This document shows, piece by piece, positions 1 to 64,000 of a stretch of DNA of 64,000 nucleotides. Numbering within the stretch: the first letter of the stretch is position 1; each line of letters opens with the position of its first letter. Source of the stretch: Candidatus Bathyarchaeota archaeon (GTDB lineage Archaea > Thermoproteota > Bathyarchaeia > Bathyarchaeales > Bathycorpusculaceae); the NCBI GenBank assembly GCA_026014745.1, contig JAOZHS010000001.1, forward strand, positions 1,054,001-1,118,000, read 5' to 3'. The notes beneath the pieces are model-generated. The model was not told the DNA's origin, ran no database searches, and saw nothing but the letters and a program-made list of their open reading frames with translations. The position numbers and the translations under genes are program-made.

Positions 1-73
1 GAAACCCGTAAACAGTCGACTATGCGCGGCTGTTGGGCAAAGGTCGTCGGTTCAAATCCGGCCAGCCCCACCA
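1..73 (+). tRNA. tRNA, 3' part only (identity not determined)
   Basis: The window opens inside a tRNA gene. A canonical T-arm is visible: stem GTCGG at 46-50, loop TTCAAAT at 51-57, and stem CCGGC at 58-62. It is followed by the 3' acceptor strand CAGCCCC at 63-69, discriminator A at 70 and an encoded CCA at 71-73. A short T-run follows at 75-78. The 5' half lies outside the window, so the anticodon cannot be read. Bases 1-40 do not fold as a simple anticodon arm. AACAG at 11-15 can pair with CTGTT at 30-34, so an archaeal bulge-helix-bulge intron is possible but not proven. Confidence 0.85.
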
Positions 74-145
74 CTTTTCATATAAGCTAAGAGCTGACAA
101 GTATTCCTGAAAGGGTCCCTGAATTTTAAGGGCAAATAAATCCTG

Positions 146-1270
146 TTAGGCAAACTCGACTCCAAATTGTTTAAGGTCATTTTTTATGGAGTTGTTTAGT
201 AGTGGTAACGCGACGGCTTCATTGTACTCTGAGGCTAATTCGCCTCTGAAGTGAAGTCCAATAACCTGATTTAGTTTGACATCGACGATGCATGATCCAG
301 AATTTCCCCCGATTGTTGAACAATCATGCCGCAAAACGTTATCCACATTTTTAACTGAGTTGAATATTCCTGGTTGCAGACGTTTGACTTCATATACGTC
401 TCCGAAAACATCTTGAAGTTGCTTGGTGGTTTCCCTAGTGTCAAAAAAAGGGTAACCTACGGCAAAGACCTTTCGGTGCCCATTTGGGTCGACATCTGAA
501 TCTTCAATTGGGTCTGGCATGCTGTCTGCTATGACTAATGGGGTTGGATGTTCTCTTTCTTGGGATGTTTTTGCGACTTTTAAGAGTGCAAGGTCAGGGT
601 CAGGCGGATCATAGATTTTTAGGATTTTCTTTATTTGAAACTCTCTTGATGGCGAAGTATTGTTTTCCTCACAGTAATCTATGCGTTTTCTGGTAATTTC
701 TGTTTTGAAAATGTATTCACCTGTTTGCATGTCTTTTTCACAAAAGTACTCTGCTACATGACGGTTTGTCATTATAACGTCTTCGGCGACAAGAAAACCT
801 GTGCCTCCATATTTCTCGGTATCGGAGTGTTTGAATTCGATTCTTCCAACGCTTAAAGCTGCCTTTTCTATCATGCCGCGATATGGTTCGAGAAAATTGT
901 TCCAATCTATATCGCTGCTTGTTAGGGGTGGCTTGGCTTGGAGGTATGTGTCGTTTTCAATAAGTATCGCAGGTCTGGTGGTGAGTATGATAGAACACAA
1001 AATGCTGTTATTTTCGGATGGGGTAAGGTTTGCAAGCTCACCAAATTTTTTAATTTTTTCTAAGGCTGAGCTTGTAGCTTCAATTGTTTTCATTCTCATC
1101 AGTTTTCTTTTCTCGATCCCTAAAGGAAGCGTCTCATGCTTTATGGGAAACATGATGGGGTACGCGGTTTCGGTTTTCTCAAAAAATTGTTGTGCTTTGG
1201 TTAAATCTGGATAAAGCCGCATAATTTTTCGTATTAAAGGGCTTGTTTCTGCAGCCAAATGTTTCACCAA
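146..1270 (-). CDS. trypsin-like serine protease (S1/HtrA fold)
   Basis: Predicted cytoplasmic peptidase of 374 residues starting at TTG, with GTG as the next codon. The C-terminal half has the full chymotrypsin-fold triad: His171 in TNRHVA, Asp226 in DPDLALLK and Ser324 in GGNSGS. There is no signal peptide and no PDZ domain. The first ~150 residues are helical and charged, and I do not recognise them. In other prokaryotes, similar single-domain trypsins carry N-terminal adaptor regions in conflict or signalling systems, so a regulated intracellular protease is possible; that is inference. The gene is convergent with the tRNA and divergent from the polyprenyl synthase. The protease assignment is firm; the substrate is unknown. 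Confidence 0.85.
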   Translation of the reverse strand: MVKHLAAETSPLIRKIMRLYPDLTKAQQFFEKTETAYPIMFPIKHETLPLGIEKRKLMRMKTIEATSSALEKIKKFGELANLTPSENNSILCSIILTTRPAILIENDTYLQAKPPLTSSDIDWNNFLEPYRGMIEKAALSVGRIEFKHSDTEKYGGTGFLVAEDVIMTNRHVAEYFCEKDMQTGEYIFKTEITRKRIDYCEENNTSPSREFQIKKILKIYDPPDPDLALLKVAKTSQEREHPTPLVIADSMPDPIEDSDVDPNGHRKVFAVGYPFFDTRETTKQLQDVFGDVYEVKRLQPGIFNSVKNVDNVLRHDCSTIGGNSGSCIVDVKLNQVIGLHFRGELASEYNEAVALPLLNNSIKNDLKQFGVEFA

Positions 1271-1439
1271 ATTAAAAAGAAATGCGGCAATATTTAACCC
1301 TTGATGCCCGTCTTGCTGTTTAGAAATCGCTGCATTTTAACATAAATATTGGCGCATATTTGAAAGCTTTTAAATGCTATCCAACAAAAAACATTACAGC
1401 GCATACAAAAAATAAAGAACGGTTTTAGGCGAAATACAC

Positions 1440-2420
1440 TTGGACAAGATTCTAGAAGAAAAGGGCGGTAGGATCCGAAAAAAAATTGAAACCGTGTTAT
1501 TTTCAGGTGTCAGCGATCCTGAATTTTTATGCATCTTAAAAGAGATTAGCCGCAATTGGAAGGATGTTTATAGGCCTGCCTTAACTGCACTATCCTGTGA
1601 GGCCGTAGGTGGATCGCCAGAAGCAACAGATGATGCCGGACTTATGTTCGCTCTTGCTTCAGCAGGATTTGGTCTTCACGATGACATTATTGATCGCTCC
1701 AAAAGGAAACACTTTGGCACGACCGTTCTTGGACGCTATGGACTTCGAAGCGCTTTGCTCGTCGGCGACCTCTTAATTGTAAAAGCTTGGGCCTCTATTC
1801 AAAACAGGAACATGAGCCTTCCCATAGAGAAGCTTGAGGTTGTGGTTGAAGAGTATGGGCGGTTAAATGTGGAAATTTGTGAAGCTGAGTTTATGGAAAA
1901 TGGATGCCGAAAAAAGCTGAAAACTGATTTGAAAACTTATGAGACTATTTTGTGGAAGGCAATGGCTGAGCTTGAAGCTTGCACGAGAATCGGGGCAATT
2001 ATCGGGAACGGCGACGATAACGAAATAGATGCCTTGGCTGAATTCGGCAGACGCCTTGGCTTTGGGTACCGATTAACCGATGAAGTCAGAGATACCCTAA
2101 ACTTAGAGGGTAACCTTGTGCACCGATTAAAATATGAAAGTGTGCCTTTGCCAGTTTTGTTTGCCTCTAAGTCTTCGCACCAAAGGCATGAAAAAATAAA
2201 TTCCATCCTTCAAAAAAAAACTCTCGACTCAGCAGATATCAAAGAACTTTTAGAAATCTGCTTTGACTCCAAAGCCTTAGAATATGTTTTTGATTTAGCC
2301 AAAAGTAACTATGAAAAAAACATAGATATCCTGTCAACTATTGAACCGTCAACGGCACTTGATTCGCTTTCTTCTTTGAGTCGTCAGTCTTTTGTTAACA
2401 TAGCTGACCTAATTTTATAG
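1440..2420 (+). CDS. polyprenyl diphosphate synthase (IdsA-like)
   Basis: Trans-prenyltransferase family that condenses isopentenyl diphosphate with allylic diphosphates to make C15-C25 chains for archaeal lipids. The 326-residue length is normal for the family. The first aspartate-rich motif is intact (HDDIID near residue 81). The second reads TDEVRD near residue 218 instead of the usual DDxxD, and the conserved lysine region after it is altered. The start is TTG at 1440. The gene stands alone here with no mevalonate or lipid genes beside it, so it may be a second, specialised paralogue. Chain length cannot be told from the sequence alone. Confidence 0.85.
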   Translation: MDKILEEKGGRIRKKIETVLFSGVSDPEFLCILKEISRNWKDVYRPALTALSCEAVGGSPEATDDAGLMFALASAGFGLHDDIIDRSKRKHFGTTVLGRYGLRSALLVGDLLIVKAWASIQNRNMSLPIEKLEVVVEEYGRLNVEICEAEFMENGCRKKLKTDLKTYETILWKAMAELEACTRIGAIIGNGDDNEIDALAEFGRRLGFGYRLTDEVRDTLNLEGNLVHRLKYESVPLPVLFASKSSHQRHEKINSILQKKTLDSADIKELLEICFDSKALEYVFDLAKSNYEKNIDILSTIEPSTALDSLSSLSRQSFVNIADLIL

Positions 2421-2435
2421 CGGCTTTTCTGAAGG

Positions 2436-2696
2436 TTACTTAAGAAACCAGCCTGGGTCATCAGACATTCTGGTATTGGTGTCTAGCATGGTTGTCCATA
2501 GGGAGTCTTGCATACCTAATGGAACTTTCTGCTTATTGCAGATCTTTTTGAAACTCTTTTTGTCGTTTTTATCTAATGCCGCAACTACATCTGGAAAAAA
2601 TCTTGCATCTAAAAGACGATCCATTACCAAAGCGCACTCAAGGTAGTTTTGTCTTTTCTTATTGTATTTCTCCTCATCACTAACCTTATCGCTCAA
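2436..2696 (-). CDS. small hypothetical helical protein
   Basis: An 86-residue charged protein starting at TTG, with a good Shine-Dalgarno (AAGGAG) about 9 bases upstream. It is predicted to be all helical and ends in a DDPGWFLK motif. It has no signal peptide, membrane segment or cysteine pair. I do not recognise the family. It is convergent with the polyprenyl synthase (15 bases apart) and divergent from the MFS transporter. The ribosome binding site and clean frame support a real gene. No function is proposed. Confidence 0.6.
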   Translation of the reverse strand: MSDKVSDEEKYNKKRQNYLECALVMDRLLDARFFPDVVAALDKNDKKSFKKICNKQKVPLGMQDSLWTTMLDTNTRMSDDPGWFLK

Positions 2697-2772
2697 ATTC
2701 CTTAACTCCTTTTAAAGAAACACAAAATATAATATTAAGTTGAGTTGATTTAAAACTATGGGTAAGTGCTAA

Positions 2773-4005
2773 ATGACCAATCGATTCAAAAAGAATCCGT
2801 TTGGCATGCAGATTTCCCCAAGAAAACTCTTGATTGTAGTGTCTTTGGTCTCGGGCACCTTATCTTGGTTTTTCTTGGTCCAATGGTATTTCGACCAAAT
2901 ATTTCTCAGCTACTCCGCTGATAACTCCTGGATATATTTTGGTCTACTCTTATTCTATGGCGTTGGCGCCTTATCAGCTATAATTGGCAGTTCACTAAGC
3001 GAAATAATCAACCGCAGAAAAATCCTCGCCTCCTGGATAATATTAGGTGTAGCTGTAACTGCCTCTCTGTTCCTGTTTGAGGGAGACGCGTTCATTGTTA
3101 TATTGAGTGTGCTCTTAGGGATTTCTTTTGGGTTTGGTTTTCCAAGCTGCGCTGCATTTCTTGCGGATTCAACAGTTCCCGAAGAAAGAGCAAAAGTATC
3201 TGGAATAGCAATTCTTCTAACCTTTCTGTTGATTTTTTTGGCCTTTATCGTTATTCCTCTTCTGAATTTTGGGTTAGTGGAGATGGTGTTGTTTTTTGCA
3301 TGTTTTAGAGCTATCAGCTTAATCGGACTTGTCTTAGACAAATGCGAACGTAAACCGGGAAAAACGGGGTCATGGATTTCTATCTTGTCCTACAAAGACT
3401 TCGCCTCATACGTTATCCCTTGGATTCTTTTTAATGCCGCCGCGGGGCTACTGGGCTGGACAAACATTCCCAAAACCCCCGATTTCGAAACTGTTACCTC
3501 GCTTGGGATTCCGCTGGCTTATGGTAGCATAGCAATTTTTGGTCTTCTGGGTGGTATCGTTGCGGACCGGTATGGCAGGAAGCAACCGATTATTGTTTTG
3601 TTGGTGATGTTTGGTGTGAGTTTTGGGTTGTTAAGCTTCTTTTTGACGCCTTTGACTTTGTTTATTCATTATATTACTTATGGCGTCGCGTGGGGTTTTC
3701 TTTTGACGTTATATTTAGCTGTTCCAGGAGATTTGGCGTATGCAGGCTCCAAAGAAAAATTCTACGCAATAGGCATCATGATGCCCCTGCTTGTGTATAT
3801 GGTTTTGAGTACGGCTCCTCAGTTTCTTCTCATAAGCGTCTCTATTAGTTTTCTTGCCCCTATCCTTAGTATTCTTCTTTTCGCCTCTGTTATCCCTGTA
3901 TTTCGCGCCGCCGAAACGTTGCCTGAGAATGTGATTCGCAAAAGAAAACTCGATCAGCATTTCAAGAAACTCAACAAACTTATCGAAAAAGAAGAATCAA
4001 AATAG
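2773..4005 (+). CDS. MFS transporter
   Basis: A 410-residue integral membrane protein with about 12 hydrophobic helices in two halves. The second half has the MFS loop motif GGIVADRYGRKQP after its second helix, and the first half has a weaker counterpart, SSLSEIINRRK. This supports a major facilitator superfamily secondary transporter. The C-terminus is a short charged cytoplasmic tail. The substrate cannot be inferred. The gene lies 77 bases upstream of the ParA-like ATPase on the same strand, but functional linkage is not evident. Confidence 0.8.
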   Translation: MTNRFKKNPFGMQISPRKLLIVVSLVSGTLSWFFLVQWYFDQIFLSYSADNSWIYFGLLLFYGVGALSAIIGSSLSEIINRRKILASWIILGVAVTASLFLFEGDAFIVILSVLLGISFGFGFPSCAAFLADSTVPEERAKVSGIAILLTFLLIFLAFIVIPLLNFGLVEMVLFFACFRAISLIGLVLDKCERKPGKTGSWISILSYKDFASYVIPWILFNAAAGLLGWTNIPKTPDFETVTSLGIPLAYGSIAIFGLLGGIVADRYGRKQPIIVLLVMFGVSFGLLSFFLTPLTLFIHYITYGVAWGFLLTLYLAVPGDLAYAGSKEKFYAIGIMMPLLVYMVLSTAPQFLLISVSISFLAPILSILLFASVIPVFRAAETLPENVIRKRKLDQHFKKLNKLIEKEESK

Positions 4006-4082
4006 CCTTATTTTAGGCTTTAACTTCTACGTTATTGAAAATTATTATAAGAAACAAGCAGCTTACCACAATAGGGGTAAAG

Positions 4083-4895
4083 ATGGGTTCCCGAAGAACT
4101 TTCGCTTTCCATTCCTACAAGGGCGGCAGCGGAAAAACAACGCTGATTACTAATATTGCGGCGCTGTACGCGAAAAGTGGCTTAAACGTTGGCCTTATGG
4201 ATTTTGACCTTTACGCGCCAAGTCTTTTTTCCTATTTCAAGAAAACCCCCGAACTTTATCTGAACGATTTGCTTAGCGGAGACGCGCAGATATCTGATGT
4301 TGTGGTGGACCTTAGTTCTGAGCTAAACCTTGGCGGAAAATTTTTGGTGGGTTTTTCTAGTCCCCGAAAAGAGGATATTAACCAGATAGAAATCAAGTTT
4401 GACACCAAGTGGCAGCTTCAAGCACTTAAAAGGTTTCTGAGTGCTAAGCGGGAACTTTTCGAAGAGCACAATTTGGATTATCTGTTTTTAGATACTAGCC
4501 CCGGCATTAGGTACTGGGCGATAAATATCTTGGCAACGGCCGATTATCTTTTTCTGCTTCTCAAAGACAGCGACATTGACATTGAGGGTACCCGAAAAAT
4601 GATCAACGACATTTATGATTCCCTCTCTCGTTTTGGCTCAAAGTATTATCTTATATTGAACAAAGTTCCCGGGGCGATGCAAAACGGCGGCGTTTACAGC
4701 GTCAGTGACGAGAAAGCTTGGATAGCGGAACTTGAAAGGGTAGTGGGCGCAAAAGTTGTTGGTTCAATTCCATGTTTTTGCGATATCCAGTTTAGCCGCC
4801 ATGAATTCCTCTTTTCAATAAATCAACCAAAGCACCCCTTCTCAGTTAGAACCACCGCGTTGGCAGAAACCATAAAATCTCTAAGCCAGCAATAG
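4083..4895 (+). CDS. ParA/MinD-family ATPase
   Basis: Deviant-Walker P-loop ATPase of the SIMIBI class. The N-terminus carries the signature KGGSGKTT (residues 13-20 from this start), with the lysine that contacts the partner nucleotide in the dimer. MDFDLYAPS (switch I region) and FLDTSPG (Walker B/switch II) follow. Such proteins position DNA, chemosensory arrays or other cargo, or act as metal-cluster carriers. I chose ATG at 4083 because GGGGT lies just upstream; the frame extends back to TTG at 4035. There is no ParB homologue or amphipathic MinD tail nearby. The next gene downstream is the TIR-like protein, 60 bases away on the same strand, so the two may be co-transcribed. Confidence 0.85.
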   Translation: MGSRRTFAFHSYKGGSGKTTLITNIAALYAKSGLNVGLMDFDLYAPSLFSYFKKTPELYLNDLLSGDAQISDVVVDLSSELNLGGKFLVGFSSPRKEDINQIEIKFDTKWQLQALKRFLSAKRELFEEHNLDYLFLDTSPGIRYWAINILATADYLFLLLKDSDIDIEGTRKMINDIYDSLSRFGSKYYLILNKVPGAMQNGGVYSVSDEKAWIAELERVVGAKVVGSIPCFCDIQFSRHEFLFSINQPKHPFSVRTTALAETIKSLSQQ

Positions 4896-4955
4896 CGCTA
4901 GGTTAATCAAGCAAATTGTTAAATTCTCAGTCCTCCCTACTAATTCTCGATAAGA

Positions 4956-5606
4956 TTGAGGCCCTTTAGTGTATTCATTTGCCACAAAAAGAGTTCAGGT
5001 AAAGATTATGCTGATCACCTTAAAGCAGGCTTAGAGGAATTGGGCTATCACTCATTTCTTGACAGCAAGGACATCCCAAAACTGGTGGATGGACGCGAAG
5101 AATGGGTTGAGGTGAGAGACCGCGCACTAAAAGAAAGCACTACCTTTATTCTGATTATTACGCCTGGATTTGATCTCTCCCAGGAAGTCAAAAACGAGCT
5201 TAAACTGGCAAGGCAACAGCCAGATAAACGTTTTATCTATTTTAGGCATCGTGATCTGGGCAGAAAAATAATCGTTGACTTGGATACCGAAAAAGTCGAT
5301 TTGGGTCGACAAGAACAAGTCTCTTTTGAAACCAAAGAGGAGCTTCTCCGCTTAGCTCACGGCATCTTGCTTAAGAGTGGAATTGGCAAAGAACCTTACC
5401 CTGAGAGTACGGGTAAAGCAGCTAAACCTCAATCAGTTGAGGTGCCAAAACCTGAAGTGGCCCTTGTGTGTGCTGCATGCTCCAAACCCATAACGGGGAA
5501 GCCGCACACCGAAGTTTTGAACGGAAAAATCTATACGTTTGACTGCGATAGCTGCGCCAAAACATACCGCAGGCTAAAAAGCGTCTACGGCGAATCTTTC
5601 GAGTAA
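4956..5606 (+). CDS. TIR-like domain protein with C-terminal zinc-binding (TRASH-like) domain
   Basis: A 216-residue protein starting at TTG. Residues 4-90 look like a TIR/SEFIR flavodoxin-like fold: first strand SVFICHKK, then a helix, GYHSFLDSKDI, and the strand FILIITPGF followed by an acidic helix (NELKLAR). Prokaryotic TIR domains often cleave NAD or build signalling nucleotides; catalytic competence here is untested. A linker rich in Pro and Lys (about 145-167) leads to a treble-clef-like domain with CxxC at 172/175 and CxxC at 197/200, resembling TRASH metal-sensing domains. The neighbour upstream is a ParA-like ATPase. The combination suggests signalling or defence, by inference. Confidence 0.65.
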   Translation: MRPFSVFICHKKSSGKDYADHLKAGLEELGYHSFLDSKDIPKLVDGREEWVEVRDRALKESTTFILIITPGFDLSQEVKNELKLARQQPDKRFIYFRHRDLGRKIIVDLDTEKVDLGRQEQVSFETKEELLRLAHGILLKSGIGKEPYPESTGKAAKPQSVEVPKPEVALVCAACSKPITGKPHTEVLNGKIYTFDCDSCAKTYRRLKSVYGESFE

Positions 5607-5685
5607 GCGACATAAAGGTTGGCGTGGCGTTAGCGCTTGAAGCAAACATTCATACCCTGCCGCTTAGAGTTTTTTGTGAGGAAAA

Positions 5686-6021
5686 ATGGCTACTATTAGG
5701 CAAAGAAAAAAGGAAGTGGATATTGATTTTCCGCTTGAATCCATATGGCAGGCTATCCCAGTGGCGGTGGATGAGTCAGGTTGGGCTATTGAAGAAAAAG
5801 ATGATGCCGCCCACAAAATGGTGGTTAGAACGGATGATACGCTTACCTCTTATGGTTCCATGCTTGAGGTTGAACTAAAGCCCATAGACGAAAGCTCTAC
5901 TCATATGGTTGTTTATGGAGCAACCCCTGTCACCACAATTACTGCAACATTGGAGTTTGGGCAAACCATTGATGTTCTTGAAGATTTCGTGTTTGCGTTA
6001 GCCGACGTAATGAACCGCTAA
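5686..6021 (+). CDS. small protein, possibly START/SRPBCC-like
   Basis: A 111-residue protein starting at ATG, with GAGGAAAA just upstream as ribosome binding site. The pattern of an N-terminal strand and helix (FPLESIWQAIPVAVDESGW), several strands, and a C-terminal amphipathic helix (VLEDFVFALADVMNR) resembles small helix-grip proteins. There is no catalytic signature, so the fold assignment is tentative. It is the last gene of the possible operon with the ParA-like and TIR-like genes, 79 bases downstream of the latter. Confidence 0.6.
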   Translation: MATIRQRKKEVDIDFPLESIWQAIPVAVDESGWAIEEKDDAAHKMVVRTDDTLTSYGSMLEVELKPIDESSTHMVVYGATPVTTITATLEFGQTIDVLEDFVFALADVMNR

Positions 6022-6069
6022 AAAGCCATTTTCTAAAGAGCTATCCCTCTTTTGTATGACTTCAAATGG

Positions 6070-6750
6070 CTACTTAAAAGAAGCCGCAAGAGCCTTAACA
6101 GCCGCCGACGCGTTGCCCTTCAAATGCTCACCGTGTCCCGGAAGCAGCACCTCAAAATCTAAATCCGCAACTTTTCGAATAGACTCTCTTTCTTTGTTTT
6201 CATCCCATACAAACTGCTTTGGTCCCGTCACCACTTTTTCGCCATCCAACCGCAGGGTGTCTCCTGCAACCAGAACCTTCCTTTCTTCGTCCAGAAGCAT
6301 GATGCTGCCCTCCGTGTGTCCGGGCGTAGCAATAACCTTCAATCCTGCAATCACGTGGTTGTCCTTGAGTGTAATATCTGGGTGGACGGGTGATGCTTTG
6401 ATGAGGGAGGTGGCGGCGCGCATCAAGAGGTTTTTGGGTTTAGGGTACGGTTTTACTCCGCTTATAATCTCCCCGTCTATTGCGCTTGCGGCAAGTTGGG
6501 CGCCTGTGGCTTCTTTGAGGTCTTTTGCGCTGCCAACATGGTCCATGTGGAAATGGGTTAAAATAATGGTTGAGACGTCGCTGGCGTGATATCCAAGTTT
6601 CTCAAGTTCGGTCACAATTTTCTTGGCGTTTCCCTGTGTACCCGTATCTATTACGGTGATTTTTTCGCCGTTTACTATGAAGTAGATGTTACTGTGGGCT
6701 ATGTTGTTGCTTGCCTCATCAGCCCGATAGATGCCCTCAACAATCTTCAT
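6070..6750 (-). CDS. MBL-fold metallo-hydrolase
   Basis: Metallo-beta-lactamase superfamily hydrolase of 226 residues. The zinc-binding motif HFHMDH is present (THFHMDHVGS, near residue 65), followed by GHTEGS for the third site, AGDTL with the bridging Asp, and a terminal LLPGHGEH. The short compact form resembles glyoxalase II-like or RNA/thioester hydrolase subfamilies; the substrate is open. I chose ATG at 6750 because GGAG sits 6 bases upstream; a TTG four codons earlier would overlap that site. A TATA-like stretch at 6781-6790 on this strand fits a short leader. Confidence 0.88.
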   Translation of the reverse strand: MKIVEGIYRADEASNNIAHSNIYFIVNGEKITVIDTGTQGNAKKIVTELEKLGYHASDVSTIILTHFHMDHVGSAKDLKEATGAQLAASAIDGEIISGVKPYPKPKNLLMRAATSLIKASPVHPDITLKDNHVIAGLKVIATPGHTEGSIMLLDEERKVLVAGDTLRLDGEKVVTGPKQFVWDENKERESIRKVADLDFEVLLPGHGEHLKGNASAAVKALAASFK

Positions 6751-6950
6751 TCGAATCTCCAATTTTATTTTGGTAAGCGGCTATAAATAATTGTTAGAGC
6801 TCGATGCGTGGTCCTCTATTGTCTCATTGGCGGATGTTCCCTGTGTTTTGACGGAGTTTTCTGACACAAATTCGCTCTGTAACCCGTTTGTGGCATGTTA
6901 GAGCTGCCTTTTTGGTGCCCTCCAAACGTTTTGCTTGCTAGTACCTGAAG

Positions 6951-6960
6951 GTATATAAGG
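6951..6960 (+). promoter_or_regulatory. TATA box for 5S rRNA
   Basis: GTATATAAGG lies about 26 bases before the expected 5' end of the 5S rRNA, the normal archaeal TATA-to-start distance. It gives the 5S gene its own promoter, away from any 16S/23S operon. Confidence 0.75.
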
Positions 6961-6980
6961 TGGTGTGGGGGAGTAGTGTT

Positions 6981-7104
6981 GGGTTTGCCGGCCAAAGGGC
7001 ACGGGTTCCACCTGATCCCATACCGAACTCAGAAGTTAAACCGTGTTCCGTTTCCAGCTGTAGTGTGGTCTTAGGCCACGTGAACCTGGGAAAGCTGGCA
7101 ACCC
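6981..7104 (+). rRNA. 5S ribosomal RNA
   Basis: About 124 bases with the 5S core: loop B/C region CCTGATCCCATACCGAACTC, then AGAAGTTAAACC, and a terminal helix formed by GGGTTTGCC (6981-6989) with GGCAACCC (7097-7104). It is isolated from other rRNA genes and has its own TATA box upstream and T-run downstream. Unlinked 5S genes are common in archaea of the TACK group. Ends are placed from the terminal helix and may be off by a few bases. Confidence 0.95.
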
Positions 7105-7109
7105 TTTTT
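7105..7109 (+). terminator. T-run terminator after 5S rRNA
   Basis: A run of five T directly after the closing helix of the 5S RNA matches the oligo-T termination signal of archaeal RNA polymerase. Confidence 0.55.
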
Positions 7110-7156
7110 AATTATTGCCACCAAAAAAAGGGCAGTTTTTAGAGAGATTTAGCATA

Positions 7157-7168
7157 TCCTTATAAATG
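7157..7168 (+). promoter_or_regulatory. TATA box for the DUF1512 gene
   Basis: TCCTTATAAATG lies about 50 bases before the ATG at 7215, placing transcription start near 7188 and leaving room for the GAAGGA ribosome-binding stretch. Confidence 0.55.
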
Positions 7169-7214
7169 TGTGCTGATTGTTTTGGGAGAAATAGTGAAGG
7201 AATGAATTATTACT

Positions 7215-8360
7215 ATGATACCGCAACTTCCATCCACCTACACTAATCAGCTTGTTCCAACGGGCGGCGGCGACATACTTAGCCAAATCGTCAGTTGGGC
7301 ATTCTACGTCGTTTTCATAGTTTTCATATTCTACGGACAACGCATCCAGATGTACATCATGGTTCGCGAAGTCGAAAACAGCCTGCACAAACTCAGATAC
7401 ATCAAAGACGAAGGCAAAAAAATCGCTATAGACGCCATCAAAGAAATCGGCAAACCAACAGTTGACCCCACTGCACGCGTGGACCGCTACCTCGACTACT
7501 TCACAATCGCACCCCAAAACATGGACCCTGCAGGAATCGTCTACAAACTGGATCACATCCTAGACGTTAGAGACGAACGCCTGAAAGAAGAAATCAGACT
7601 CATGGCGCCTGCAGCAGCAAATGACGAAGTCCAAACCAACAACCTCGAAAACACCCTCGAAGCAGCAATGGCACTACACTTCATCTACAAAGTCGTACGC
7701 CACTACTACATCCAAGGCAAAAAGACACTCAGCCTCTACGTCATCATGCAACTCCAAATGATACTGCCCATGGTCATGAAGGAAGCCGAAGCCTACGCTT
7801 CAGCACTCAAAGCCTTCGCGTATGGTCAACCCATCGGAGACAGCGTCGGACCCCTCATCGCATCAAAAATGATGCGTGGATTCGAAGCACGCAAAGTCCC
7901 CAAAGACTGCGTTGTCGCAACCGTTCCATTCGAAGGACGCACCGCTTTGGTCTTGAAAGCTGAAGGTCCAGGCGGGAACGTCGGTAAACCCGGCGACGCC
8001 GTGGAACATGTCATAGAAGAAAACCAGGGCAAAATCGCCTGCCTGATCATGATTGATGCAGGTCTCAAACTGGAGGGCGAAATGGTCGGTGAAGTCTCAG
8101 AGGGCATCGGTGCAGCCATCGGTGGCCCCGGAGTCGATGCATTCAAGATTGAAGAGAAACTCGCCAAATACAAGATACGTACCTATGCTGTTATAGTTAA
8201 AGAAGACATTGGAGACGCGGTTTCACCTATGCGTAAAGAAATCAACGACGCCGTTGACACCGTAATTGAACGTGTCCGCGATGTTGTTAAGGAACGCACC
8301 AAAGAAGGCGATACAGTCATAATCGTCGGTGTCGGCAACTCTATCGGAGTCGGTCAATAA
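7215..8360 (+). CDS. DUF1512 family membrane-anchored protein
   Basis: A 381-residue protein with one N-terminal membrane helix (about 22-42), then a long soluble part in the cytoplasm. Length and layout match DUF1512, a family of roughly 370-residue archaeal proteins without known function. The C-terminal half alternates strands and Gly-rich turns, for example EGPGGNVGKPGDAVEH and TVIIVGVGNSIGVGQ at the very end, which suggests a nucleotide- or phosphate-binding Rossmann-like domain. The stop codon overlaps the start of the next gene by one base, so the two are co-translated. Codon use is rich in C-ending codons, typical of well-expressed genes in this window. Confidence 0.75.
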   Translation: MIPQLPSTYTNQLVPTGGGDILSQIVSWAFYVVFIVFIFYGQRIQMYIMVREVENSLHKLRYIKDEGKKIAIDAIKEIGKPTVDPTARVDRYLDYFTIAPQNMDPAGIVYKLDHILDVRDERLKEEIRLMAPAAANDEVQTNNLENTLEAAMALHFIYKVVRHYYIQGKKTLSLYVIMQLQMILPMVMKEAEAYASALKAFAYGQPIGDSVGPLIASKMMRGFEARKVPKDCVVATVPFEGRTALVLKAEGPGGNVGKPGDAVEHVIEENQGKIACLIMIDAGLKLEGEMVGEVSEGIGAAIGGPGVDAFKIEEKLAKYKIRTYAVIVKEDIGDAVSPMRKEINDAVDTVIERVRDVVKERTKEGDTVIIVGVGNSIGVGQ

Positions 8361-8800
8361 TGCGAAGTTTGCAAGCTACACGGCAGAACGATAAATCTTC
8401 TGCCACCCAAAAAATCTCCACCTACCTCACCATGATTGTGCTTATCGTCATGGCTCTTAGCATCGCCGCGTTGCTTTTGGCATCGATGGCGTACAGTACT
8501 GGCGATGAGTTAGCGGCTATGGTGTTGGCTGCGATTGGATTAATTTGTTTCACGCTCTCTGGGTTTATGTTCTATCAATCTAGGAGGCAAACGGGACAAA
8601 TGAAAATCGACATACCTAAAGTGATGACGACTGTGGAATGTCAAAACAAAGGCTGCAGCAACAAGGTACAGCGGGAATTCATACGCGGCGATTACGTGTT
8701 CAAAGAAACCAGTGATGTCTGCCAGAAATGCGGCAGCAAACAAATGATAACCGCCATCTACAAAGAAGTCAAAGAGAAAGAAAAAACCTACAACGTCTAG
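8360..8800 (+). CDS. membrane protein with C-terminal zinc ribbon
   Basis: A 146-residue protein overlapping the DUF1512 stop by one base. Two hydrophobic segments (about 22-46 and 52-72) precede a soluble tail with four cysteines arranged as CQNKGC and CQKC about 30 residues apart, a likely zinc ribbon. The tight overlap suggests it works with the DUF1512 protein at the membrane. I do not recognise a named family. Confidence 0.7.
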   Translation: MRSLQATRQNDKSSATQKISTYLTMIVLIVMALSIAALLLASMAYSTGDELAAMVLAAIGLICFTLSGFMFYQSRRQTGQMKIDIPKVMTTVECQNKGCSNKVQREFIRGDYVFKETSDVCQKCGSKQMITAIYKEVKEKEKTYNV

Positions 8801-9706
8801 TTAGGTTAAAACCTCACAACCCTCTTCTTTTATTAGTAACGTATGCTCGGCTTGAGCTACGCTTTTTCTGCTTGCCTCAACAAACACGGGGTAACTCATG
8901 ATTGCTTTGGATTTTTTGAGTTCTTCAAACGCCGCCTTATGCTGACCAGATGGGAGGACGCCGATTAGCCAGCGTTCCGCAAAGGGCAACGTGTGGAAGT
9001 TTGCCTCAATGTGTTTGAGCAGTTTTTTCGCAGCGGGGCTTTTGGTTGATTTTGCTCTTAGGAGGCGATGGATGGTATATTGTGGGGCATCGTCAACTCG
9101 GCCGATAGCGTCGGGGGCGGTGACGAAGGGTTCGATGGCGTAGATCTCGCCTGCGTGGATTTTTTGGGTATTGCCCGGTGAGGCGACGCTGGGAATGCTG
9201 GTTCCTGCGTGGATGAGGTAGCGACCAACAGAGTGGCCAGTGAGGTTGCTGATGGGTTTGAATCCTCGGTTTCTGATTGTGGTTTCGATTAGGCTGCCGA
9301 TTCGGTCCAGCGTCATTTCGCCGTGTATGTTTTCTATGGCTGTTTTTAGGGCGAGTTCGGCGGTGGCGGTCATGCTTTTGCCTTCGGAGTTAAATGCGAC
9401 GGTGAATGCGGTGTCGGTGACGTATCCGTCGATTTGGACGCCGAGGTCTACTTTCACGGTGGAGCCTTCAGGGATGCGGGAGGTGTCGCCGGGGAGGGCT
9501 GTGTAGTGTGCGGCGACTTCGTTGATGCTGACGTTGGTGGGGAACGCGGGTTTGCCGCCTTTGGCTCGGATGGTGCCTTCTACTTTTTCGCAGACATCAA
9601 TTAGGAGCATGTTTTCTTTTACGTAGCTTCTCATTTCTTCGCGGGTTTCACGCAGAATTTTACCCGATAAACGGAATTTCGCGAGCTCTTCACTATCGTA
9701 GGACAT
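8801..9706 (-). CDS. map: methionine aminopeptidase, type II
   Basis: Removes the initiator methionine from nascent proteins. The 301-residue length and insert match archaeal type II enzymes. All five metal ligands are in place: Asp87 and Asp98 (KVDLGV, TDTAF), His158 (TGHSVG), Glu192 (AIEPF) and Glu287 (AEHTLL). The substrate histidine (VAAHYT) is also present. It starts at ATG. The gene is convergent with the zinc-ribbon gene, with stop codons adjacent. Confidence 0.96.
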   Translation of the reverse strand: MSYDSEELAKFRLSGKILRETREEMRSYVKENMLLIDVCEKVEGTIRAKGGKPAFPTNVSINEVAAHYTALPGDTSRIPEGSTVKVDLGVQIDGYVTDTAFTVAFNSEGKSMTATAELALKTAIENIHGEMTLDRIGSLIETTIRNRGFKPISNLTGHSVGRYLIHAGTSIPSVASPGNTQKIHAGEIYAIEPFVTAPDAIGRVDDAPQYTIHRLLRAKSTKSPAAKKLLKHIEANFHTLPFAERWLIGVLPSGQHKAAFEELKKSKAIMSYPVFVEASRKSVAQAEHTLLIKEEGCEVLT

Positions 9707-9815
9707 AACGACTCACCAACGATTAAAACCCAATAAATGCGTCTGACACTTAAATGCATAACCACAAAAATCTAAAATGGGGTCGCCGTTAATGGGCTGT
9801 TTTTGCGTCAATAGT

Positions 9816-9943
9816 GACCTACCCCTCTTAGGTTTCTGCAATGAGTTTCTAATATGATCCAAATATGTCGGCTGCATCTCTCCCCTCTCTATCGTTTCAG
9901 CATAGCTTGGATATTAGGATCCAAATAGACTGCAAATAGGTTC
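9816..9943 (+). repeat. two tandem copies of a dispersed ~62-bp repeat
   Basis: Unit A (9816 to about 9875) and unit B (about 9880-9943) share a CCCCTCT head, a GTTTCxGCA middle and a GATCCAAATA tail. A third copy at 25836-25901 matches unit A best in its first half (ACCTACCCCTCT, GTTTCTGCA) and unit B best in its second half (TAGGATCCAAATAGAC, CAAATAGGTTC). The array fills the gap upstream of the map start. It has no coding potential. Its function is unknown. Confidence 0.7.
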
Positions 9944-9998
9944 GTGATGAGCAGTCTTCTCTGCTCTCAAGTTACCTATTGCAAGCTTGGTTTTCTGT

Positions 9999-10553
9999 TT
10001 AGGCTTTGTAGAGTTTGGGGTCTAGTAACGCAAAGTTGTTGCCGCCAACATGGTAGAGCATTCGAGCGCGTTTTAGGTCGTATCCTGAATCGGTAAATAC
10101 TCCGGGATCTGCGTAGGCTTCGAGGATTTTTCCGACGAATATGGAGTGGTCGCCTGTGGTCATTTGTCCGTCGACTTCGCATTCAAGGTGGGCGATGCAT
10201 TCGCGGATTATGGGGGCTTTGACTGATTTGGCTGGGAACGGTGTGAGGTTGGTTTTTTTGAATTTGTCAAAACTCCGTCCTGTTAGTGACCCGCAGGCAT
10301 AGACTGCTTGAAGCGTTTCTATGGTGGGGATGTTGATGACGAATTCGCCTGATTCTTCGATTAGGGTGTGGCTGTGGCGGGTGGGTGCGATGCTTATTGC
10401 TACGAGGGGTGGCTTTTGTGAAGTTGGCATGGCCCATGCAAGAGTAGTGATGTTTGGTTTGGCGCTATTGCCCACACAACTTACTATGACAGTGTGCATG
10501 GGGTGGATAAGACGATAAGCGGAGTTAATGTTAACGGGTGTTTTTGCTGACAC
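9999..10553 (-). CDS. flavin reductase-like FMN-binding protein
   Basis: Member of the flavin reductase/flavoredoxin family, with the split-barrel FMN fold. Recognisable parts are the N-terminal strand HTVIVSCVG, the segment TTLAWAMPTSQKPPLVAISI that packs on flavin, the helix EFVINIP, and the GRSFDKFKKT region. The C-terminal part carries HLECEVDG and GDHSIFVGKI. Length is about 185 residues. I chose GTG at 10553 because GGTGA lies five bases upstream and the homologous core begins just after it; the open frame continues upstream without coding character. The role is electron transfer or flavin reduction in the cytoplasm; the partner is unknown. Confidence 0.85.
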   Translation of the reverse strand: MSAKTPVNINSAYRLIHPMHTVIVSCVGNSAKPNITTLAWAMPTSQKPPLVAISIAPTRHSHTLIEESGEFVINIPTIETLQAVYACGSLTGRSFDKFKKTNLTPFPAKSVKAPIIRECIAHLECEVDGQMTTGDHSIFVGKILEAYADPGVFTDSGYDLKRARMLYHVGGNNFALLDPKLYKA

Positions 10554-10709
10554 ATAAATCACCAAGAGGTAATGTTGGGTTGCTTGTTTATTTTGGTTTC
10601 TTAAGGTGGCGACTTTGATCTTTTTTGGGCGTTGTATAAACACTCTGTTGGTTGAATGGTTTGATAAATATCGCTTGTTTAGAGTTACATATGAGATAAA
10701 TAGTGTTTT

Positions 10710-11312
10710 GTGTTGCATTATGTTGTGAAAAGAAACGACTCTTCCTTAGAAAAAATCTATGAAAAAGACCCATCAACAGGCAGCTTCATCATAGCCGTAG
10801 CCCTAGAAAACTACGCCGACATATTTAACGAGTTAGACCCTTCCCCCTTCAAAAACCGCGACCTCAACAACGAACTCCGAATCTACCTCGAAGACTCCTC
10901 AGCCGACATCCCCCTAAAATACGATATAATTCTGCAATTCAACATCCTTAACGAAAACCAAGACCCCAAACGAGAAGAACGCATCACGTTTGGACTAAAA
11001 ACCTACTTCTCTTTCATACAGCGCCAGTTAGAGCGGGAGATTCGAGGCTCCTATCAGAAAGGTCTCTTTTACGTGGGCATAGCGTTCATTCTGCTTTTCA
11101 CCGCTTATTTTTTGGCAAGCTTAACCACTCACGACGTCGTAACAACCACTGCGTTGGAAGGCATCACGATTGGCGGCTGGGTTTTTCTCTGGGAAGCAAT
11201 CTCTACGTTTGCATTCAAAAACCGCGGGATCCGAAACCGAAGCAGCCATTACAAGCGGTTCATGGCCGCCCCGATTCGTTTCAAATTCACCACAAACATC
11301 ACAGGCACATAA
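10710..11312 (+). CDS. membrane protein of unknown function
   Basis: A 200-residue protein with a soluble, acidic N-terminal ~110 residues, then two membrane helices (about 118-138 and 144-165), and a basic C-terminal tail. The start is TTG at 10710 or GTG at 10725, with no clear Shine-Dalgarno, so the mRNA may be leaderless. It is divergent from the flavin reductase. I do not recognise the family. Confidence 0.65.
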   Translation: MLHYVVKRNDSSLEKIYEKDPSTGSFIIAVALENYADIFNELDPSPFKNRDLNNELRIYLEDSSADIPLKYDIILQFNILNENQDPKREERITFGLKTYFSFIQRQLEREIRGSYQKGLFYVGIAFILLFTAYFLASLTTHDVVTTTALEGITIGGWVFLWEAISTFAFKNRGIRNRSSHYKRFMAAPIRFKFTTNITGT

Positions 11313-11435
11313 AATTCAGCTTTTTTTGAAACCTGCCATTTATCCAAGCAAAATCTTCTTTTCTCGGGAAACCACTAAAATATGATGGATATCCCTTTTT
11401 AGTTAACTTTTAAGCAAAGCAGGTGATAAAACAAT

Positions 11436-11936
11436 TTGACTGTTGAGATAATACGCAAAATAACAAACCCCATATGTGCATTCCAAAAGCACTTTAAAAA
11501 ATTCGAAGATGTGTCTGCAGTGCAACAAATCTTCGGTGATTCCACGCCCGAGGTTCTTGCAAACCTCGAAGTAGAATTCACACATACCACCCTCTACATG
11601 AGAGTTGACTACGAAGGCAGACTCTTAATTAATCCCCGCTATATGGAAAGCGGCAACTTTACCGACCTCTATCTTGATGTCATTCATGAGTTGGTTCATG
11701 TCCAACAAGTTTTTGATGGTAAAGACTCTAACAAGGCATTGCCTTATGTCCAACGACCATTAGAACTTGAAGCCTATCAGACCGCGGTGAATGAGGCGCG
11801 TGCATTAGGTTTAGACGAAAACCGCATAATAGACTACTTAGATTCAGACTTGATTAACGCTGAAGAGCTCAAACAGTTGGCAACCGCGTTGGGCATCAAC
11901 TGTGAAACAAATGCAGAATCGGAAGGCAACGACTAA
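11436..11936 (+). CDS. putative zinc metallopeptidase (HExxH)
   Basis: A 166-residue protein starting at TTG. It contains HELVHVQQ near residue 88, a zincin-type HExxH helix, followed by ERPLELEAYQTA-like sequence (RPLELEAYQTA near 110), where a glutamate could be the third metal ligand. The layout resembles small minigluzincin or DUF-type peptidases. There is no signal sequence, so it acts in the cytoplasm. It is convergent with trpS. Peptidase activity is an inference from the motif. Confidence 0.65.
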   Translation: MTVEIIRKITNPICAFQKHFKKFEDVSAVQQIFGDSTPEVLANLEVEFTHTTLYMRVDYEGRLLINPRYMESGNFTDLYLDVIHELVHVQQVFDGKDSNKALPYVQRPLELEAYQTAVNEARALGLDENRIIDYLDSDLINAEELKQLATALGINCETNAESEGND

Positions 11937-11938
11937 GT

Positions 11939-13048
11939 TTACTTTCGTTTTATGTGGTAGGCTTCGATGTTGTCTTTGGCTTTCTCTCGGCGTTCTCGGT
12001 GAGCTTCGAGGAACTTGTTGAGTTTCTCCGCTATGTCTTTTTTGCATTCCCCACAAAGCATCTCTCCCCCTCGGCATTTGCGTTCCCGCTCCTGTAGATT
12101 AGCTGAGTCTTCTTCGAAGAGGAAATAATAGTACTGGAAGATGCTGCAGATGCTTGGGTCTGCGCCCAGTTTGCGTTGCTCTGCCGCGGTGCCTTTGCCA
12201 CCCGTGAAGGCGTTCCAGATTTTCTTTTTCACCACGTCAGGGGGGTCCACGGTAAATATGCTGGTTTCAGGCATGGATGCACTCATTTTGCCTCCGGTGC
12301 CCAGTCCGGGGAGGAAGCGGCAGTGAATTTGGGCGGGTTTATAGTAGCCCAGTTTGGTTGCGACATCGCGGGTTACGCGCCAATAGGGGTCTTGGTCGAT
12401 TGCGGCGGGTATAAGTGCGGGGACGTTTTCGCCTGTGAGTTTTTTGTGGATGAAGCAGGGTGCGGCTTGGATGGCGGGCCAATATACCCAGCCGATGTTG
12501 GTGCTGTCTTGGAAGCCAAAGCTGCTCCGCGCCGTAGAATAGGTGATGCGTCGGGCAACTTCGAGGGTGATGTCGTAGAGGAGGTCGATGTCTTTAGTGT
12601 CGTAGATGATGAAGGTGTCCTCGGGTTTGTATCCGAGTGCGATGAGGTCCAGCGCGTTTTCGTAGCTCCACTTGGCGGTATCTTGAAGGTTTCGTTCATC
12701 GTTGATGAGGTATTTTTCGTCGTCGGTTATTTGGAAGTAGAGCCTTGTCTTGAATTTCTGCTGCATATGTAGCGTGAATATCCATGGCACAAGGTGACCG
12801 ATGTGGACGGGTCCGCTGGGTCCTCTGCCCGTGTAGAGCACGAATTTGGTGCCTTTATCGTAGAGGTCGAGCACGGTGTCGAGGTCGCGGTGGCTAAAGA
12901 AAATCTTACGTTCTAACTGTAAATGTAGCTTGTCGGTGTGGGTTTCAACTTTTTTGAGGAGTTCGGGGGTTAGGGGTTGAGTGCCGAATTCTTTGATCAG
13001 ACGTTCATAATCCACTTTGCCCTTAACTTCCCAAGGCGTAACGACCAT
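11939..13048 (-). CDS. trpS: tryptophanyl-tRNA synthetase
   Basis: Class Ic synthetase that charges tRNA-Trp. The 369-residue length and N-terminal extension fit archaeal and eukaryotic TrpRS. The HIGH motif is present at 82-85 (SGPVHIGH), KMSAS occupies 254-258 in place of KMSKS, and the tryptophan pocket region (FGFQDSTNIGWVYWPAIQ) is conserved. CGEC near the C-terminus follows CRGGEMLC, giving three cysteines close together. It starts at ATG and is convergent with the metallopeptidase gene, stops 2 bases apart. Confidence 0.96.
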   Translation of the reverse strand: MVVTPWEVKGKVDYERLIKEFGTQPLTPELLKKVETHTDKLHLQLERKIFFSHRDLDTVLDLYDKGTKFVLYTGRGPSGPVHIGHLVPWIFTLHMQQKFKTRLYFQITDDEKYLINDERNLQDTAKWSYENALDLIALGYKPEDTFIIYDTKDIDLLYDITLEVARRITYSTARSSFGFQDSTNIGWVYWPAIQAAPCFIHKKLTGENVPALIPAAIDQDPYWRVTRDVATKLGYYKPAQIHCRFLPGLGTGGKMSASMPETSIFTVDPPDVVKKKIWNAFTGGKGTAAEQRKLGADPSICSIFQYYYFLFEEDSANLQERERKCRGGEMLCGECKKDIAEKLNKFLEAHRERREKAKDNIEAYHIKRK

Positions 13049-13655
13049 TTCGTTATTGTTTTCTTCAGCGTTAGGAGATGCCGTGTCTATTCACCGTCTT
13101 TGACTTGAGAAACGGTGTTTTGTCCTATATCCTTTTTTCGGTACCCGCCAATAGGTAACGCCAGTTCTCTCAGTGACTGTATAGGGCTAAGTTGATTGTT
13201 GTAGCGCTTGGTTGGGCTAGTGGGGCTGCTCTAGGCAGGCGTGCTCACTAAACTTGTAGTAAGCAAGCGGTTGATTACACTTTGCAAGTTGGTAAAGCCT
13301 GATTCGCAAAAAAGGTTAAATGACTTTCAGCTTTCTGTATGCAAAACAAATTTCCCTGAGAAACCACAATGGCAAATCGAGCGCATATCCGCAATTCGCC
13401 TTTACGGCTCTTTTTTTCTAAGATAAATTCGCGATATAATCCGATTAGTTTAAATGCAACATTTCACCATTACGCCAAACAAAACCCAAAAAATAGACTC
13501 ACGTTTACAGACTGAGGATATTTATGAATCATCCTTTAGATTCACTCAAAAAAGGTTCGGCATCCGTAACTGCTTTACTTCAGGTTGCCTATCTCTGTTT
13601 AGTTGGAGATGTTCATTACTAACGTGGTTAACTGAGGGTTTGGACGGATTGAAAT
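13049..13655 (+). other. 607-base gap before the P2C-like ATPase
   Basis: AT-rich with several frame breaks. Short open frames here have poor codon character and no ribosome binding sites. TTTAAATGC near 13450 could be a TATA element for the ATPase, implying a leader of about 180 bases. I see no tRNA, no repeat and no stable fold. Confidence 0.5.
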
Positions 13656-16448
13656 TTGGAGAAAGCGGCTTCTAAACCAATTGAAGATGTTTTTACTGAT
13701 TTAAACACTTCAGTGGAAGGTTTAACTAGCGAAGAAGCTAAGCTGCGCCTTAAGAAGTATGGCTTTAACAGTCTCCAAGAAAAACGTCAAATCCCATTTA
13801 TTCGTAAATTCATCAAGCACCTGCGTGATCTTTTCGGCGTTCTGCTTTTGGTCGCCGCAGCCCTATCTTTTCCAACAAGTCCTTCTTTGAGTTTGGTCAT
13901 TCTCGCTGTGGTTTTTGTTAACATTTTTGTCAGCATCTTTCAAGAGTCCCGCGCAGAAAAAGCGATGGAAACACTCAAAAGCTGGATGCCTGAATACGCA
14001 AAGGTTCTCCGCGATGGGGAACTCCAAAAAATCATGGTCAAAGAAATCGTCCCAGGAGACATTATTTACCTCGAAGAAGGCGACCGTGTTCCAGCAGATG
14101 CCCGATTAATTGAAGTCTTTGACATGTGGACCAACAACGTCCCCTTAACAGGCGAATCTGAACCTCAACCACGCGTCGCCGACACTATTCAAACAGTTGA
14201 AAAAGCCTTCATTTATGCACCTAACCTTGTGTTCATGAGTACCAGCGTAGCCAAAGGTCAAGGTAAAGCGGTTGCATACGCGACTGGTATGGGTACCCAG
14301 TTTGGTCGAATCGCCAGCTTAACCCAGACTATTCGCGAAGAAGAGAGTCCTCTGCAAAAAGAAATTGCTTCGATGGCAAAAACTGACTTCATAATCGCTG
14401 TGGTTGTTGGCACGGTATTCTTTGCTGCAAGTTTTCTCTTCTTACAGGTGCCCCTTGACAAAAGCATCCTCTTCATGATTGGTGTCATGGTTTGCTGTGT
14501 TCCTGAGGGTCTACAAGTCACTGTTTCTAGCGCTTTAGCCATCAACGTGCTAAAGATGGTTAAGCACAATGTAATCGTGAAACGGTTATCGGCTGTGCAA
14601 ACCTTAGGCAGCGTCACCGTTATATGCACTGACAAAACTGGCACTATCACTAAAGGCGAAATGACCGTTAACAAGCTCTGGGTCAAAGACCGTCTGATTG
14701 AGGTTTCAGGTTTAGGCTACAACCCTGTCGGGGACTTTACAATTAACGGCAAACCTCTCCGCGGTGGCGAAACCAAATCTTTAGAGCAGCTCCTTGAAAT
14801 CGTGGCGCTCTGTAACGGCTCCAAAATTGATCCCCCCTCAGATCGCAACCGCAACTGGAGCGTCATCGGCGACCCCACAGATGGCGCCTTATTGGTTGCC
14901 GCGCTCAAATACGGTTTAAACATAGACGAGTCAGGCGAGGAAAAGCCTACCATCGATATTTTGCCGTTCAGTTTTGAACGTAAACGCATGACTACCATTC
15001 ATGCCGTCAACAATACTGACATACTCGTCTATACTAAAGGCGCACCCATGACCATTCTGAACCTCTGTAATAGAATCCTAATTGGCGGCAAAGAGCAACC
15101 TCTAACAGCGGAACTCTATGGTGATGCTGAAAACAAAATCCATGAATTAGGCAACGAAGGTTTACGCGTAATTGCCGTTTCATACAAGCGTCTAGAAAAT
15201 ACAGAATACAGAGGTCAAGACGTCGAAAACGACTTAGTCTTTGTCGGTGTGGCAGCAATGCGTGACCCGCCCCGACTTGAAGTCAAAGACGCCGTCCTTA
15301 AAGCTAAACAAGCAGGCATCAAAACCGTCATAATCACTGGCGACTATGGTCCAACAGCGGAAGTTATCGCTCAGGAAGTCGGCATCGTAGAGAAAGAAAA
15401 TAGCCGAGTAATAAAAGGCACAGATCTAGAAGACATAGACGACCCCGCCATCGTGGATGAAGTCAAAAAAGGCGACGTGATATTCGCTCGGGTTTCACCT
15501 GAACAGAAACTCCGCATCGTTACCGTGCTCAAGAAAAGCGGTCAAGTCGTTGCAGTCACTGGAGACGGCGCTAACGATGCTCCTTCACTAAAAGAAGCCG
15601 ACATCGGAGTTGCCATGGGCGCATCAGGCACCGACGTGGCAAGAGAAGCCGCAGACATCGTGTTGCTCAACGACAGTTTCGCCTCGATTGTTAAGGCTGT
15701 AGAATCAGGTCGCGCAATTTACGAGAACATTCGCAAATTCATTGTTTACGTGTTTAGCCACAACTGGGCTGAACTTATCCCCTACGTGCTCTACGCAGTG
15801 TTAGCGATTCCGCTTCCGCTGCTAGTTATTCAGGTGTTAGCTATTGACTTAGCGATCGACGTTATCCCCAGTCTCGCGCTTAGCCAAGAACCCCCTGAGG
15901 CAGGCATCATGGAGGAACCGCCCCGAAGCCTAAAAGAACGCCTCTTCACAGGCAAAGTCTTCGCACGTTCCCTCTACATCGGCATAATCATTGCCGTAGG
16001 CGCAATGTATGGATGCATAAACGCGTGGATGGCTGGCGGCTGGTACTTCGGTATGCCTCTGCCCACAGACAGCGCCTTCTACACAAACGCATTCTACACT
16101 AGCGGCACCTACACCAAAGGAGTCACAATGACGTTTGCAGGAATCGTAGTGGCGCAGGCAGGTAACGTCTTGGTCAGCCGCACCAGCAAGCAATCCATAT
16201 TCAAGACCAGCCTATCTAAGAACAAATGGATAATCTGGGGCATCATCGCGCAACTCTCGATCTTGGCGGTGTTGATCTATGTGCCCTTCCTTCAAGAGTT
16301 CTTTGGCACGACAGGTCTGGGTCTCTCGGACTGGGCGTACCTAATTGGGTTGGCGTTGGTGGTAATCTTCGCGGAGGAAGCCCGTAAATTCTTTGCCCGA
16401 AGGTTAACAAAAACCGCGGTTGACCCAACCAGACACGACCACAACTAA
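13656..16448 (+). CDS. P-type ATPase, P2C (Na/K or H/K)-like
   Basis: A 930-residue cation pump with the actuator TGES motif (165-168), phosphorylated Asp326 in DKTGTITK, hinge TGDGANDAP (Asp637) and about ten membrane helices. The ion-site helices resemble Na,K-ATPase more than Ca pumps: VPEGL in M4, NWAELIPY in M5 and AIDLAIDVIPS in M6, which retains both aspartates of the CIDLGTDMVPA pattern. No beta subunit is visible nearby. The start is TTG. It would maintain the cation gradient across the cell membrane. The ion (Na+, K+ or H+) cannot be fixed from sequence alone. Confidence 0.9.
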   Translation: MEKAASKPIEDVFTDLNTSVEGLTSEEAKLRLKKYGFNSLQEKRQIPFIRKFIKHLRDLFGVLLLVAAALSFPTSPSLSLVILAVVFVNIFVSIFQESRAEKAMETLKSWMPEYAKVLRDGELQKIMVKEIVPGDIIYLEEGDRVPADARLIEVFDMWTNNVPLTGESEPQPRVADTIQTVEKAFIYAPNLVFMSTSVAKGQGKAVAYATGMGTQFGRIASLTQTIREEESPLQKEIASMAKTDFIIAVVVGTVFFAASFLFLQVPLDKSILFMIGVMVCCVPEGLQVTVSSALAINVLKMVKHNVIVKRLSAVQTLGSVTVICTDKTGTITKGEMTVNKLWVKDRLIEVSGLGYNPVGDFTINGKPLRGGETKSLEQLLEIVALCNGSKIDPPSDRNRNWSVIGDPTDGALLVAALKYGLNIDESGEEKPTIDILPFSFERKRMTTIHAVNNTDILVYTKGAPMTILNLCNRILIGGKEQPLTAELYGDAENKIHELGNEGLRVIAVSYKRLENTEYRGQDVENDLVFVGVAAMRDPPRLEVKDAVLKAKQAGIKTVIITGDYGPTAEVIAQEVGIVEKENSRVIKGTDLEDIDDPAIVDEVKKGDVIFARVSPEQKLRIVTVLKKSGQVVAVTGDGANDAPSLKEADIGVAMGASGTDVAREAADIVLLNDSFASIVKAVESGRAIYENIRKFIVYVFSHNWAELIPYVLYAVLAIPLPLLVIQVLAIDLAIDVIPSLALSQEPPEAGIMEEPPRSLKERLFTGKVFARSLYIGIIIAVGAMYGCINAWMAGGWYFGMPLPTDSAFYTNAFYTSGTYTKGVTMTFAGIVVAQAGNVLVSRTSKQSIFKTSLSKNKWIIWGIIAQLSILAVLIYVPFLQEFFGTTGLGLSDWAYLIGLALVVIFAEEARKFFARRLTKTAVDPTRHDHN

Positions 16449-16677
16449 CCTTTTTTCTAAAAACTCCCAAAAAATGCTCCGCTTTTTCTATTTAGATTGG
16501 TCATTAACCTGTTTGTAACCCAATTGTTTCAAAGAATAATGCCATAAAGTTAATAGGCTACAAACTCAATTTCCCTGTAGCTTACCAATTTCATGAGAGA
16601 TCAAAAATAATGCTTCAAATAATTAAAAAACAAGCATTTCAAGGTAATATTTTACATAAAATGGAGAAAGCGTAAGT

Positions 16678-18894
16678 ATGGCGCGATATAGGCAAACTGA
16701 AGAAATAGTTAAACTGATGAATAACCCCACAATTATCCGCAACACAAGCATCATTGCACACGTTGACCACGGCAAGACAACTCTATCTGACAGCTTACTT
16801 GCACACGCAGGTATCATCAGCACCCAAACCGCTGGCCAAAAACTTTTCTTGGACAGCTGGGATCTTGAGCAAAAACGTCAAATGACCGTTTTCGCCTCAA
16901 ACGTCAGCTTGGTCCACAGCTACAACAACCAAGACTACCTAATCAACCTCATAGACACCCCCGGACACATCGACTTCTCAGGCGCAGTCACTCGTAGCTT
17001 GCGAGCAGTCGACGGAGCACTAGTTGTCGTGGACGCCGTAGAAGGACCCATGACTCAAACCGAAACCGTCCTGATGCAAGCGTTGCGTGAACGTGTTAAA
17101 CCACTCTTATTCATCAACAAAGTTGACCGTTTAATTAAAGAAATTAAACTAACACCTCAGGAGATTCAGAAGAAATTCGCCAAGATTCTCCTCCGCGTCA
17201 ACACTTTAATCGAGAAATATGCCCCTGCAGACCACAAACAGGACTGGCAAGTTAAAATCGAAGACAGCCGCGTCGCCTTCGGTTCTGCCCTGCACAAATG
17301 GGGTCTCAACCTTGACCACATGAAGCTTAAGAAAATCAGCTTCCAAGACATCATCGACGCATACACCGGTGACCCAGCAGACGTCGGCAGAAAAGTTGAC
17401 GAACTCAGCAAAAAAGCGCCCTTGCCCGAACCAATCCTTGACATGTTCTGCCAACACTTACCCAGCCCACTTATAGCTCAACCTTACCGTCAATCACAGA
17501 TTTGGCCAGGCGACCCAGAAAGTACAGTCGGCATCGGCATGGCAAAAGTAGACCCCAACGCACCCTTGCTCATGTGCATATCCACCATCGAAGTTGACCC
17601 ACACAGCGGCACTGTCGCCATCGGCAGAATCTTTAGTGGCTCCATCACAAAAGGCAAAGAAGTACAATTAGTCAGTGCAGGCCAAAAAGGCACAATCCAG
17701 CAAGTCTTCATGTCCATGGCAACCGACCGAGTGTTTATTGACCGCGTACCTGCAGGCAACATCGGCGCAATCTCTGGTTTACCTGCCCTACACGTCGGTG
17801 AAACAGTCGGCGAAGCCGGCATCGAAATCCACAGCTTCGAAGGTTTACGTTACGTATCTGACCCAGTCGTCACCGTGGCAGTTGAACCCGAAGATGTCAA
17901 AGACTTACCCCTCTTCGACAAAGTCATGCACAAACTCACCACCGAAGACCCCAACCTGCACTTCATCATGAACAAAGAATCAGGCGAATTCCTCCTCTCT
18001 GGTATGGGCGAGTTGCACCTTGAAATCACCGCCTATCGAATGCAAGAAGCCGGTCTCAAAGTCAAACTCAGTAAACCCATTGTCATCTTCCGAGAAACCA
18101 TCAGTCATGACTACAAGGGCCCAGCAATTATGGGTAAAAGCCCCAACAAACATAACAAACTCTGGATAACTATTGAGAAACTCAGCGATGATGTTATCGA
18201 AGCCATCAAATCCGAAAAAATCACTGACATGCAAAGCAAAGATGAACGCACAAAAACACTCAGAACTTTAGGATGGGAACCAGAAGACGCGAAAGGCGCA
18301 GTTGCTGTTGAAGAAAACAACATCCTCTGTAACCGTATCCGAGGACGCCAATACGTCGAAGAAATCATCGACCACATAAAGACCGGTTTCCGCGAAGCAG
18401 TCCACACCTCACCGCTTGCCAAGGAACCAGCTTACGGCCTCAAAATCAACCTCGAAGATATAACCCTCCACGAAGACCCAGTCCACCGCGGACCCGCACA
18501 AGCCATCCCCATGACCTGGCGACCAATCTACTGCGCGATTCTGCTCTCTGATCCAAAACTGCTCGAACCCATCATGAGCTTCGAATGCAAAGTCCCAAGC
18601 GAATTCGTCAGCAGCGTCATCACCCTACTCAACAAACGCCGCGGCAAAATCCTCGACATGCCAAGCGAAGAAGACATGATCACCGTCAAAGCCGAAATGC
18701 CAGTCTCTGAATCATTCGGTATCGCCGACGAACTCCGCAGCAGCACCCAAGGTCGAGCTTTCTGGGCAACCCAATTCAGCAGATGGGCCTATGTTCCAGA
18801 ACAGATGCAAGCTGAAACCATCAAGAAGATTCGGGAACGCAGAGGCTTAACACCAATACCGCCCAAACCCGAAGAATACTTCGAAAGCGAGTAA
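16678..18894 (+). CDS. fusA: translation elongation factor aEF-2
   Basis: GTPase that drives ribosomal translocation. The 738-residue length is standard. G1 reads AHVDHGKTT (27-35), G3 reads DTPGHIDF, and G4 reads NKVD. The domain IV tip has LHEDPVHRGPAQ, in which the second histidine is the diphthamide site, so the host must have diphthamide synthesis genes elsewhere. It starts at ATG with GGAG 11 bases upstream. Strong C-ending codon bias fits very high expression. It has no linked ribosomal-protein operon here. Confidence 0.98.
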   Translation: MARYRQTEEIVKLMNNPTIIRNTSIIAHVDHGKTTLSDSLLAHAGIISTQTAGQKLFLDSWDLEQKRQMTVFASNVSLVHSYNNQDYLINLIDTPGHIDFSGAVTRSLRAVDGALVVVDAVEGPMTQTETVLMQALRERVKPLLFINKVDRLIKEIKLTPQEIQKKFAKILLRVNTLIEKYAPADHKQDWQVKIEDSRVAFGSALHKWGLNLDHMKLKKISFQDIIDAYTGDPADVGRKVDELSKKAPLPEPILDMFCQHLPSPLIAQPYRQSQIWPGDPESTVGIGMAKVDPNAPLLMCISTIEVDPHSGTVAIGRIFSGSITKGKEVQLVSAGQKGTIQQVFMSMATDRVFIDRVPAGNIGAISGLPALHVGETVGEAGIEIHSFEGLRYVSDPVVTVAVEPEDVKDLPLFDKVMHKLTTEDPNLHFIMNKESGEFLLSGMGELHLEITAYRMQEAGLKVKLSKPIVIFRETISHDYKGPAIMGKSPNKHNKLWITIEKLSDDVIEAIKSEKITDMQSKDERTKTLRTLGWEPEDAKGAVAVEENNILCNRIRGRQYVEEIIDHIKTGFREAVHTSPLAKEPAYGLKINLEDITLHEDPVHRGPAQAIPMTWRPIYCAILLSDPKLLEPIMSFECKVPSEFVSSVITLLNKRRGKILDMPSEEDMITVKAEMPVSESFGIADELRSSTQGRAFWATQFSRWAYVPEQMQAETIKKIRERRGLTPIPPKPEEYFESE

Positions 18895-18940
18895 GCAACT
18901 CTTACTCTTTCCTTTTTGTTTTCAAAAAACAATTTATTTT

Positions 18941-19288
18941 TTATTCGACGTTTTTGCACTCCACTTTTGACTCTGATCTCGGATGCGCATTAGGCTCCGA
19001 ATCACCTTCACCAGAGTCCCTTTGTTCCCCCACATTGTGGTTGCCCATAGGAACCGCACTCTTGTAGGCGTTATGTGCTCGGTCAATGTCCTCCTCTAGC
19101 CTGCGTAGTTCCACGTCGGTTTCCTGCTTTAACTCGTCTACTGTCCAACCGTCTTGCACACGTTCCTCAAGTCGTTCAGCGACTTCTCGAGCTACGCGGT
19201 CAGGCAACCCAACCTTCACAAGGTCAACCTCGACGTTTCGGCTGTCAAATTTTTCTTCTCTCCCATCCGCAGTCAAGATTTTAACCAT
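18941..19288 (-). CDS. stand-alone ATP-cone domain protein
   Basis: A 116-residue protein. Residues 1-75 match the ATP-cone regulatory domain of NrdR and ribonucleotide reductases: a strand pair with VKILTADGREEKFD, then helices with LPDRVAREVAERLEER and TVDELKQETDVEL. The rest is a polar tail. No reductase or NrdR zinc ribbon is attached. The start at 19288 has a perfect Shine-Dalgarno (GGAGGTGA). It may sense ATP/dATP and regulate a partner in trans, by inference. It is convergent with EF-2. Confidence 0.75.
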   Translation of the reverse strand: MVKILTADGREEKFDSRNVEVDLVKVGLPDRVAREVAERLEERVQDGWTVDELKQETDVELRRLEEDIDRAHNAYKSAVPMGNHNVGEQRDSGEGDSEPNAHPRSESKVECKNVE

Positions 19289-19439
19289 AGATTCACCTCC
19301 ACAAGAAGAAACGTGCAGTTGAGATAGTCTGTTTTTTGCGCACACATAAACCTGTGTGGTCGGCGCTTCACAATAACTCAAAATGCGCCTTCTGGGGGAA
19401 GCCTTTAATCTAAACCTGCGTTATCTAGCTTTGACCGTT

Positions 19440-20030
19440 ATGTTGATTGTTGGAATCTCTGGTAGCCCACGTAAACAAGCCACCGAATACGTACTCGAAC
19501 AAGCCCTGTCAATGCTCAAAGAGAAGGGCTTTGAAACTGCTCTTTGGACTGTGCGGGGGAAATCCTTTGAATTCTGCATGCACTGCGATTACTGCCTCCA
19601 AAACAAAACCTGCACCTACCAAGACGACATGGAAGAAATCTATGAACTCTTAGCCAAAGCAAAAGGCATAATCTTCGCCACCCCAGTCTACAACGGCGGC
19701 GTCAGCGCACAAATAAAAGCCGTGATGGACCGAACCCGCGCATTGGTAGCTGCGGATAAAGATTTTTTCCGCGGAAAAATAGGCATGGGCATCACCGTTG
19801 GCGGCGACCGTGCTGGCGGGCAGGAGTTGGCTCTTTGGCAAATCCACACCTTCCATATCATTAACGGCATGATTCCCGTGGGCGGTGGACCCTTCGGCGC
19901 GAATTTAGGCGCAAACTTCTGGAGCAAAGACACCCTAGAGGGTGTGAAACTAGACGAGGAAGGGTTTAGAAGTCTTAAGAAGACAACTAAACGGTTTGCT
20001 GAATTTATGACCCTTCATTGTAAAAAGTAA
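19440..20030 (+). CDS. iron-sulfur flavoprotein (NADPH-dependent FMN reductase family)
   Basis: A 197-residue flavodoxin-like protein. The FMN loop is GISGSPRK near the N-terminus. A compact cluster motif, Cys46, Cys49, Cys52 and Cys58, fits the iron-sulfur flavoprotein (ISF) of methanogens and Archaeoglobus, which passes electrons from ferredoxin. ATPVYNGGVSAQIKAVMDR forms the second flavin loop. I took ATG at 19440, as the fold begins right there; the frame extends to 19383. It lies 10 bases from afpA, with which it likely forms an operon. Confidence 0.88.
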   Translation: MLIVGISGSPRKQATEYVLEQALSMLKEKGFETALWTVRGKSFEFCMHCDYCLQNKTCTYQDDMEEIYELLAKAKGIIFATPVYNGGVSAQIKAVMDRTRALVAADKDFFRGKIGMGITVGGDRAGGQELALWQIHTFHIINGMIPVGGGPFGANLGANFWSKDTLEGVKLDEEGFRSLKKTTKRFAEFMTLHCKK

Positions 20031-20040
20031 TGGTGATTTT

Positions 20041-20625
20041 ATGACTGAAGCAAAAGTTAAGAAAACAAAAATCGCCTGGGGAATAACCGGCGCAGGCGAC
20101 AAAATCCAAGAAATCATCGAAACCATGAAAGCCTTCAAGCAGCAAGCAGCCGACAAAGTCGAAATTGACGTCTACTTATCCAAAGCCGCTGACACCATGC
20201 TCAAGTTCTATCGCTTAGATGAAGACCTCAAAGCAAACTTCGCCAAGGTTATGGTGGAGTCAAATTCGAATTCGCCGTTTCTGGCTGCTTGGATGCAGAT
20301 GCACAAATATGAATTCCTCCTAATCGCTCCCGCGTCTTCAAACACTGTGGCAAAACTCGTTAACGGTATCGGTGACACGTTAATCACTAACTCGGCGATT
20401 ATGAGTCTCAAAGCGTTTGTGCCCGTTTACGTGTTGCCTGTTGATTACAAGGAAAGTGTGCTCTACACTAAGCTTCCTAACGGTAAAGAGATGAAGCTGC
20501 GTGTGCGCAAAGAGGAAGCTGAGCAGGTACGTCGGTTGGAGGCAACTGAGGATGTGCATGTTTTTCCCAGTATAGAGCAGATGCGGTTAGGTTTGACGGA
20601 TTGGCTAAAAACAGTTAATCCGTAA
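20041..20625 (+). CDS. afpA: archaeoflavoprotein AfpA
   Basis: A 194-residue flavoprotein of the HFCD/flavoprotein fold with the IAWGITGAGDKI start, LLIAPASSNTVAKLVNGIGD (the PASANT-like motif) and a conserved late YKE segment. In Archaeoglobus fulgidus, AfpA is encoded beside an ISF and is reported to take electrons from reduced ferredoxin. The same adjacency here, with a 10-base gap, supports the call. It may act as a ferredoxin-dependent reductase; the final acceptor is not known. Confidence 0.85.
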   Translation: MTEAKVKKTKIAWGITGAGDKIQEIIETMKAFKQQAADKVEIDVYLSKAADTMLKFYRLDEDLKANFAKVMVESNSNSPFLAAWMQMHKYEFLLIAPASSNTVAKLVNGIGDTLITNSAIMSLKAFVPVYVLPVDYKESVLYTKLPNGKEMKLRVRKEEAEQVRRLEATEDVHVFPSIEQMRLGLTDWLKTVNP

Positions 20626-20731
20626 CTTTTTTGTATTTTTTTAGTGCTTCTGCAATGTTTTGGCAGTTGCTTTTTTTAAACAGTAAATTTTTTATCCTTG
20701 CGAGTACGGTACTATTGAAAGAGCTTAAGCT

Positions 20732-20857
20732 ATGGTAAAGTGCCCTAAATGCGGAAAGGAGCTAGATAAACCCGAGCGCTCTATCGAAAATTCAGTGTTT
20801 TGCATTGAACTCTATGTTTGCTCTAATTGTGGGCATAAGTTTAAGCGTTTTACTTAG
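20732..20857 (+). CDS. 41-residue zinc-ribbon protein
   Basis: Tiny open frame with two CxxC knuckles: CPKC at residues 4-7 and CSNC at 30-33. It is highly basic and ends KFKRFT. The four-cysteine spacing is typical of small archaeal rubredoxin-like or zinc-ribbon proteins. It starts at ATG and overlaps the opposing gene by 8 bases at their 3' ends. No function is proposed. Confidence 0.65.
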   Translation: MVKCPKCGKELDKPERSIENSVFCIELYVCSNCGHKFKRFT

Positions 20858-21104
20858 GCGTGAAGACGATTACGCCGTTTTGGTTTTCTTGTACTTCTAG
20901 GCTGTGTTTTTTGGCGATGTCTTTGACTTTTTGTTTGTCTGTTTCTTGTAGGCTGCCTGTTATGTGTAGTCTGTATCCTGACGAGTCGGTTTGGAAATTC
21001 TCAACAGAGACCGAGTCGGGCGACATTTGATTGCAAACAATTAAAAGGTCTTTTAGGTAGGTGACTGCCTCGGTTCTATTCATTCTCGGCATCCCGAGTA
21101 GCAT
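20850..21104 (-). CDS. small hypothetical protein
   Basis: An 84-residue protein with ATG starts at codons 1, 5 and 8. It has a helix, a strand-rich middle (YRLHITGSL) and a second helix followed by a VIVFTP strand, so a compact alpha/beta domain is likely. There are no motifs, no cysteine pair and no membrane segment. It overlaps the 3' end of the zinc-ribbon gene by 8 bases. The family is not recognised. Confidence 0.5.
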   Translation of the reverse strand: MLLGMPRMNRTEAVTYLKDLLIVCNQMSPDSVSVENFQTDSSGYRLHITGSLQETDKQKVKDIAKKHSLEVQENQNGVIVFTPK

Positions 21105-21321
21105 ATCTCGTTTGTTACTATATTTATGGTTTGCACTAACACGTTTGTTTAAAAATATCTATGTTGGACGTACAGTGCTATGTTTGCTTGGACGCTTATG
21201 TATCAATTTGGCTCGTTTAGGGCGTAATTTAAGCCAATTTGGCAGACAATGAGTGCTTGCCTGTCTTACTAACGGGCGTATTTTCGACTCGTTACTTGTT
21301 GTAACAGTATGCAATCACATT

Positions 21322-21333
21322 CTTTTATATTTT
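21322..21333 (+). promoter_or_regulatory. TATA box for the candidate structured RNA
   Basis: CTTTTATATTTT lies about 26 bases before 21354 and so can start the RNA just before its long closing helix. Confidence 0.5.
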
Positions 21334-21351
21334 CCCAACGGCTTAGCACTT

Positions 21352-21480
21352 AATTGGAATGCAAGGGATAGCCAACAGAGTTGAGCGAACCAGGCTGCTA
21401 ACCGACGGGGAAGGCGTCGCCCACCCTACTTCTGCGCTGCTCCGTCATTAGCGCACGGCTCGGTTCGCTTAACCAAAAAT
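21352..21480 (+). ncRNA. candidate structured non-coding RNA
   Basis: A GC-rich block inside an AT-rich 480-base gap. GTTGAGCGAACC at 21380-21391 pairs over all 12 positions (one G-U) with GGTTCGCTTAAC at 21462-21473. Inside, GCTAA (21397-21401) pairs with TTAGC (21448-21452), and GACGG (21404-21408) pairs with CCGTC (21442-21446). TGCGCT (21433-21438) could pair with AGCGCA (21450-21455) as an alternative. It does not match tRNA, 5S, SRP or RNase P RNA patterns that I know. It has no coding frame. Confidence 0.6.
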
Positions 21481-21587
21481 TTTCTCCTCAAAATCCTTCA
21501 ATCTTACAGCTTGTTTTTTTTGCTCTGTACCGCTCTAAAAATCCAGCAAGGCGCAGGCAAAAACCACCAGAAACTAGATGTTCCCGC

Positions 21588-22541
21588 TTAGTTTTTGGCT
21601 AACAAAAACGCGGCGGTGTCTCCCTGCCGTTTTGCATCCAACATTTTTGCGTATTTATTGAATGCCCTTATTTCTTGGCTGGAAAAGATTGATTTTCTCG
21701 GGTTGGTGAGGTAGGATTTTTGTTCGAAAAGCCCTATGCCTTTTTGGTATTGGATGCTGCCCCAGAACTGGAACGCATTCGAGTCATATATCATGTCCAT
21801 AACGCGCAGGTTGGCTGCCTTTGCAAGTTTCTTTAAGCTTCTCTCAGAATGCAGAATCAGATGTCTGGGTGCGTCGAGTTGGACCCAATTTTCGCGGTAG
21901 TGCGTCCATGCGTAGCTCGAAACAGTGGGCATAACCAGGACACATAGGCCCCGGTCGCTTAGTAATGATCTAACCTTAACTAGTGTCTCAAGTTGGTTGC
22001 TGATGTGTTCAAAGGAGTGGTTAAAAAGAATTAAATCAAATTTGCCTTCAGTATCGGCGATTTTTTCTTTCTTTATGATTGCGCCATTACTGTATGACAA
22101 TCCCGCGGAGACGTAGGGGTCTATGCCTACGGGGTTTCTAAAGCCCGCTAACGCCAAGATATAGGGGAACTTTCCTGTTCCGCATCCCACATCTAAAATT
22201 CGGCTGTCCTTTTTGAGTTTAACGTTGAGCATACCTTTTGAGTAGATGTCTCTAAACAGTGCGGGGGCTATTCGGTAAAGCATCTTGGTGAGTGCTGGGT
22301 TGCCTGATAGACCTTGCCGTAGCTGTTTTGACCATAAAATGTATTTTAAACTGGCGCTGGCTTTATCAAAGCTGTAATAATTTGTGGGGTAATACTTTTC
22401 GAGGTTGTCGGGGACCTTTTTTATTTGTAGACAACCGCAACTGCTGCATTGAAAGTACTCAAACTTCTCTTTGAAGCCAAAAGCCATCTCGGTTGCAACG
22501 AATTTTTGGTTTGCTGTGTCGCTACAAACTATACAAGACAT
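21588..22541 (-). CDS. class I SAM methyltransferase with N-terminal zinc ribbon
   Basis: A 317-residue protein. It begins with a CxxC knuckle (Cys3, Cys6) and a second cysteine cluster, CSSCGC, near residue 32, a zinc ribbon often seen before sugar C- or O-methyltransferases. The SAM site is ILDVGCGTGKFPYIL, followed by FDLILFNHSFEHI and a C-terminal domain that recognises the substrate. Type: Methyltransf_23-like. The substrate may be a nucleotide sugar, by inference. It stands alone, convergent with the structured RNA. Confidence 0.8.
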   Translation of the reverse strand: MSCIVCSDTANQKFVATEMAFGFKEKFEYFQCSSCGCLQIKKVPDNLEKYYPTNYYSFDKASASLKYILWSKQLRQGLSGNPALTKMLYRIAPALFRDIYSKGMLNVKLKKDSRILDVGCGTGKFPYILALAGFRNPVGIDPYVSAGLSYSNGAIIKKEKIADTEGKFDLILFNHSFEHISNQLETLVKVRSLLSDRGLCVLVMPTVSSYAWTHYRENWVQLDAPRHLILHSERSLKKLAKAANLRVMDMIYDSNAFQFWGSIQYQKGIGLFEQKSYLTNPRKSIFSSQEIRAFNKYAKMLDAKRQGDTAAFLLAKN

Positions 22542-22739
22542 CTATTACTAGCGTGTATTGGCACAGATTTATCCCTTTAGCTGCCACATATTGCCACTTT
22601 TTATTGATAGTTTGATGCAGCTGTTTGTACTTGCCTCTCTTACTCTTTTAATGTTTAGGATGCAGCGTATCGCTTTATTTTCTTTACATCTTGGTTGCAA
22701 TAATCAATATATCCCCGCCTAATCCATCTGCAACTGGTC

Positions 22740-23861
22740 ATGATGTATCGGTCTGGCGTAGCTAATCTGCCTCTACATGGTGGCAAAGCACCTGCATGGT
22801 TAACAGGGCGAATGCGTAAACTTGCCCATGAAATAGCAGGCATCATGGTTGAGGAATATGGTCCCGACGAGTTACTAAGGCACCTAAGTGACCCCTACTG
22901 GTTCCAAGCCCTGGGTTGTGTTCTTGCTTATGATTGGCATAGTAGCGGCGTAACCACAGTCGTCACTGGTATCCTCAAAAACGCCCTCTCCGCAGAGACC
23001 CATGGCATCGTAGTCTGCGGCGGCAAAGGCAAAACCAGCCGAAAAACCCCCAGCGACATCGAGGCGGCAGCACAAAAATTCGACTTCTGTGAAGAAACCC
23101 AAAAACAGTTAACTTACAATAGTCGCATGGCCGCCAAAGTTGACAATTCTGCCATTCAAGCTGGTTATCAACTCTACCACCACGCCTTCTTAGTCACCAG
23201 AGACGGCAAATGGGCAGTTATCCAGCAGGGCATGAGTGACGAAGCACGCATGGCGCGCCGCTACCACTGGCTCTCCGATAACACAAGCAACTTTGTAGTG
23301 GAGCCCCACAACGCCATAGTCGGAACCAAACATACCAAGGCACTAAACATGGTAGCCGCCACAAGTGAAAGCGCCCGCAAAGCCAGCGTAGACCTCGCCA
23401 AAGAACCCACCCAAAAACTGCGCCGCCTAATCGAATCAGCAGCCCGAGCCCCCAACCAAGCATCACTGCAGACATGGCTTCCCCCCTCAGATGACCCATG
23501 GCAGCAAACCCTCAACTCCCTAAACATGCCCCGCAACATCAACTGGGACACCCTGACCCGAGTTTACGATTTTCAACCCCAAAACTACGAGGAACTCTTA
23601 AGCCTCCAAGGTGTCGGTCCCGCAACCGTTCGTGGATTGGCGCTTGTAGCGGAGCTCATTTATGGTGAGGAACCCTGTTGGGAGGACCCTGTTAAATTCA
23701 GCTTTGCATATGGCGGCAAAGATGGCGTGCCGTTTCCGGTGAATCGCAAAGCCATGGATGAGTCCATCCAGATTCTGCGAAATTCAGTCGAGGCAGCTCG
23801 CATCGGTGAAACCGAAAAGTTGCAGTCCTTGCAGAGACTACGGCGCTACGTGCCCGCATAG
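22740..23861 (+). CDS. DUF763 domain protein
   Basis: A 373-residue protein that starts MMYRSGVANLPLHGGKAP, the hallmark N-terminus of DUF763, a family shared by archaea and some bacteria. Other conserved blocks are LGCVLAYDWHSSGVTT and VVCGGKGKTSRKTP. A helix-hairpin-helix stretch, LLSLQGVGPATVRGLALVAE, is near residue 290, so nucleic-acid binding is plausible. Biochemical function is not established. It starts at ATG. Confidence 0.85.
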   Translation: MMYRSGVANLPLHGGKAPAWLTGRMRKLAHEIAGIMVEEYGPDELLRHLSDPYWFQALGCVLAYDWHSSGVTTVVTGILKNALSAETHGIVVCGGKGKTSRKTPSDIEAAAQKFDFCEETQKQLTYNSRMAAKVDNSAIQAGYQLYHHAFLVTRDGKWAVIQQGMSDEARMARRYHWLSDNTSNFVVEPHNAIVGTKHTKALNMVAATSESARKASVDLAKEPTQKLRRLIESAARAPNQASLQTWLPPSDDPWQQTLNSLNMPRNINWDTLTRVYDFQPQNYEELLSLQGVGPATVRGLALVAELIYGEEPCWEDPVKFSFAYGGKDGVPFPVNRKAMDESIQILRNSVEAARIGETEKLQSLQRLRRYVPA

Positions 23862-23884
23862 ACGAATAATTAAATTAACTAAAA

Positions 23885-24511
23885 GTGCTAATGCTCTGTG
23901 TTGAGGAACAAACGTTGTCTCCAAAGCACCTCTATCTGCAAATCGGCGGCGCGGCAGGAGTCGCCACACCCATAATCGCCTTCACCTGCATCACAATAGC
24001 AATAGTCACCTATCCCTCTTTTAGCTGGACCAACAACGCCCTAAGCGACCTCGGCGTAGTCCCCGGCATCACAGGACCCCTTTTTAATTCTGGACTCTGC
24101 CTAAGCGGCGTGTTAGCCTTCATCTTCGCAACAATAGGACTCTTCAACTACTTCCAAAGCATAGCAGGCAAAGTCGGCTCAGCCGTTTTCGCAGGCGCAA
24201 CTATAGCCCTAATAGCCATAGGCGTTTTCAACGAGAATTTCTCCCCCACCCACTACTGGGTTTCGGTGGCATTTTTTGTCTTGGCCCCTATTGCCCTCTT
24301 CATCTTAACCTGCTCGTTTGCTTTGGAACGTAAATGGGGTTTGGCGGCGTTTTCGGTTCTGATTGGGTTAGTGGCGGCGTTGCCTTGGGTTTTACAGCTA
24401 ACAATCAACTATGTGCCCCACGTGGCGATTCCTGAAACGATTTCGGCAGTCGCGGTATCTGCTTGGGCAATCGTGCTAAGCATAAAAATGCTTCAAAAAA
24501 TCAAGCGTTAG
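23885..24511 (+). CDS. DUF998-like membrane protein
   Basis: A 208-residue protein with about six membrane helices. The segment WTNNALSDLGV after the first helix is typical of the DUF998 family. GTG at 23885 is the first start, with an ATG two codons later. The gene follows DUF763 by 23 bases, so the two may share a transcript. Function is unknown. Confidence 0.7.
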   Translation: MLMLCVEEQTLSPKHLYLQIGGAAGVATPIIAFTCITIAIVTYPSFSWTNNALSDLGVVPGITGPLFNSGLCLSGVLAFIFATIGLFNYFQSIAGKVGSAVFAGATIALIAIGVFNENFSPTHYWVSVAFFVLAPIALFILTCSFALERKWGLAAFSVLIGLVAALPWVLQLTINYVPHVAIPETISAVAVSAWAIVLSIKMLQKIKR

Positions 24512-24512
24512 C

Positions 24513-24719
24513 TTATTCGCGGCTCCATTTCCTGATTAGCTTGAATGCGGCGTAGGCGATCACTGCCGCAAAAATCGCCAATATTGCTACGGTGAGGATT
24601 CCGACTATCCAGTTAGCTGGGGTTTCTGAGGGTGCTGGGGTGCTGGTTTGGGCAGCAACCGTTAGCATAATTGATGAAATCCAAAGAAAAACTGCTGATG
24701 CAGCGAGAGGTTTCTTCAT
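24513..24719 (-). CDS. small secreted or membrane-anchored protein
   Basis: A 68-residue protein with an N-terminal signal-like segment (MKKPLAASAVFLWISSIMLT, 1-20), a short Pro/Thr/Ser-rich spacer (TSTPAPSETPAN), a second membrane helix and a basic tail. The chosen ATG at 24719 has GGTGG upstream; an upstream extension exists but would overlap the radical SAM gene. Function is unknown. Confidence 0.6.
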   Translation of the reverse strand: MKKPLAASAVFLWISSIMLTVAAQTSTPAPSETPANWIVGILTVAILAIFAAVIAYAAFKLIRKWSRE

Positions 24720-24769
24720 TATTCCACCGAACCCTTGTGTGCTTGATTCACTTAAAAGCTTTAGCTCAC

Positions 24770-25762
24770 CTACTTGCATGAATCCGCATAAATTTGGGCA
24801 CAACAAAACGAAGAAAACACAGCCTTGTACCCCTTCGTTTTGGCGTATTCGACGGCTGCATCGCTTGGAAACGCTACCGCATCCACCCCCGCCTTGAGGG
24901 CTAACACGTCGGTTTCGCCGCGGACCGCGCCTTTGGGGCGCATACAGCCCAGCGTCAAAGGGGTCTGAGGAAACATGAGTCGCGCAGAGGCTGCAACCTT
25001 TGCGATCTCGATTGGGCTGGGGGGCGGTGTTTTTGCCATGGCTGTTCCGTGGATAGGCATAAATGCGATTATCACCAACGCTGCTGGTTGGATATCTTTT
25101 ATGAGTTCGAGTGCGTGGTATTCACCGTCGAGTTTGCCCTCGTTTAATCCTACAATCACATGGGGCACCACCCTTAGCCCCGCATTAAAGATGGCTTTTA
25201 ATGAATTGGCATAGTCGTCGACGGATACGTTTAGGTTGTAGACTTTTCGGATGGTTTGCTGTGAGCCGATTACGTCAATGAGTGCCGCATCTACCCCCGC
25301 ATCCTTCAACCCAACCGCCGTTTGGGGGCTGATGATGCCTGTGTGTACAAACACCGTCAACCTCAACTCACGCTTCAACAATCCCAGCACATCTACAAAA
25401 TCATCCAGCGGAACCGAACCATCAGGTAGGCAACCGCCGCTAACTAAACACCCCATTGCGCCCTCCTTTTTTAGCTTAGTGCCCAACGCATACAGTTCTT
25501 CTGGTGAAGTGGCTGAGTGCATGGTTTGTAGCACTTTGCCGCCGCAGTGACCGCAGTTTAGGGCGCAGGCGTTACCCGTGACGGAGATGGTTGGGAATGC
25601 TTTGGTAGAGGTGCAGAAGTGTTTGGTTTTGTAGTAGGAAAAGCTGGGGGCATAGAAGCGGATGGTGTTTTGTGTTGGTTTGAATGTGCCGCTGTTGAGT
25701 AGTTCTGTGAAGTCGGCGTCTTTGAGGTTCCAGACGGTTTGAGGTGAAAGGTTTGGCATCAC
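24770..25762 (-). CDS. radical SAM protein
   Basis: A 330-residue protein with the radical SAM cluster motif CxxxCxxC at Cys66, Cys70 and Cys73 (NACALNCGHC), followed by a Gly-Gly and the LVSGGCLPDG strand end that binds SAM. The C-terminus carries FSSFCCAQIY with two adjacent cysteines that could hold an auxiliary cluster or act in catalysis. Organisation resembles BioB- and LipS-like enzymes that insert sulfur; this subfamily is not settled from sequence alone. It begins GTG-ATG, so start is 25762 or 25759. A copy of the dispersed repeat lies 76 bases upstream. Confidence 0.8.
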   Translation of the reverse strand: MMPNLSPQTVWNLKDADFTELLNSGTFKPTQNTIRFYAPSFSYYKTKHFCTSTKAFPTISVTGNACALNCGHCGGKVLQTMHSATSPEELYALGTKLKKEGAMGCLVSGGCLPDGSVPLDDFVDVLGLLKRELRLTVFVHTGIISPQTAVGLKDAGVDAALIDVIGSQQTIRKVYNLNVSVDDYANSLKAIFNAGLRVVPHVIVGLNEGKLDGEYHALELIKDIQPAALVIIAFMPIHGTAMAKTPPPSPIEIAKVAASARLMFPQTPLTLGCMRPKGAVRGETDVLALKAGVDAVAFPSDAAVEYAKTKGYKAVFSSFCCAQIYADSCK

Positions 25763-25835
25763 CCAACTTTAGGGCTGCTGGATTTAATAGTTTAGCGGAA
25801 ACCAACATTTAATGCCCCCAAAAACCGCCAATGCG

Positions 25836-25901
25836 GACCTACCCCTCTATAGTTTCTGCATAGAACCACTAATAGGATCCAAATAGACGCCAAATAGGTT
25901 C
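25836..25901 (+). repeat. third copy of the dispersed repeat
   Basis: Matches both units at 9816-9943: ACCTACCCCTCT head, GTTTCTGCATAG middle and TAGGATCCAAATAGAC tail ending CAAATAGGTTC. It lies upstream of the radical SAM gene, in the same relative orientation and at similar distance as the pair lies upstream of map (about 76 and 110 bases). Non-coding. Confidence 0.7.
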
Positions 25902-25994
25902 AACAAACCTGCTGCGCCGCTATAAAAATTGCTCCATGGGTATGCTGACCAGCGCACTGCCTGAAAATCCTTCAACTATGCATCAGATCCTTTT

Positions 25995-26597
25995 ATGCAC
26001 ATGATTTTTATTGACCCAACCGATAAACCCTCTATAAAGGACTACTCCATGCGCCACAATCACGCTTCCCGCATAAGCCAAATTGCCGCCGACCTTAAGG
26101 TACACAAGGTATCGGTGAGCCTGTTTTTGGCTACTTATGGCGCGGTCTATTTAGCCTCCGTTATCCTCACAGGCTGGACAGTTTTTGACGGCGCAGCAGA
26201 CGTTTCTGGTTTGCCTCTTCTCACCTATCCGGGCTTTTTGCCTCGCGGCGCCATAACCCCGCTTTTCTTTGTCACAAGTGTTCCGGCGCTTTTCATTGGC
26301 ACAGTTGGTCTTTGCCTCTATTGTAGTCGTAACATTAACCCCCAAGCTATTACGCATGAGGAGCATGTGGCTATTTTGTTGGCGGTTTGTGGGTTTGCGT
26401 ATGTGGTTGTGGGGGCTTGGCCTTTGCAGAATCGGGTGGATTTTGCGTGGGAGTGGCAGAAGGGTATTGTGGGGAGTGGGTTGGTTTTTGCTTGGGGGCT
26501 TTATTTGTTGGGGTTGGGTGCTTTGGCGGTGGGGGCGGTTGCTGTTTACCGTTTTAGCAAGATTTATCATAAAAAATATCTTAATCCGCAACCATAA
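25995..26597 (+). CDS. membrane protein of unknown function
   Basis: A 200-residue protein with a ~38-residue soluble N-terminus and four to five hydrophobic helices, and a basic tail (KIYHKKYL). ATG at 25995 is the first start; an in-frame ATG at 26001 is equally possible. It is divergent from the radical SAM gene, with the repeat between them. No motif is recognised. The codon pattern shifts to G-rich third positions near the end, but the frame stays open. Confidence 0.6.
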   Translation: MHMIFIDPTDKPSIKDYSMRHNHASRISQIAADLKVHKVSVSLFLATYGAVYLASVILTGWTVFDGAADVSGLPLLTYPGFLPRGAITPLFFVTSVPALFIGTVGLCLYCSRNINPQAITHEEHVAILLAVCGFAYVVVGAWPLQNRVDFAWEWQKGIVGSGLVFAWGLYLLGLGALAVGAVAVYRFSKIYHKKYLNPQP

Positions 26598-26718
26598 TTT
26601 GTGCAAAATCCTTGGCGTTTGTCTAATAATGCGCCAGATTTAGACATCATTCTGTCCAATATTTTTTTGATACACTGTACACATTTACATTTTTTGAGCA
26701 AAAACATCATCTTTTGTT

Positions 26719-29553
26719 ATGATAAAACGAAACATATTAAAGGTAAAATACTGTAAAGGTATGCTATTATTTGAGGAGAGAGACCCAAAATTGTCCACTC
26801 AATATCACGATAAAACGCCACAACAAACAATGCAAGAGCTTCAAGTAGGCGAAACAGGCCTAACCCAACCTGAAGCAAAACAACGCCTAACCAAATACGG
26901 ACCCAACGAACTCAAAAAAGAAAAAGGCATATCCCCCCTCAAAATCCTAGTCGGCCAATTCACCGACATCCTCATGGTTATCCTACTCATCGCCACAGGC
27001 CTTTCCATTGCTGTAGGCGAAGTCACAGACGCCATAATCATCATAGCCATAGTCATCGCCAGCGCCGTCTTAGGCTTCACACAGGAATACCGCAGCGAAA
27101 AAGCCGTTGAAGCCCTCAAAAAAATGACGGCACCCTCCGCCAGCGTGCTACGCGACGGCAGAGAAATCAAGCTCCCCGCCACCGAACTTGTCCCCGGTGA
27201 CATCATTGCGCTCTACACTGGCGATAAAGTCCCCGCAGACGGTCGACTCATCGAAGCCTTCGCAATGAAGAACGATGAAGCCCCCTTAACTGGCGAATCT
27301 TCACCCGTTAACAAAAACATCGAAACCCTGCCAGATAAAACCCAACTAAACGACCGCTCTAACATGGTTTACAGCGGCACAGTTGTAGTTTATGGCAGAG
27401 GCAAAGCCATCGTAACAAACACCGGCATGACCACAGAGTTTGGCAAAATCGCCCAGATGGTTCAATCGGCACCTCAAGAAGAAACACCCCTTGAGAAACG
27501 ATTGGCTGGCGTTGGCAAAGTTATCGGCATCTTAGCCTTAATCGTTGCCGTAAGCGTCGGCGTAATCGGCGTAGTTGTTGAACAGCGCCCCATCCTTGAC
27601 ATGGTCTTGTGGGCAGTAAGCTTAGCTGTTGCAGCTGTACCTGAAGCGTTACCTGCCATCGTTACTGGTGCACTCGCAATCGGCATGTACCGCATGGCAA
27701 AAAGCAGCGCCATAGTCAAACGGCTCCCCGCAGTGGAAACCTTGGGCAGCACCAGCGTAATCTGCAGCGACAAAACAGGCACCATGACCAAAGGCGAAAT
27801 GACCGTCCGCAGCCTATACGTTAACGAACAATCCGTCCAAGTCACAGGCATCGGCTATGCGCCTGAAGGTGAATTCCAAGTTGACGGCAAAACCATAACC
27901 CCTGACGAAAACCTCAAAACACTCCTCAAAGTAGCAGTGCTCTGCAACGACTCTGGACTGGAGCAGGATTCTCAAACAAGTAAATGGTTCGTTAAAGGTG
28001 ACCCCACTGAAGGCGCATTAGTGGTTGCCGCTGCCAAAGCTGGCATAAGCAAAGACCAACTTGACATTGAGGAGGCTCGCACATTTGAAGTGCCGTTCTC
28101 TTCGGAACGCAAACGCATGACCACTATCCACACTGTAGGCGACAAAAAAGTCGCGTACATGAAAGGCGCCCCCGAAATGGTCATCGAACGATGCAGCAAA
28201 ATCCTCATAGACGGCAAACTCCACCCCTTCAACAAAGAAAACCACGCCAAATACTTCCAAATCACCGAAAACTTGGCGCTCCAAGCGCTTCGAAACCTCG
28301 CGTTCGCCTACAAAGAAGTCCCAAGTGACGTTGAATTCAAAGAAGACATGGAAAAAGGCTTCGTGTTCGTGGGCATCATGAGTATGATTGACCCGCCCCG
28401 CACAGAAGTCAAAGACGCCATAGCCATATGCAAGAAAGCAGGCATCCGCGTCGTCATGATTACCGGCGACCACAAACTCACCGCAACCGCCGTCGGCAAA
28501 GAACTCCGCCTAATCGACGAAGCAGGCGCAGAAACCCAAGTACTAACCGGTCAAGAACTTGAACAAATGAGCGACGAACAACTCGCCGCCGTCGTAGAAA
28601 ACATCCACATATACGCCCGTGTGTCTCCTGAGCACAAAGTGCGCATTGTGAAGGCTTGGAAAGCTAAAAACCAAGTCGTCGCCATGACTGGAGACGGCGT
28701 TAACGATGCTCCTGCCTTGAAGATGAGTGACATCGGCGTAGCTATGGGTATTAGCGGCACTGAGGTTTCCAAGGAAGCCGCAGACATGGTGCTTGCCGAC
28801 GACAACTTCGCCAGCATCGTCAAAGCCGTTAAAGAAGGTCGCGAAATCTATGACAACATCAAGAAATACCTGACCTATCTGCTCCAATGCAACATCATGG
28901 AAATCTTGGTGATGTTCTTCGCAGTCGTGTTGGTACCCACCTTAGCCGGCATATTCTCGCCTGGCCTAGCCGCTACCGAAGCTGGCAAGAGCAACATAAG
29001 CAGCGCAGCTATCGCGTTGACTGCGGTGCAGTTGCTGTGGATGAACTTAGTCACTGACGGGTTACCCGCTATAGCTTTAGGCGTTGACCCTGGCGACCCA
29101 GACCTAATGGAGCGCAAGCCACGCAAACCCGACGAGAGCATCTTTAGCCGCGAAGTCAAAACCTACCTCCTCGTCATGCCAATCATCATGAGTGTGCTAC
29201 TGCTATTAGCATACTTCTCACACATGCCTTGGACAAGCGAATATCACCTGCTCGAAGCACGAACCCAACTGTTAACCGCCATGATAGTGATGGAGCTAGT
29301 CGTTGCCCTCTCAATGCGTTCATTGAAGTACCCGGTGTTCAAAGTCGGCGTATTCAAGAACAAGTGGCTCTGGATTGCAATCCTATCCTCGTTCGCCCTC
29401 CAACTGGTAATACTCTACGTGCCAGGCTTGCAAAGCCTCTTTGATGTACACGCCCCCGAACTCATCGACTGGGCAATAGCCGCGCTGTTTGCAGCCATAA
29501 TCTTTGGCGTCCTAGAAATCGGCAAATACCTTACCAGCCGCAGAAAAAGCTGA
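26719..29553 (+). CDS. P-type ATPase, P2A (Ca2+) type
   Basis: A 944-residue calcium-type pump. TGES is present in the actuator domain, Asp351 in DKTGTMTKGEMT is phosphorylated, and TGDGVNDAP completes the hinge. Ion-site helices match SERCA: VPEALPA in M4, a Glu in M5 (NIMEILV) and MNLVTDGLPAIALG in M6 with Asn and Asp. It would export Ca2+. Starts at ATG 26719, ATG 26761 or TTG 26794 are possible; GAGGAG at 26773 could serve the last. It is a paralogue of the P2C-like pump at 13656. Confidence 0.92.
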   Translation: MIKRNILKVKYCKGMLLFEERDPKLSTQYHDKTPQQTMQELQVGETGLTQPEAKQRLTKYGPNELKKEKGISPLKILVGQFTDILMVILLIATGLSIAVGEVTDAIIIIAIVIASAVLGFTQEYRSEKAVEALKKMTAPSASVLRDGREIKLPATELVPGDIIALYTGDKVPADGRLIEAFAMKNDEAPLTGESSPVNKNIETLPDKTQLNDRSNMVYSGTVVVYGRGKAIVTNTGMTTEFGKIAQMVQSAPQEETPLEKRLAGVGKVIGILALIVAVSVGVIGVVVEQRPILDMVLWAVSLAVAAVPEALPAIVTGALAIGMYRMAKSSAIVKRLPAVETLGSTSVICSDKTGTMTKGEMTVRSLYVNEQSVQVTGIGYAPEGEFQVDGKTITPDENLKTLLKVAVLCNDSGLEQDSQTSKWFVKGDPTEGALVVAAAKAGISKDQLDIEEARTFEVPFSSERKRMTTIHTVGDKKVAYMKGAPEMVIERCSKILIDGKLHPFNKENHAKYFQITENLALQALRNLAFAYKEVPSDVEFKEDMEKGFVFVGIMSMIDPPRTEVKDAIAICKKAGIRVVMITGDHKLTATAVGKELRLIDEAGAETQVLTGQELEQMSDEQLAAVVENIHIYARVSPEHKVRIVKAWKAKNQVVAMTGDGVNDAPALKMSDIGVAMGISGTEVSKEAADMVLADDNFASIVKAVKEGREIYDNIKKYLTYLLQCNIMEILVMFFAVVLVPTLAGIFSPGLAATEAGKSNISSAAIALTAVQLLWMNLVTDGLPAIALGVDPGDPDLMERKPRKPDESIFSREVKTYLLVMPIIMSVLLLLAYFSHMPWTSEYHLLEARTQLLTAMIVMELVVALSMRSLKYPVFKVGVFKNKWLWIAILSSFALQLVILYVPGLQSLFDVHAPELIDWAIAALFAAIIFGVLEIGKYLTSRRKS

Positions 29554-29714
29554 TTGCAACACAAGCAGAAGCCAGCCTGAAATGGCTTCGATGAAAAACA
29601 GCCTCCGAGCACTTTTTTCGCTCGCTTTTTATTTTTCTTAAGTTTTTGTTATTCGAAAAGTTTTAAACATGCGGGGGCTATTTTGGCTAACAAACCAAAA
29701 CAGAGGAACCCTAA

Positions 29715-30032
29715 ATGCACATACTTCAAGTATATTCTCATTCCCCTGAAAGTTGCCCCATAGGTAACCCGCAGAATTTACAGATAACGATGGATTGGCT
29801 CAAAAAAGTAGATGCCCTAGCCGCTAAACACGGCCTTAAAGTTGTGGGGATTTGGACCGATCGTTGGGGACACAAATCTTGGGCAGTGTACGAAGCTCCA
29901 AGCATGGAGGCTTTCGAAGCGTACGAGCAGGAACCTGAAAACCTTGCTAAAGTCACTTTCACTGACGTGGAAACTCGGATTGTGACTCTGCCGAGTCAGA
30001 CTTTGGCGTTTTTTGAGAAAATTAAAAAATAA
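29715..30032 (+). CDS. DUF3303-like small protein
   Basis: A 105-residue protein with a ferredoxin-like alpha/beta pattern: MHILQVYSHSPESC, then KHGLKVVGIWTDRWGHKSWAVYEA and a final helix. The YEAPSMEAFEAY segment resembles the DUF3303 and EthD/muconolactone-isomerase-like families. A TATA-like GTTTTAAAC lies about 50 bases upstream, and GAGGA precedes the ATG. Function is unknown. Confidence 0.65.
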   Translation: MHILQVYSHSPESCPIGNPQNLQITMDWLKKVDALAAKHGLKVVGIWTDRWGHKSWAVYEAPSMEAFEAYEQEPENLAKVTFTDVETRIVTLPSQTLAFFEKIKK

Positions 30033-30122
30033 ACCTTTTCCCTTTTTGTTGAGTTTTGTTATAATCAGAATATAAAAAAGAAAAAAAGTTTGGTATGTGT
30101 GCTTACAACAACTTGTTATAAG

Positions 30123-31469
30123 CTACCGTTTTGATCGGATTTGGTACACGAACCCTAATCCCACGGCGACTGCACACATTATTGCTGCCGGTATGAATGC
30201 GTACAGGAAACTCAAACCTGCATCTTGCACCATGCCCGCTAGGATGGGTCCCACGATACCGCCTATGCCGTAAGCCGTAAAGAGGAATCCATAGTTCACT
30301 GCGAGGTTTTCTGCTCCAAACGAGTCAGCGCAGGACACTGGGAACAGTGCAAAGTTACCGCCGAAGTTGAAGCCGATTAATGCTGCAACAACATAGAACA
30401 GGATTGGGTTTGAGGTGGTGAAGAAGAATACGGACATCATTACCGTTTGGAAAGCAAACATTGCCATGAGTGCTTTGCCGCGTCCGATTCTGTCGGAGAT
30501 TTGGCCCCATGCGATGCGTCCTGCACCGTTAAAGATGGGTAAGCAAACGGCGGCGCCGATGACTGCGATGTCTGTAGCTTCTTGTATGTTAAAACCGTTA
30601 GCTATGAAGCCGTCTGTTGGGCTTTTGGCGAAGTTTTGAACGTTACCTATCACCATTAAGCCTGCGAGTGCACCTACCAAGAACATGATCCAGAGCAAAT
30701 AGAACGAGCTTGATTTTAGCATCTCTTTTGGTTTGCATCCAAGAATTCCTGTTTTTCCGGTTACTTGTGGGGGGTTCCATCCTTTTGGTTTCCAGCCTGC
30801 AGGAGGGTTCTTCATAGTAAGCGAACCAGCGATGACCAGTACGAGGAACATTATGCCGTAGACTAAAAACGCGAAGTCCACGTTTGAAACTGTGTATGCA
30901 TATGCGCCTGCTTGTTGGCTAATTAAACCCGTAAATCCAAGTACGCTAGGTGGGTTAGCTATGAGGATCCATATGAATGCGCCAAATCCGAAGCCTGCAA
31001 CTGCGAGTCCGCTGACTAACCCTTTTTTATCTGGGAACCACTTGACTGCTGTTGCAATGGGCACCACATAAGCCAATCCGATGCCTGCCCCAGCGACTAC
31101 GCCGAGGAAGATTAGTTTTCCAATAAAACTTGCGCCCACAAAAGAGGCAAGTATGTAACCCAAACCAAGTAGAGTGCCTCCCATCAAAGCCACCTTCATC
31201 GGTCCGAGTTTTCCTTGAAGTCGACCACCGATTATTGTAAAGATGGCAAAGACCAATAGGCCTACGCTGAAAATTAGCTGGGTTTCTGTTTTTGAAAAAG
31301 CGAATTCGCTGGGTGCGGCTGCTGACCCTTGCAGAGGACCTGTAAATGCTGACCACGCATATATCGCTCCTAAAGCAAGCTGAATCAAAATTCCGCCAAC
31401 AACAATAATCCAACGATTCATAACTTTTGACGATGTACTTGAATTATTTGGAATCGCCATATGTTTCAC
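30123..31469 (-). CDS. OFA-family MFS transporter (oxalate/formate/lactate antiporter type)
   Basis: A 448-residue, 12-helix MFS protein. The N-terminal RWIIVVGGILIQLALGAIYAWS-like block (RWIIVVGG then LALGAIYAWSAF) and FGFGAFIW are hallmarks of the OFA family, which moves small monocarboxylates. GTG at 31469 has GGGATG upstream; an ATG three codons later is an alternative. It is divergent from the acetate transporter gene, so both could serve organic-acid uptake. The substrate is inferred from family and context. Confidence 0.85.
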   Translation of the reverse strand: MKHMAIPNNSSTSSKVMNRWIIVVGGILIQLALGAIYAWSAFTGPLQGSAAAPSEFAFSKTETQLIFSVGLLVFAIFTIIGGRLQGKLGPMKVALMGGTLLGLGYILASFVGASFIGKLIFLGVVAGAGIGLAYVVPIATAVKWFPDKKGLVSGLAVAGFGFGAFIWILIANPPSVLGFTGLISQQAGAYAYTVSNVDFAFLVYGIMFLVLVIAGSLTMKNPPAGWKPKGWNPPQVTGKTGILGCKPKEMLKSSSFYLLWIMFLVGALAGLMVIGNVQNFAKSPTDGFIANGFNIQEATDIAVIGAAVCLPIFNGAGRIAWGQISDRIGRGKALMAMFAFQTVMMSVFFFTTSNPILFYVVAALIGFNFGGNFALFPVSCADSFGAENLAVNYGFLFTAYGIGGIVGPILAGMVQDAGLSFLYAFIPAAIMCAVAVGLGFVYQIRSKR

Positions 31470-31631
31470 TTAGCGCATCCCTGTAATGATTCGTAATTAA
31501 ATATCTATCTGTCAATAATTTCTTCAATACTTTGAATCTGCTTGGATTTAGGTGGTTAAATATGCTATTTTTGCAGGTTTGGCGCATGGCGTGAGTTAAG
31601 GTTAACTAGTTAATATTGATGATAAAAAACG

Positions 31632-31641
31632 GCTATAAAAC
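31632..31641 (+). promoter_or_regulatory. TATA box for the acetate transporter gene
   Basis: GCTATAAAAC lies about 26 bases before a predicted start near 31663, which leaves a leader with AGGAG at 31679-31683, 8 bases before the ATG. Confidence 0.55.
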
Positions 31642-31691
31642 TAAAAGCTAATTAAGCGAACCCGTAAACATCCAAGGCAGGAGAAACTCGA

Positions 31692-32261
31692 ATGAGCAAT
31701 AAATTGGCTAACCCTGCTCCTCTTGGACTCTTAGGCTTCGGCTTGACAACGGTACTGCTCAACTTGGCAAATGCAGGCGTCTACGGCTTAAACAGCATGA
31801 TACTGGCAATGGGTATAGCTTACGGTGGTTTAGCTCAGGTTATCGTCGGCGCGATGGAATACAAAAACGGTAACACCTTTGGTGCCGTCGCGTTCACCTC
31901 TTATGGGCTGTTTTGGTGGTCTCTTGTTTTATTGTTGATGCTGCCAAACAACTTCATGGGAATCTCGGCACCTGACACAACCGCTATGGCAGCCTACTTC
32001 TTTATGTGGGGGCTGTTTACGTTTGCCATGTTCTTTGGCACACTAAAAGCTAACCGCGCATTGCAATTCGTTTTCATGAGCTTGGCGATTCTGTTCTTTA
32101 TGCTGACCATTCGTGAGGTACTGGGTAATCCCGTGTGGTTTAACGTGATTACTGGTATTGAAGGTGTCATATGCGGTTCTAGTGCTGTGTATCTGGGGAT
32201 TGCAGAGATTCTTAATGAATCGCATGGAAAAACTGTTCTGCCCATTTGCCCCGTAAAGTAG
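31692..32261 (+). CDS. satP: acetate uptake transporter (GPR1/FUN34/YaaH family)
   Basis: A 189-residue protein with six membrane helices and the family signature [11 protein letters not shown] at residues 7-17. Family members are acetate or succinate permeases or channels. A ribosome-binding AGGAG sits 8 bases before the ATG. It lies between a divergent OFA transporter and acetyl-CoA synthetase, which supports acetate as the substrate. The C-terminus is short and cytoplasmic. Confidence 0.9.
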
Positions 32262-32602
32262 GCGTCTACTTCCTCTCTTCTTTTTTCTTTTCTTTGTGCG
32301 GGGTGGCTTCTCTACTTGTTAAATTTTCAAATGCGTTTATCGTAGTTTTGTAGCGGAAACAGTGAAATTTTGCTTCTCTATATGTTGACGTTTGAAGCTT
32401 TTTTACTGAAAGACTCTGTTTAAAAGATGCAAATCAAGCTCCGAATTATTGTAGACAGTGTTTTTGCTCCATCCAAATAACAAACTCGTATTTGGCGGCA
32501 ACAAGCAAAAATCTGATGTTCTTTTTTCAATTTTGCAGTATTCAGTTGAAAAACCTTATAAATCGTTGGGGCTTATGTGTCGGGTCAGTTAGGACTGAGA
32601 AC
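32262..32602 (+). other. 341-base gap with acs promoter
   Basis: The first part is T-rich after the acetate transporter stop (a likely terminator). The rest is AT-rich and holds the acs TATA element at 32553-32563. I see no gene or repeat. An in-frame extension of acs into this gap has poor codon character and lies upstream of the predicted start of transcription. Confidence 0.6.
32553..32563 (+). promoter_or_regulatory. TATA box for acetyl-CoA synthetase
   Basis: ACCTTATAAATC predicts transcription start near 32583, about 20 bases before the ATG at 32603. This supports the downstream start codon. Confidence 0.6.
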
Positions 32603-34564
32603 ATGTCAGAAGCTAGTCTACCTTTCAATGAGAAATATTCTCCAAGTATTGCAAAAGTTTCTTCTGGTGAACTCCGAAAGCAAGAATGGGAGAAATCCAT
32701 TAACAACCTCGAGGCATATTGGTCAGAAAAAGCAAAAGCCATCGACTGGTTTAAAGCCCCAACCAAAATTTTGGACGCTTCAAACCCGCCATTTTTCAAA
32801 TGGTTCGCAGACGGCCAACTAAACATAAGCTACAACACCCTTGACCGCCACGTAAAAAGCAACCGCAAAAACAAGCTCGCCTACATTTGGGAAGGCGAAA
32901 TGGGCGAAGTAAAAACCTACACCTACTACCAACTCTACCGCGAAGTAAACAAACTCGCAAAGGCACTAAAAGACCTCGGACTACAAAAAGGCGACCGAGT
33001 CGCAGTGTTCCTACCAGTTATCCCCGAATTACCCATCAGTTTGCTTGCAACCGTACGCTTAGGCGGAGTACATGCAGTTGTATTTAGCGGCTTTAGCGCA
33101 GAAGCCCTAGCCGACCGAGTCAACGACTGTGGCGCAAAAATTCTCATAACAGCCGACGGCAGTTTCCGAAGAGGCAAACCCGTCGCCATCAAAGACACCG
33201 CCGACCGCGCTTTACCCAACATGCCTAACATCCAGAAAGTCATTGTGGTAAAACGCACAGGTCAACCCGTACAGATGCAAGAGGGACGCGATATATGGTA
33301 CAGTGACGCACTCGCAGCAGCAGGCGCCAACGCATATGTTGAACCCGAAGTCATGAACGCCACCGACCCGCTCTTTATCCTCTACACCTCTGGCACCACC
33401 GGCAAACCCAAAGGAGTCCAACACGGTACAGGCGGCTATCTCGTCTGGGCTTATTGGACCCTGAAATGGGCTTTCAACCCCAATGACGAAGACGTCTACT
33501 GGTGCGTCGCCGACATCGGCTGGATTACTGGTCACACATACAACGTCTATGCACCCCTCAGCCACGGCATAACCGCTTTCCTCTTCGAAGGTACCCCAGA
33601 CTACCCCGCACAAGACCGCTGGTGGAGCATGATCGAAAACCACGGCGTCACAATCCTCTATGGTACCCCAACCGCAGTCCGAATGTTCATGAAATTCGGC
33701 GAAGAATGGGTTCTCAAACACGACCTAAGCACACTACGCGAACTCGGCTCAGTCGGCGAAGCCATAAACCCCGAAGCATGGAAATGGTACTACCGTGTCA
33801 TCGGCAAAGAACGCCTACCAATCATCGACACCTGGTGGCAAACAGAAACCGGCGGATTCATGATTTCCCCAACAGCAGGCATTGAAATGACACCACTTAA
33901 ACCAGGCTCAGCCACACTACCCTTGCCAGGTGTTAACGCTGACATCGTCGACGAAAAAGGACAGTCAGTGCCGCAAGGAACCAAAGGCTACCTAGTGGTA
34001 AAGTCTCCTTGGCCAGGAATGCTGCAAACCATCTGGAAAGATCCCGACCGCTTTAAACAAACATACTTCGGCAAATGGCCAGGCATCTACTATGTCGGCG
34101 ACTACGCAATACGTGACCCCGACGGATACTTCTGGCTACTTGGCAGAGCAGATGAGGTTCTAAAAGTAGCAGGACACAGAATCGGCACCGTAGAACTTGA
34201 AAGCGCACTCGTATCTCACCCAGCAGTCTCCGAAGCAGCAGTCATGGGCAAAGAAGACGCAGTTAAAGGCGAAGTCCCAGTAGCATTCGTCGTGCTACGC
34301 GGCGGATTCACCCCCTCAGATGAACTGCGAGCTGAACTAACAAAACACGTCAGAACCACAATTGGCCCCATCGCAACTCCAGAGGCCGTCATAATCGTCG
34401 CTAAACTACCCAAGACCCGCAGCGGCAAAATCATGCGCAGACTCCTCAAAGCAGTGCTCACAGGCGCACCCCTCGGTGACACATCTACCATCGAAGACGA
34501 AGGCAGCATCGAAGACATCAAAGCCACCTACAGCGACCTCCGCAAACAACTCGAGAAGAAGTAA
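32603..34564 (+). CDS. acs: acetyl-CoA synthetase (AMP-forming)
   Basis: Activates acetate to acetyl-CoA with ATP, releasing AMP and pyrophosphate. The protein has 653 residues from this start, the normal Acs length. The AMP-binding P-loop reads YTSGTTGKPKG, the core motif is in TWWQTETGG, and the C-terminal lid has the catalytic lysine in PKTRSGKIMRR. This lysine is an acetylation control site in related enzymes. I chose ATG at 32603 because the TATA box predicts transcription starting only 20 bases before it. With the acetate transporter upstream and a pyrophosphatase at 39537, the enzyme fits acetate assimilation. Confidence 0.95.
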   Translation: MSEASLPFNEKYSPSIAKVSSGELRKQEWEKSINNLEAYWSEKAKAIDWFKAPTKILDASNPPFFKWFADGQLNISYNTLDRHVKSNRKNKLAYIWEGEMGEVKTYTYYQLYREVNKLAKALKDLGLQKGDRVAVFLPVIPELPISLLATVRLGGVHAVVFSGFSAEALADRVNDCGAKILITADGSFRRGKPVAIKDTADRALPNMPNIQKVIVVKRTGQPVQMQEGRDIWYSDALAAAGANAYVEPEVMNATDPLFILYTSGTTGKPKGVQHGTGGYLVWAYWTLKWAFNPNDEDVYWCVADIGWITGHTYNVYAPLSHGITAFLFEGTPDYPAQDRWWSMIENHGVTILYGTPTAVRMFMKFGEEWVLKHDLSTLRELGSVGEAINPEAWKWYYRVIGKERLPIIDTWWQTETGGFMISPTAGIEMTPLKPGSATLPLPGVNADIVDEKGQSVPQGTKGYLVVKSPWPGMLQTIWKDPDRFKQTYFGKWPGIYYVGDYAIRDPDGYFWLLGRADEVLKVAGHRIGTVELESALVSHPAVSEAAVMGKEDAVKGEVPVAFVVLRGGFTPSDELRAELTKHVRTTIGPIATPEAVIIVAKLPKTRSGKIMRRLLKAVLTGAPLGDTSTIEDEGSIEDIKATYSDLRKQLEKK

Positions 34565-34610
34565 ACAACCCCTTCTCTTCTTTTCTTTTTTATTATCATC
34601 GAGATTTTAG

Positions 34611-34979
34611 TCAAGAAATCGGCTTGGATGAATCTTTTAATTTTCCAAAACCTATGGCAGCTTTAATTATTTTTTCTAGGGTCTCAAAGTCGCTGTGCTG
34701 CACCGTTATCTCTTGTGTGCTGATGTAGTTGCCCTTTTTTGCTTGTGTTACAAGTTTCTCGAGTTCGTCTTCTAGGATGTCTCGGGTTAGGATGGGTTTG
34801 CCGTTAAGTAGCCGCAGATTGCAGCCTGTGCAGTATTGGAAGGTGTATTCGAGTTTACGGTTTTTAGAGTTGCCCTCGCCAAAGTAGGTTCTGTCATTGG
34901 CTAGGCGGTTGAAGTTGACGTCGTCGTATTCGATGAAGGTGACTTGGGTTTTTTTGAAGTCATGTTTGTGGCTGCTCAT
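34611..34979 (-). CDS. small protein with CxxC motif (Rdx/SelT-like, tentative)
   Basis: A 122-residue protein. Its central strand EYTFQYCTGCNLRLL leads into a helix with a CxxC (YCTGC), reminiscent of the Rdx/SelT/SelW thioredoxin-like families. The N-terminus (~40 residues) is polar. The C-terminal helix is followed by basic residues. A redox role is possible but weakly supported. It starts at ATG and lies 46 bases from the 3' end of acs, convergent. Confidence 0.5.
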   Translation of the reverse strand: MSSHKHDFKKTQVTFIEYDDVNFNRLANDRTYFGEGNSKNRKLEYTFQYCTGCNLRLLNGKPILTRDILEDELEKLVTQAKKGNYISTQEITVQHSDFETLEKIIKAAIGFGKLKDSSKPIS

Positions 34980-35089
34980 CGGTTTTCCTTTTGCTTTATG
35001 GTTTTACGGTTCATTAGGGTTTGCATAATAAAAACAGTAATGCATGTTCACTTCTCCCTTGTTGGTTGCGAAACAGAATTCTGCAGCTA

Positions 35090-36310
35090 TTACTTTGGTT
35101 TGAAGTGTTGTTTAGTTTTGCTAAATATTGCCAGCGCTGCGAAATTGGCGATAAGTGCTAGCAGGATTCCTAAGGGGTATTCTGGGGCGACAAATATGCT
35201 TGAAGTCAGGATAAGGCCAGTTGTTGTTTCTGCCTCTGAGGCGCCCACAATGTTGGTGCCGCTGTAGGTTGCTTTAAAGAAAACTAGGGTGTTCCCACAT
35301 ATGCCCAGACTATCGGGGCAGAAGTCTGCGTTTATTTTCCCATCATCATCCGTGTTCAGGTTTGCTAAAAGTTGCCAGTTCCCCGTTGAACCCACCTTAT
35401 AATATACGCTAACTGACCTATCATGCAAGGGTGAATCGTCTAAGGTCAATTGAGCTACTATAGTGGCATGTTGCCAGTCTGAGCTTGCGGCGAAGCCTGT
35501 TGTAATTGTGCTTGGGCTGAAGTTAATTGATAATGAACTGGCGGGGGGCATCCACTGAGTGACGATAAGTCCAGTGGGTGTTTGAGCTTCTGAGCTGCCT
35601 ACTATATTAGTGCCCGTATAGTTTGCTTTGAAATATACTACCGTGCCGCCTGCAACACCAACCATATCAGGATAAAAATTCCTGCTGATGAAACCATTAG
35701 AATCAGTTAGCTCACTGAAAAAAAGCTGCCAATCAGCTGAATCAACTTTATAATACAACTTAACAGTCCTGCTGTATAAGGGGTCGCCATTTAAGGTTAG
35801 GTGAGCAGTTACTGTGGCATATTCCCTATCACTGGATTTCACAGCGCCAGCCGCAATAGTATCTGGACTAAAGTTTACAGTTAATGCGCTAGCAGGAGGT
35901 AACCACTGCGTTAGAATTAGTCCATCGGCTGTTTCAGCGTTTGAAGCGCCATAACTAGAACTTCCAATAAAAACTGCTTTAAAGTATACTGTTGTGCCTG
36001 CTGGGATACCGTACTTGTCGGGGTAGAAGGTTTTGCTGATTCTACCCTGTGAATCAGTGGTGTCACCGTAAAAAGCTGTCCAGCTTCCAGATAAGTCCAC
36101 TTTATAATAGAGCAGTATTGTTTCGCCGTTTATGGATGCGCCGTTGCTGGTTAGTTGGGCTGTTACCGTTGCATATTGCATATCACTTTCTCTAACAGCG
36201 CCAGCGGCAATGCTGTCTGGGCTAAAGTCCACCGTCAAAGAAGTTGCAGTGCTTGAAAAAGATGGACTCACAAAAAATGATGCAAAAAGTAATGCAGACA
36301 AGATAATCAA
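35090..36310 (-). CDS. surface protein with three Ig-like repeats and C-terminal sorting-type anchor
   Basis: A 406-residue secreted protein. A signal segment (residues 1-20) is followed by three ~115-residue repeats that each begin with a (S/T)L(T/S)(V/I)(D/N)FSP unit and continue ATVTAQLT, LYYKV and VYFKA(T/N)Y. They are beta-rich Ig-like (Big_3/invasin-like) domains. The end, APEYPLG followed by a hydrophobic helix and KTKQHFKPK, resembles the PEFG/PGF archaeosortase-type sorting signal. It is likely anchored at the cell surface, where it binds or structures the envelope. There is no enzyme domain. Confidence 0.75.
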   Translation of the reverse strand: MIILSALLFASFFVSPSFSSTATSLTVDFSPDSIAAGAVRESDMQYATVTAQLTSNGASINGETILLYYKVDLSGSWTAFYGDTTDSQGRISKTFYPDKYGIPAGTTVYFKAVFIGSSSYGASNAETADGLILTQWLPPASALTVNFSPDTIAAGAVKSSDREYATVTAHLTLNGDPLYSRTVKLYYKVDSADWQLFFSELTDSNGFISRNFYPDMVGVAGGTVVYFKANYTGTNIVGSSEAQTPTGLIVTQWMPPASSLSINFSPSTITTGFAASSDWQHATIVAQLTLDDSPLHDRSVSVYYKVGSTGNWQLLANLNTDDDGKINADFCPDSLGICGNTLVFFKATYSGTNIVGASEAETTTGLILTSSIFVAPEYPLGILLALIANFAALAIFSKTKQHFKPK

Positions 36311-36591
36311 ACCATAGACAATGCTGTGGCGACTTTTTATCTGATGCCCTCTCCTAGATGACTCGTCAGTATGGCAAGTGATTGGATTTTCTTTATAACT
36401 CTTTACATATCGTATTTAGGTTGAAACGTTTCACGGCACATTTTTATCGTTTTTATTTTTTTTACATGACTAAAAATGATGGTTACCGAGATGTTAGAAC
36501 CCGCATAATACACTCCTCAAATGAGTGGGGCAGATGTTGCTGGGCGAAACAATTAAGGACAAGACAGCAAGAGTATAAGCGGGCACCTGAC

Positions 36592-36864
36592 ATGCGGATT
36601 CAGTCTTGGCTTAGCAACGTTGGACTGTACATGTTCCTATTCGGAGGCGGCTTCTTCTTGTTTAGCATGTTGGCGTGGCGCGGTTTTTATCTGGTTGACC
36701 GCAACAGCCTGATTCCGTGGATGCGGCTCCAATCCGAGGCGACGTTGGCTTCGATTTATTGGTGGAACTATGTTGTGCTGACGCTTACAGTCGTGAGTTT
36801 AGTTATTGGCCTTGTAGGTTTTGTCGCATATGTTTTTGCGGAGCCAAAACCTCAAGAAAATTAG
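36592..36864 (+). CDS. small membrane protein
   Basis: A 90-residue protein from ATG 36592 with two membrane helices (about 10-30 and 55-80). Longer starts exist at 36466 and 36382, but the added sequence has odd codon usage and no ribosome binding site, so I prefer the short form. The 3' end nearly abuts the KH protein. No known family. Confidence 0.5.
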   Translation: MRIQSWLSNVGLYMFLFGGGFFLFSMLAWRGFYLVDRNSLIPWMRLQSEATLASIYWWNYVVLTLTVVSLVIGLVGFVAYVFAEPKPQEN

Positions 36865-36895
36865 ATAAAAGCTGATTTTAAAAAATGGTGAAGGA

Positions 36896-37468
36896 TTATC
36901 CGGGTGGTTTTTCCCAAAGCTGCATTTTCTCTTTCTTGAGCTCCGTACGTTTGCGCTGCAGATACTTGTAGACGGTGTGATGCTCACAGCCCTCAATGAT
37001 CATTTGTACGGCGTTGCGTGCGGCGTCAGCTTGCTCGAAGCCACCGATGATTCCGACTGTGTGACCATAGACGACGACGTCGGCTTCGGTTAGTTCTTCA
37101 ATTAGCTTTCGCGTTTTGCCTTCAGTGCCGATTATGCGTCCTTTAATGCGTTTGATGTCTGATTCGGAGCGGCCAAAGATGAGACGCAAATCGATTAAGT
37201 CGTAGATGTCGTCTTCGTTACGGATGAGGCGAAATGCCGTGTCAGGTGGGAACCCTCTTCCGATCGCTGTTGCGACGTCTTTGGCTTTGAGCAATATGGA
37301 GGGGTCTTTGGCTCCTTCGAGGAGGGTGATTGTTACGCTGCCTTCTGTTTCCACAACCAGCTTTACTTTGAGTTGTTCTTCGATGTATTGTTTGGTTTTG
37401 CCGTCGGGTCCAATCAGTATGCCGACGCGTTCTTTAGGTATACGAACAAAGGTGTCAAGACCAGCCAT
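36896..37468 (-). CDS. KH-domain rRNA-processing protein (Dim2/Pno1-like)
   Basis: A 190-residue protein with two KH-like units. The GxxG loops are GPDG near residue 20 (VGILIGPDGKTKQYIE) and GTEG near residue 110 (GRIIGTEGKTRKLIEE). Archaeal Dim2/Pno1 homologues bind the 3' end of pre-16S rRNA and act with RIO1 in small-subunit assembly. The ATG overlaps the RIO1 stop, and aIF1A lies upstream, so the three form the classic archaeal translation cluster. Confidence 0.88.
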   Translation of the reverse strand: MAGLDTFVRIPKERVGILIGPDGKTKQYIEEQLKVKLVVETEGSVTITLLEGAKDPSILLKAKDVATAIGRGFPPDTAFRLIRNEDDIYDLIDLRLIFGRSESDIKRIKGRIIGTEGKTRKLIEELTEADVVVYGHTVGIIGGFEQADAARNAVQMIIEGCEHHTVYKYLQRKRTELKKEKMQLWEKPPG

Positions 37469-38262
37469 TACTTTCTAACAACCATGCTATGCAAATCTTC
37501 AACTGGAACTACATTAACATTTAGGCGACTAAAGTATCTATTGAGATTAGCCAAATCCCGTCGCAGCAACATGTCCGCCATAGGATGCTGAACAGAAACT
37601 GACTGGGAAACATCAAACACTACGGGGCGTCCCTTCCACATCATAATGTTATATTCACTAAGGTCGCCATGCACAATCTTAGCTTTCTGATAGAGACGCT
37701 TAACATACGTACAAAGAAGCTTGTAGACGCGTTCGGGGTTAGCGGGAGGCTGCTCTTTTAGCGACGGGGCACTCACGCCGTCTTTCCCAATAAACTCCAT
37801 AAGGACAACGTTGCTTTTGACTGCAATGGGTTTTGGAACAGGCACTTTAGCTTCAGAGGCTTCTTTGAGGTTTCGAAATTCCTTCTGCGCCCAAACCGCC
37901 ATCAGCGAGCGCGTATCATGTTTGACGTCTTTAAAGCGGGGGTCGCCTTCGATGTATTTGTGCATGCCTTTCTTGAATTCAGCCGAGGATGTTAAGTAAA
38001 TTTTTACCGCTAAATCTTTACCTTCTTTGTTTTTGCCCCAATACACTTTGGCTTCTTTTCCGCTACTAACTGCGCCGTTGACTTCGTAGAGTATGCCGCT
38101 GTTGAGCATGTCAAAGACGATTAGGCGGGTGGTTTGGTCAAAAACCTCTTCGACAGTGGCGCGTTCGTTGGATTTGTCGTGGATGAGCATTTTGTCGCGG
38201 CGTTCCACGGTGCGTTCACGGTGGGCGATGCGTTCTCGAGCTTTATGAGACATAACAGTCAC
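37468..38262 (-). CDS. rio1: RIO1 family serine protein kinase
   Basis: An atypical kinase of about 264 residues for 40S/30S maturation. The RIO1 nucleotide loop VSSGKEAKVYWG, the hinge region VVLMEFIG, catalytic HGDLSEYNIMMW and metal-binding FDVSQSV are all present. Its ATPase activity drives release from pre-30S subunits in related species. GTG at 38262 is listed; ATG at 38253 is equally possible. It overlaps the KH gene by one base, and it has a TATA element upstream of its own. Confidence 0.95.
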   Translation of the reverse strand: MTVMSHKARERIAHRERTVERRDKMLIHDKSNERATVEEVFDQTTRLIVFDMLNSGILYEVNGAVSSGKEAKVYWGKNKEGKDLAVKIYLTSSAEFKKGMHKYIEGDPRFKDVKHDTRSLMAVWAQKEFRNLKEASEAKVPVPKPIAVKSNVVLMEFIGKDGVSAPSLKEQPPANPERVYKLLCTYVKRLYQKAKIVHGDLSEYNIMMWKGRPVVFDVSQSVSVQHPMADMLLRRDLANLNRYFSRLNVNVVPVEDLHSMVVRK

Positions 38263-38356
38263 CCATGCTATACAGCGTCAAGTATTTAAAAACACACAAC
38301 TACTGTCAGGTTTAGTAGGCTATAGTACAATCTTGCGAAAGTCCATGGCTTTTCAT

Positions 38357-38370
38357 ACTTTATATAAAGG
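38357..38370 (-). promoter_or_regulatory. TATA element upstream of RIO1
   Basis: ACTTTATATAAAGG lies in the 154-base gap between aIF1A and RIO1. It is nearly palindromic, but only RIO1 has a gene start at a suitable distance (predicted transcription start near 38335). It suggests RIO1 and the KH gene can be expressed apart from aIF1A. Confidence 0.45.
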
Positions 38371-38416
38371 AGAGAGATCGGTTTGAGAGGTACTGCTTAC
38401 TGACCTAAAAAGGGGT

Positions 38417-38722
38417 TTAGAGGGTTAAAAGTCCCTTTCTGCGTAGGTTATCCGCTTGAGCGTGGGTGTACCGCCAGGTGACGTCTCCGCGGGTATCGGT
38501 TTGGAATTCCCATGGGGAAATGATAACTATGTCGCCTTCGCGTATCCAGACGCGGCGTTTCATTTTGCCTCTGATGCGGCAGAGTCGTTCTGCGCCGTCT
38601 TGGCATTTAACCATGATGCGGTCGAATCCGAGTAGTTTGGTGACTACGCCAAGCACTTCGCCTTGGCCTGGATAGACCATTTCGCTAATTGCGCCTTCGC
38701 TTAACACTTTTTTCTTTCCCAA
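38417..38722 (-). CDS. eif1A: translation initiation factor aIF1A
   Basis: A 101-residue OB-fold factor that binds the ribosomal A site during initiation. Characteristic blocks are GQGEVLGVVTKLLG (first strands), CRIRGKMKRRVWIREGD and DIVIISPWEFQ. The C-terminus is short, as in archaeal members. It starts at ATG and is the first gene of the RIO1-KH cluster. Confidence 0.96.
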   Translation of the reverse strand: MGKKKVLSEGAISEMVYPGQGEVLGVVTKLLGFDRIMVKCQDGAERLCRIRGKMKRRVWIREGDIVIISPWEFQTDTRGDVTWRYTHAQADNLRRKGLLTL

Positions 38723-38874
38723 AGGTATGCCTCAGTTAATCGGACAGGATTATGAACAATAGTTTTTTCTCACTTAAAAGCATGTTCATGGCTCTGTACA
38801 GATTCACCAGAAAAACAGATCTCACGCAACAACCTAAATACGCATTAAACACATGATAAGTCAACGGTGACACG

Positions 38875-39435
38875 ATGATTGTAGGCGCAGTGGTTTTAGC
38901 CTCAGAAAAACAAAAAAGCACCGCAAAAAACGGGGCACTCCAGCAACTCAGCGGCAAAACCGTCATCGAAAAAGTCCTCGACACACTCGAAACCGCACAA
39001 ATAACCCCGCAGGTGGCTGTTTTAGGCACCGACCTCGAAGAAGTCATCGAAGCAATTCGGCCTAAACTGGGCAAAGTAAAAATCGCGCTCAACCTCGCAC
39101 CCACACGTGGAAACACGCCATCCTTCCAAACGGGTCTTATCGTCATCTCCAATGTCGAAGCCGCCTTTATGGTGTTAGGCGACCAACCACTCGACCCCGC
39201 AGTTTTGAAGGCACTCACTGAGGCTTTAGAGGGCAACAAGGAGGCTCTGATTGCTCAACCCATCAAAGAAGGCAAAGTGGGATATCCGCTGCTTTTCCGT
39301 CAACCATTATTCGCCCAAATCTTGGGGTTACTAAGCACCCAAACCATACAAGACGTAGTCAACGCCCACAAGGACCATTTGGTCAAGGTTGACGCGTCGC
39401 GGTGGACAATACAGTACACTGACGAGAACTCCTAA
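38875..39435 (+). CDS. MobA-like NTP-transferase, degenerate
   Basis: A 186-residue protein of the MobA/MocA nucleotidyltransferase family, enzymes that attach nucleotides to molybdopterin. The N-terminal signature is abnormal: VVLASEKQKSTAKNGALQQL replaces the usual LAAGxSxRMGxxK loop. The later FMVLGDQPLD, which binds the metal, is intact. It may therefore have changed substrate or lost activity. The gene is divergent from aIF1A. No other molybdenum cofactor gene lies nearby. Confidence 0.75.
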   Translation: MIVGAVVLASEKQKSTAKNGALQQLSGKTVIEKVLDTLETAQITPQVAVLGTDLEEVIEAIRPKLGKVKIALNLAPTRGNTPSFQTGLIVISNVEAAFMVLGDQPLDPAVLKALTEALEGNKEALIAQPIKEGKVGYPLLFRQPLFAQILGLLSTQTIQDVVNAHKDHLVKVDASRWTIQYTDENS

Positions 39436-39488
39436 GCGGCTTGCATTGGCTAAATAGTTCGAGTAGAAAACGCAATCTACATAGAGAA

Positions 39489-39499
39489 CCCTTAAATCC
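39489..39499 (+). promoter_or_regulatory. TATA box for pyrophosphatase
   Basis: CCCTTAAATCC predicts transcription start near 39519, after the upstream TTG at 39510. This favours ATG 39537 as the true start. Confidence 0.45.
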
Positions 39500-39536
39500 G
39501 CGGTGAGGGTTGCCTTCTAAAAAGGTTGATTCCCCG

Positions 39537-40088
39537 ATGAATTTTTGGAGAGACATTCCTGCAGGCGATAACCCCCCTGACCTCTTAAACATGGTCATAG
39601 AAGTTGCTAGCGGTTCACGCGACAAATACGAGTATGCACTCCACTGGGAAGCATTCGTCCTTGACCGCATCATCCCCTCCTCGGTAGTGTTCCCCGTCGA
39701 ATATGGGTTTGTGCCCCAAACATGGTACGACGACCATGACCCCCTCGACATCATGGTTCTTAGCTACTCACACCTCACAATGGGCTGCATCGTCAAAGTC
39801 CGCGTCATAGGCGCCCTAATCATTGAAGACGAGGAAGGCTTAGACGCCAAACTCCTCTCCGTACTGGTAAACGATGCGCGATTCGAAGGTTACCACGACA
39901 TAACCGATGTGCATAAGCATCGACTGGTGGAGATTCAGGAGTTCTTTGAAACATACAAGCGACTTGAACCGCACAAATGGGTTAAAATCCGCGCTTGGAA
40001 AAACGCCAAGGAAGCCCAAGAAATCGTCAAATACGCCATGAAACGCTACCAAGAATTAGCAGAGAAGCCGCCATCAGACCACAAGTGA
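39537..40088 (+). CDS. ppa: inorganic pyrophosphatase (family I)
   Basis: Soluble enzyme of 183 residues that splits pyrophosphate and pulls biosynthetic and acyl-activating reactions forward. Signature elements include EVASGSRDKYEY, VFPVEYGFVPQT and the metal-binding DHDPLDIMV. A C-terminal helix follows DVHKHRLVEIQEFFETYKRLE. The start at 39537 is supported by the position of the TATA box. It pairs metabolically with acs and other AMP-forming enzymes in the window. Confidence 0.96.
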   Translation: MNFWRDIPAGDNPPDLLNMVIEVASGSRDKYEYALHWEAFVLDRIIPSSVVFPVEYGFVPQTWYDDHDPLDIMVLSYSHLTMGCIVKVRVIGALIIEDEEGLDAKLLSVLVNDARFEGYHDITDVHKHRLVEIQEFFETYKRLEPHKWVKIRAWKNAKEAQEIVKYAMKRYQELAEKPPSDHK

Positions 40089-40169
40089 CCCTTGCGCTTG
40101 TGGCTTTTGGGCGGTGGGCTGCTGTAGCTTTAAATCCACACATTCAATTATTGCTTAGAGGCCGATAGA

Positions 40170-40976
40170 GTGTCCTACACATTTAACATCCCCTACCGAA
40201 ACAACGCTAAACTAAAAGCAGTAATGGAACGCATAAAAGAAGACAAGAAACTGCAGACCTATTGGCGATGCAGCAACGTTATGGCAATTGAACGCATGGG
40301 CTTCACCGACCATGGCCCCACACATGTCAAAATCGTCGCCAATCTCGCCCTCAAACTACTCCGCACGCTGGTCGAGAAGAAACTCATCACGCCAAGCATT
40401 GTAGAAAACTATGGCATGAGCATTGATGACGCTGAGGTGGTGGTTGTTTTAGGCTCGATATTTCATGATTTAGGCATGATTGTGCAGCGCCGCAACCATG
40501 AACAATACAGCGCCAATCTCGCGTTGGGCTTTCTCAACAAGCATTTGCCGCCCACCTACAGCGATGAAGAAGTCGCCATAATCACCTCAGAGGTGCTTCA
40601 CTCCATCGTTACCCATGAGCAGCCGCCCAGCAATGAACCCGTAAACCGCATCTTAACCAAAGAAGCCGGCATCGTAGGCATCGCCGACGCCTTGGACATG
40701 GAGGCTGGACGCGCCCGCATACCCTTCCAAGCAGGCAAAATCGACATCCACGCCGTCTCCGCGCTCTCCATCGAGAAAGTAGAGGTTGAAGTAGTGGAAG
40801 GTGGCCAGAAACCGATTAACATCAAAATTAAAATGTCCAACTCCGCAGGCGTGTTCCAAATTGATGAGCTTCTCAAACCGCGTATTGTTAATTCGGGGTT
40901 GGAGCAGTTTTTCCATGTTATCGCGGAGATTACGGGTGAAAAAGAGAATCGTATCATAGAAAAATTCGAAATCTAA
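40170..40976 (+). CDS. HD-domain phosphohydrolase
   Basis: A 268-residue protein starting at GTG. An N-terminal His (TDHGPTHVKIVA) and the HD pair in SIFHDLGMIVQ, followed by LHSIVTHEQP, form the metal site of the HD superfamily. The C-terminal ~70 residues form a separate beta-rich domain. Similar archaeal proteins act on nucleotides or cyclic nucleotides; the substrate is not known. It follows ppa by 80 bases on the same strand. Confidence 0.85.
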   Translation: MSYTFNIPYRNNAKLKAVMERIKEDKKLQTYWRCSNVMAIERMGFTDHGPTHVKIVANLALKLLRTLVEKKLITPSIVENYGMSIDDAEVVVVLGSIFHDLGMIVQRRNHEQYSANLALGFLNKHLPPTYSDEEVAIITSEVLHSIVTHEQPPSNEPVNRILTKEAGIVGIADALDMEAGRARIPFQAGKIDIHAVSALSIEKVEVEVVEGGQKPINIKIKMSNSAGVFQIDELLKPRIVNSGLEQFFHVIAEITGEKENRIIEKFEI

Positions 40977-41051
40977 CCGCCAAAACGTTTGGGGAACCAA
41001 AAAACAAATTATATCCCTACAGCAACCATAGAGCAGCAGGAGACTTAGCTC

Positions 41052-42437
41052 TTGGAGACTCGAAGAGAAATTGATCCTTTAGGCGAACGTCAAATCCCCC
41101 AATCAGCCTACTACGGCATCCAGACGCTTAGGGCAACAGAGAATTTCCCCGTAAGCGGCATCAAAGAACCCGCCGTATTCATCAAAGCCTACGTGTTCAT
41201 CAAAAAAGCCGCAGCCACCGCAAACATGGAGGTGGGCTGGCTTAAACCTGAACTTGCCCAAGCCATAATCGCCGCCTGCAACGAAGTCCTCCAAGACAAA
41301 TTCCTTGACCAGTTCGTTGTGGACGTTTATCAAGCTGGCGCAGGTACATCTTTTAACATGAACGTTAACGAAGTCCTCGCCAACCGAGCACTCGAACTCC
41401 TCGGCAAAGCCAAGGGCGACTACAAAAGCCTCGGTCCCAATGACCACGTTAACATGGCACAATCCACCAACGACACCTTCCCAACCGCACTGCACGTTTC
41501 GGTTTTGATGGCGTTGCAGCCTTTGTTGGTGGCGCTTGACGATTTAGCCGCTGCCTTTGAGGAGTTGGGGAAGAAGAATGCTCATGTGCTTAAGTCTGGT
41601 CGGACGCATCTGCAGGATGCGGTGCCTGTGACGGTTGGGCAAGAGTTTAGCGCATATGGCTCCGCAGTTGCTCATGCTGCTGCTGAGTTGCGTCGTCGCC
41701 AAGAAAACCTCTACATGGTCGCGTTAGGGGGCACTGCAACTGGCACGGGCGCTAACAGTCACCCTGACTACAAACGCCTCGCAATCGCGGAGCTCGCCAA
41801 ACTCACGGGGTTCCCGCTTAAACCTGCCGCTAACAATTTTGAGGCGCTCCAGAGTCACCGTCCCGCCCAGACGGTTTCAAGTGGTCTCAAAGAGTTGGCG
41901 CTTGAGCTTATCCGCATTGCCAATGACCTGCGGCTTCTCGCATCGGGGCCTACCACGGGTTTCAACGAAATCGTTTTGCCTCCTGTGCAGCCTGGCTCCT
42001 CGATTATGCCTGGCAAAGTTAACCCTGTAATGGCGGAGTGCCTTGACATGGTTGCTTACCAAGTGGTCGGCAACGACACAGCTGTTTCGTTGGCGGTGCA
42101 GGCTGGGCAGATGGACCTCAACGTCATGACCCCCGCAGTCGCCTACAATATGCTTAGTAGCATCCAAATCCTCACTAACTATTTGCCTGTGTTTACGGAA
42201 AAATGCGTCCGCGGAATTACCGTCAATGAAGACTGCTGTGAATGTTACCTTGAAAAGAACCCATCGCTGGCGACGTTGTTGGCGCCTAAAATTGGCTATT
42301 TGGAGGCGGCTAAGGTTGCTAAGCAGGCGCAGGCAGAGAAACGCACAGTCAAAGAAGTAGCACTGGAGCGAAAGTTGTTGTCTAAAGAGGAGTTGGATGA
42401 GATTTTTAGCCGAAAAAACCTCCTCAACGAACGATAA
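41052..42437 (+). CDS. aspA: aspartate ammonia-lyase
   Basis: Reversibly splits aspartate into fumarate and ammonia. The protein has 461 residues. The lyase signature GSSIMPGKVNP near residue 320, which contains the catalytic serine loop, is intact. The N-terminal LGERQIPQSAYYGIQTLRA pattern (YYGIQTLRA) matches aspartases better than fumarases, and TGTGANSHPDY resembles aspartase position 2. It starts at TTG with GGAG about 9 bases before. Metabolically it would feed fumarate to central carbon flow. Confidence 0.88.
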   Translation: METRREIDPLGERQIPQSAYYGIQTLRATENFPVSGIKEPAVFIKAYVFIKKAAATANMEVGWLKPELAQAIIAACNEVLQDKFLDQFVVDVYQAGAGTSFNMNVNEVLANRALELLGKAKGDYKSLGPNDHVNMAQSTNDTFPTALHVSVLMALQPLLVALDDLAAAFEELGKKNAHVLKSGRTHLQDAVPVTVGQEFSAYGSAVAHAAAELRRRQENLYMVALGGTATGTGANSHPDYKRLAIAELAKLTGFPLKPAANNFEALQSHRPAQTVSSGLKELALELIRIANDLRLLASGPTTGFNEIVLPPVQPGSSIMPGKVNPVMAECLDMVAYQVVGNDTAVSLAVQAGQMDLNVMTPAVAYNMLSSIQILTNYLPVFTEKCVRGITVNEDCCECYLEKNPSLATLLAPKIGYLEAAKVAKQAQAEKRTVKEVALERKLLSKEELDEIFSRKNLLNER

Positions 42438-42478
42438 CCTTTAGGCCAAACAATGCAGTGAACCCCGCGAACCTGTGC

Positions 42479-42865
42479 TTAGGTGACAGCGTCTTGGGGG
42501 TTGTTAATTGTTGTCGTTGGCTCTTCTTTTGGGGTTGAGGTCTGTTTTTTTATTATAAACGCTAAACCCCCGAATAGTCCCGCCGCGGTCGCTGCTGAGG
42601 TTACGCCGATGACCATCCATGCTTGCCACGGGGGAAGAAAAGTTTCAAGGTACCGCAGAAAGCCAATCAGAAAAAACAGAGAAGCGGCTGCGGTTGTTGT
42701 AATCGCGATAGATAAGAGCACGGTACTTACGATGCTTATGACGAGTAATTTTTTTAGGCGTTGTTTGAAGGCGGCTTCTTGCTTTTTTGTGTACTCTTTG
42801 ATGGCTGCCTTTACTTCGTCAAAGAATTGAGTGATTAAATCTTTAAGGGGGGTAGATTTTGACAA
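42479..42865 (-). CDS. small membrane protein (holin-X-like topology)
   Basis: A 128-residue protein with a ~40-residue amphipathic helix rich in Lys and Glu, then two membrane helices (about 43-68 and 82-104) and a polar tail. This resembles phage-holin superfamily III/Actinobacterial Holin-X-like proteins, but no lysis function is implied. It starts at TTG. The upstream promoter has a palindrome over the expected start of transcription. Confidence 0.6.
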   Translation of the reverse strand: MSKSTPLKDLITQFFDEVKAAIKEYTKKQEAAFKQRLKKLLVISIVSTVLLSIAITTTAAASLFFLIGFLRYLETFLPPWQAWMVIGVTSAATAAGLFGGLAFIIKKQTSTPKEEPTTTINNPQDAVT

Positions 42866-42885
42866 AAAACCGCTTCTCTAGGGGG

Positions 42886-42903
42886 TTACCCATAGATGGG
42901 TAA
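42886..42903 (-). promoter_or_regulatory. palindromic operator candidate
   Basis: TTACCCATAGATGGGTAA is an 18-base perfect inverted repeat with a 2-base centre. It is centred near the transcription start predicted from the TATA element of the adjacent gene, where a bound repressor would block initiation. Confidence 0.5.
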
Positions 42904-42913
42904 AGACATGGGG

Positions 42914-42922
42914 GATTTATAG
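42914..42922 (-). promoter_or_regulatory. TATA element of the small membrane protein gene
   Basis: On this strand the sequence reads CCTATAAAT, about 24 bases before the centre of the palindrome at 42886-42903. Confidence 0.5.
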
Positions 42923-43089
42923 GTGTGTGACTGCCAAACGCCAGCCACACCCGAAATCCAAACAACTGATTTTTGGGGTTTTTGTGGTTGTATTTTTGAG
43001 GTAGCAACATTTTATGAGTCAGCTTACGGTTCTCTCTTTTAGGTTTATGCAACCGTTGCCACAGGCGTGTAGCGGTTGGGTGGGTTTTT

Positions 43090-43770
43090 ATGGGGTTTTC
43101 GGATTATTTTGGGCGGTTTTGGTTTGCTGCGGAACCAATTTTTGGGGTTGTTATGACGCTTGTTTTCCTCGGGATTCTAAACAACGATGCCATCTACACT
43201 TATCCAGAACTTCTAGACAAGGTAGTGAACGCAGTTATTTTGTCTGCGATTTCTTGTTGTATCGCTTGGGGGGTAGTTGATGGCATTTTTTATGCTTGGG
43301 AACAGCATTCTCTGGTCTCCAGAAAGAACCTCATTACCAGCTATACCAAAAATGACGCATTAAAGAGCGAGGGGTTAGAGATGATAGCGGAGGATTTAGA
43401 AGATGGTTATGTCTCGATTCTGGATGATACTGAGAAGTCAAGCGTAGGGGCTATGGTTTTTAAGCGTATGGCGGATTATGCGAAAAAAGAGCGGGTGCCT
43501 GTTAAGGATGATTTGGCGACGATTTTTCTTGATATGGGGTTAAATCTTGGGGCTTGCCTGATAATTCTGCTTCCGCTGATATTGCTGCGTAATGTTGTGG
43601 CGGTTTATGACTTGGTCAATGTTTCCTTCATAACCGCGATTGTTTTGATGTTTATCATCGGAGTTTGGGTAGAAACCCGCAAGAGTTGGCGATTTAAAAT
43701 CCGAAAAGGCGGCTTATATGCCATGTTAGGTTTCCTTATAACCCTGCTAACTTGGTTCTTAGGCGGCTAA
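43090..43770 (+). CDS. membrane protein, VIT1/CCC1-like (tentative)
   Basis: A 226-residue protein with about five hydrophobic helices. The segment AISCCIAWGVVDGIFYAWEQ resembles the first helices of VIT1/CCC1 metal transporters. A soluble, acidic ~90-residue loop follows, then three C-terminal helices. The metal-binding residues of true VIT1 are not evident. It starts at ATG with GGGTGGG upstream. Function is uncertain. Confidence 0.6.
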   Translation: MGFSDYFGRFWFAAEPIFGVVMTLVFLGILNNDAIYTYPELLDKVVNAVILSAISCCIAWGVVDGIFYAWEQHSLVSRKNLITSYTKNDALKSEGLEMIAEDLEDGYVSILDDTEKSSVGAMVFKRMADYAKKERVPVKDDLATIFLDMGLNLGACLIILLPLILLRNVVAVYDLVNVSFITAIVLMFIIGVWVETRKSWRFKIRKGGLYAMLGFLITLLTWFLGG

Positions 43771-43802
43771 AAATCAATAAAAAAGGAAAAAGAAGAAGAA
43801 AG

Positions 43803-44981
43803 CTATTGTTCCTCTTCAGGAAGCCCCATTTTACGCAGATAATCGCGACCGTACTTGGGGTTACTTATCAGCTCCTTACTCCGCAACAGACGCCGTTCAA
43901 GACGGTCTAAGGCAACTTTGAATGTGGGTTCAACGCCCCAGCCTTCACCTGTTGCGAAGAAGCTCCCTCGAGCGGTACGGAATTGGAGGCGGCAATGTAC
44001 CATAGGCGTATCTCTCAAGTTGGTTCCACGGTGGCTCTTAATATAGACAAAAAGCGAGCCTGTTTGGAAGGTTTCTTGGAAGCGGTTGGTAAAGCTGTCG
44101 AACTCCGTCATCATGTACTGTTGTTGGTCGGGGGAGACTTCGACGTCTTTGACGCCGAATTGTATGGTGAAGCGACGTTCGGGGGTTTCAAGTTGGCTGA
44201 TGGATTCAAGGAAGTCAAGTTTAGTGACGATGCCAACGAGGCGTTCTTCATCTGTGACACATAGACAGCTAATGTCATGGTTATGCATGGAGACTTCGGC
44301 TTCTCGGAGCAGAGTTTGCGGCGAAGCGGTGATGACAGGACTGCTCATGATTCCTTTAGCGGGGACGCCTAAGGTTTCGATGTGTTCGCCTGCAACATCT
44401 TGGTTGCCCATGCGTCTCTGAGGGAAGTAGAGGTTCTGAAGGATATCTTGGAGGCTAATCAGACCCGCAAGTTTACCTTTCTCGATGATTGGCACGTGAG
44501 AGATGCCGAATTCCCGCATTAGGCTTAAGACTGCGCCGACGCTGCGGTTAGCTTCCAGTGTGTGAGGGGCACGAGTCATGATGGATTCAAGTTTGTTGCT
44601 GCCCCAGCCAGCGCCCACTACCGAGTGGATTACGCTTTCATCAGTGACAAACCCCACGAGGCGGCCTCTCTCGATGACGGGAAGCTGGCGAACGCCGCTG
44701 CCAATCATCAACTTAGCGATGCGACCCAACGAATCCGTTGGTGCAACTTCGGGGGCGACCGTCATGAGGCTGCGGACTTTGGTGCGGCTCAAGTCAAGTC
44801 GACTCCTCAACACAGAGCGCCGGCTGACCATGCCGAGGTAGTGGTCTTTGTCATCGAGCACCGCAATCACAGGCGGAAGACCCTTTTTGAAGCCTTCCAG
44901 ACACCGCGAAGCGGAGTCGTTTTCATAAACGGTGTTGAATTGTTGGGCGTAAATATCTTTAGCAGTCGCTGACATTGCCAT
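43803..44981 (-). CDS. four-CBS protein with C-terminal hibernation-factor-like domain
   Basis: A 392-residue cytoplasmic protein. Residues about 8-260 hold four CBS units, each with strand patterns like DKDHYLGMVSRR, RGRLVGFVTDES, KGKLAGLISLQD and EERLVGIVTKLD; CBS pairs bind adenosine nucleotides. Residues about 270-370 (FTIQFGVKDVEVS, LQFRTARGSFFATGEGWG and ALDRLERRLLR) resemble HPF/RaiA-like S30AE proteins, which bind the ribosomal decoding region. The combination suggests an energy-sensing ribosome-inactivation factor, by inference. It starts at ATG. Confidence 0.75.
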   Translation of the reverse strand: MAMSATAKDIYAQQFNTVYENDSASRCLEGFKKGLPPVIAVLDDKDHYLGMVSRRSVLRSRLDLSRTKVRSLMTVAPEVAPTDSLGRIAKLMIGSGVRQLPVIERGRLVGFVTDESVIHSVVGAGWGSNKLESIMTRAPHTLEANRSVGAVLSLMREFGISHVPIIEKGKLAGLISLQDILQNLYFPQRRMGNQDVAGEHIETLGVPAKGIMSSPVITASPQTLLREAEVSMHNHDISCLCVTDEERLVGIVTKLDFLESISQLETPERRFTIQFGVKDVEVSPDQQQYMMTEFDSFTNRFQETFQTGSLFVYIKSHRGTNLRDTPMVHCRLQFRTARGSFFATGEGWGVEPTFKVALDRLERRLLRSKELISNPKYGRDYLRKMGLPEEEQ

Positions 44982-45367
44982 AAAATATCACAGCAGACTC
45001 TATAGCTGACGAAGAATTTAAAGGTTCAAAAACCCCCTGCAGAGGAAAAGTAATGCTTATTAGACCTGCATCGCTAACTGTTTTGTAGCTTTTAAGCCAA
45101 AAAACCGCCAAAGCAGCCGTTGTCTATCACAAATCCAGCCTTGTTCTATGTTAAACAAACAAAAAATCAACGCATTTTAGTCGAAAAATACAGAAAACCG
45201 CTGAAGCGTAATAAATAAAACTAGAACAATTTTTCCTTGCTCTTTAAATAAGCCAGCCTACACTGTCCTATTGTTTGAGGTTTTAGCCTCAGCATCTGTT
45301 TTAATCGGTTTTTTAACATAAAAAAACGTTTGCTATCCGCTTCTACCACGGAGGGATTGTTTTATCT
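44982..45367 (+). other. 386-base gap between divergent genes
   Basis: AT-rich. TTTAAATAA near 45242 is a likely TATA element for the gene at 45368, leaving a leader of about 100 bases. That leader contains TGAGG-TTTTAG-CCTCA, a weak hairpin, and GGAGGGATTG before the GTG. I see no open frame or RNA gene. Confidence 0.5.
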
Positions 45368-45751
45368 GTGGCGCTAAATCAGAAAGAACTTGTTGAAGAA
45401 TTAAGAGGGGAATGGAAAAAGCTTTGGCGGGAACGTGTTGACGATAAAGTCCGCGCGGAAGGCATCGCCATCGACAACTACTGGAGCCTCTACATCGATA
45501 AGGGCACAGTTATTCATGCCACCCGCGACTTTAAAGCACTCAACTTCAAAGATATCCTTCGACAGCACGAAATAGAGAACGCGGAACGCTACATCCCCCC
45601 TGACCCGCATGTGGGCGGATGGACCAAATTCGTAAAAGACAACATCACCCACCCAGCCCAGAAACGCCGAAGACGCGAAGGCTACACGTTTTCAGTTAAA
45701 GTAAAGCAGCAGAAGAAAAAAAGTGGCCGCGGCTGGCTGCACATCAATTAA
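45368..45751 (+). CDS. hypothetical protein
   Basis: A 127-residue protein starting at GTG, with GGAGG about 12 bases upstream. It is charged, with many Lys, Arg and Trp, and ends in a very basic tail (QQKKKSGRGWLHIN). The pattern WSLYIDKGTVIHATRDFK suggests a beta-hairpin core. Nucleic-acid contact is possible from the tail. It is the first gene of a run that continues with a winged-helix regulator 13 bases downstream. Family not recognised. Confidence 0.6.
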   Translation: MALNQKELVEELRGEWKKLWRERVDDKVRAEGIAIDNYWSLYIDKGTVIHATRDFKALNFKDILRQHEIENAERYIPPDPHVGGWTKFVKDNITHPAQKRRRREGYTFSVKVKQQKKKSGRGWLHIN

Positions 45752-45764
45752 TTTGGGGATTTTG

Positions 45765-46127
45765 ATGGGAACTTATAGGGACCGTTTAGACATCATCGCT
45801 GACATTTTAAACGTAGCTAGCAGGGAAGCTAAAAAAACCCAGATCATGTATCAGGCGAACCTAAGCTACAAGGTGTTACAGCGGTACTTAGCCGAGATTG
45901 TGGAGGCTTCGCTGGTGGAATACAAAAAACACAATCAACGCTACTTCTTAACGTTTAAAGGGCAACAGTACCTCGACGCCTACAAAGACTATGCCCGGTA
46001 CAGTAAAACCATCGAGAAACGCCTAAACGACTTCTCAACCAAACGCAAAAACCTCGAGACACTCTGCCCCTCAAAACCCTACGCCCTCCTTTCAACGGAA
46101 AACACCTTCCATGACCTGGAGAGCTAA
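45765..46127 (+). CDS. winged-helix transcription regulator (HTH_45-like)
   Basis: A 120-residue DNA-binding protein. The pattern RDRLDIIADILNVASREAKK then TQIMYQANLSYKVLQRYLAEI, with wing KKHNQRYFLTFKGQQYLDAY, matches the archaeal HTH_45/PF14947-type winged helix, which often forms dimers through the long C-terminal helix. I chose ATG at 45765 with GGGGATT upstream. It sits in an apparent operon with secreted or membrane genes and may regulate them or the glycan locus. Confidence 0.8.
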   Translation: MGTYRDRLDIIADILNVASREAKKTQIMYQANLSYKVLQRYLAEIVEASLVEYKKHNQRYFLTFKGQQYLDAYKDYARYSKTIEKRLNDFSTKRKNLETLCPSKPYALLSTENTFHDLES

Positions 46128-46128
46128 C

Positions 46129-46608
46129 ATGCACAAAACAAGACTTCTAGCAGCATTGGTCATCTTGTTTTTTGCGGTCTCACAGATAAGTCCACTTGTA
46201 GCCGCAAGCGAAGGCAGCGCACAATCCGCCATAAACTCCGCAAAAGCCACGCTTAGAACCTGCTACGAGGCAACGCAACAATTAGAAGACTCGGGCGCCA
46301 ACGTTGAAGCCTTAACCCAAACCCTAAACGACGCCGCAGCCTTGTTGTCTAAAGCGGAATTAGCGTATGCCGCAGAAAGTTACGATGACGCCGCCAACTT
46401 CGCCACACAAAGCAGAACCCAGCTTAACGGTTTTGAAGCAGAAGTCAACACACAAGCGGAAGCAACCCAGCAAGCTAACACTCAGGGCGTGTTGGTTATG
46501 TTGGTTTCTTTGGTGTCTTCGGTGGCGCTTTTGGGTGCTGGTTTTGCAATTTGGATAAGTTTAGGTAAAAAACAAAGGAGCCCTCCCCATGGCATTACAG
46601 CAGTATAG
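46129..46608 (+). CDS. secreted, C-terminally anchored helical protein
   Basis: A 159-residue protein. It has a signal peptide (about 1-25), a soluble helical region of ~100 residues rich in Ala, Thr and Gln (heptad-like, e.g. SAINSAKATLRTCYEATQQL), and a C-terminal membrane helix with a basic tail. The ATG at 46129 follows GGAG by six bases and comes one base after the preceding stop. It may be a surface coiled coil. Family not recognised. Confidence 0.65.
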   Translation: MHKTRLLAALVILFFAVSQISPLVAASEGSAQSAINSAKATLRTCYEATQQLEDSGANVEALTQTLNDAAALLSKAELAYAAESYDDAANFATQSRTQLNGFEAEVNTQAEATQQANTQGVLVMLVSLVSSVALLGAGFAIWISLGKKQRSPPHGITAV

Positions 46609-47197
46609 GGGCGTGTTGCTTATCATCATGGTAGTTGCAGCGTTGCTTGTTGCGTCGCCCACTATCGAAAGGGTGGTTGTGGCTCCGCAGACCGACTATT
46701 TCACGGAGATATGGCTGCTTGGACCCTACCACAACGCCACCTACCCCTACAACGTAACCGTCGACACAACCTACCACTACTACGTGAACGTGGCGAACCA
46801 TCTGGACGCCTGTGGCTATTACACGCTGGAAATGAAGTTCCGTAACCAATCTCAATCTGGACCTGACAGCTTCAACCAAACCGCCAGCGAATTACCCGCC
46901 TTGGGTAGCATCACCTTTTTTGTTGCTGACGGAGAAACCTTGGAGATGCCGCTGGACATATCTTTTCATTACGAGATGAAACCCCACACCATAAACCGCT
47001 TAATAGTTCAAACCATCACCCTAAACAACGAAACCATACCTGTGGAGTCGACAACACTTTCTTTAGACACTATTAGGTGGGGTTTTTACGGCAACCTGTT
47101 TTTTGAGTTGTACCTCTATAACGGGACCACAGGCAGCATGACGTATAATCAGCGTTACGTGAGTTTGTGGCTCAAGATGGAGACACCCTCATTCTAA
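46589..47197 (+). CDS. membrane-anchored exported protein
   Basis: A 202-residue protein. An N-terminal membrane helix (about 7-27) is followed by an extracellular beta-rich domain with about five NxS/T sites (for example PYHNATY and YNVTV), which suggests N-glycosylation. It starts at ATG with AAGGAG upstream and overlaps the preceding gene by 20 bases. The function is not known; its place just before the glycan genes is notable. Confidence 0.65.
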   Translation: MALQQYRGVLLIIMVVAALLVASPTIERVVVAPQTDYFTEIWLLGPYHNATYPYNVTVDTTYHYYVNVANHLDACGYYTLEMKFRNQSQSGPDSFNQTASELPALGSITFFVADGETLEMPLDISFHYEMKPHTINRLIVQTITLNNETIPVESTTLSLDTIRWGFYGNLFFELYLYNGTTGSMTYNQRYVSLWLKMETPSF

Positions 47198-47215
47198 TAA
47201 TTTGGAGGTTTCATT

Positions 47216-47845
47216 TTGGTTCTTAGATCAAACACCATTTTAGCGGTCGGCGCCCACCCAGACGACATAGAATTAGGATGCGGCGGAACCATCCGTACAG
47301 CATCAAAAATGGGCAAACGCGTCATAGCCGTTTTCATGTCCAAAGGCGAACAGAGCGGCAACCCCGAAGTCCGCCCCAAAGAAAGCATCGAAGCCTTAGC
47401 CCTGCTGGGGGTTAACGAGGTTTATTTCGGCGATTTTCCCGACACCGAAATTCCATGCTCACGCCAAGCCATAGACTTCTTAGAAGCCTTCTACATCGCC
47501 AATAAACCCGAAACCATCCTAACCCACACCATCAACGACATCCATCAAGACCACAGGCAAGTCGGCTGGGTGTCGATGTCTGCGTTTAGGAATGCACCAC
47601 AGCTTTTAGCCTACGAGACGCCCAGGGTTACTTCGATGTTTGCACCCACCTATTTTATTGACATAACAAACAGCGTTAGCGACAAGTGGAAAGCGCTTAA
47701 ATGCCATTTTTCGCAGAAAACTAAACGATACATTACTTATGAGTCGATGGTGAATTTGGCTTCGTTTAGGGGGAGCCAGGTTAGTTTGCCTGCGGCTGAA
47801 GCATTTGAAGTTGTACGTTATGTGGAAAGGTTGAATTCTCCATAG
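47216..47845 (+). CDS. PIG-L family deacetylase
   Basis: A 209-residue zinc-dependent deacetylase of the PIG-L/LmbE superfamily, which acts on N-acetylglucosaminyl substrates. The motif AVGAHPDDIELGCGGT carries the His-Asp-Asp site, and the THTINDIHQDHR segment has the second histidines. It starts at TTG with GGAGGT seven bases before. It is the first enzyme of the surface-glycan locus and would deacetylate an amino sugar, by inference. Confidence 0.9.
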   Translation: MVLRSNTILAVGAHPDDIELGCGGTIRTASKMGKRVIAVFMSKGEQSGNPEVRPKESIEALALLGVNEVYFGDFPDTEIPCSRQAIDFLEAFYIANKPETILTHTINDIHQDHRQVGWVSMSAFRNAPQLLAYETPRVTSMFAPTYFIDITNSVSDKWKALKCHFSQKTKRYITYESMVNLASFRGSQVSLPAAEAFEVVRYVERLNSP

Positions 47846-48528
47846 TGGCGACGGAATCAATGATTGTTGCGGGGCACCAGCCGAATTATCTGCCGTGGCT
47901 GGGCTTCTTTGATAAGTTGCGACGCTGCGACGTATTTATCATAGAGGATAACGTGCAGTATGAGCATCAGGGCTTCACCAACCGCAACCGCATAATGACC
48001 GTCGACGGAGTAAGATGGCTCACTGTCCCCGTAGAACACGCCAAATGGCCCATACGCATTAACGAAGTTCGAATCGCCAACAGAGCCGAACCAAAATGGA
48101 ACAGTCGACACTGGTTAACCCTCAAACACGGCTACTGCAAAGCACCCCACTGGAATGACTACGCAGACTTTTTTGAGGAAACCTACATGCAAGAATGGAC
48201 TTACCTTATCGACCTCAACATGCATGTCATTCGAGGCATAATGCACTTTTTAGGCATCGACACACCGCTTGTTTTAAGCTCCAAGTTGGGTGCAAAGGGC
48301 AAAAAAAGCGAACTAATTATTGCACAGTGCAAAAAAATCGGTGCAGACACTCAGCTTGCCGGCAGAGGCGGCAAAGTCTACATTAACGATGAACGTTTCC
48401 GCCAGGAGGGGATTAACTTGATTTTTCAAGAATTCAAGCATCCAATCTACACTCAGGCTCATGACGGATTCGTATCTAATCTTTCAGCTGTGGATTACTT
48501 GTTTTGTGTAGGCGGAAAACCATGGTAA
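47845..48528 (+). CDS. WbqC-family protein
   Basis: A 227-residue protein of the WbqC family, common in polysaccharide loci. The hallmark GHQPNYLPWLGFFDKL is near the N-terminus, then IIEDNVQYEHQGFTNRNRI. WbqC-like proteins are thought to modify sugars or transfer groups; details are not established. It starts at GTG and overlaps the deacetylase stop by one base. It lies directly before a DegT aminotransferase. Confidence 0.9.
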   Translation: MATESMIVAGHQPNYLPWLGFFDKLRRCDVFIIEDNVQYEHQGFTNRNRIMTVDGVRWLTVPVEHAKWPIRINEVRIANRAEPKWNSRHWLTLKHGYCKAPHWNDYADFFEETYMQEWTYLIDLNMHVIRGIMHFLGIDTPLVLSSKLGAKGKKSELIIAQCKKIGADTQLAGRGGKVYINDERFRQEGINLIFQEFKHPIYTQAHDGFVSNLSAVDYLFCVGGKPW

Positions 48529-48548
48529 CACCAATTGAGGTTTCAAAA

Positions 48549-49673
48549 ATGACGATTTCAGCATCTTCCCCCGCATTCTCACCTGAGAGCCTCAACCAAA
48601 TCCTAACGGACCTACGAGGCGTGCTGGAAAGCGGCAGATTAACTGATGGTCCCCATGTGTTAGAGTTTGAGGAAAAATTCGCAAAATACAACGGCTCCAA
48701 ATACGCCATCGCAGTAAGCTGCTGCACCGCTGCTCTTGAGATTTCCATGCGTCACTTCGGACTAAACGATCGAAAAGTGATTGTGCCTACCAACACTTTT
48801 GTTGCCACCGCAAACGCCGTTGTATTCGCGGGCGGCAAACCTGTCTTCTCGGATATGAATCCAGACACGTTAGGTGCAGACGTGGAAGACATTAAACGCA
48901 AAGTCACCGGGGACACAGCAGGCGTTATCGTTGTGCATCTTTCAGGCTTAGTTTGCCCCCAAATTGAGGAGCTCAAAGAGTTCTGCCACGATAAGGGCAT
49001 GTTTCTTATTGAAGACTGCGCCCACGCACATGGCGCCCTAAAAGGTACCCAGAAGGCGGGGTCGTTTGGGGACAGTGGCTGCTTCTCGTTTTATCCCACC
49101 AAAGTGATGACTTCCTGCGAGGGCGGCATGATAACAACTGACAACGAAGAACTTGCCCAAACAGCGCGTTGCCTGCGAACGTATGGGCAGGATAAGAATC
49201 GGTTGATGGTAAAGCTTGGGTATAATTGGCGGCTAAACGAGATGGCTGCAGTTGTGGGGAAACATCAATTGGAGCGTCTCGATGAGTTGGTGAATAGACG
49301 CAACCAAATCGCAGAGTGGTATGCCAACTCCTTAAGTGAGGTTGAAGGCGTATCAGTTTTTAGGGTGCCGCAGGGTTTTCGTCATAGCTACTACAAGTTT
49401 GTGGTGAAGTTGGCTGACGGTATTGACCGCATTAAACTGGGCGAAATCCTCAAGGAAAAATTCAGTGTGGAAACTGGTCACATTTACTATCCTCCTTGTC
49501 ATCTCCAACCCTACTATAAAGAAAACTGGGGCACTAAAGAAGGCGATTTACCCGCCTCAGAACGCGTTTTGCCCCAAGTGATGTCTTTACCGATGCATTA
49601 TGGCATAACTAAAGAAAACGTAGCCTACATCCGCCACGCCTTAGACGCCTCAATCAAACAGCTGAAATCATAG
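48549..49673 (+). CDS. DegT/DnrJ/EryC1/StrS aminotransferase, first copy
   Basis: PLP-dependent sugar aminotransferase of about 374 residues. The internal lysine motif is FSFYPTKVMTSCEGGMI, which forms the Schiff base; CAHAHGA, which precedes it, contacts the cofactor. It makes an amino sugar from a keto-sugar nucleotide. I chose ATG at 48549 because GAGGT sits seven bases upstream. The nearest homologue in the window is the next DegT gene at 50307. Confidence 0.92.
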   Translation: MTISASSPAFSPESLNQILTDLRGVLESGRLTDGPHVLEFEEKFAKYNGSKYAIAVSCCTAALEISMRHFGLNDRKVIVPTNTFVATANAVVFAGGKPVFSDMNPDTLGADVEDIKRKVTGDTAGVIVVHLSGLVCPQIEELKEFCHDKGMFLIEDCAHAHGALKGTQKAGSFGDSGCFSFYPTKVMTSCEGGMITTDNEELAQTARCLRTYGQDKNRLMVKLGYNWRLNEMAAVVGKHQLERLDELVNRRNQIAEWYANSLSEVEGVSVFRVPQGFRHSYYKFVVKLADGIDRIKLGEILKEKFSVETGHIYYPPCHLQPYYKENWGTKEGDLPASERVLPQVMSLPMHYGITKENVAYIRHALDASIKQLKS

Positions 49674-49675
49674 AC

Positions 49676-50296
49676 ATGACGTGTTTGAGAATGCCCAGCA
49701 AAAATCAATACAAAGCTCCCGCTGAGCGTTTTCCTATACGAAAATCCGAGTTGGACCGCTTCAAATATGGTAAACAAAAACTCGGCGAAATCATTGCCAA
49801 TCATGATGGTGAGGCGTTGTGTCTGGATGTGGCTTGCGGCGCAAAACCTTTCCCTAAAGCAAATGTGCTCTGTGACCTCAACGTGAAGCCTGTGCCTGAC
49901 CGCAGCATGAAGGGGCTTGTAACGGATGGGAAACCATTTGTTATGTGTAGCTGTTTAGCGTTGCCTTTTCGGGACGGCGCCTTCGAGTTCGTTACAAGTT
50001 ATTATTTGCTTGAGCATTTAGAGGAGCCGACAAGGCTTTTTTTGGAGCTAAAAAGGGTGGCTAAGCATGGATATCTGCAGTGCCCTTCATGGTTTAATGA
50101 ATTGCTCTATGGCGAAGATGTTCACTACTGGACCGTTAGCAAACATGGCAACACCCTCTACCTTAGGCCGCTAAGAAAGCGGCGACTTCAGTTCGGATTC
50201 ATTTTTCACCGCCTATACCTTAACCCAACATGGCAGGTTATCCACGCCATACTTGATGAAACGCTGCATCTTTTCACCGTAAGATACACCTTTTAG
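49676..50296 (+). CDS. class I SAM methyltransferase
   Basis: A 206-residue methyltransferase starting at ATG. CLDVACGAKPFPKANVLCDL is the SAM loop, and FEFVTSYYLLEHLEEPTRLF is motif IV with the acidic pocket. It lies between the two aminotransferases with gaps of 2 and 10 bases, so it is likely part of the same operon. It may methylate the amino sugar or a lipid carrier. Confidence 0.8.
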   Translation: MTCLRMPSKNQYKAPAERFPIRKSELDRFKYGKQKLGEIIANHDGEALCLDVACGAKPFPKANVLCDLNVKPVPDRSMKGLVTDGKPFVMCSCLALPFRDGAFEFVTSYYLLEHLEEPTRLFLELKRVAKHGYLQCPSWFNELLYGEDVHYWTVSKHGNTLYLRPLRKRRLQFGFIFHRLYLNPTWQVIHAILDETLHLFTVRYTF

Positions 50297-50306
50297 GCTG
50301 AGGACT

Positions 50307-51440
50307 ATGAGCAAACCCCTTATTCGGTCATCAAAACCCTGTTTTCCACCAGAAGACATAGCACCCATTCTAGCAGACTTCAAAGAAGTCCTCGAAGAAG
50401 GACAATTCCGCAACGGCAAAAACGTAGCCATATTCGAAAACATGGCCGCCCAATACCTGGGCGTTGGAAGTGCAATAGCGTTTGATTCAGACTCCAGCGC
50501 ATACGAAACCGCCCTACGATACTTCGGCGTAGGCACTGGCGACGTGGTGGTTTGCACTAACAGCTTCATCTCAGTACCTAACAGTGTCGTAGCAGTCGGC
50601 GCCAAACCCGTCTTTGCAGATATCCGCGCTGAAACCCTTTCCATGAACCCTAGTAGCCTCAAAGAAAACCTCACCTGCAAAACCCGCGGCGTCATCCTAA
50701 CACACATCGCAGGCTTCCCAAACCCTGACTTAAATAAAATTATGGAAATCTGCCGCGAACATGGGCTGTTCTTAATTGAAGATGCCACACATTCCCTCGG
50801 TGCCACTGTAAACGGCAAAAAGGTAGGTACCTTTGGCGATGCAGGCGTATTCTCCTTTACCCCCACTAAGGTGCTAACTACGGGGGAAGGCGGCATGATG
50901 GTTACCAACAACACTGAGCTCGGAGCGTTTGCACGGCAATACCGTTTCTATGGTTCAGGCTCGGGTAAAACCAACTTTGTAGACGTAGGTCGCCACATGG
51001 TGTTACATGAACTCTCAGGCGTACTAGGAATTCATCAACTAAGGCGGCTTGAAGAATTCATCCAGAGACGCAACCAGATCGCTCAAACATACAACAAAGC
51101 ATTTAGCAAACTCAACAGGGTTTCCATAGTAAAATGTGGAAGAGGCTGCAGATGCAGCTACTACAAGTACCCGCTCATTCTTGGCGAGGCTCTCAACAAG
51201 GCAACGCTTGTACGGCGACTCTGGGAAGACTACGGCATTGAATCTGGAAACATTTTCTATCCTCCCTGTCACATGCAACCAGTATACCAAAAGCACGGCG
51301 CCGTCTCCTATGGCAGTTTGGCGGCTGCGGAAAAAACGCTTGCCCAAACAGTTGCTTTGCCCATGCATGTGGGTTTAAGCGACAATCAGGTTGACTACGT
51401 TGTGGATGCAGTTTCTGCGTTAGTTGTGGGGGCAAGTTAA
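50307..51440 (+). CDS. DegT/DnrJ/EryC1/StrS aminotransferase, second copy
   Basis: A 377-residue PLP aminotransferase. The Schiff-base lysine is in FSFTPTKVLTTGEGGMM, preceded by EDATHSLGA. The two copies share the fold but differ in many positions, for example RYFGVGTGDVVVC compared with RHFGLNDRKVIVP, so they probably act on different sugars or at different carbon positions. It starts at ATG. Confidence 0.92.
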   Translation: MSKPLIRSSKPCFPPEDIAPILADFKEVLEEGQFRNGKNVAIFENMAAQYLGVGSAIAFDSDSSAYETALRYFGVGTGDVVVCTNSFISVPNSVVAVGAKPVFADIRAETLSMNPSSLKENLTCKTRGVILTHIAGFPNPDLNKIMEICREHGLFLIEDATHSLGATVNGKKVGTFGDAGVFSFTPTKVLTTGEGGMMVTNNTELGAFARQYRFYGSGSGKTNFVDVGRHMVLHELSGVLGIHQLRRLEEFIQRRNQIAQTYNKAFSKLNRVSIVKCGRGCRCSYYKYPLILGEALNKATLVRRLWEDYGIESGNIFYPPCHMQPVYQKHGAVSYGSLAAAEKTLAQTVALPMHVGLSDNQVDYVVDAVSALVVGAS

Positions 51441-51579
51441 CAGTTTTCTGTGTAGACGATTAGCAGAAGAGTATAGAACATCCATGTTTTTTTCGGGATG
51501 TTTCATCCTTACCTCTTTAAAAGTTTGTTTCCCCGAGTAAATCTTAACCCGACTTTCGGCTTTTTGGAGACTTTTTCTA

Positions 51580-52272
51580 ATGACTGAAATACACTCAAGC
51601 ATCTCTGTGATAATAGCTACGCTAAATGAAGAAGCAGGGATTGGGCCAACCATCGATGAAATGCAGCGGGTCCTAAACAACCCTTACCTGATGGTTGTTG
51701 ACGGGAAAAGCGTTGACCGAACAATCGAGATAGCCAAAAACATGGGTGCCGACGTGTTACTCCAAGAAGGCAAAGGCAAAGGCGACGCCTTGTTTCAAGG
51801 GTTTAGGCTACTGCAAACCAAAGTGCCCTACGTAGTATTCACCGATGCAGACTACACCTACCCCGCAGGCTACATCCCTCAAATGCTTGAGATCCTCGAA
51901 CAGGACCCCGAAGTTGGTATGGTCATAGGCAACCGCTTCAAAGGCAAATACAACCTCTCCAAATCCATAACCAACCCCTTCTACGTCGGAAACCGACTCC
52001 TCGCGTTCGCTCAATACATGATGAACGGCGTAAAACTCGAAGACCCCCTCTCAGGTTTACGAGTTGTAAGAAGCGAAATCCTCAACAACTGGAAACCGAA
52101 AAGCAAGGGCTTTGACGTGGAGGCAGAGATGAATTCGCTTGTTGAACGTCGAGGCTACCGAATCGCTGAGGTCCCCATTGATTACAGAGACCGACTGGGC
52201 GAAAAGAAGCTTAAACTAAGGCACGGTTTAGGCATCATGAAGCGGATTATGGCAGAAAGCTTCACAATCTAA
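51580..52272 (+). CDS. GT2 glycosyltransferase (dolichyl-phosphate sugar synthase-like)
   Basis: A 230-residue soluble GT-A enzyme. SVIIATLNEEAGIGPTIDEM binds the nucleotide sugar, VDGKSVDRT and FTDADYTYP carry the DxD metal site. The layout matches dolichol-phosphate mannose or glucose synthases (DPM1/AglD type), which charge the lipid carrier for glycan transfer. The C-terminal region lacks the membrane helices of longer forms. It starts at ATG. Confidence 0.88.
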   Translation: MTEIHSSISVIIATLNEEAGIGPTIDEMQRVLNNPYLMVVDGKSVDRTIEIAKNMGADVLLQEGKGKGDALFQGFRLLQTKVPYVVFTDADYTYPAGYIPQMLEILEQDPEVGMVIGNRFKGKYNLSKSITNPFYVGNRLLAFAQYMMNGVKLEDPLSGLRVVRSEILNNWKPKSKGFDVEAEMNSLVERRGYRIAEVPIDYRDRLGEKKLKLRHGLGIMKRIMAESFTI

Positions 52273-52335
52273 TTTTTTAACCAAAATCAATGCACTGTTT
52301 GGCTACGGTTGAGTCTAATTTTGGAGTTAACGTTT

Positions 52336-53337
52336 ATGGAACCTAAAGAGTGGACGCTAAAAATCGGCGTTGTAGGCTTAGGCAAAATGGGTATCATGCA
52401 CGCCTGTCTGCTAAACACTTTTCCCAACGTGAAGGTCACGGCGCTTTGCGATAAAAGCCGTCTCATCCGAACCATAGCAAAACACACCATCCACAAGGTA
52501 ACCGTCACCGATGACATAGACCAACTTTCGGGGCTTGGGCTCGACGCAATCTACGTGTTAACGCCCATACCAACCCATTACCCGATCATCAGAGAAATCT
52601 GCACTAAAAAACTCGCCGAAAACGTATTTGTCGAAAAAACTCTCACCTCCAACTACAAGCACTCGCTCGAATTATGCCGATTAGCCCAGGAGCATTTGGG
52701 CGTAAATATGGTCGGCTATATGAAACGCTTCTCGGTAACTTTCAACCAAGCCAAAACAATCCTAGACCATCATGTTCTTGGGGATTTGCTCTCTTTTAGC
52801 GGCTATGCCTTCTCCTCAGATTTCGCTGATGTGCCCGAGGGTTCAAACATATCTAAAGCCCGAGGTGGCGCCTTGGATGATTTGGGTTCGCATGTAGTGG
52901 ATTTAGCTTCTTGGTTTTTTGGGGATTTAGTGGTTGATTTTGCGCAGGTAAACTCACGAATCGCCCAGGATTCCGAAGATGACGTTAGCTTTGGCGTGTC
53001 GGGGTCGGATAATTTGCAGGGGATTTTTGAGGTGTCCTGGCGTAAAAGCGGTTACCGAATGCCCGAGTTCGGCCTCTCAATTCATGGAACCAAGGGCACC
53101 CTGAAAGTCAACGATGATGAAGTCCAACTGGAATTAAACGGGGAATCACCCAAAACGTGGTATCGGCACGATTTAGACGATAACGTGGGGTACCTGCTTG
53201 GAGGACCTGAATATTACCGTGAAAACAAACATTTCATTGACTCCATAGCTATGGGTCACCCTGCACGCGCCAGTTTTGAAAGCACCCTAAACGTCGATTT
53301 CTTAATTGAACAGGTACGGAGACAAAGCAGCAAATGA
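52336..53337 (+). CDS. Gfo/Idh/MocA family oxidoreductase
   Basis: A 333-residue NAD(P)-dependent dehydrogenase. The Rossmann loop is IGVVGLGKMGIMHACLL, and the catalytic strand carries VEKTLT, with Thr in place of the usual Pro of EKP. GGALDDLGSHVVDLASWFFG forms the second conserved block. It likely oxidises a nucleotide-sugar or its 3-hydroxyl. I chose ATG at 52336, which has GGAG upstream; TTG at 52309 is an alternative. Confidence 0.88.
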   Translation: MEPKEWTLKIGVVGLGKMGIMHACLLNTFPNVKVTALCDKSRLIRTIAKHTIHKVTVTDDIDQLSGLGLDAIYVLTPIPTHYPIIREICTKKLAENVFVEKTLTSNYKHSLELCRLAQEHLGVNMVGYMKRFSVTFNQAKTILDHHVLGDLLSFSGYAFSSDFADVPEGSNISKARGGALDDLGSHVVDLASWFFGDLVVDFAQVNSRIAQDSEDDVSFGVSGSDNLQGIFEVSWRKSGYRMPEFGLSIHGTKGTLKVNDDEVQLELNGESPKTWYRHDLDDNVGYLLGGPEYYRENKHFIDSIAMGHPARASFESTLNVDFLIEQVRRQSSK

Positions 53338-54257
53338 CCCCAAAAACGCTAAACCTCCTAGTCGGGGACAACCCCTTCCATGGAATCAGCCACCTCTCCC
53401 AGACCAGAGCACGCCTCCGCAGCGCCGAACAACAGCAAGAAAACACTCAGCAAGCAGCCCACCTTGTAGAGCTCTGCTTAGCAAACGGCGCAGACGGCTT
53501 CATGTTCTCCGTTGACGAAGCCACCTTAGCAATCCTCAAAAACTTAAATATCAACCCCAAAACCCCTCGTTGTGCCCTTTACGCTCTGATTCCCTACGCC
53601 TATGAGTATGTACGGAAGTCGACGCAGACAGGTGGCGTGGCGGGTTTAGCAAAGAATCTCGCCAAAGAACTGTTGCGTTCAAACAAAAGAGACGTAGCAG
53701 TTAACATGGGCGGCATTTTAGGCCTCAACCCCTCGGCGTTGCTGAAAACCTATGCGGCTTATGAGTTGTCTAGGCTAAAAGCAGTCGTCAACGGGAATGT
53801 TTTCTTGAAGTCTTTGATGCTGCAGGAGTTGGTGACAGATATGGCTTTAGCGCTAGACATGGAAGCGCTCTTTAAAGCCTACATAAAATTCGTTGAAGAC
53901 CGCGGGTTGCGGGCAGGATTTGAAACACGAAATTTCCCCTACCTTGTGAACAAGTTTAGAGAATGGAGCATAGATTTGGACAAGTTAACGTTAACTGCTT
54001 CTTTTAACAAAGTCGGCTTTCAAATGTGCCCTTCAAAGCGGGAATGCGAAGAAGCCCTAAACCGTGTTGGCAACGCTGAAGTTATCGCCATGAGTGTCCT
54101 CGCAGCGGGGTACCTTAAACCCTCCGAAGCCATCAGTTACGTGGCAGGTTTGGAGGGCGTAAGCGGCGTAGTCTTGGGTGTCTCTAAGGAGTCCCATGCA
54201 ACTGAAACATTTCGAATTTTCCGGGAAGGTCACCCTTTCCCCAACGCTTATGCCTGA
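53334..54257 (+). CDS. unassigned TIM-barrel-like protein of the glycan locus
   Basis: A 307-residue cytoplasmic protein that overlaps the oxidoreductase stop by four bases (ATGA). The start NLLVGDNPFHGISHLS and repeated strand-helix units ending in VLGVSKES and SVLAAGYLKPSEAIS suggest a TIM barrel, as in aldo-keto reductases or class I aldolases. Catalytic residues are not evident. Its tight coupling to sugar dehydrogenase and glycosyltransferase genes suggests a role in sugar or carrier metabolism. Confidence 0.6.
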   Translation: MTPKTLNLLVGDNPFHGISHLSQTRARLRSAEQQQENTQQAAHLVELCLANGADGFMFSVDEATLAILKNLNINPKTPRCALYALIPYAYEYVRKSTQTGGVAGLAKNLAKELLRSNKRDVAVNMGGILGLNPSALLKTYAAYELSRLKAVVNGNVFLKSLMLQELVTDMALALDMEALFKAYIKFVEDRGLRAGFETRNFPYLVNKFREWSIDLDKLTLTASFNKVGFQMCPSKRECEEALNRVGNAEVIAMSVLAAGYLKPSEAISYVAGLEGVSGVVLGVSKESHATETFRIFREGHPFPNAYA

Positions 54258-54272
54258 GCCATATTTTTTTGT

Positions 54273-55460
54273 GTGTTTGAGGTTTTTTTGTTGGTTATTC
54301 TTCTTGCAGTTTGGATAATTGTGGGGCTACTGTTTTTCGGTGTTCCCGGTAGCTACTTTCTGTACATGAAGAAACGCTCCGTCGCATCTTGGAACCTGAA
54401 CATAAACGCTGACTATGTGCCCTCAACTGCCGTTTTAATTCCTGTGTTTAATGAAGAAAAAATTATTCGGCTAAAACTTGAGAACCTCGCCAAAGTCACC
54501 TATCCCAAAGATAAAATGGAAATAATCATAGTCAACGACTGCTCAAGCGACGGCACCCTAAGCGAAGTTAACCGCTACATCGCGGCTAATCCCCTGCCTA
54601 AAATCACGGTTTTTGACAGCAAAGTTCACCTTGGCAAAACCGCATGCTTAAACAAAGCCCTCAAAACCGTAACCGCCGAAGTGGTGATTCTCTCGGACGC
54701 TGACTGCTTTTGGCCTCATGACATACTAAACAAAGCCCTCACTTACCTCTCCGATCCCAACGTTGGCGCTATCACTGGCAGGGAGTTTTTGCTTAACCCC
54801 ACAGCCACATGGGTAACGTTGGGCGAACAATTCTATGACCAAAACATCCAAGCGATAAGAATCGGCGAATCCAAAGTGCACTCTACCCTCTTCTTTCAGG
54901 GCGGGTTTGCAGCATTCAAACGCAGCATCCTCGAAGAATTTAACCATGCGACCGATGACTCAGGAACTGCGCTGGATATTATCCAGAAAAACCAACGTGC
55001 ACTCCTCATACCTGACACGGGGTTTTTCACGCTTAGCCCCACTGTTTATCGAAACAAAATCTCCATAAAAATTCGCCGCGCAAGCCATCTCCAGAAACTC
55101 TGTGCAAGATGCCTGAAGCTGTTTTTGCAGGGTAAGTTAGCGTTTCCCAAACGCATTGCGCTTCCAGAGATTTATCTTCACATTTTTAGTCCACTGTTTT
55201 TGGTTGCGTTTCTTATTTTGTCGGTTGCAGTTATGGTTATGTATCCATCGCTTGGGGGCATCTTGATTTTGGGTGTTGCTGTGTTGCTGGTTGTTAAGAA
55301 GACCCGTACAACCGCGTTAGAGTTGCTTCAGAATAATTTGATTTTGTTGACGGCGCTTACCTCTTTTATTCTGAATCGGAAGTTTAGGGCTTGGAGACCA
55401 ATTGAGGAGTCACGGTTTGGGTTAAATGAGCAGTTGCTGAGGGAGCAAAAACTGATTTGA
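54273..55460 (+). CDS. GT2 glycosyltransferase with membrane helices
   Basis: A 395-residue processive-type GT2 enzyme starting at GTG. It has an N-terminal membrane helix (about 5-25), the GT-A core with TAVLIPVFNEEKIIRLKLENL, NDCSSDGT and ILSDADCFWP (DxD), and two to three C-terminal helices (about 305-345). It resembles cellulose-synthase-like and hyaluronan-synthase-like enzymes, which polymerise sugars while exporting the chain. The QxxRW motif is not evident (RRASHL is in the region), so a single transfer is also possible. Confidence 0.82.
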   Translation: MFEVFLLVILLAVWIIVGLLFFGVPGSYFLYMKKRSVASWNLNINADYVPSTAVLIPVFNEEKIIRLKLENLAKVTYPKDKMEIIIVNDCSSDGTLSEVNRYIAANPLPKITVFDSKVHLGKTACLNKALKTVTAEVVILSDADCFWPHDILNKALTYLSDPNVGAITGREFLLNPTATWVTLGEQFYDQNIQAIRIGESKVHSTLFFQGGFAAFKRSILEEFNHATDDSGTALDIIQKNQRALLIPDTGFFTLSPTVYRNKISIKIRRASHLQKLCARCLKLFLQGKLAFPKRIALPEIYLHIFSPLFLVAFLILSVAVMVMYPSLGGILILGVAVLLVVKKTRTTALELLQNNLILLTALTSFILNRKFRAWRPIEESRFGLNEQLLREQKLI

Positions 55461-55469
55461 GGCGCTCAG

Positions 55470-56393
55470 TTGCAGTCGATTACAGTTACAGTGGGGTTAT
55501 GCGTCAAAAACGCCTCAACCCTCATAAAAAAAGCGCTAAACAGCCTCATAGCCCAAACCTTTCCGCCACAAGAGTTGGAGGTTATCCTGGTTGATGGTAA
55601 CAGTAGCGACGACACCCTTACAATCGCCCAAAAAATGTTGAAGACCACCGCGTTTAGGGTTCGGATGCTTAAGGAAAACAGCGGCCTCGGGTTTGCCCGC
55701 CAAATAGTTGTAGAGCAAGCCCGCGGCAAATACATCGTTTGGCTTGACGCTGATATGACGCTGCCCAGAGATTACGTCGCCAACCAAGTTCACTATATGG
55801 AAACCCACTCCAATGTTGCCATCGCAGCGGGCAGATACAACGTCCACATCGGATACGGTTTTGTCGCAGACATGGAAAATATCGTGTACGCCGTGGACTC
55901 CCTGTATGGGCAACAGACGAATTCAAAGCTGGGATATTTGCCTGGTGCAGAGGGCGCGATTTATCGGGTGGAGGCCGTGCGTGGCGTCGGAGGCTTTGAC
56001 ACTGCCATCAATGGAGCCGCAGAAGACACTGAAGTGGCGTTCCGAGTTCGAGCCAGCGGATGGGAACTGGCAACAACTGAAGAAAAATTCACTGAATCCA
56101 CGCGGATGTCATGGCTTTCGCTCTGGAATCAATATGTCTGGTATGGACGTGGAGCCCACTACATCTTTCACAAGGATCCCGACTCAGTGATTGTTTGGAA
56201 GTTGACGCCGCTGGGCGGTTTCATGGCTGGAATTTTGCGGTGCCCCTGGGCGTATCTAATGACGCATAAAAAGTCTTTTTTTCTTTTACCAGTGCATTAT
56301 ACGTATAAGCGGTTTGCGTGGCTTTTTGGGTTCTGTGGCGCGCACCTCAACGGGTATGGACATAATCCTGAGAAGTTAGCTGATCAACCATGA
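55470..56393 (+). CDS. GT2 glycosyltransferase
   Basis: A 307-residue GT-A enzyme starting at TTG. VTVGLCVKNASTLIKKALNS, VDGNSSDDTL and YIVWLDADMTLP carry the nucleotide and metal sites. A C-terminal hydrophobic stretch (about 245-285) may associate with the membrane. It overlaps the next gene by four bases and is its clear paralogue, the pair probably arising by tandem duplication. Confidence 0.85.
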   Translation: MQSITVTVGLCVKNASTLIKKALNSLIAQTFPPQELEVILVDGNSSDDTLTIAQKMLKTTAFRVRMLKENSGLGFARQIVVEQARGKYIVWLDADMTLPRDYVANQVHYMETHSNVAIAAGRYNVHIGYGFVADMENIVYAVDSLYGQQTNSKLGYLPGAEGAIYRVEAVRGVGGFDTAINGAAEDTEVAFRVRASGWELATTEEKFTESTRMSWLSLWNQYVWYGRGAHYIFHKDPDSVIVWKLTPLGGFMAGILRCPWAYLMTHKKSFFLLPVHYTYKRFAWLFGFCGAHLNGYGHNPEKLADQP

Positions 56394-57304
56394 CGTTCCA
56401 GGTCACCGTCGGCATCTGCGTACGAAACGGTGAAGCTATGCTAACCAACGCCGTGGAAAGTATCCTTGACCAAACCTTCACAGCCGAGCAAGTTCAGATT
56501 ATATTTGTCGATGACGGCAGCCAAGATCAAACCCCCAAAATCATCCAAAAATACGCCCAAGCCTTGGGAGACCGCGTTAAAGCGATTAAGACGCCAAAGA
56601 TGGGACTGGGGCACGCCCGAAACCTTATACTCAAAGAAGCCAACAGCAAATACGTCCTCTTCGTGGACGCAGACGAAATCCTCACCGCAAACTACATCCA
56701 AACCCAACTCGCGGTGCTTGACGAAAACCGCGACGTCGCAATAACCGCAGGCATCTTCAAAACGGTCCCAGGCAACCTCATGCTAAACCTCGAAGTTGCC
56801 CCCTACATTGTAAACCAAAAAATCTACGGCAAACCCAAACCACTCCTACTAAAAAACGATAAACTCATAGGCACAGGCGGCACCTGCTTCCGTACTGAGG
56901 CGCTTCAGCAAGTTCACGGTTTCGATGAATCAATCCGTGGCGCAGGCGAAGACACCGACCTTATTTTACGTATATTAAGTGCAGGCTGGAAAATTAAGCC
57001 CAACACCGCGGAACTATACGAGTTTCATGGCGGCTTATCTAAACCCCGTGACCTCCTCAAAAAATACTACTGGTATGGTTACGGTTCCCAGAAGAGTTAT
57101 CTGCAGACTCGTGGCGCGTTTAGTTTGGCTGGTATGTCGCCGATGGCGGGGTTTTTTTCGGGACTGTTTTATTCTTTTGTGGCGTATCGGTTTTTGCGGC
57201 AGAAACAGGTGTTTTTGTTGCCCCTGCATTTTGGGTTAAAATTGACTGCGTGGACTTTTGGGTTTATGAATGGGCAGCTTCATGCTGGAAAAAATGAGTT
57301 TTAA
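56390..57304 (+). CDS. GT2 glycosyltransferase, paralogue of the preceding gene
   Basis: A 304-residue GT-A enzyme. The order of motifs is the same as upstream: VTVGICVRNGEAMLTNAVES, VDDGSQDQT, VLFVDADEILT and GAGEDTDLILRI. The second half diverges more than the first. It starts at ATG, overlapping the upstream stop. The pair could add two successive residues to the glycan. Confidence 0.85.
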   Translation: MTFQVTVGICVRNGEAMLTNAVESILDQTFTAEQVQIIFVDDGSQDQTPKIIQKYAQALGDRVKAIKTPKMGLGHARNLILKEANSKYVLFVDADEILTANYIQTQLAVLDENRDVAITAGIFKTVPGNLMLNLEVAPYIVNQKIYGKPKPLLLKNDKLIGTGGTCFRTEALQQVHGFDESIRGAGEDTDLILRILSAGWKIKPNTAELYEFHGGLSKPRDLLKKYYWYGYGSQKSYLQTRGAFSLAGMSPMAGFFSGLFYSFVAYRFLRQKQVFLLPLHFGLKLTAWTFGFMNGQLHAGKNEF

Positions 57305-57333
57305 AAAACAAAAAGGGGATGGGTTGCTGCTCA

Positions 57334-58953
57334 TTAGCAGCCGTGGAACCACATGTGGTAGTGGTGCCAGTAGAAGCGCATGAACCAGAATCTGTGGTAG
57401 TAGTGTTGGTATGGTTGGTTGTTGCCGTTAGAGTCTGAGGTTGGTGGTTGGGTTGGTTGGTCAGTTTGGGTTTGGTTATCAGGGGTTGGTGTTGGGGTGG
57501 TTGTTGGTTCAGGTGTCGGGGTGGGTGTAGCGGTTGGTTCAGTTGTTGGAGTAGCTGTGGGTGTTGGAGTCTCAGTGGGTGTAGGCGTCTGAGTTGGGGT
57601 TGGTGTCGCGGTAGGTGTCGGTGTTACAGTAACGGTTGGACCGTTGTATGCGTTGATGTAGGCTTGACCCATTGTGTTGGGTGTGTAACCTACGCCAGTG
57701 GAGAGTAAAGATTCGCCTGAGTAGACGCCGCCTAAGCCTGCGTCGCTGAGCCAGTAGTATGCGCCTGCGCCTATGCCTAAGTCGCGTTGTGCTAAGACGA
57801 GGTTTTGCCACCAAGTGTAGTCGGCCTGATAGTTGCTTGATGCTACTAAGCAGGAGCCTTCTTCGTTGATGACAAGTGGAGCAACAACGCCCATGCCGTC
57901 AATGCCAGTTTGTATCTGTGTTTTGAGTGTGTTGTAGTCGGTTGCCCAGTATGCTGTTAAGTCGCTTGGTGCGTGATAGTAGAAGTGTGTGGTGTAGACG
58001 AGGTTTGTTGGGTTGATTGCGTCGTCGATTTGGTTTGCCCAGCCAAGAGTTGAGCCGTAGCCGTTTGGCATCCAGCCCATGTGCCATTGCATCATGATGA
58101 TGTTTGTTGAACCTGTACCACGGATTGCATTGTACATAGTCTGAAGGTAGGTCATGTATGCTGCTGGAATTGCGTCAACGTCACTGCCTAATTGTGGTTC
58201 GTTCCATGCTTCAAAGATTGCGTTGGGATAGTCTTTGAGTGTGGTTGCCATGTCGCTCCAGAACCATGCCCAGAAGGCTTGTTCGTTGCCTGCGTAGCCT
58301 GCGTTGTTGAGGAAGCTTTGACCTGCGCTGTCCCAGCCCAACATTGGCAGACCTTGGGCACCAGCCATGTTTGGTGATGCATAAGTGTCTCCGCCGAATG
58401 ACCCAGCGTATGGAGTAAGCTGGTAGGGGACGATGTCGACATAGATGCCGTATTTGCCTGCTTCTTCGCAGAGCGTTTGGAGGTAGGCGCGGGTGCTGAT
58501 AGCTGTGGTTTTTGATGAGTAGCTGCCGTCTTCTTGTGCGGGGACAATGTTATCTTGGTAATACCAGCTGGGTAGGATAAAGACGCGAATCATGTTTATG
58601 TGCCATTCTGACTGCATTGCTGCGAAGGTTGCGTCCATCGTGGAGGTTGGGCTATAGTTCCATTGGACAGCCCAACTGTCACTGCTGCTAGGGTCCCAAA
58701 GGATTAGGTCTGGGGCGAATCCTGCGAGGCCTACGCCGCGAAGGTAAACGACGTTTCCGTTGGCGTCAAGGATCTGTGATCCTGACGTGTGGAGCGCCAT
58801 GGATGCTGAGACTGTAGCGTTGGTTTCGGGTACGGTTGCGATTGCTGAAATCATGCTTATGACAAAGATTGCTGTGAGACAGGCGACGAGTGGCTTGGAG
58901 AGCTTTTTGGCGCTAAGGATATGCAGAGTATTGCGTATTTTTGTTGTTTTCAT
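57334..58953 (-). CDS. secreted GH5-family glycosidase with Thr/Pro linker and aromatic/His tail
   Basis: A 539-residue exported hydrolase. A signal peptide (about 1-46) is followed by a (beta/alpha)8 domain to about 430. Acid/base Glu252 in FEAWNEPQ and nucleophile Glu364 in VINEEGS fit the GH5 family (cellulase/mannanase type). A Thr-Pro repeat linker spans about 435-510. The last ~27 residues are dominated by His, Tyr, Trp and Phe and end in Gly-Cys, with no membrane helix. It starts at ATG; a TATA element is at 58996-59007. It is the only minus-strand gene of the glycan locus and could trim or degrade polysaccharide. Confidence 0.85.
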   Translation of the reverse strand: MKTTKIRNTLHILSAKKLSKPLVACLTAIFVISMISAIATVPETNATVSASMALHTSGSQILDANGNVVYLRGVGLAGFAPDLILWDPSSSDSWAVQWNYSPTSTMDATFAAMQSEWHINMIRVFILPSWYYQDNIVPAQEDGSYSSKTTAISTRAYLQTLCEEAGKYGIYVDIVPYQLTPYAGSFGGDTYASPNMAGAQGLPMLGWDSAGQSFLNNAGYAGNEQAFWAWFWSDMATTLKDYPNAIFEAWNEPQLGSDVDAIPAAYMTYLQTMYNAIRGTGSTNIIMMQWHMGWMPNGYGSTLGWANQIDDAINPTNLVYTTHFYYHAPSDLTAYWATDYNTLKTQIQTGIDGMGVVAPLVINEEGSCLVASSNYQADYTWWQNLVLAQRDLGIGAGAYYWLSDAGLGGVYSGESLLSTGVGYTPNTMGQAYINAYNGPTVTVTPTPTATPTPTQTPTPTETPTPTATPTTEPTATPTPTPEPTTTPTPTPDNQTQTDQPTQPPTSDSNGNNQPYQHYYHRFWFMRFYWHHYHMWFHGC

Positions 58954-58995
58954 TTTTCTCTCTTCCTGAATTTCGAAAAACAGGGTACGCTGGAT

Positions 58996-59007
58996 CTATT
59001 TTATAGG
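58996..59007 (-). promoter_or_regulatory. TATA element of the GH5 gene
   Basis: On this strand CCTATAAAATAG lies about 48 bases before the ATG, predicting transcription start near 58975 and a short leader with AGGAAGAG. Confidence 0.55.
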
Positions 59008-59208
59008 TTTTTGAAAAATCCATTAACGCGTCTTGCAAACTTTAACAGCGGGCATGCAAAGCAGAATTAACAAGAATTGTTAAGGTAAATTGGTAAATGT
59101 CTTCAGCCGCTTAACAAAATGCTACATAACCCCTGAGTGGCATTTGGCGTTTTTGAGCGCTTGCAAGCATGTTTGAATTAAATTAAAAATTTTAGGAAAA
59201 ATGCACGT

Positions 59209-60093
59209 ATGACAACGGAAACAGGCGTTTTAGGACGAATCGGGCCCTTCCTAAACTACAAATTCAAAAATCAATTTTTTTGGAACCACTACTACAACCA
59301 AATCGAACATGCCAAAATTAAAGAACGCGTAAACTGTACACCTCAGATAGCCGCAGAAATCACCTGTTCTCTCAAACAGAACCAAATCAGAATAAAACCC
59401 TACGTCATCGACGTAGAGGATTACCGCCACTACCTCAACCAAGCAAACTACAGCCAATACATCCACTACTACAAAGCGGGCAAAGCACCCAACTTCCCTG
59501 AGAAATCCCTCGAACACTACATAGCCGCCAAACTCCTTAACCTCAACCAAGGTGACGTCTACGTGGATATAGCCAACGGCGAATCCCCCACCCCAGAAAT
59601 CTACCGCAGCATCTACGGCTGTGATTCCTACCGCCAAGACCTCATATACCCAGATGGGCTGCATGGCAAAACCATCGGTGGAGATGCCTGCAACCTCCCC
59701 ACAGCAGATGGCTTCTTCTCAAAAATCGGTATGCACTGTTCCTTTGAACACTTTGAACACGACGCTGACATTCGGTTCATAAAAGAAGCCAACCGAGTTC
59801 TACGCAGCCACGGTCGCCTCTGCATCGTGCCCCTCTACTTGTTTAGAGAATACGCGATTCAAACTAACCCCGTTTGTATCCCAAAGGGCTTTGACTTTGA
59901 AATGGAAGCACGACTCTTCTGCGTTAGGCAGTGGCAAGTTTATCACTCCCGATTCTATGATGTGCCTCGCCTGCTTGAGCGGGTACAAAGCAACCTAGGC
60001 AACTTAGACCTGACCATCTATGAGGTTGCCAACGCCAAAGACGTTGACCCCTCCTGTTATGTACAGTTTGCTGCGGTTCTAGAAAAAAAATAG
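59209..60093 (+). CDS. SAM-dependent methyltransferase-like protein
   Basis: A 294-residue protein. The core SAM region is DVYVDIANGESPTPEIYRSI, with a glycine loop weaker than usual, followed by IGMHCSFEHFEHDADIRFIKEANRVLRSHGRL (motif SFEHF). This matches Methyltransf_11-like proteins, but the degenerate glycine loop leaves doubt about activity. It starts at ATG after a 254-base gap from the GH5 gene and begins a second block of glycan genes. Confidence 0.7.
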   Translation: MTTETGVLGRIGPFLNYKFKNQFFWNHYYNQIEHAKIKERVNCTPQIAAEITCSLKQNQIRIKPYVIDVEDYRHYLNQANYSQYIHYYKAGKAPNFPEKSLEHYIAAKLLNLNQGDVYVDIANGESPTPEIYRSIYGCDSYRQDLIYPDGLHGKTIGGDACNLPTADGFFSKIGMHCSFEHFEHDADIRFIKEANRVLRSHGRLCIVPLYLFREYAIQTNPVCIPKGFDFEMEARLFCVRQWQVYHSRFYDVPRLLERVQSNLGNLDLTIYEVANAKDVDPSCYVQFAAVLEKK

Positions 60094-60115
60094 CGACGCG
60101 GGAGTAGGAGCACTT

Positions 60116-61225
60116 GTGAAGGTCGGCGTTTTTTGTCCCACCCTGAACGTTTACGGCGGCGGCGAATTTGTTGCAGTAGCCCTCGCCAACGCCTTAGCCC
60201 AAAACAACCACGAGGTAATAATCTTCGCGAACCAAGCCGTGGACTCAAAAGCAATCAAACACTACTTCGGCGAAACTCTCTGTGCAAAAATCCAAGCCAT
60301 AGTGCAACCCACGTACTTCAACCCCCGAGAACTCGCCGACTTCTACCAAACTATCATCCACTCCTACATTGCCAAATCCAAATGCAACCTTTTCCTCGAC
60401 GCCTTCTCCAACTGCGTTTTCCCCTGGACCGACATCAGCTACATCCACTACCCCTACCTAAACCAACACGCCTTCACCAAAAAATTTCCCTACCTCACCA
60501 ATCCCCGCATCATGCAAGCCGGCACCGTTCCCCATGTGGTCCTCGAAAAAAACCTTGTCAAATATGATTCGCGTCTGGTGTTAGCAAACAGCTACTACAC
60601 CGCCCAAGAAATTCAGCAATACTCAGAGAAAACCGTCGAGGTGCTCTATCCCCCGTTTTCATCCGCCATATCCAAGATCGGCAAAGACGCCGACAAGAAC
60701 CCGGAGGAGAAGCTTGTGGTGACGGTTTCACGCTTAGAATACAACAAACAGCTTGAACGCATACCCTACATCGCAGCCCAAACAAACCCCGACATCCAGT
60801 TCGCCATAGTCGGGCGCCTCTACCATAAAGAAACCCTCCAAAACCTGCAAATCTTAACCCGCAAGCTGAACTTAGAAGACCGCGTCCACTTTTACCCCAA
60901 CGCCTCCGCCGAACAAAAAATCAGCCTACTCAAACAGGCGAAGGTGTATTTGCATCCTATGGAAGGCGAACATTTCGGTATCTCAATTGTGGAGGCTATG
61001 GCGTTGGGTTGTTTGCCGATTGTGCATAATTCGGGCGGCATGAAAGAATTCGTTCCCCCACAGTACCGCTATGAGAGCATCCGAGAAGCTGCAGAAAAAA
61101 TCAACTGTGCCATGGCGGTTTGGATGGCGCGGGATGCGGAGGATATGAAGCGAATCGCGGATCAGTTTTCGCTGGAGAATTTCTCTCGGCGGTTTATGGC
61201 TCTTTTTAACCGATACTTCGATTAG
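60116..61225 (+). CDS. GT4 glycosyltransferase
   Basis: A 369-residue GT-B enzyme starting at GTG. The N-terminal KVGVFCPTLNVYGGGEFVAV and the C-terminal EGEHFGISIVEAMALGCLPIV, which has the E-x7-E nucleotide-sugar site, are characteristic of GT4. It follows the methyltransferase by 22 bases and precedes the acyltransferase by 12. The product is a sugar linkage on a lipid or protein carrier. Confidence 0.9.
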   Translation: MKVGVFCPTLNVYGGGEFVAVALANALAQNNHEVIIFANQAVDSKAIKHYFGETLCAKIQAIVQPTYFNPRELADFYQTIIHSYIAKSKCNLFLDAFSNCVFPWTDISYIHYPYLNQHAFTKKFPYLTNPRIMQAGTVPHVVLEKNLVKYDSRLVLANSYYTAQEIQQYSEKTVEVLYPPFSSAISKIGKDADKNPEEKLVVTVSRLEYNKQLERIPYIAAQTNPDIQFAIVGRLYHKETLQNLQILTRKLNLEDRVHFYPNASAEQKISLLKQAKVYLHPMEGEHFGISIVEAMALGCLPIVHNSGGMKEFVPPQYRYESIREAAEKINCAMAVWMARDAEDMKRIADQFSLENFSRRFMALFNRYFD

Positions 61226-61237
61226 GGGCGATGCAGC

Positions 61238-61897
61238 GTGACTAACTGGCAGACCTTAATAGAGAACCACATCGGTTTACGCACAATCCTCAAAAGTACC
61301 CAAACATATTTTCGGGGAAACGCAGGCGCCAACCACCGCTGGTTAGGCACTTTGCTTATCGATGGTAAAACCAAGGTTTTGCTTCAGAAGAACGCGCAAA
61401 TCGTCAATAGAGGCTCGCTTTTGATGGGGCTGCCAAGCGCGTTTTTTCACCCATCCACTCATCCCAGCATGCTCATCATGGGTCCCAACAGTAAACTTGT
61501 ACTCAACGGAGCCGTCAACGTCGCCCAAGGCGCATCCATCATCGTGCTAGGCGGCGCCACCCTTGAATTCGGAGACGGCGTATTTGTCAACTGCGACACG
61601 TCGATTCTGTGTGGAAAAAACATCAAAATCGGCGACCACACCGAGCTCTCATGGGGCGTTGAAGTCTGCGATACCGACCACCATCGCATCATCCGCGAGG
61701 GTTCCTCCGAGTCGGCGCCGATTGAGATTGGGCGAGGCGTATTGGTGGGTCGCCGCAGCATGATTATGAAGGGCGTAACCGTTGGGGACGGCGCCGTGGT
61801 TGCTGCGGGTGCCGTTGTCACGCGGGATGTTCCAGCGGCGTCTTTGGCGGCCGGTGTCCCTGCGCGGGTAATCAAGCAAAATATCCAGTGGCAATAG
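61238..61897 (+). CDS. hexapeptide-repeat acyltransferase
   Basis: A 219-residue left-handed beta-helix enzyme starting at GTG. The C-terminal half has hexapeptide repeats, for example GKNIKIGDHTELSWGVEVCD and IGRGVLVGRRSMIMKGVTVG, ending GVPARVIKQN. It matches WcaF/LbetaH acetyltransferases. The active-site histidine is in CDTDHHRI. It probably O- or N-acetylates the glycan, and so may work against or after the PIG-L deacetylase. Confidence 0.9.
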   Translation: MTNWQTLIENHIGLRTILKSTQTYFRGNAGANHRWLGTLLIDGKTKVLLQKNAQIVNRGSLLMGLPSAFFHPSTHPSMLIMGPNSKLVLNGAVNVAQGASIIVLGGATLEFGDGVFVNCDTSILCGKNIKIGDHTELSWGVEVCDTDHHRIIREGSSESAPIEIGRGVLVGRRSMIMKGVTVGDGAVVAAGAVVTRDVPAASLAAGVPARVIKQNIQWQ

Positions 61898-61911
61898 CGG
61901 TTGGTTTTCTG

Positions 61912-63096
61912 ATGAATGTTTGTCATGTGTGGGATCGGTTCTGGCCCATAGACATCGGCGGCTTAGAACGCTACATTCTATGGTTAACCAGCTACCTTGC
62001 TAAAACCCAAGCCATCAACTTTTCCCTCATAACAGGGCGAACAAAATTTCTGCTCATAACCAAAAACATCAAAAAATACGAGGACGCAGGCTTCCTCAAA
62101 GTTTACCGCCTTGGTCCAACCCCCGTCGACGTCGTTAACGGCGCCTGCATTTACACGTTTGGTTCCAGCCCGGAACTTGTGGACCGCATGAAGTTCGCCA
62201 GCCTTTACCGCGAAGCAGCCCAGCAGAAGGGCGCCCGCTCGGCTGATGTTTTCCATATTCATGGCGTATGGAAAGACCTCGAATACATCAACCTTGGCAT
62301 TTTCCTGAGTCGGCGTTTTCATAAACCGTTGGTTATGACGTTGCATGGCGGCTTTGTGGGTGACCCCAAAGATGGGGGTATGCCGCTTAAGGACCCTGTC
62401 ATTAGAAATATTCTTGAACATGATGTGGCGGCGATTACTACGTATTCTAAAGAAATTCTGGGTACTCTGCAGGAGTTGGGCCTAGGCAAAAAAAGCTACT
62501 TCATCACCAACTTTGTCGATTCCCCTCACTTCCAAAACCCCGCCGAAACCGCGCCCCGAGACCCCACAATAATCTATGTAGGCAGATTAGAACCCGTGCA
62601 GACCCCCGAGATAGTAATCAAAGCATTCAAACAAGCCCACAGTCAATATCCCAACGCAAAACTCATCATGGTAGGCTATGGAAGACTCTTTGAGCATCTC
62701 CAGAATTTGATACGGCAACTAAACTTGGAAGGCGCCGTAGCCATGGTGGGCAAACAAACCGATGTGCGACCCTTTCTGTGGCGGAGTGATGTTTTTGTCG
62801 CTACCAATTTTGGCTATATCGCCTCATTGGAAGCCATGTCGGCTGGGCTTGCGGTGATAGCACCGAATTTTGGCATCTTAAAAGAAACCATAAACCACGG
62901 CTTTAACGGGCTACTCGTCGAGGAGCACGACGTTGACCAGCTTGCAGCGGCTTTAATCCGCTTAATCCATGATGAACCCTTCAGACGGACACTTTCGCAT
63001 AACGCGTTTGAATCCGTCAAAAACTATGACATCCGCGTGATAGCTCCCAAGATGGCGGAAGTATATCAATCCGTATCTAAAAATAATCATCTGTAG
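61912..63096 (+). CDS. GT4 glycosyltransferase
   Basis: A 394-residue GT-B enzyme. WDRFWPIDIGGLERYILWL near the N-terminus binds the acceptor, FVGDPKDGGMP follows, and the C-terminal SDVFVATNFGYIASLEAMSAGLAVI has the nucleotide-sugar site; the first Glu of the EX7E motif is changed (TNFGYIASLEA). I chose ATG at 61912; a GTG at 61888 would overlap the acyltransferase. It starts the last operon segment before the partial membrane protein. Confidence 0.85.
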   Translation: MNVCHVWDRFWPIDIGGLERYILWLTSYLAKTQAINFSLITGRTKFLLITKNIKKYEDAGFLKVYRLGPTPVDVVNGACIYTFGSSPELVDRMKFASLYREAAQQKGARSADVFHIHGVWKDLEYINLGIFLSRRFHKPLVMTLHGGFVGDPKDGGMPLKDPVIRNILEHDVAAITTYSKEILGTLQELGLGKKSYFITNFVDSPHFQNPAETAPRDPTIIYVGRLEPVQTPEIVIKAFKQAHSQYPNAKLIMVGYGRLFEHLQNLIRQLNLEGAVAMVGKQTDVRPFLWRSDVFVATNFGYIASLEAMSAGLAVIAPNFGILKETINHGFNGLLVEEHDVDQLAAALIRLIHDEPFRRTLSHNAFESVKNYDIRVIAPKMAEVYQSVSKNNHL

Positions 63097-63105
63097 GCGT
63101 AAAGC

Positions 63106-64000
63106 ATGACGCAACAAAACAGTTTTTCTGGTCAGTTTCTAGCCATAGTGGTAGTTCTGCAGGTCATAATGTATGTAGCCCTGTTCCTAAACTTCACCAT
63201 AGTCCGAGCAGTCATAGGACTATTCTACTTGACATTCATTCCCGGCTTAATCTTCATCAAGCTACTCAAATTTAACTTCGAAACCAGCGAACTCATCGTT
63301 TACGCTGCAGGATTCAGCCTCGCCTTTCTAATGGTGACAGCTCTGGTGCTTAACGGGTTTGGCCCACTGGTGGGAATCACTTTTCCTCTCGCAGCTTTGC
63401 CTCTTTCTTTGGTGGTTAACACTGTGATTTTAGGCGCCGCCGCCATAGCCTACATAAGAAGCACCAACAAAAAAACAGAAACGACACCAAAACCGCTGGG
63501 TTTCCACCCCTCCTACGTTATTTTAACGCTCATACCTGTGTTAAGTGTTATCGGCGCCTACTTCGTCAACACCACTGGCGACAACTTCTACTTAATGCTA
63601 ACAATCATATCCATCGCCGTCGTCTTCATAGTGGGCGTCTTCTACAAAGATTCACCCAAAGTGTACCCCTACGCCATCTTCATGATAGCATTGGCACTCC
63701 TGTTTCAAACCACATTTATCACCAACTACCTCCTATCCTACGGAGGCGACTCGCCTTCAGAATTCTTCGTGTTCCGCACCACCCAAATAAACTCAGTCTG
63801 GGACCCAATCTTTCAAGTTCCCACCGACCTAGGCATGGGCAGATATAACGCCATGCTAAGCGTCACCATCCTCCCCACCGTCTACTCAAACATGCTGGGA
63901 ATTGACGCCACATGGGTCTTCAAACTCGTCTTCCCTCTGCTATTCGCTTTAGTTCCCATAGCCGCATACCTGCTCTGGCAACCCTACATTGGCAAAAAAC
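63106..64000 (+). CDS. large membrane protein, partial (DUF2206-like)
   Basis: An open frame from ATG 63106 to the right edge, 298 complete codons with no stop. It has at least eight hydrophobic helices. Early segments such as VRAVIGLFYLTFIPGLIFIKLL and the late SPSEFFVFRTTQINSVWDP resemble DUF2206 and related multi-pass proteins in archaeal glycan loci, which may be oligosaccharide transferases or polymerases. Neighbouring glycosyltransferases support a role in glycan assembly or export. The C-terminus is outside the window, so the call is provisional. Confidence 0.7.
   Translation, partial: MTQQNSFSGQFLAIVVVLQVIMYVALFLNFTIVRAVIGLFYLTFIPGLIFIKLLKFNFETSELIVYAAGFSLAFLMVTALVLNGFGPLVGITFPLAALPLSLVVNTVILGAAAIAYIRSTNKKTETTPKPLGFHPSYVILTLIPVLSVIGAYFVNTTGDNFYLMLTIISIAVVFIVGVFYKDSPKVYPYAIFMIALALLFQTTFITNYLLSYGGDSPSEFFVFRTTQINSVWDPIFQVPTDLGMGRYNAMLSVTILPTVYSNMLGIDATWVFKLVFPLLFALVPIAAYLLWQPYIGKK

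Follow-up and report, generated by a model that had tools for sequence, protein, structure and literature searches.

Our comparative analysis indicates that the hairpin at positions 21,352-21,480 of the window, the whole stretch of 64,000 nucleotides of Candidatus Bathyarchaeota DNA analyzed here, is a real and previously uncatalogued small RNA gene that belongs to a multi-copy family of one Bathyarchaeia genus. The best reading of the sequence data is that this RNA represents a new family rather than a divergent form of a known RNA, and a coding leader, a riboswitch, or a known guide RNA are all disfavored. Sediments and wetlands harbor abundant Bathyarchaeia, for which our limited literature search returned no named regulatory RNA, although archaeal regulatory RNA as a general kind is already known (PMC5867862). 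Multiple RNA copies under one shared operator, together with candidate protein partners, offer a regulon that is defined and testable, and they allow the question of which protein serves small RNAs to be put directly in an archaeon.

The core of the element (21,380-21,473) folds at -44.4 kcal/mol with z = -4.03, and none of 200 shuffled sequences was equally stable; the wider stretch (21,352-21,480) gave z = -2.3. The original prediction described a 12-bp closing helix with one G-U pair and two inner helices, all of which are present, with the comparative data shifting one inner pair (U21396 with G21453) and leaving the 4-nt bulge CACG (Table 1). The apical loop contains UUUU in 51 of the 57 copies described below and CUUCU in the window copy, and TTTTT is found 4-9 nt past the helix in other copies. 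A predicted alternative hairpin, in which the 5' GCC..AC would pair with GUUGGGC, is weakly supported (p about 0.02). A pseudoknot between the 5' segment and the apical loop was rejected, its own pairings being no better than swapped ones (p 0.6).

Table 1. Features of the RNA locus and its neighboring small protein genes, in window coordinates
Feature	Position	Strand	Comparative observation
Palindromic operator GTTGTAACA-GTA-TGCAATCAC, directly upstream of BRE/TATA	21298..21318	+	
TATA box TTTTATAT	21323..21330	+	position conserved in most copies
Single-stranded 5' segment GGAAUGCAAGGGAUAGCCAAC (type 1), proposed target recognition	21356..21376	+	nearly invariant within type
Closing helix, 5' strand GUUGAGCGAACC	21380..21391	+	compensatory changes
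Inner helices, 5' strand GGC+UGCUA	21393..21400	+	U21396-G21453 becomes U-A or G-C in other copies
Variable apical helix, pyrimidine-rich loop	21404..21446	+	both-side changes in 9/9 counted pairs; 76% of cells paired
Inner helices, 3' strand UAGCG + bulge CACG + GCU	21449..21460	+	both-side changes in 5/5 middle-helix pairs
Closing helix, 3' strand GGUUCGCUUAAC	21462..21473	+	compensatory changes
T-rich 3' end CAAAAATTTTCTCCT	21474..21488	+	
77-aa protein of unclassified A7/A9 family, gene oriented divergently to the RNA gene; candidate partner that may bind the RNA	20850..21083	-	
41-aa zinc-ribbon protein (family A10), convergent with and overlapping the 77-aa gene	20732..20857	+	

A DNA search of 61 relatives returned nine candidate homologues, all from the same genus. 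One of these (G011:C45, locus L009) is probably a chance match within a reading frame; the remaining eight align across the whole element, with a conserved TATA box, a nearly invariant 5' segment (GGAAUGCAAGGGAUAGCCAAC), and compensatory changes visible in the helices. The covariance search with the proposed pairing, which had been suggested as a check, found 57 copies in 21 of the 32 genomes of the genus (1-8 per genome), and a model built from all 57 recovered the same set together with three marginal opposite-strand matches. Beyond the genus, a class-wide search of 257 genomes gave one weak match (G168, E 6.5e-4). Three pattern matches in viral contigs all failed the covariance model. A further, divergent copy escaped the genome scans; it is the third in the genome of the window (G000) and brings the family to at least 58 copies.

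In the 57-copy alignment, 88.6% of cells pair. The original prediction also proposed looking for compensatory changes in relatives, and changes on both sides of a pair were found in 201 cells, compared with 73 ± 8 in shuffles (0 of 500 as high) and 44-60 cells at one column in the slid controls. The covariation score was 0.437, against 0.249 in shuffled and at most 0.144 in slid alignments, although these covariation figures are somewhat favorable because the alignment was fitted to the model, the copies are related, and the both-side counts include inherited changes. Moving one pair to column 133 (U-G, U-A, G-C) had raised this score from 0.415. The slid controls support this same structure, as does a free fold of the first nine sequences by RNAalifold.

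The copies combine a constant 3' hairpin scaffold with a differing single-stranded 5' segment of ~20 nt. Between types, the 5' segments are 50% (types 1 and 2), 51% (types 1 and 3), and 33% (types 2 and 3) identical, compared with 69-90% for the closing helix. In type 1, conservation is higher in the 5' segment (84% mean pairwise identity) than in the closing helix (76% and 65%), whereas in the other two types it is lower in the 5' segment (62-65%) than in the helix (82-90%). The trinucleotide GCC is present in 45 of the 57 otherwise unlike segments. As indirect evidence, this pattern would fit a recognition element specific to each type. We also considered a short coding gene, since type 1 keeps six codons behind an ATG close to the inferred start (AUGCAAGGGAUAGCCAAC, MQGIAN...); this is extremely improbable, as the frames stop after 8-41 amino acids and are unconserved, the changes in the segment are non-synonymous, and the ATG is absent in G018, G010, and many other copies.

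The TATA element was correctly placed by the original prediction, with the inferred start at about 21,352-21,358, 22-28 nt downstream of the box. Before most copies we identified an operator with the consensus GTTGTNNCA-NNN-TGNNACAAC, which forms a perfect dyad and is followed by ACAT-N4-TTATAT. The operator matched at 11-14 of 14 positions in 26 of the 57 copies; among shuffles, 0.4% reached 11 positions and none went higher. Operator, TATA box, and T-run are conserved in most copies, the sequence organization of a free-standing gene. A scan of 12 genomes for the operator, with up to 3 mismatches permitted, gave 21 sites. All of them are in RNA-bearing genomes, of which 6 out of 7 have sites; the 5 genomes that lack the RNA gave none, and G010 has the RNA and zero sites. 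Known RNA copies are preceded by 16 of the 21 sites. Another site (G000:C2:194706) precedes the third hairpin of the window's genome (G000:C2:194706-194860; L272:1501-1655), a divergent copy found via the operator alone that has the same fold and scores 23 bits with RNA model R2 in a small search. We infer that the RNA genes would be co-regulated through this operator. Two further sites precede orthologous zinc-ribbon reading frames and one precedes a 41-aa-type zinc ribbon, and control by the operator may thus extend beyond the RNAs. At L282 and L274 (G022:C123:95278 and G017:C49:69141), the operator and an AT-rich box stand ahead of zinc-ribbon reading frames that are orthologous to each other (the G022 frame reads MEQTQAYKLDL...CPRCGS).

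The usual promoter is absent from L139, L140, L142, L161, and L167. The first three, all in G015, are near-identical copies with a common upstream flank, which looks like recent dispersal of a unit; L161 and L167 (G018 and G010) are orthologous-looking copies that lack the usual TATA box and operator and whose conserved upstream flank is a different one. A selfish or mobile unit that has dispersed, made up of the RNA, an ~80-aa protein, and a zinc ribbon, with no host regulatory role, would account for the G015 copies, for the copy number of 1-8 at scattered positions, and for the small proteins in up to 28 copies. We consider this quite unlikely, as no transposase or integrase was recognized among the recurrent flank proteins, the neighborhood of type 1 is kept in 7 genomes, and compensatory changes hold the stems over large divergence.

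The RNA genes are linked to genes for small proteins. Of the 57 RNA copies, 14 have a member of the ~80-aa family no more than about 600 bp away, where 0.25 would be expected from the copy number of the family; these 14 cases are partly non-independent, and six groups alone give p about 2e-7. The family is present in 21 of 21 RNA-bearing genomes and clearly in one of the 11 without the RNA (G016), with a marginal match in G027 (Fisher 2e-7 to 2e-6, the kinship of the genomes being ignored). Three quarters of the RNA copies have no ~80-aa gene nearby, and most ~80-aa genes have no nearby RNA; a search with R2 around 60 protein copies without a known RNA yielded nothing convincing (best E 0.03). 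Genes of the 41-aa zinc-ribbon family lie close to about a dozen RNA copies, and many ~80-aa genes have one in convergent orientation; the family occurs without the RNA too. In G022, the ~80-aa family reaches 28 copies and the zinc ribbon 16, mostly with no RNA nearby. Type 1 adjoins the same flavoprotein gene in 7 genomes.

Pfam and NCBIfam assigned the ~80-aa proteins to no family, and PADLOC gave no match. The structural model of the 77-aa protein has an alpha-beta-beta-alpha-beta-beta, ferredoxin-like arrangement (pLDDT 82.7), and Foldseek returned ferredoxin-like similarity only (best E 0.008) and no identification. The predicted fold is compatible with RNA binding but not diagnostic of it.

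A structured RNA adjoining a small protein in multiple copies might also point to a toxin-antitoxin module with an RNA antitoxin or RNA toxin. This is highly improbable, since only 14 of the 57 copies are paired, the genes are mostly divergent or unlinked rather than in one operon, many protein copies stand without the RNA, and we found no RNA repeats upstream of a toxin as in type III antitoxins. Alternatively, the RNA could be a decoy or scaffold that binds the linked small protein(s) and so titrates or organizes them, comparable in principle to CsrB or 6S, with the 5' segment as part of the protein site. The constant scaffold, the U-rich apical loop, the recurrent GCC, the linkage to two small proteins, and the lack of a found target fit this proposal. 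We judge it rather unlikely, because most copies are unlinked to the protein genes and because the 5' segment differs between types while the scaffold stays constant, which a single protein site would not require.

Rfam yielded no match for the window element at gathering or relaxed thresholds, and none for 14 relatives at E values up to 0.1 (Rfam 15), in line with the original view that the element is no recognizable stable RNA. This absence and the many compensatory changes support the accompanying suggestion of a new ncRNA. The same prediction offered a divergent guide RNA or a structured leader as alternatives, and neither holds up well. For a guide RNA of a known kind, there was no significant Rfam match to C/D or H/ACA snoRNAs, inspection of the sequence revealed no such box features, and the clustered flanks of the 57 loci, read by eye, contain no recognizable common nuclease of the sort that would mark an OMEGA or CRISPR guide. 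A target-guiding role for the 5' segment is possible. A cis-acting structured leader, riboswitch, or terminator of a neighboring gene would explain the T-run after the hairpin and the promoter in front, yet the next downstream gene in the window is on the opposite strand, and across the copies the downstream genes vary in kind and strand, with no co-directional gene of consistent kind. Given that the RNA gene has its own promoter and T-run, we regard a cis-acting role as very unlikely.

Searches for an exact antisense of the 5' segment revealed no recurrent orthologous target, and a scan of 14 genomes for ATCCCTTG-N-GGAGAA gave 7 sites versus 5 for the reversed pattern, no clear excess. The 5' UTR of a secreted protein is a weak candidate target in G000 (-23.8 kcal/mol) and in its 71% identical G006 orthologue (-19.1 kcal/mol); these duplexes are the first and third strongest with the type-1 segment and the best two of 30 upstream regions, and they could be due to chance. 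A seemingly perfect and conserved mRNA target in G018 and G010 (identical ATCCCTTG element, duplex -21) was rejected, as the element lies just downstream of a TATA-like box in the orthologues from other genomes and is thus probably promoter DNA. Secreted proteins of about 900 aa form a very large family, with 34 matches in G000 (e.g. C2:779604-780536) and 6-34 in relatives, and GGAG-type ribosome sites lie upstream of many members.

Based on these data, we see about an even chance that the RNAs are trans-acting regulators that work as RNPs, with the 5' segment recognizing targets. Each gene would be transcribed from its own TATA promoter, under the common palindromic operator, into an RNA of about 120-135 nt. 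In this RNA, a single-stranded 5' segment of ~20 nt would be followed by the long hairpin scaffold with its three helices and U-rich apical loop, and the 3' end would likewise be rich in U. The 5' segment, alike within a type and unlike between types, would base-pair with nucleic-acid targets, and a protein, perhaps the product of the adjacent small-protein gene, would bind the constant scaffold. Trans-action is favored by the 57 copies in the genus and their covariation, by an operator specific to RNA-bearing genomes that predicted a third, similarly folded copy, by a type-1 5' segment more conserved than the stems, by the linkage to the ~80-aa family, and by the position of type 1 beside the same flavoprotein gene in 7 genomes. 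It is weakened by the lower conservation of the 5' segment outside type 1, by the many copies without a linked ~80-aa gene, by some copies without the usual promoter, and by the lack of a convincing target. A new archaeal RNP regulatory system comprising paralogous RNAs with type-specific 5' segments on a common scaffold, one dedicated operator, a previously unknown ~80-aa alpha-beta RNA-binding family, and a 41-aa zinc ribbon, expanded in one genus, is a tentative proposal that we find possible but on balance doubtful.

Archaeal trans-acting small RNAs such as Methanosarcina mazei sRNA154 and sRNA162 are likewise intergenic genes with stable structure and conservation within a genus. sRNA154 is described as acting through its loops (PMC5867862), whereas the variable part of the RNAs described here is the 5' single strand. 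The new family further differs from the Methanosarcina RNAs, to which any sequence relation was compared by Rfam alone, in that a genome can contain up to 8 paralogues, which share an operator, and in its linkage to genes for small proteins. The bacterial sRNAs that depend on Hfq or ProQ have a 5' seed, a stable 3' hairpin, and a U-tail, the same layout as here. The present RNAs differ from them in having an archaeal promoter and, as scaffold, a single long hairpin of three helices within which most of the RNA is closed, and any chaperone of theirs is putative. With the archaeal box C/D and H/ACA guides they share small size, stability, and a guide-like segment; however, the RUGAUGA/CUGA boxes of C/D RNAs are absent from the type-1 sequence, and the internal bulge is constant, whereas the pseudouridylation pocket of H/ACA RNAs is variable. 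The combination of a scaffold and a variable segment also recalls the OMEGA guide RNAs of TnpB and IscB, and the zinc ribbon weakly resembles that of Cas12f/TnpB (E 0.006, below the cut-off). In contrast to OMEGA systems, no TnpB, IscB, or Cas gene was recognized as a recurrent neighbor of the copies, and the 5' segment, instead of being a copy of the flanking DNA, is conserved between species. We know of no exact parallel for the gene organization of this RNA family.

Across the 64-kb window, ARAGORN predicted zero tRNAs, and a lone 5S rRNA gene lies at 6984-7103 on the plus strand (Rfam RF00001, 72.5 bits).
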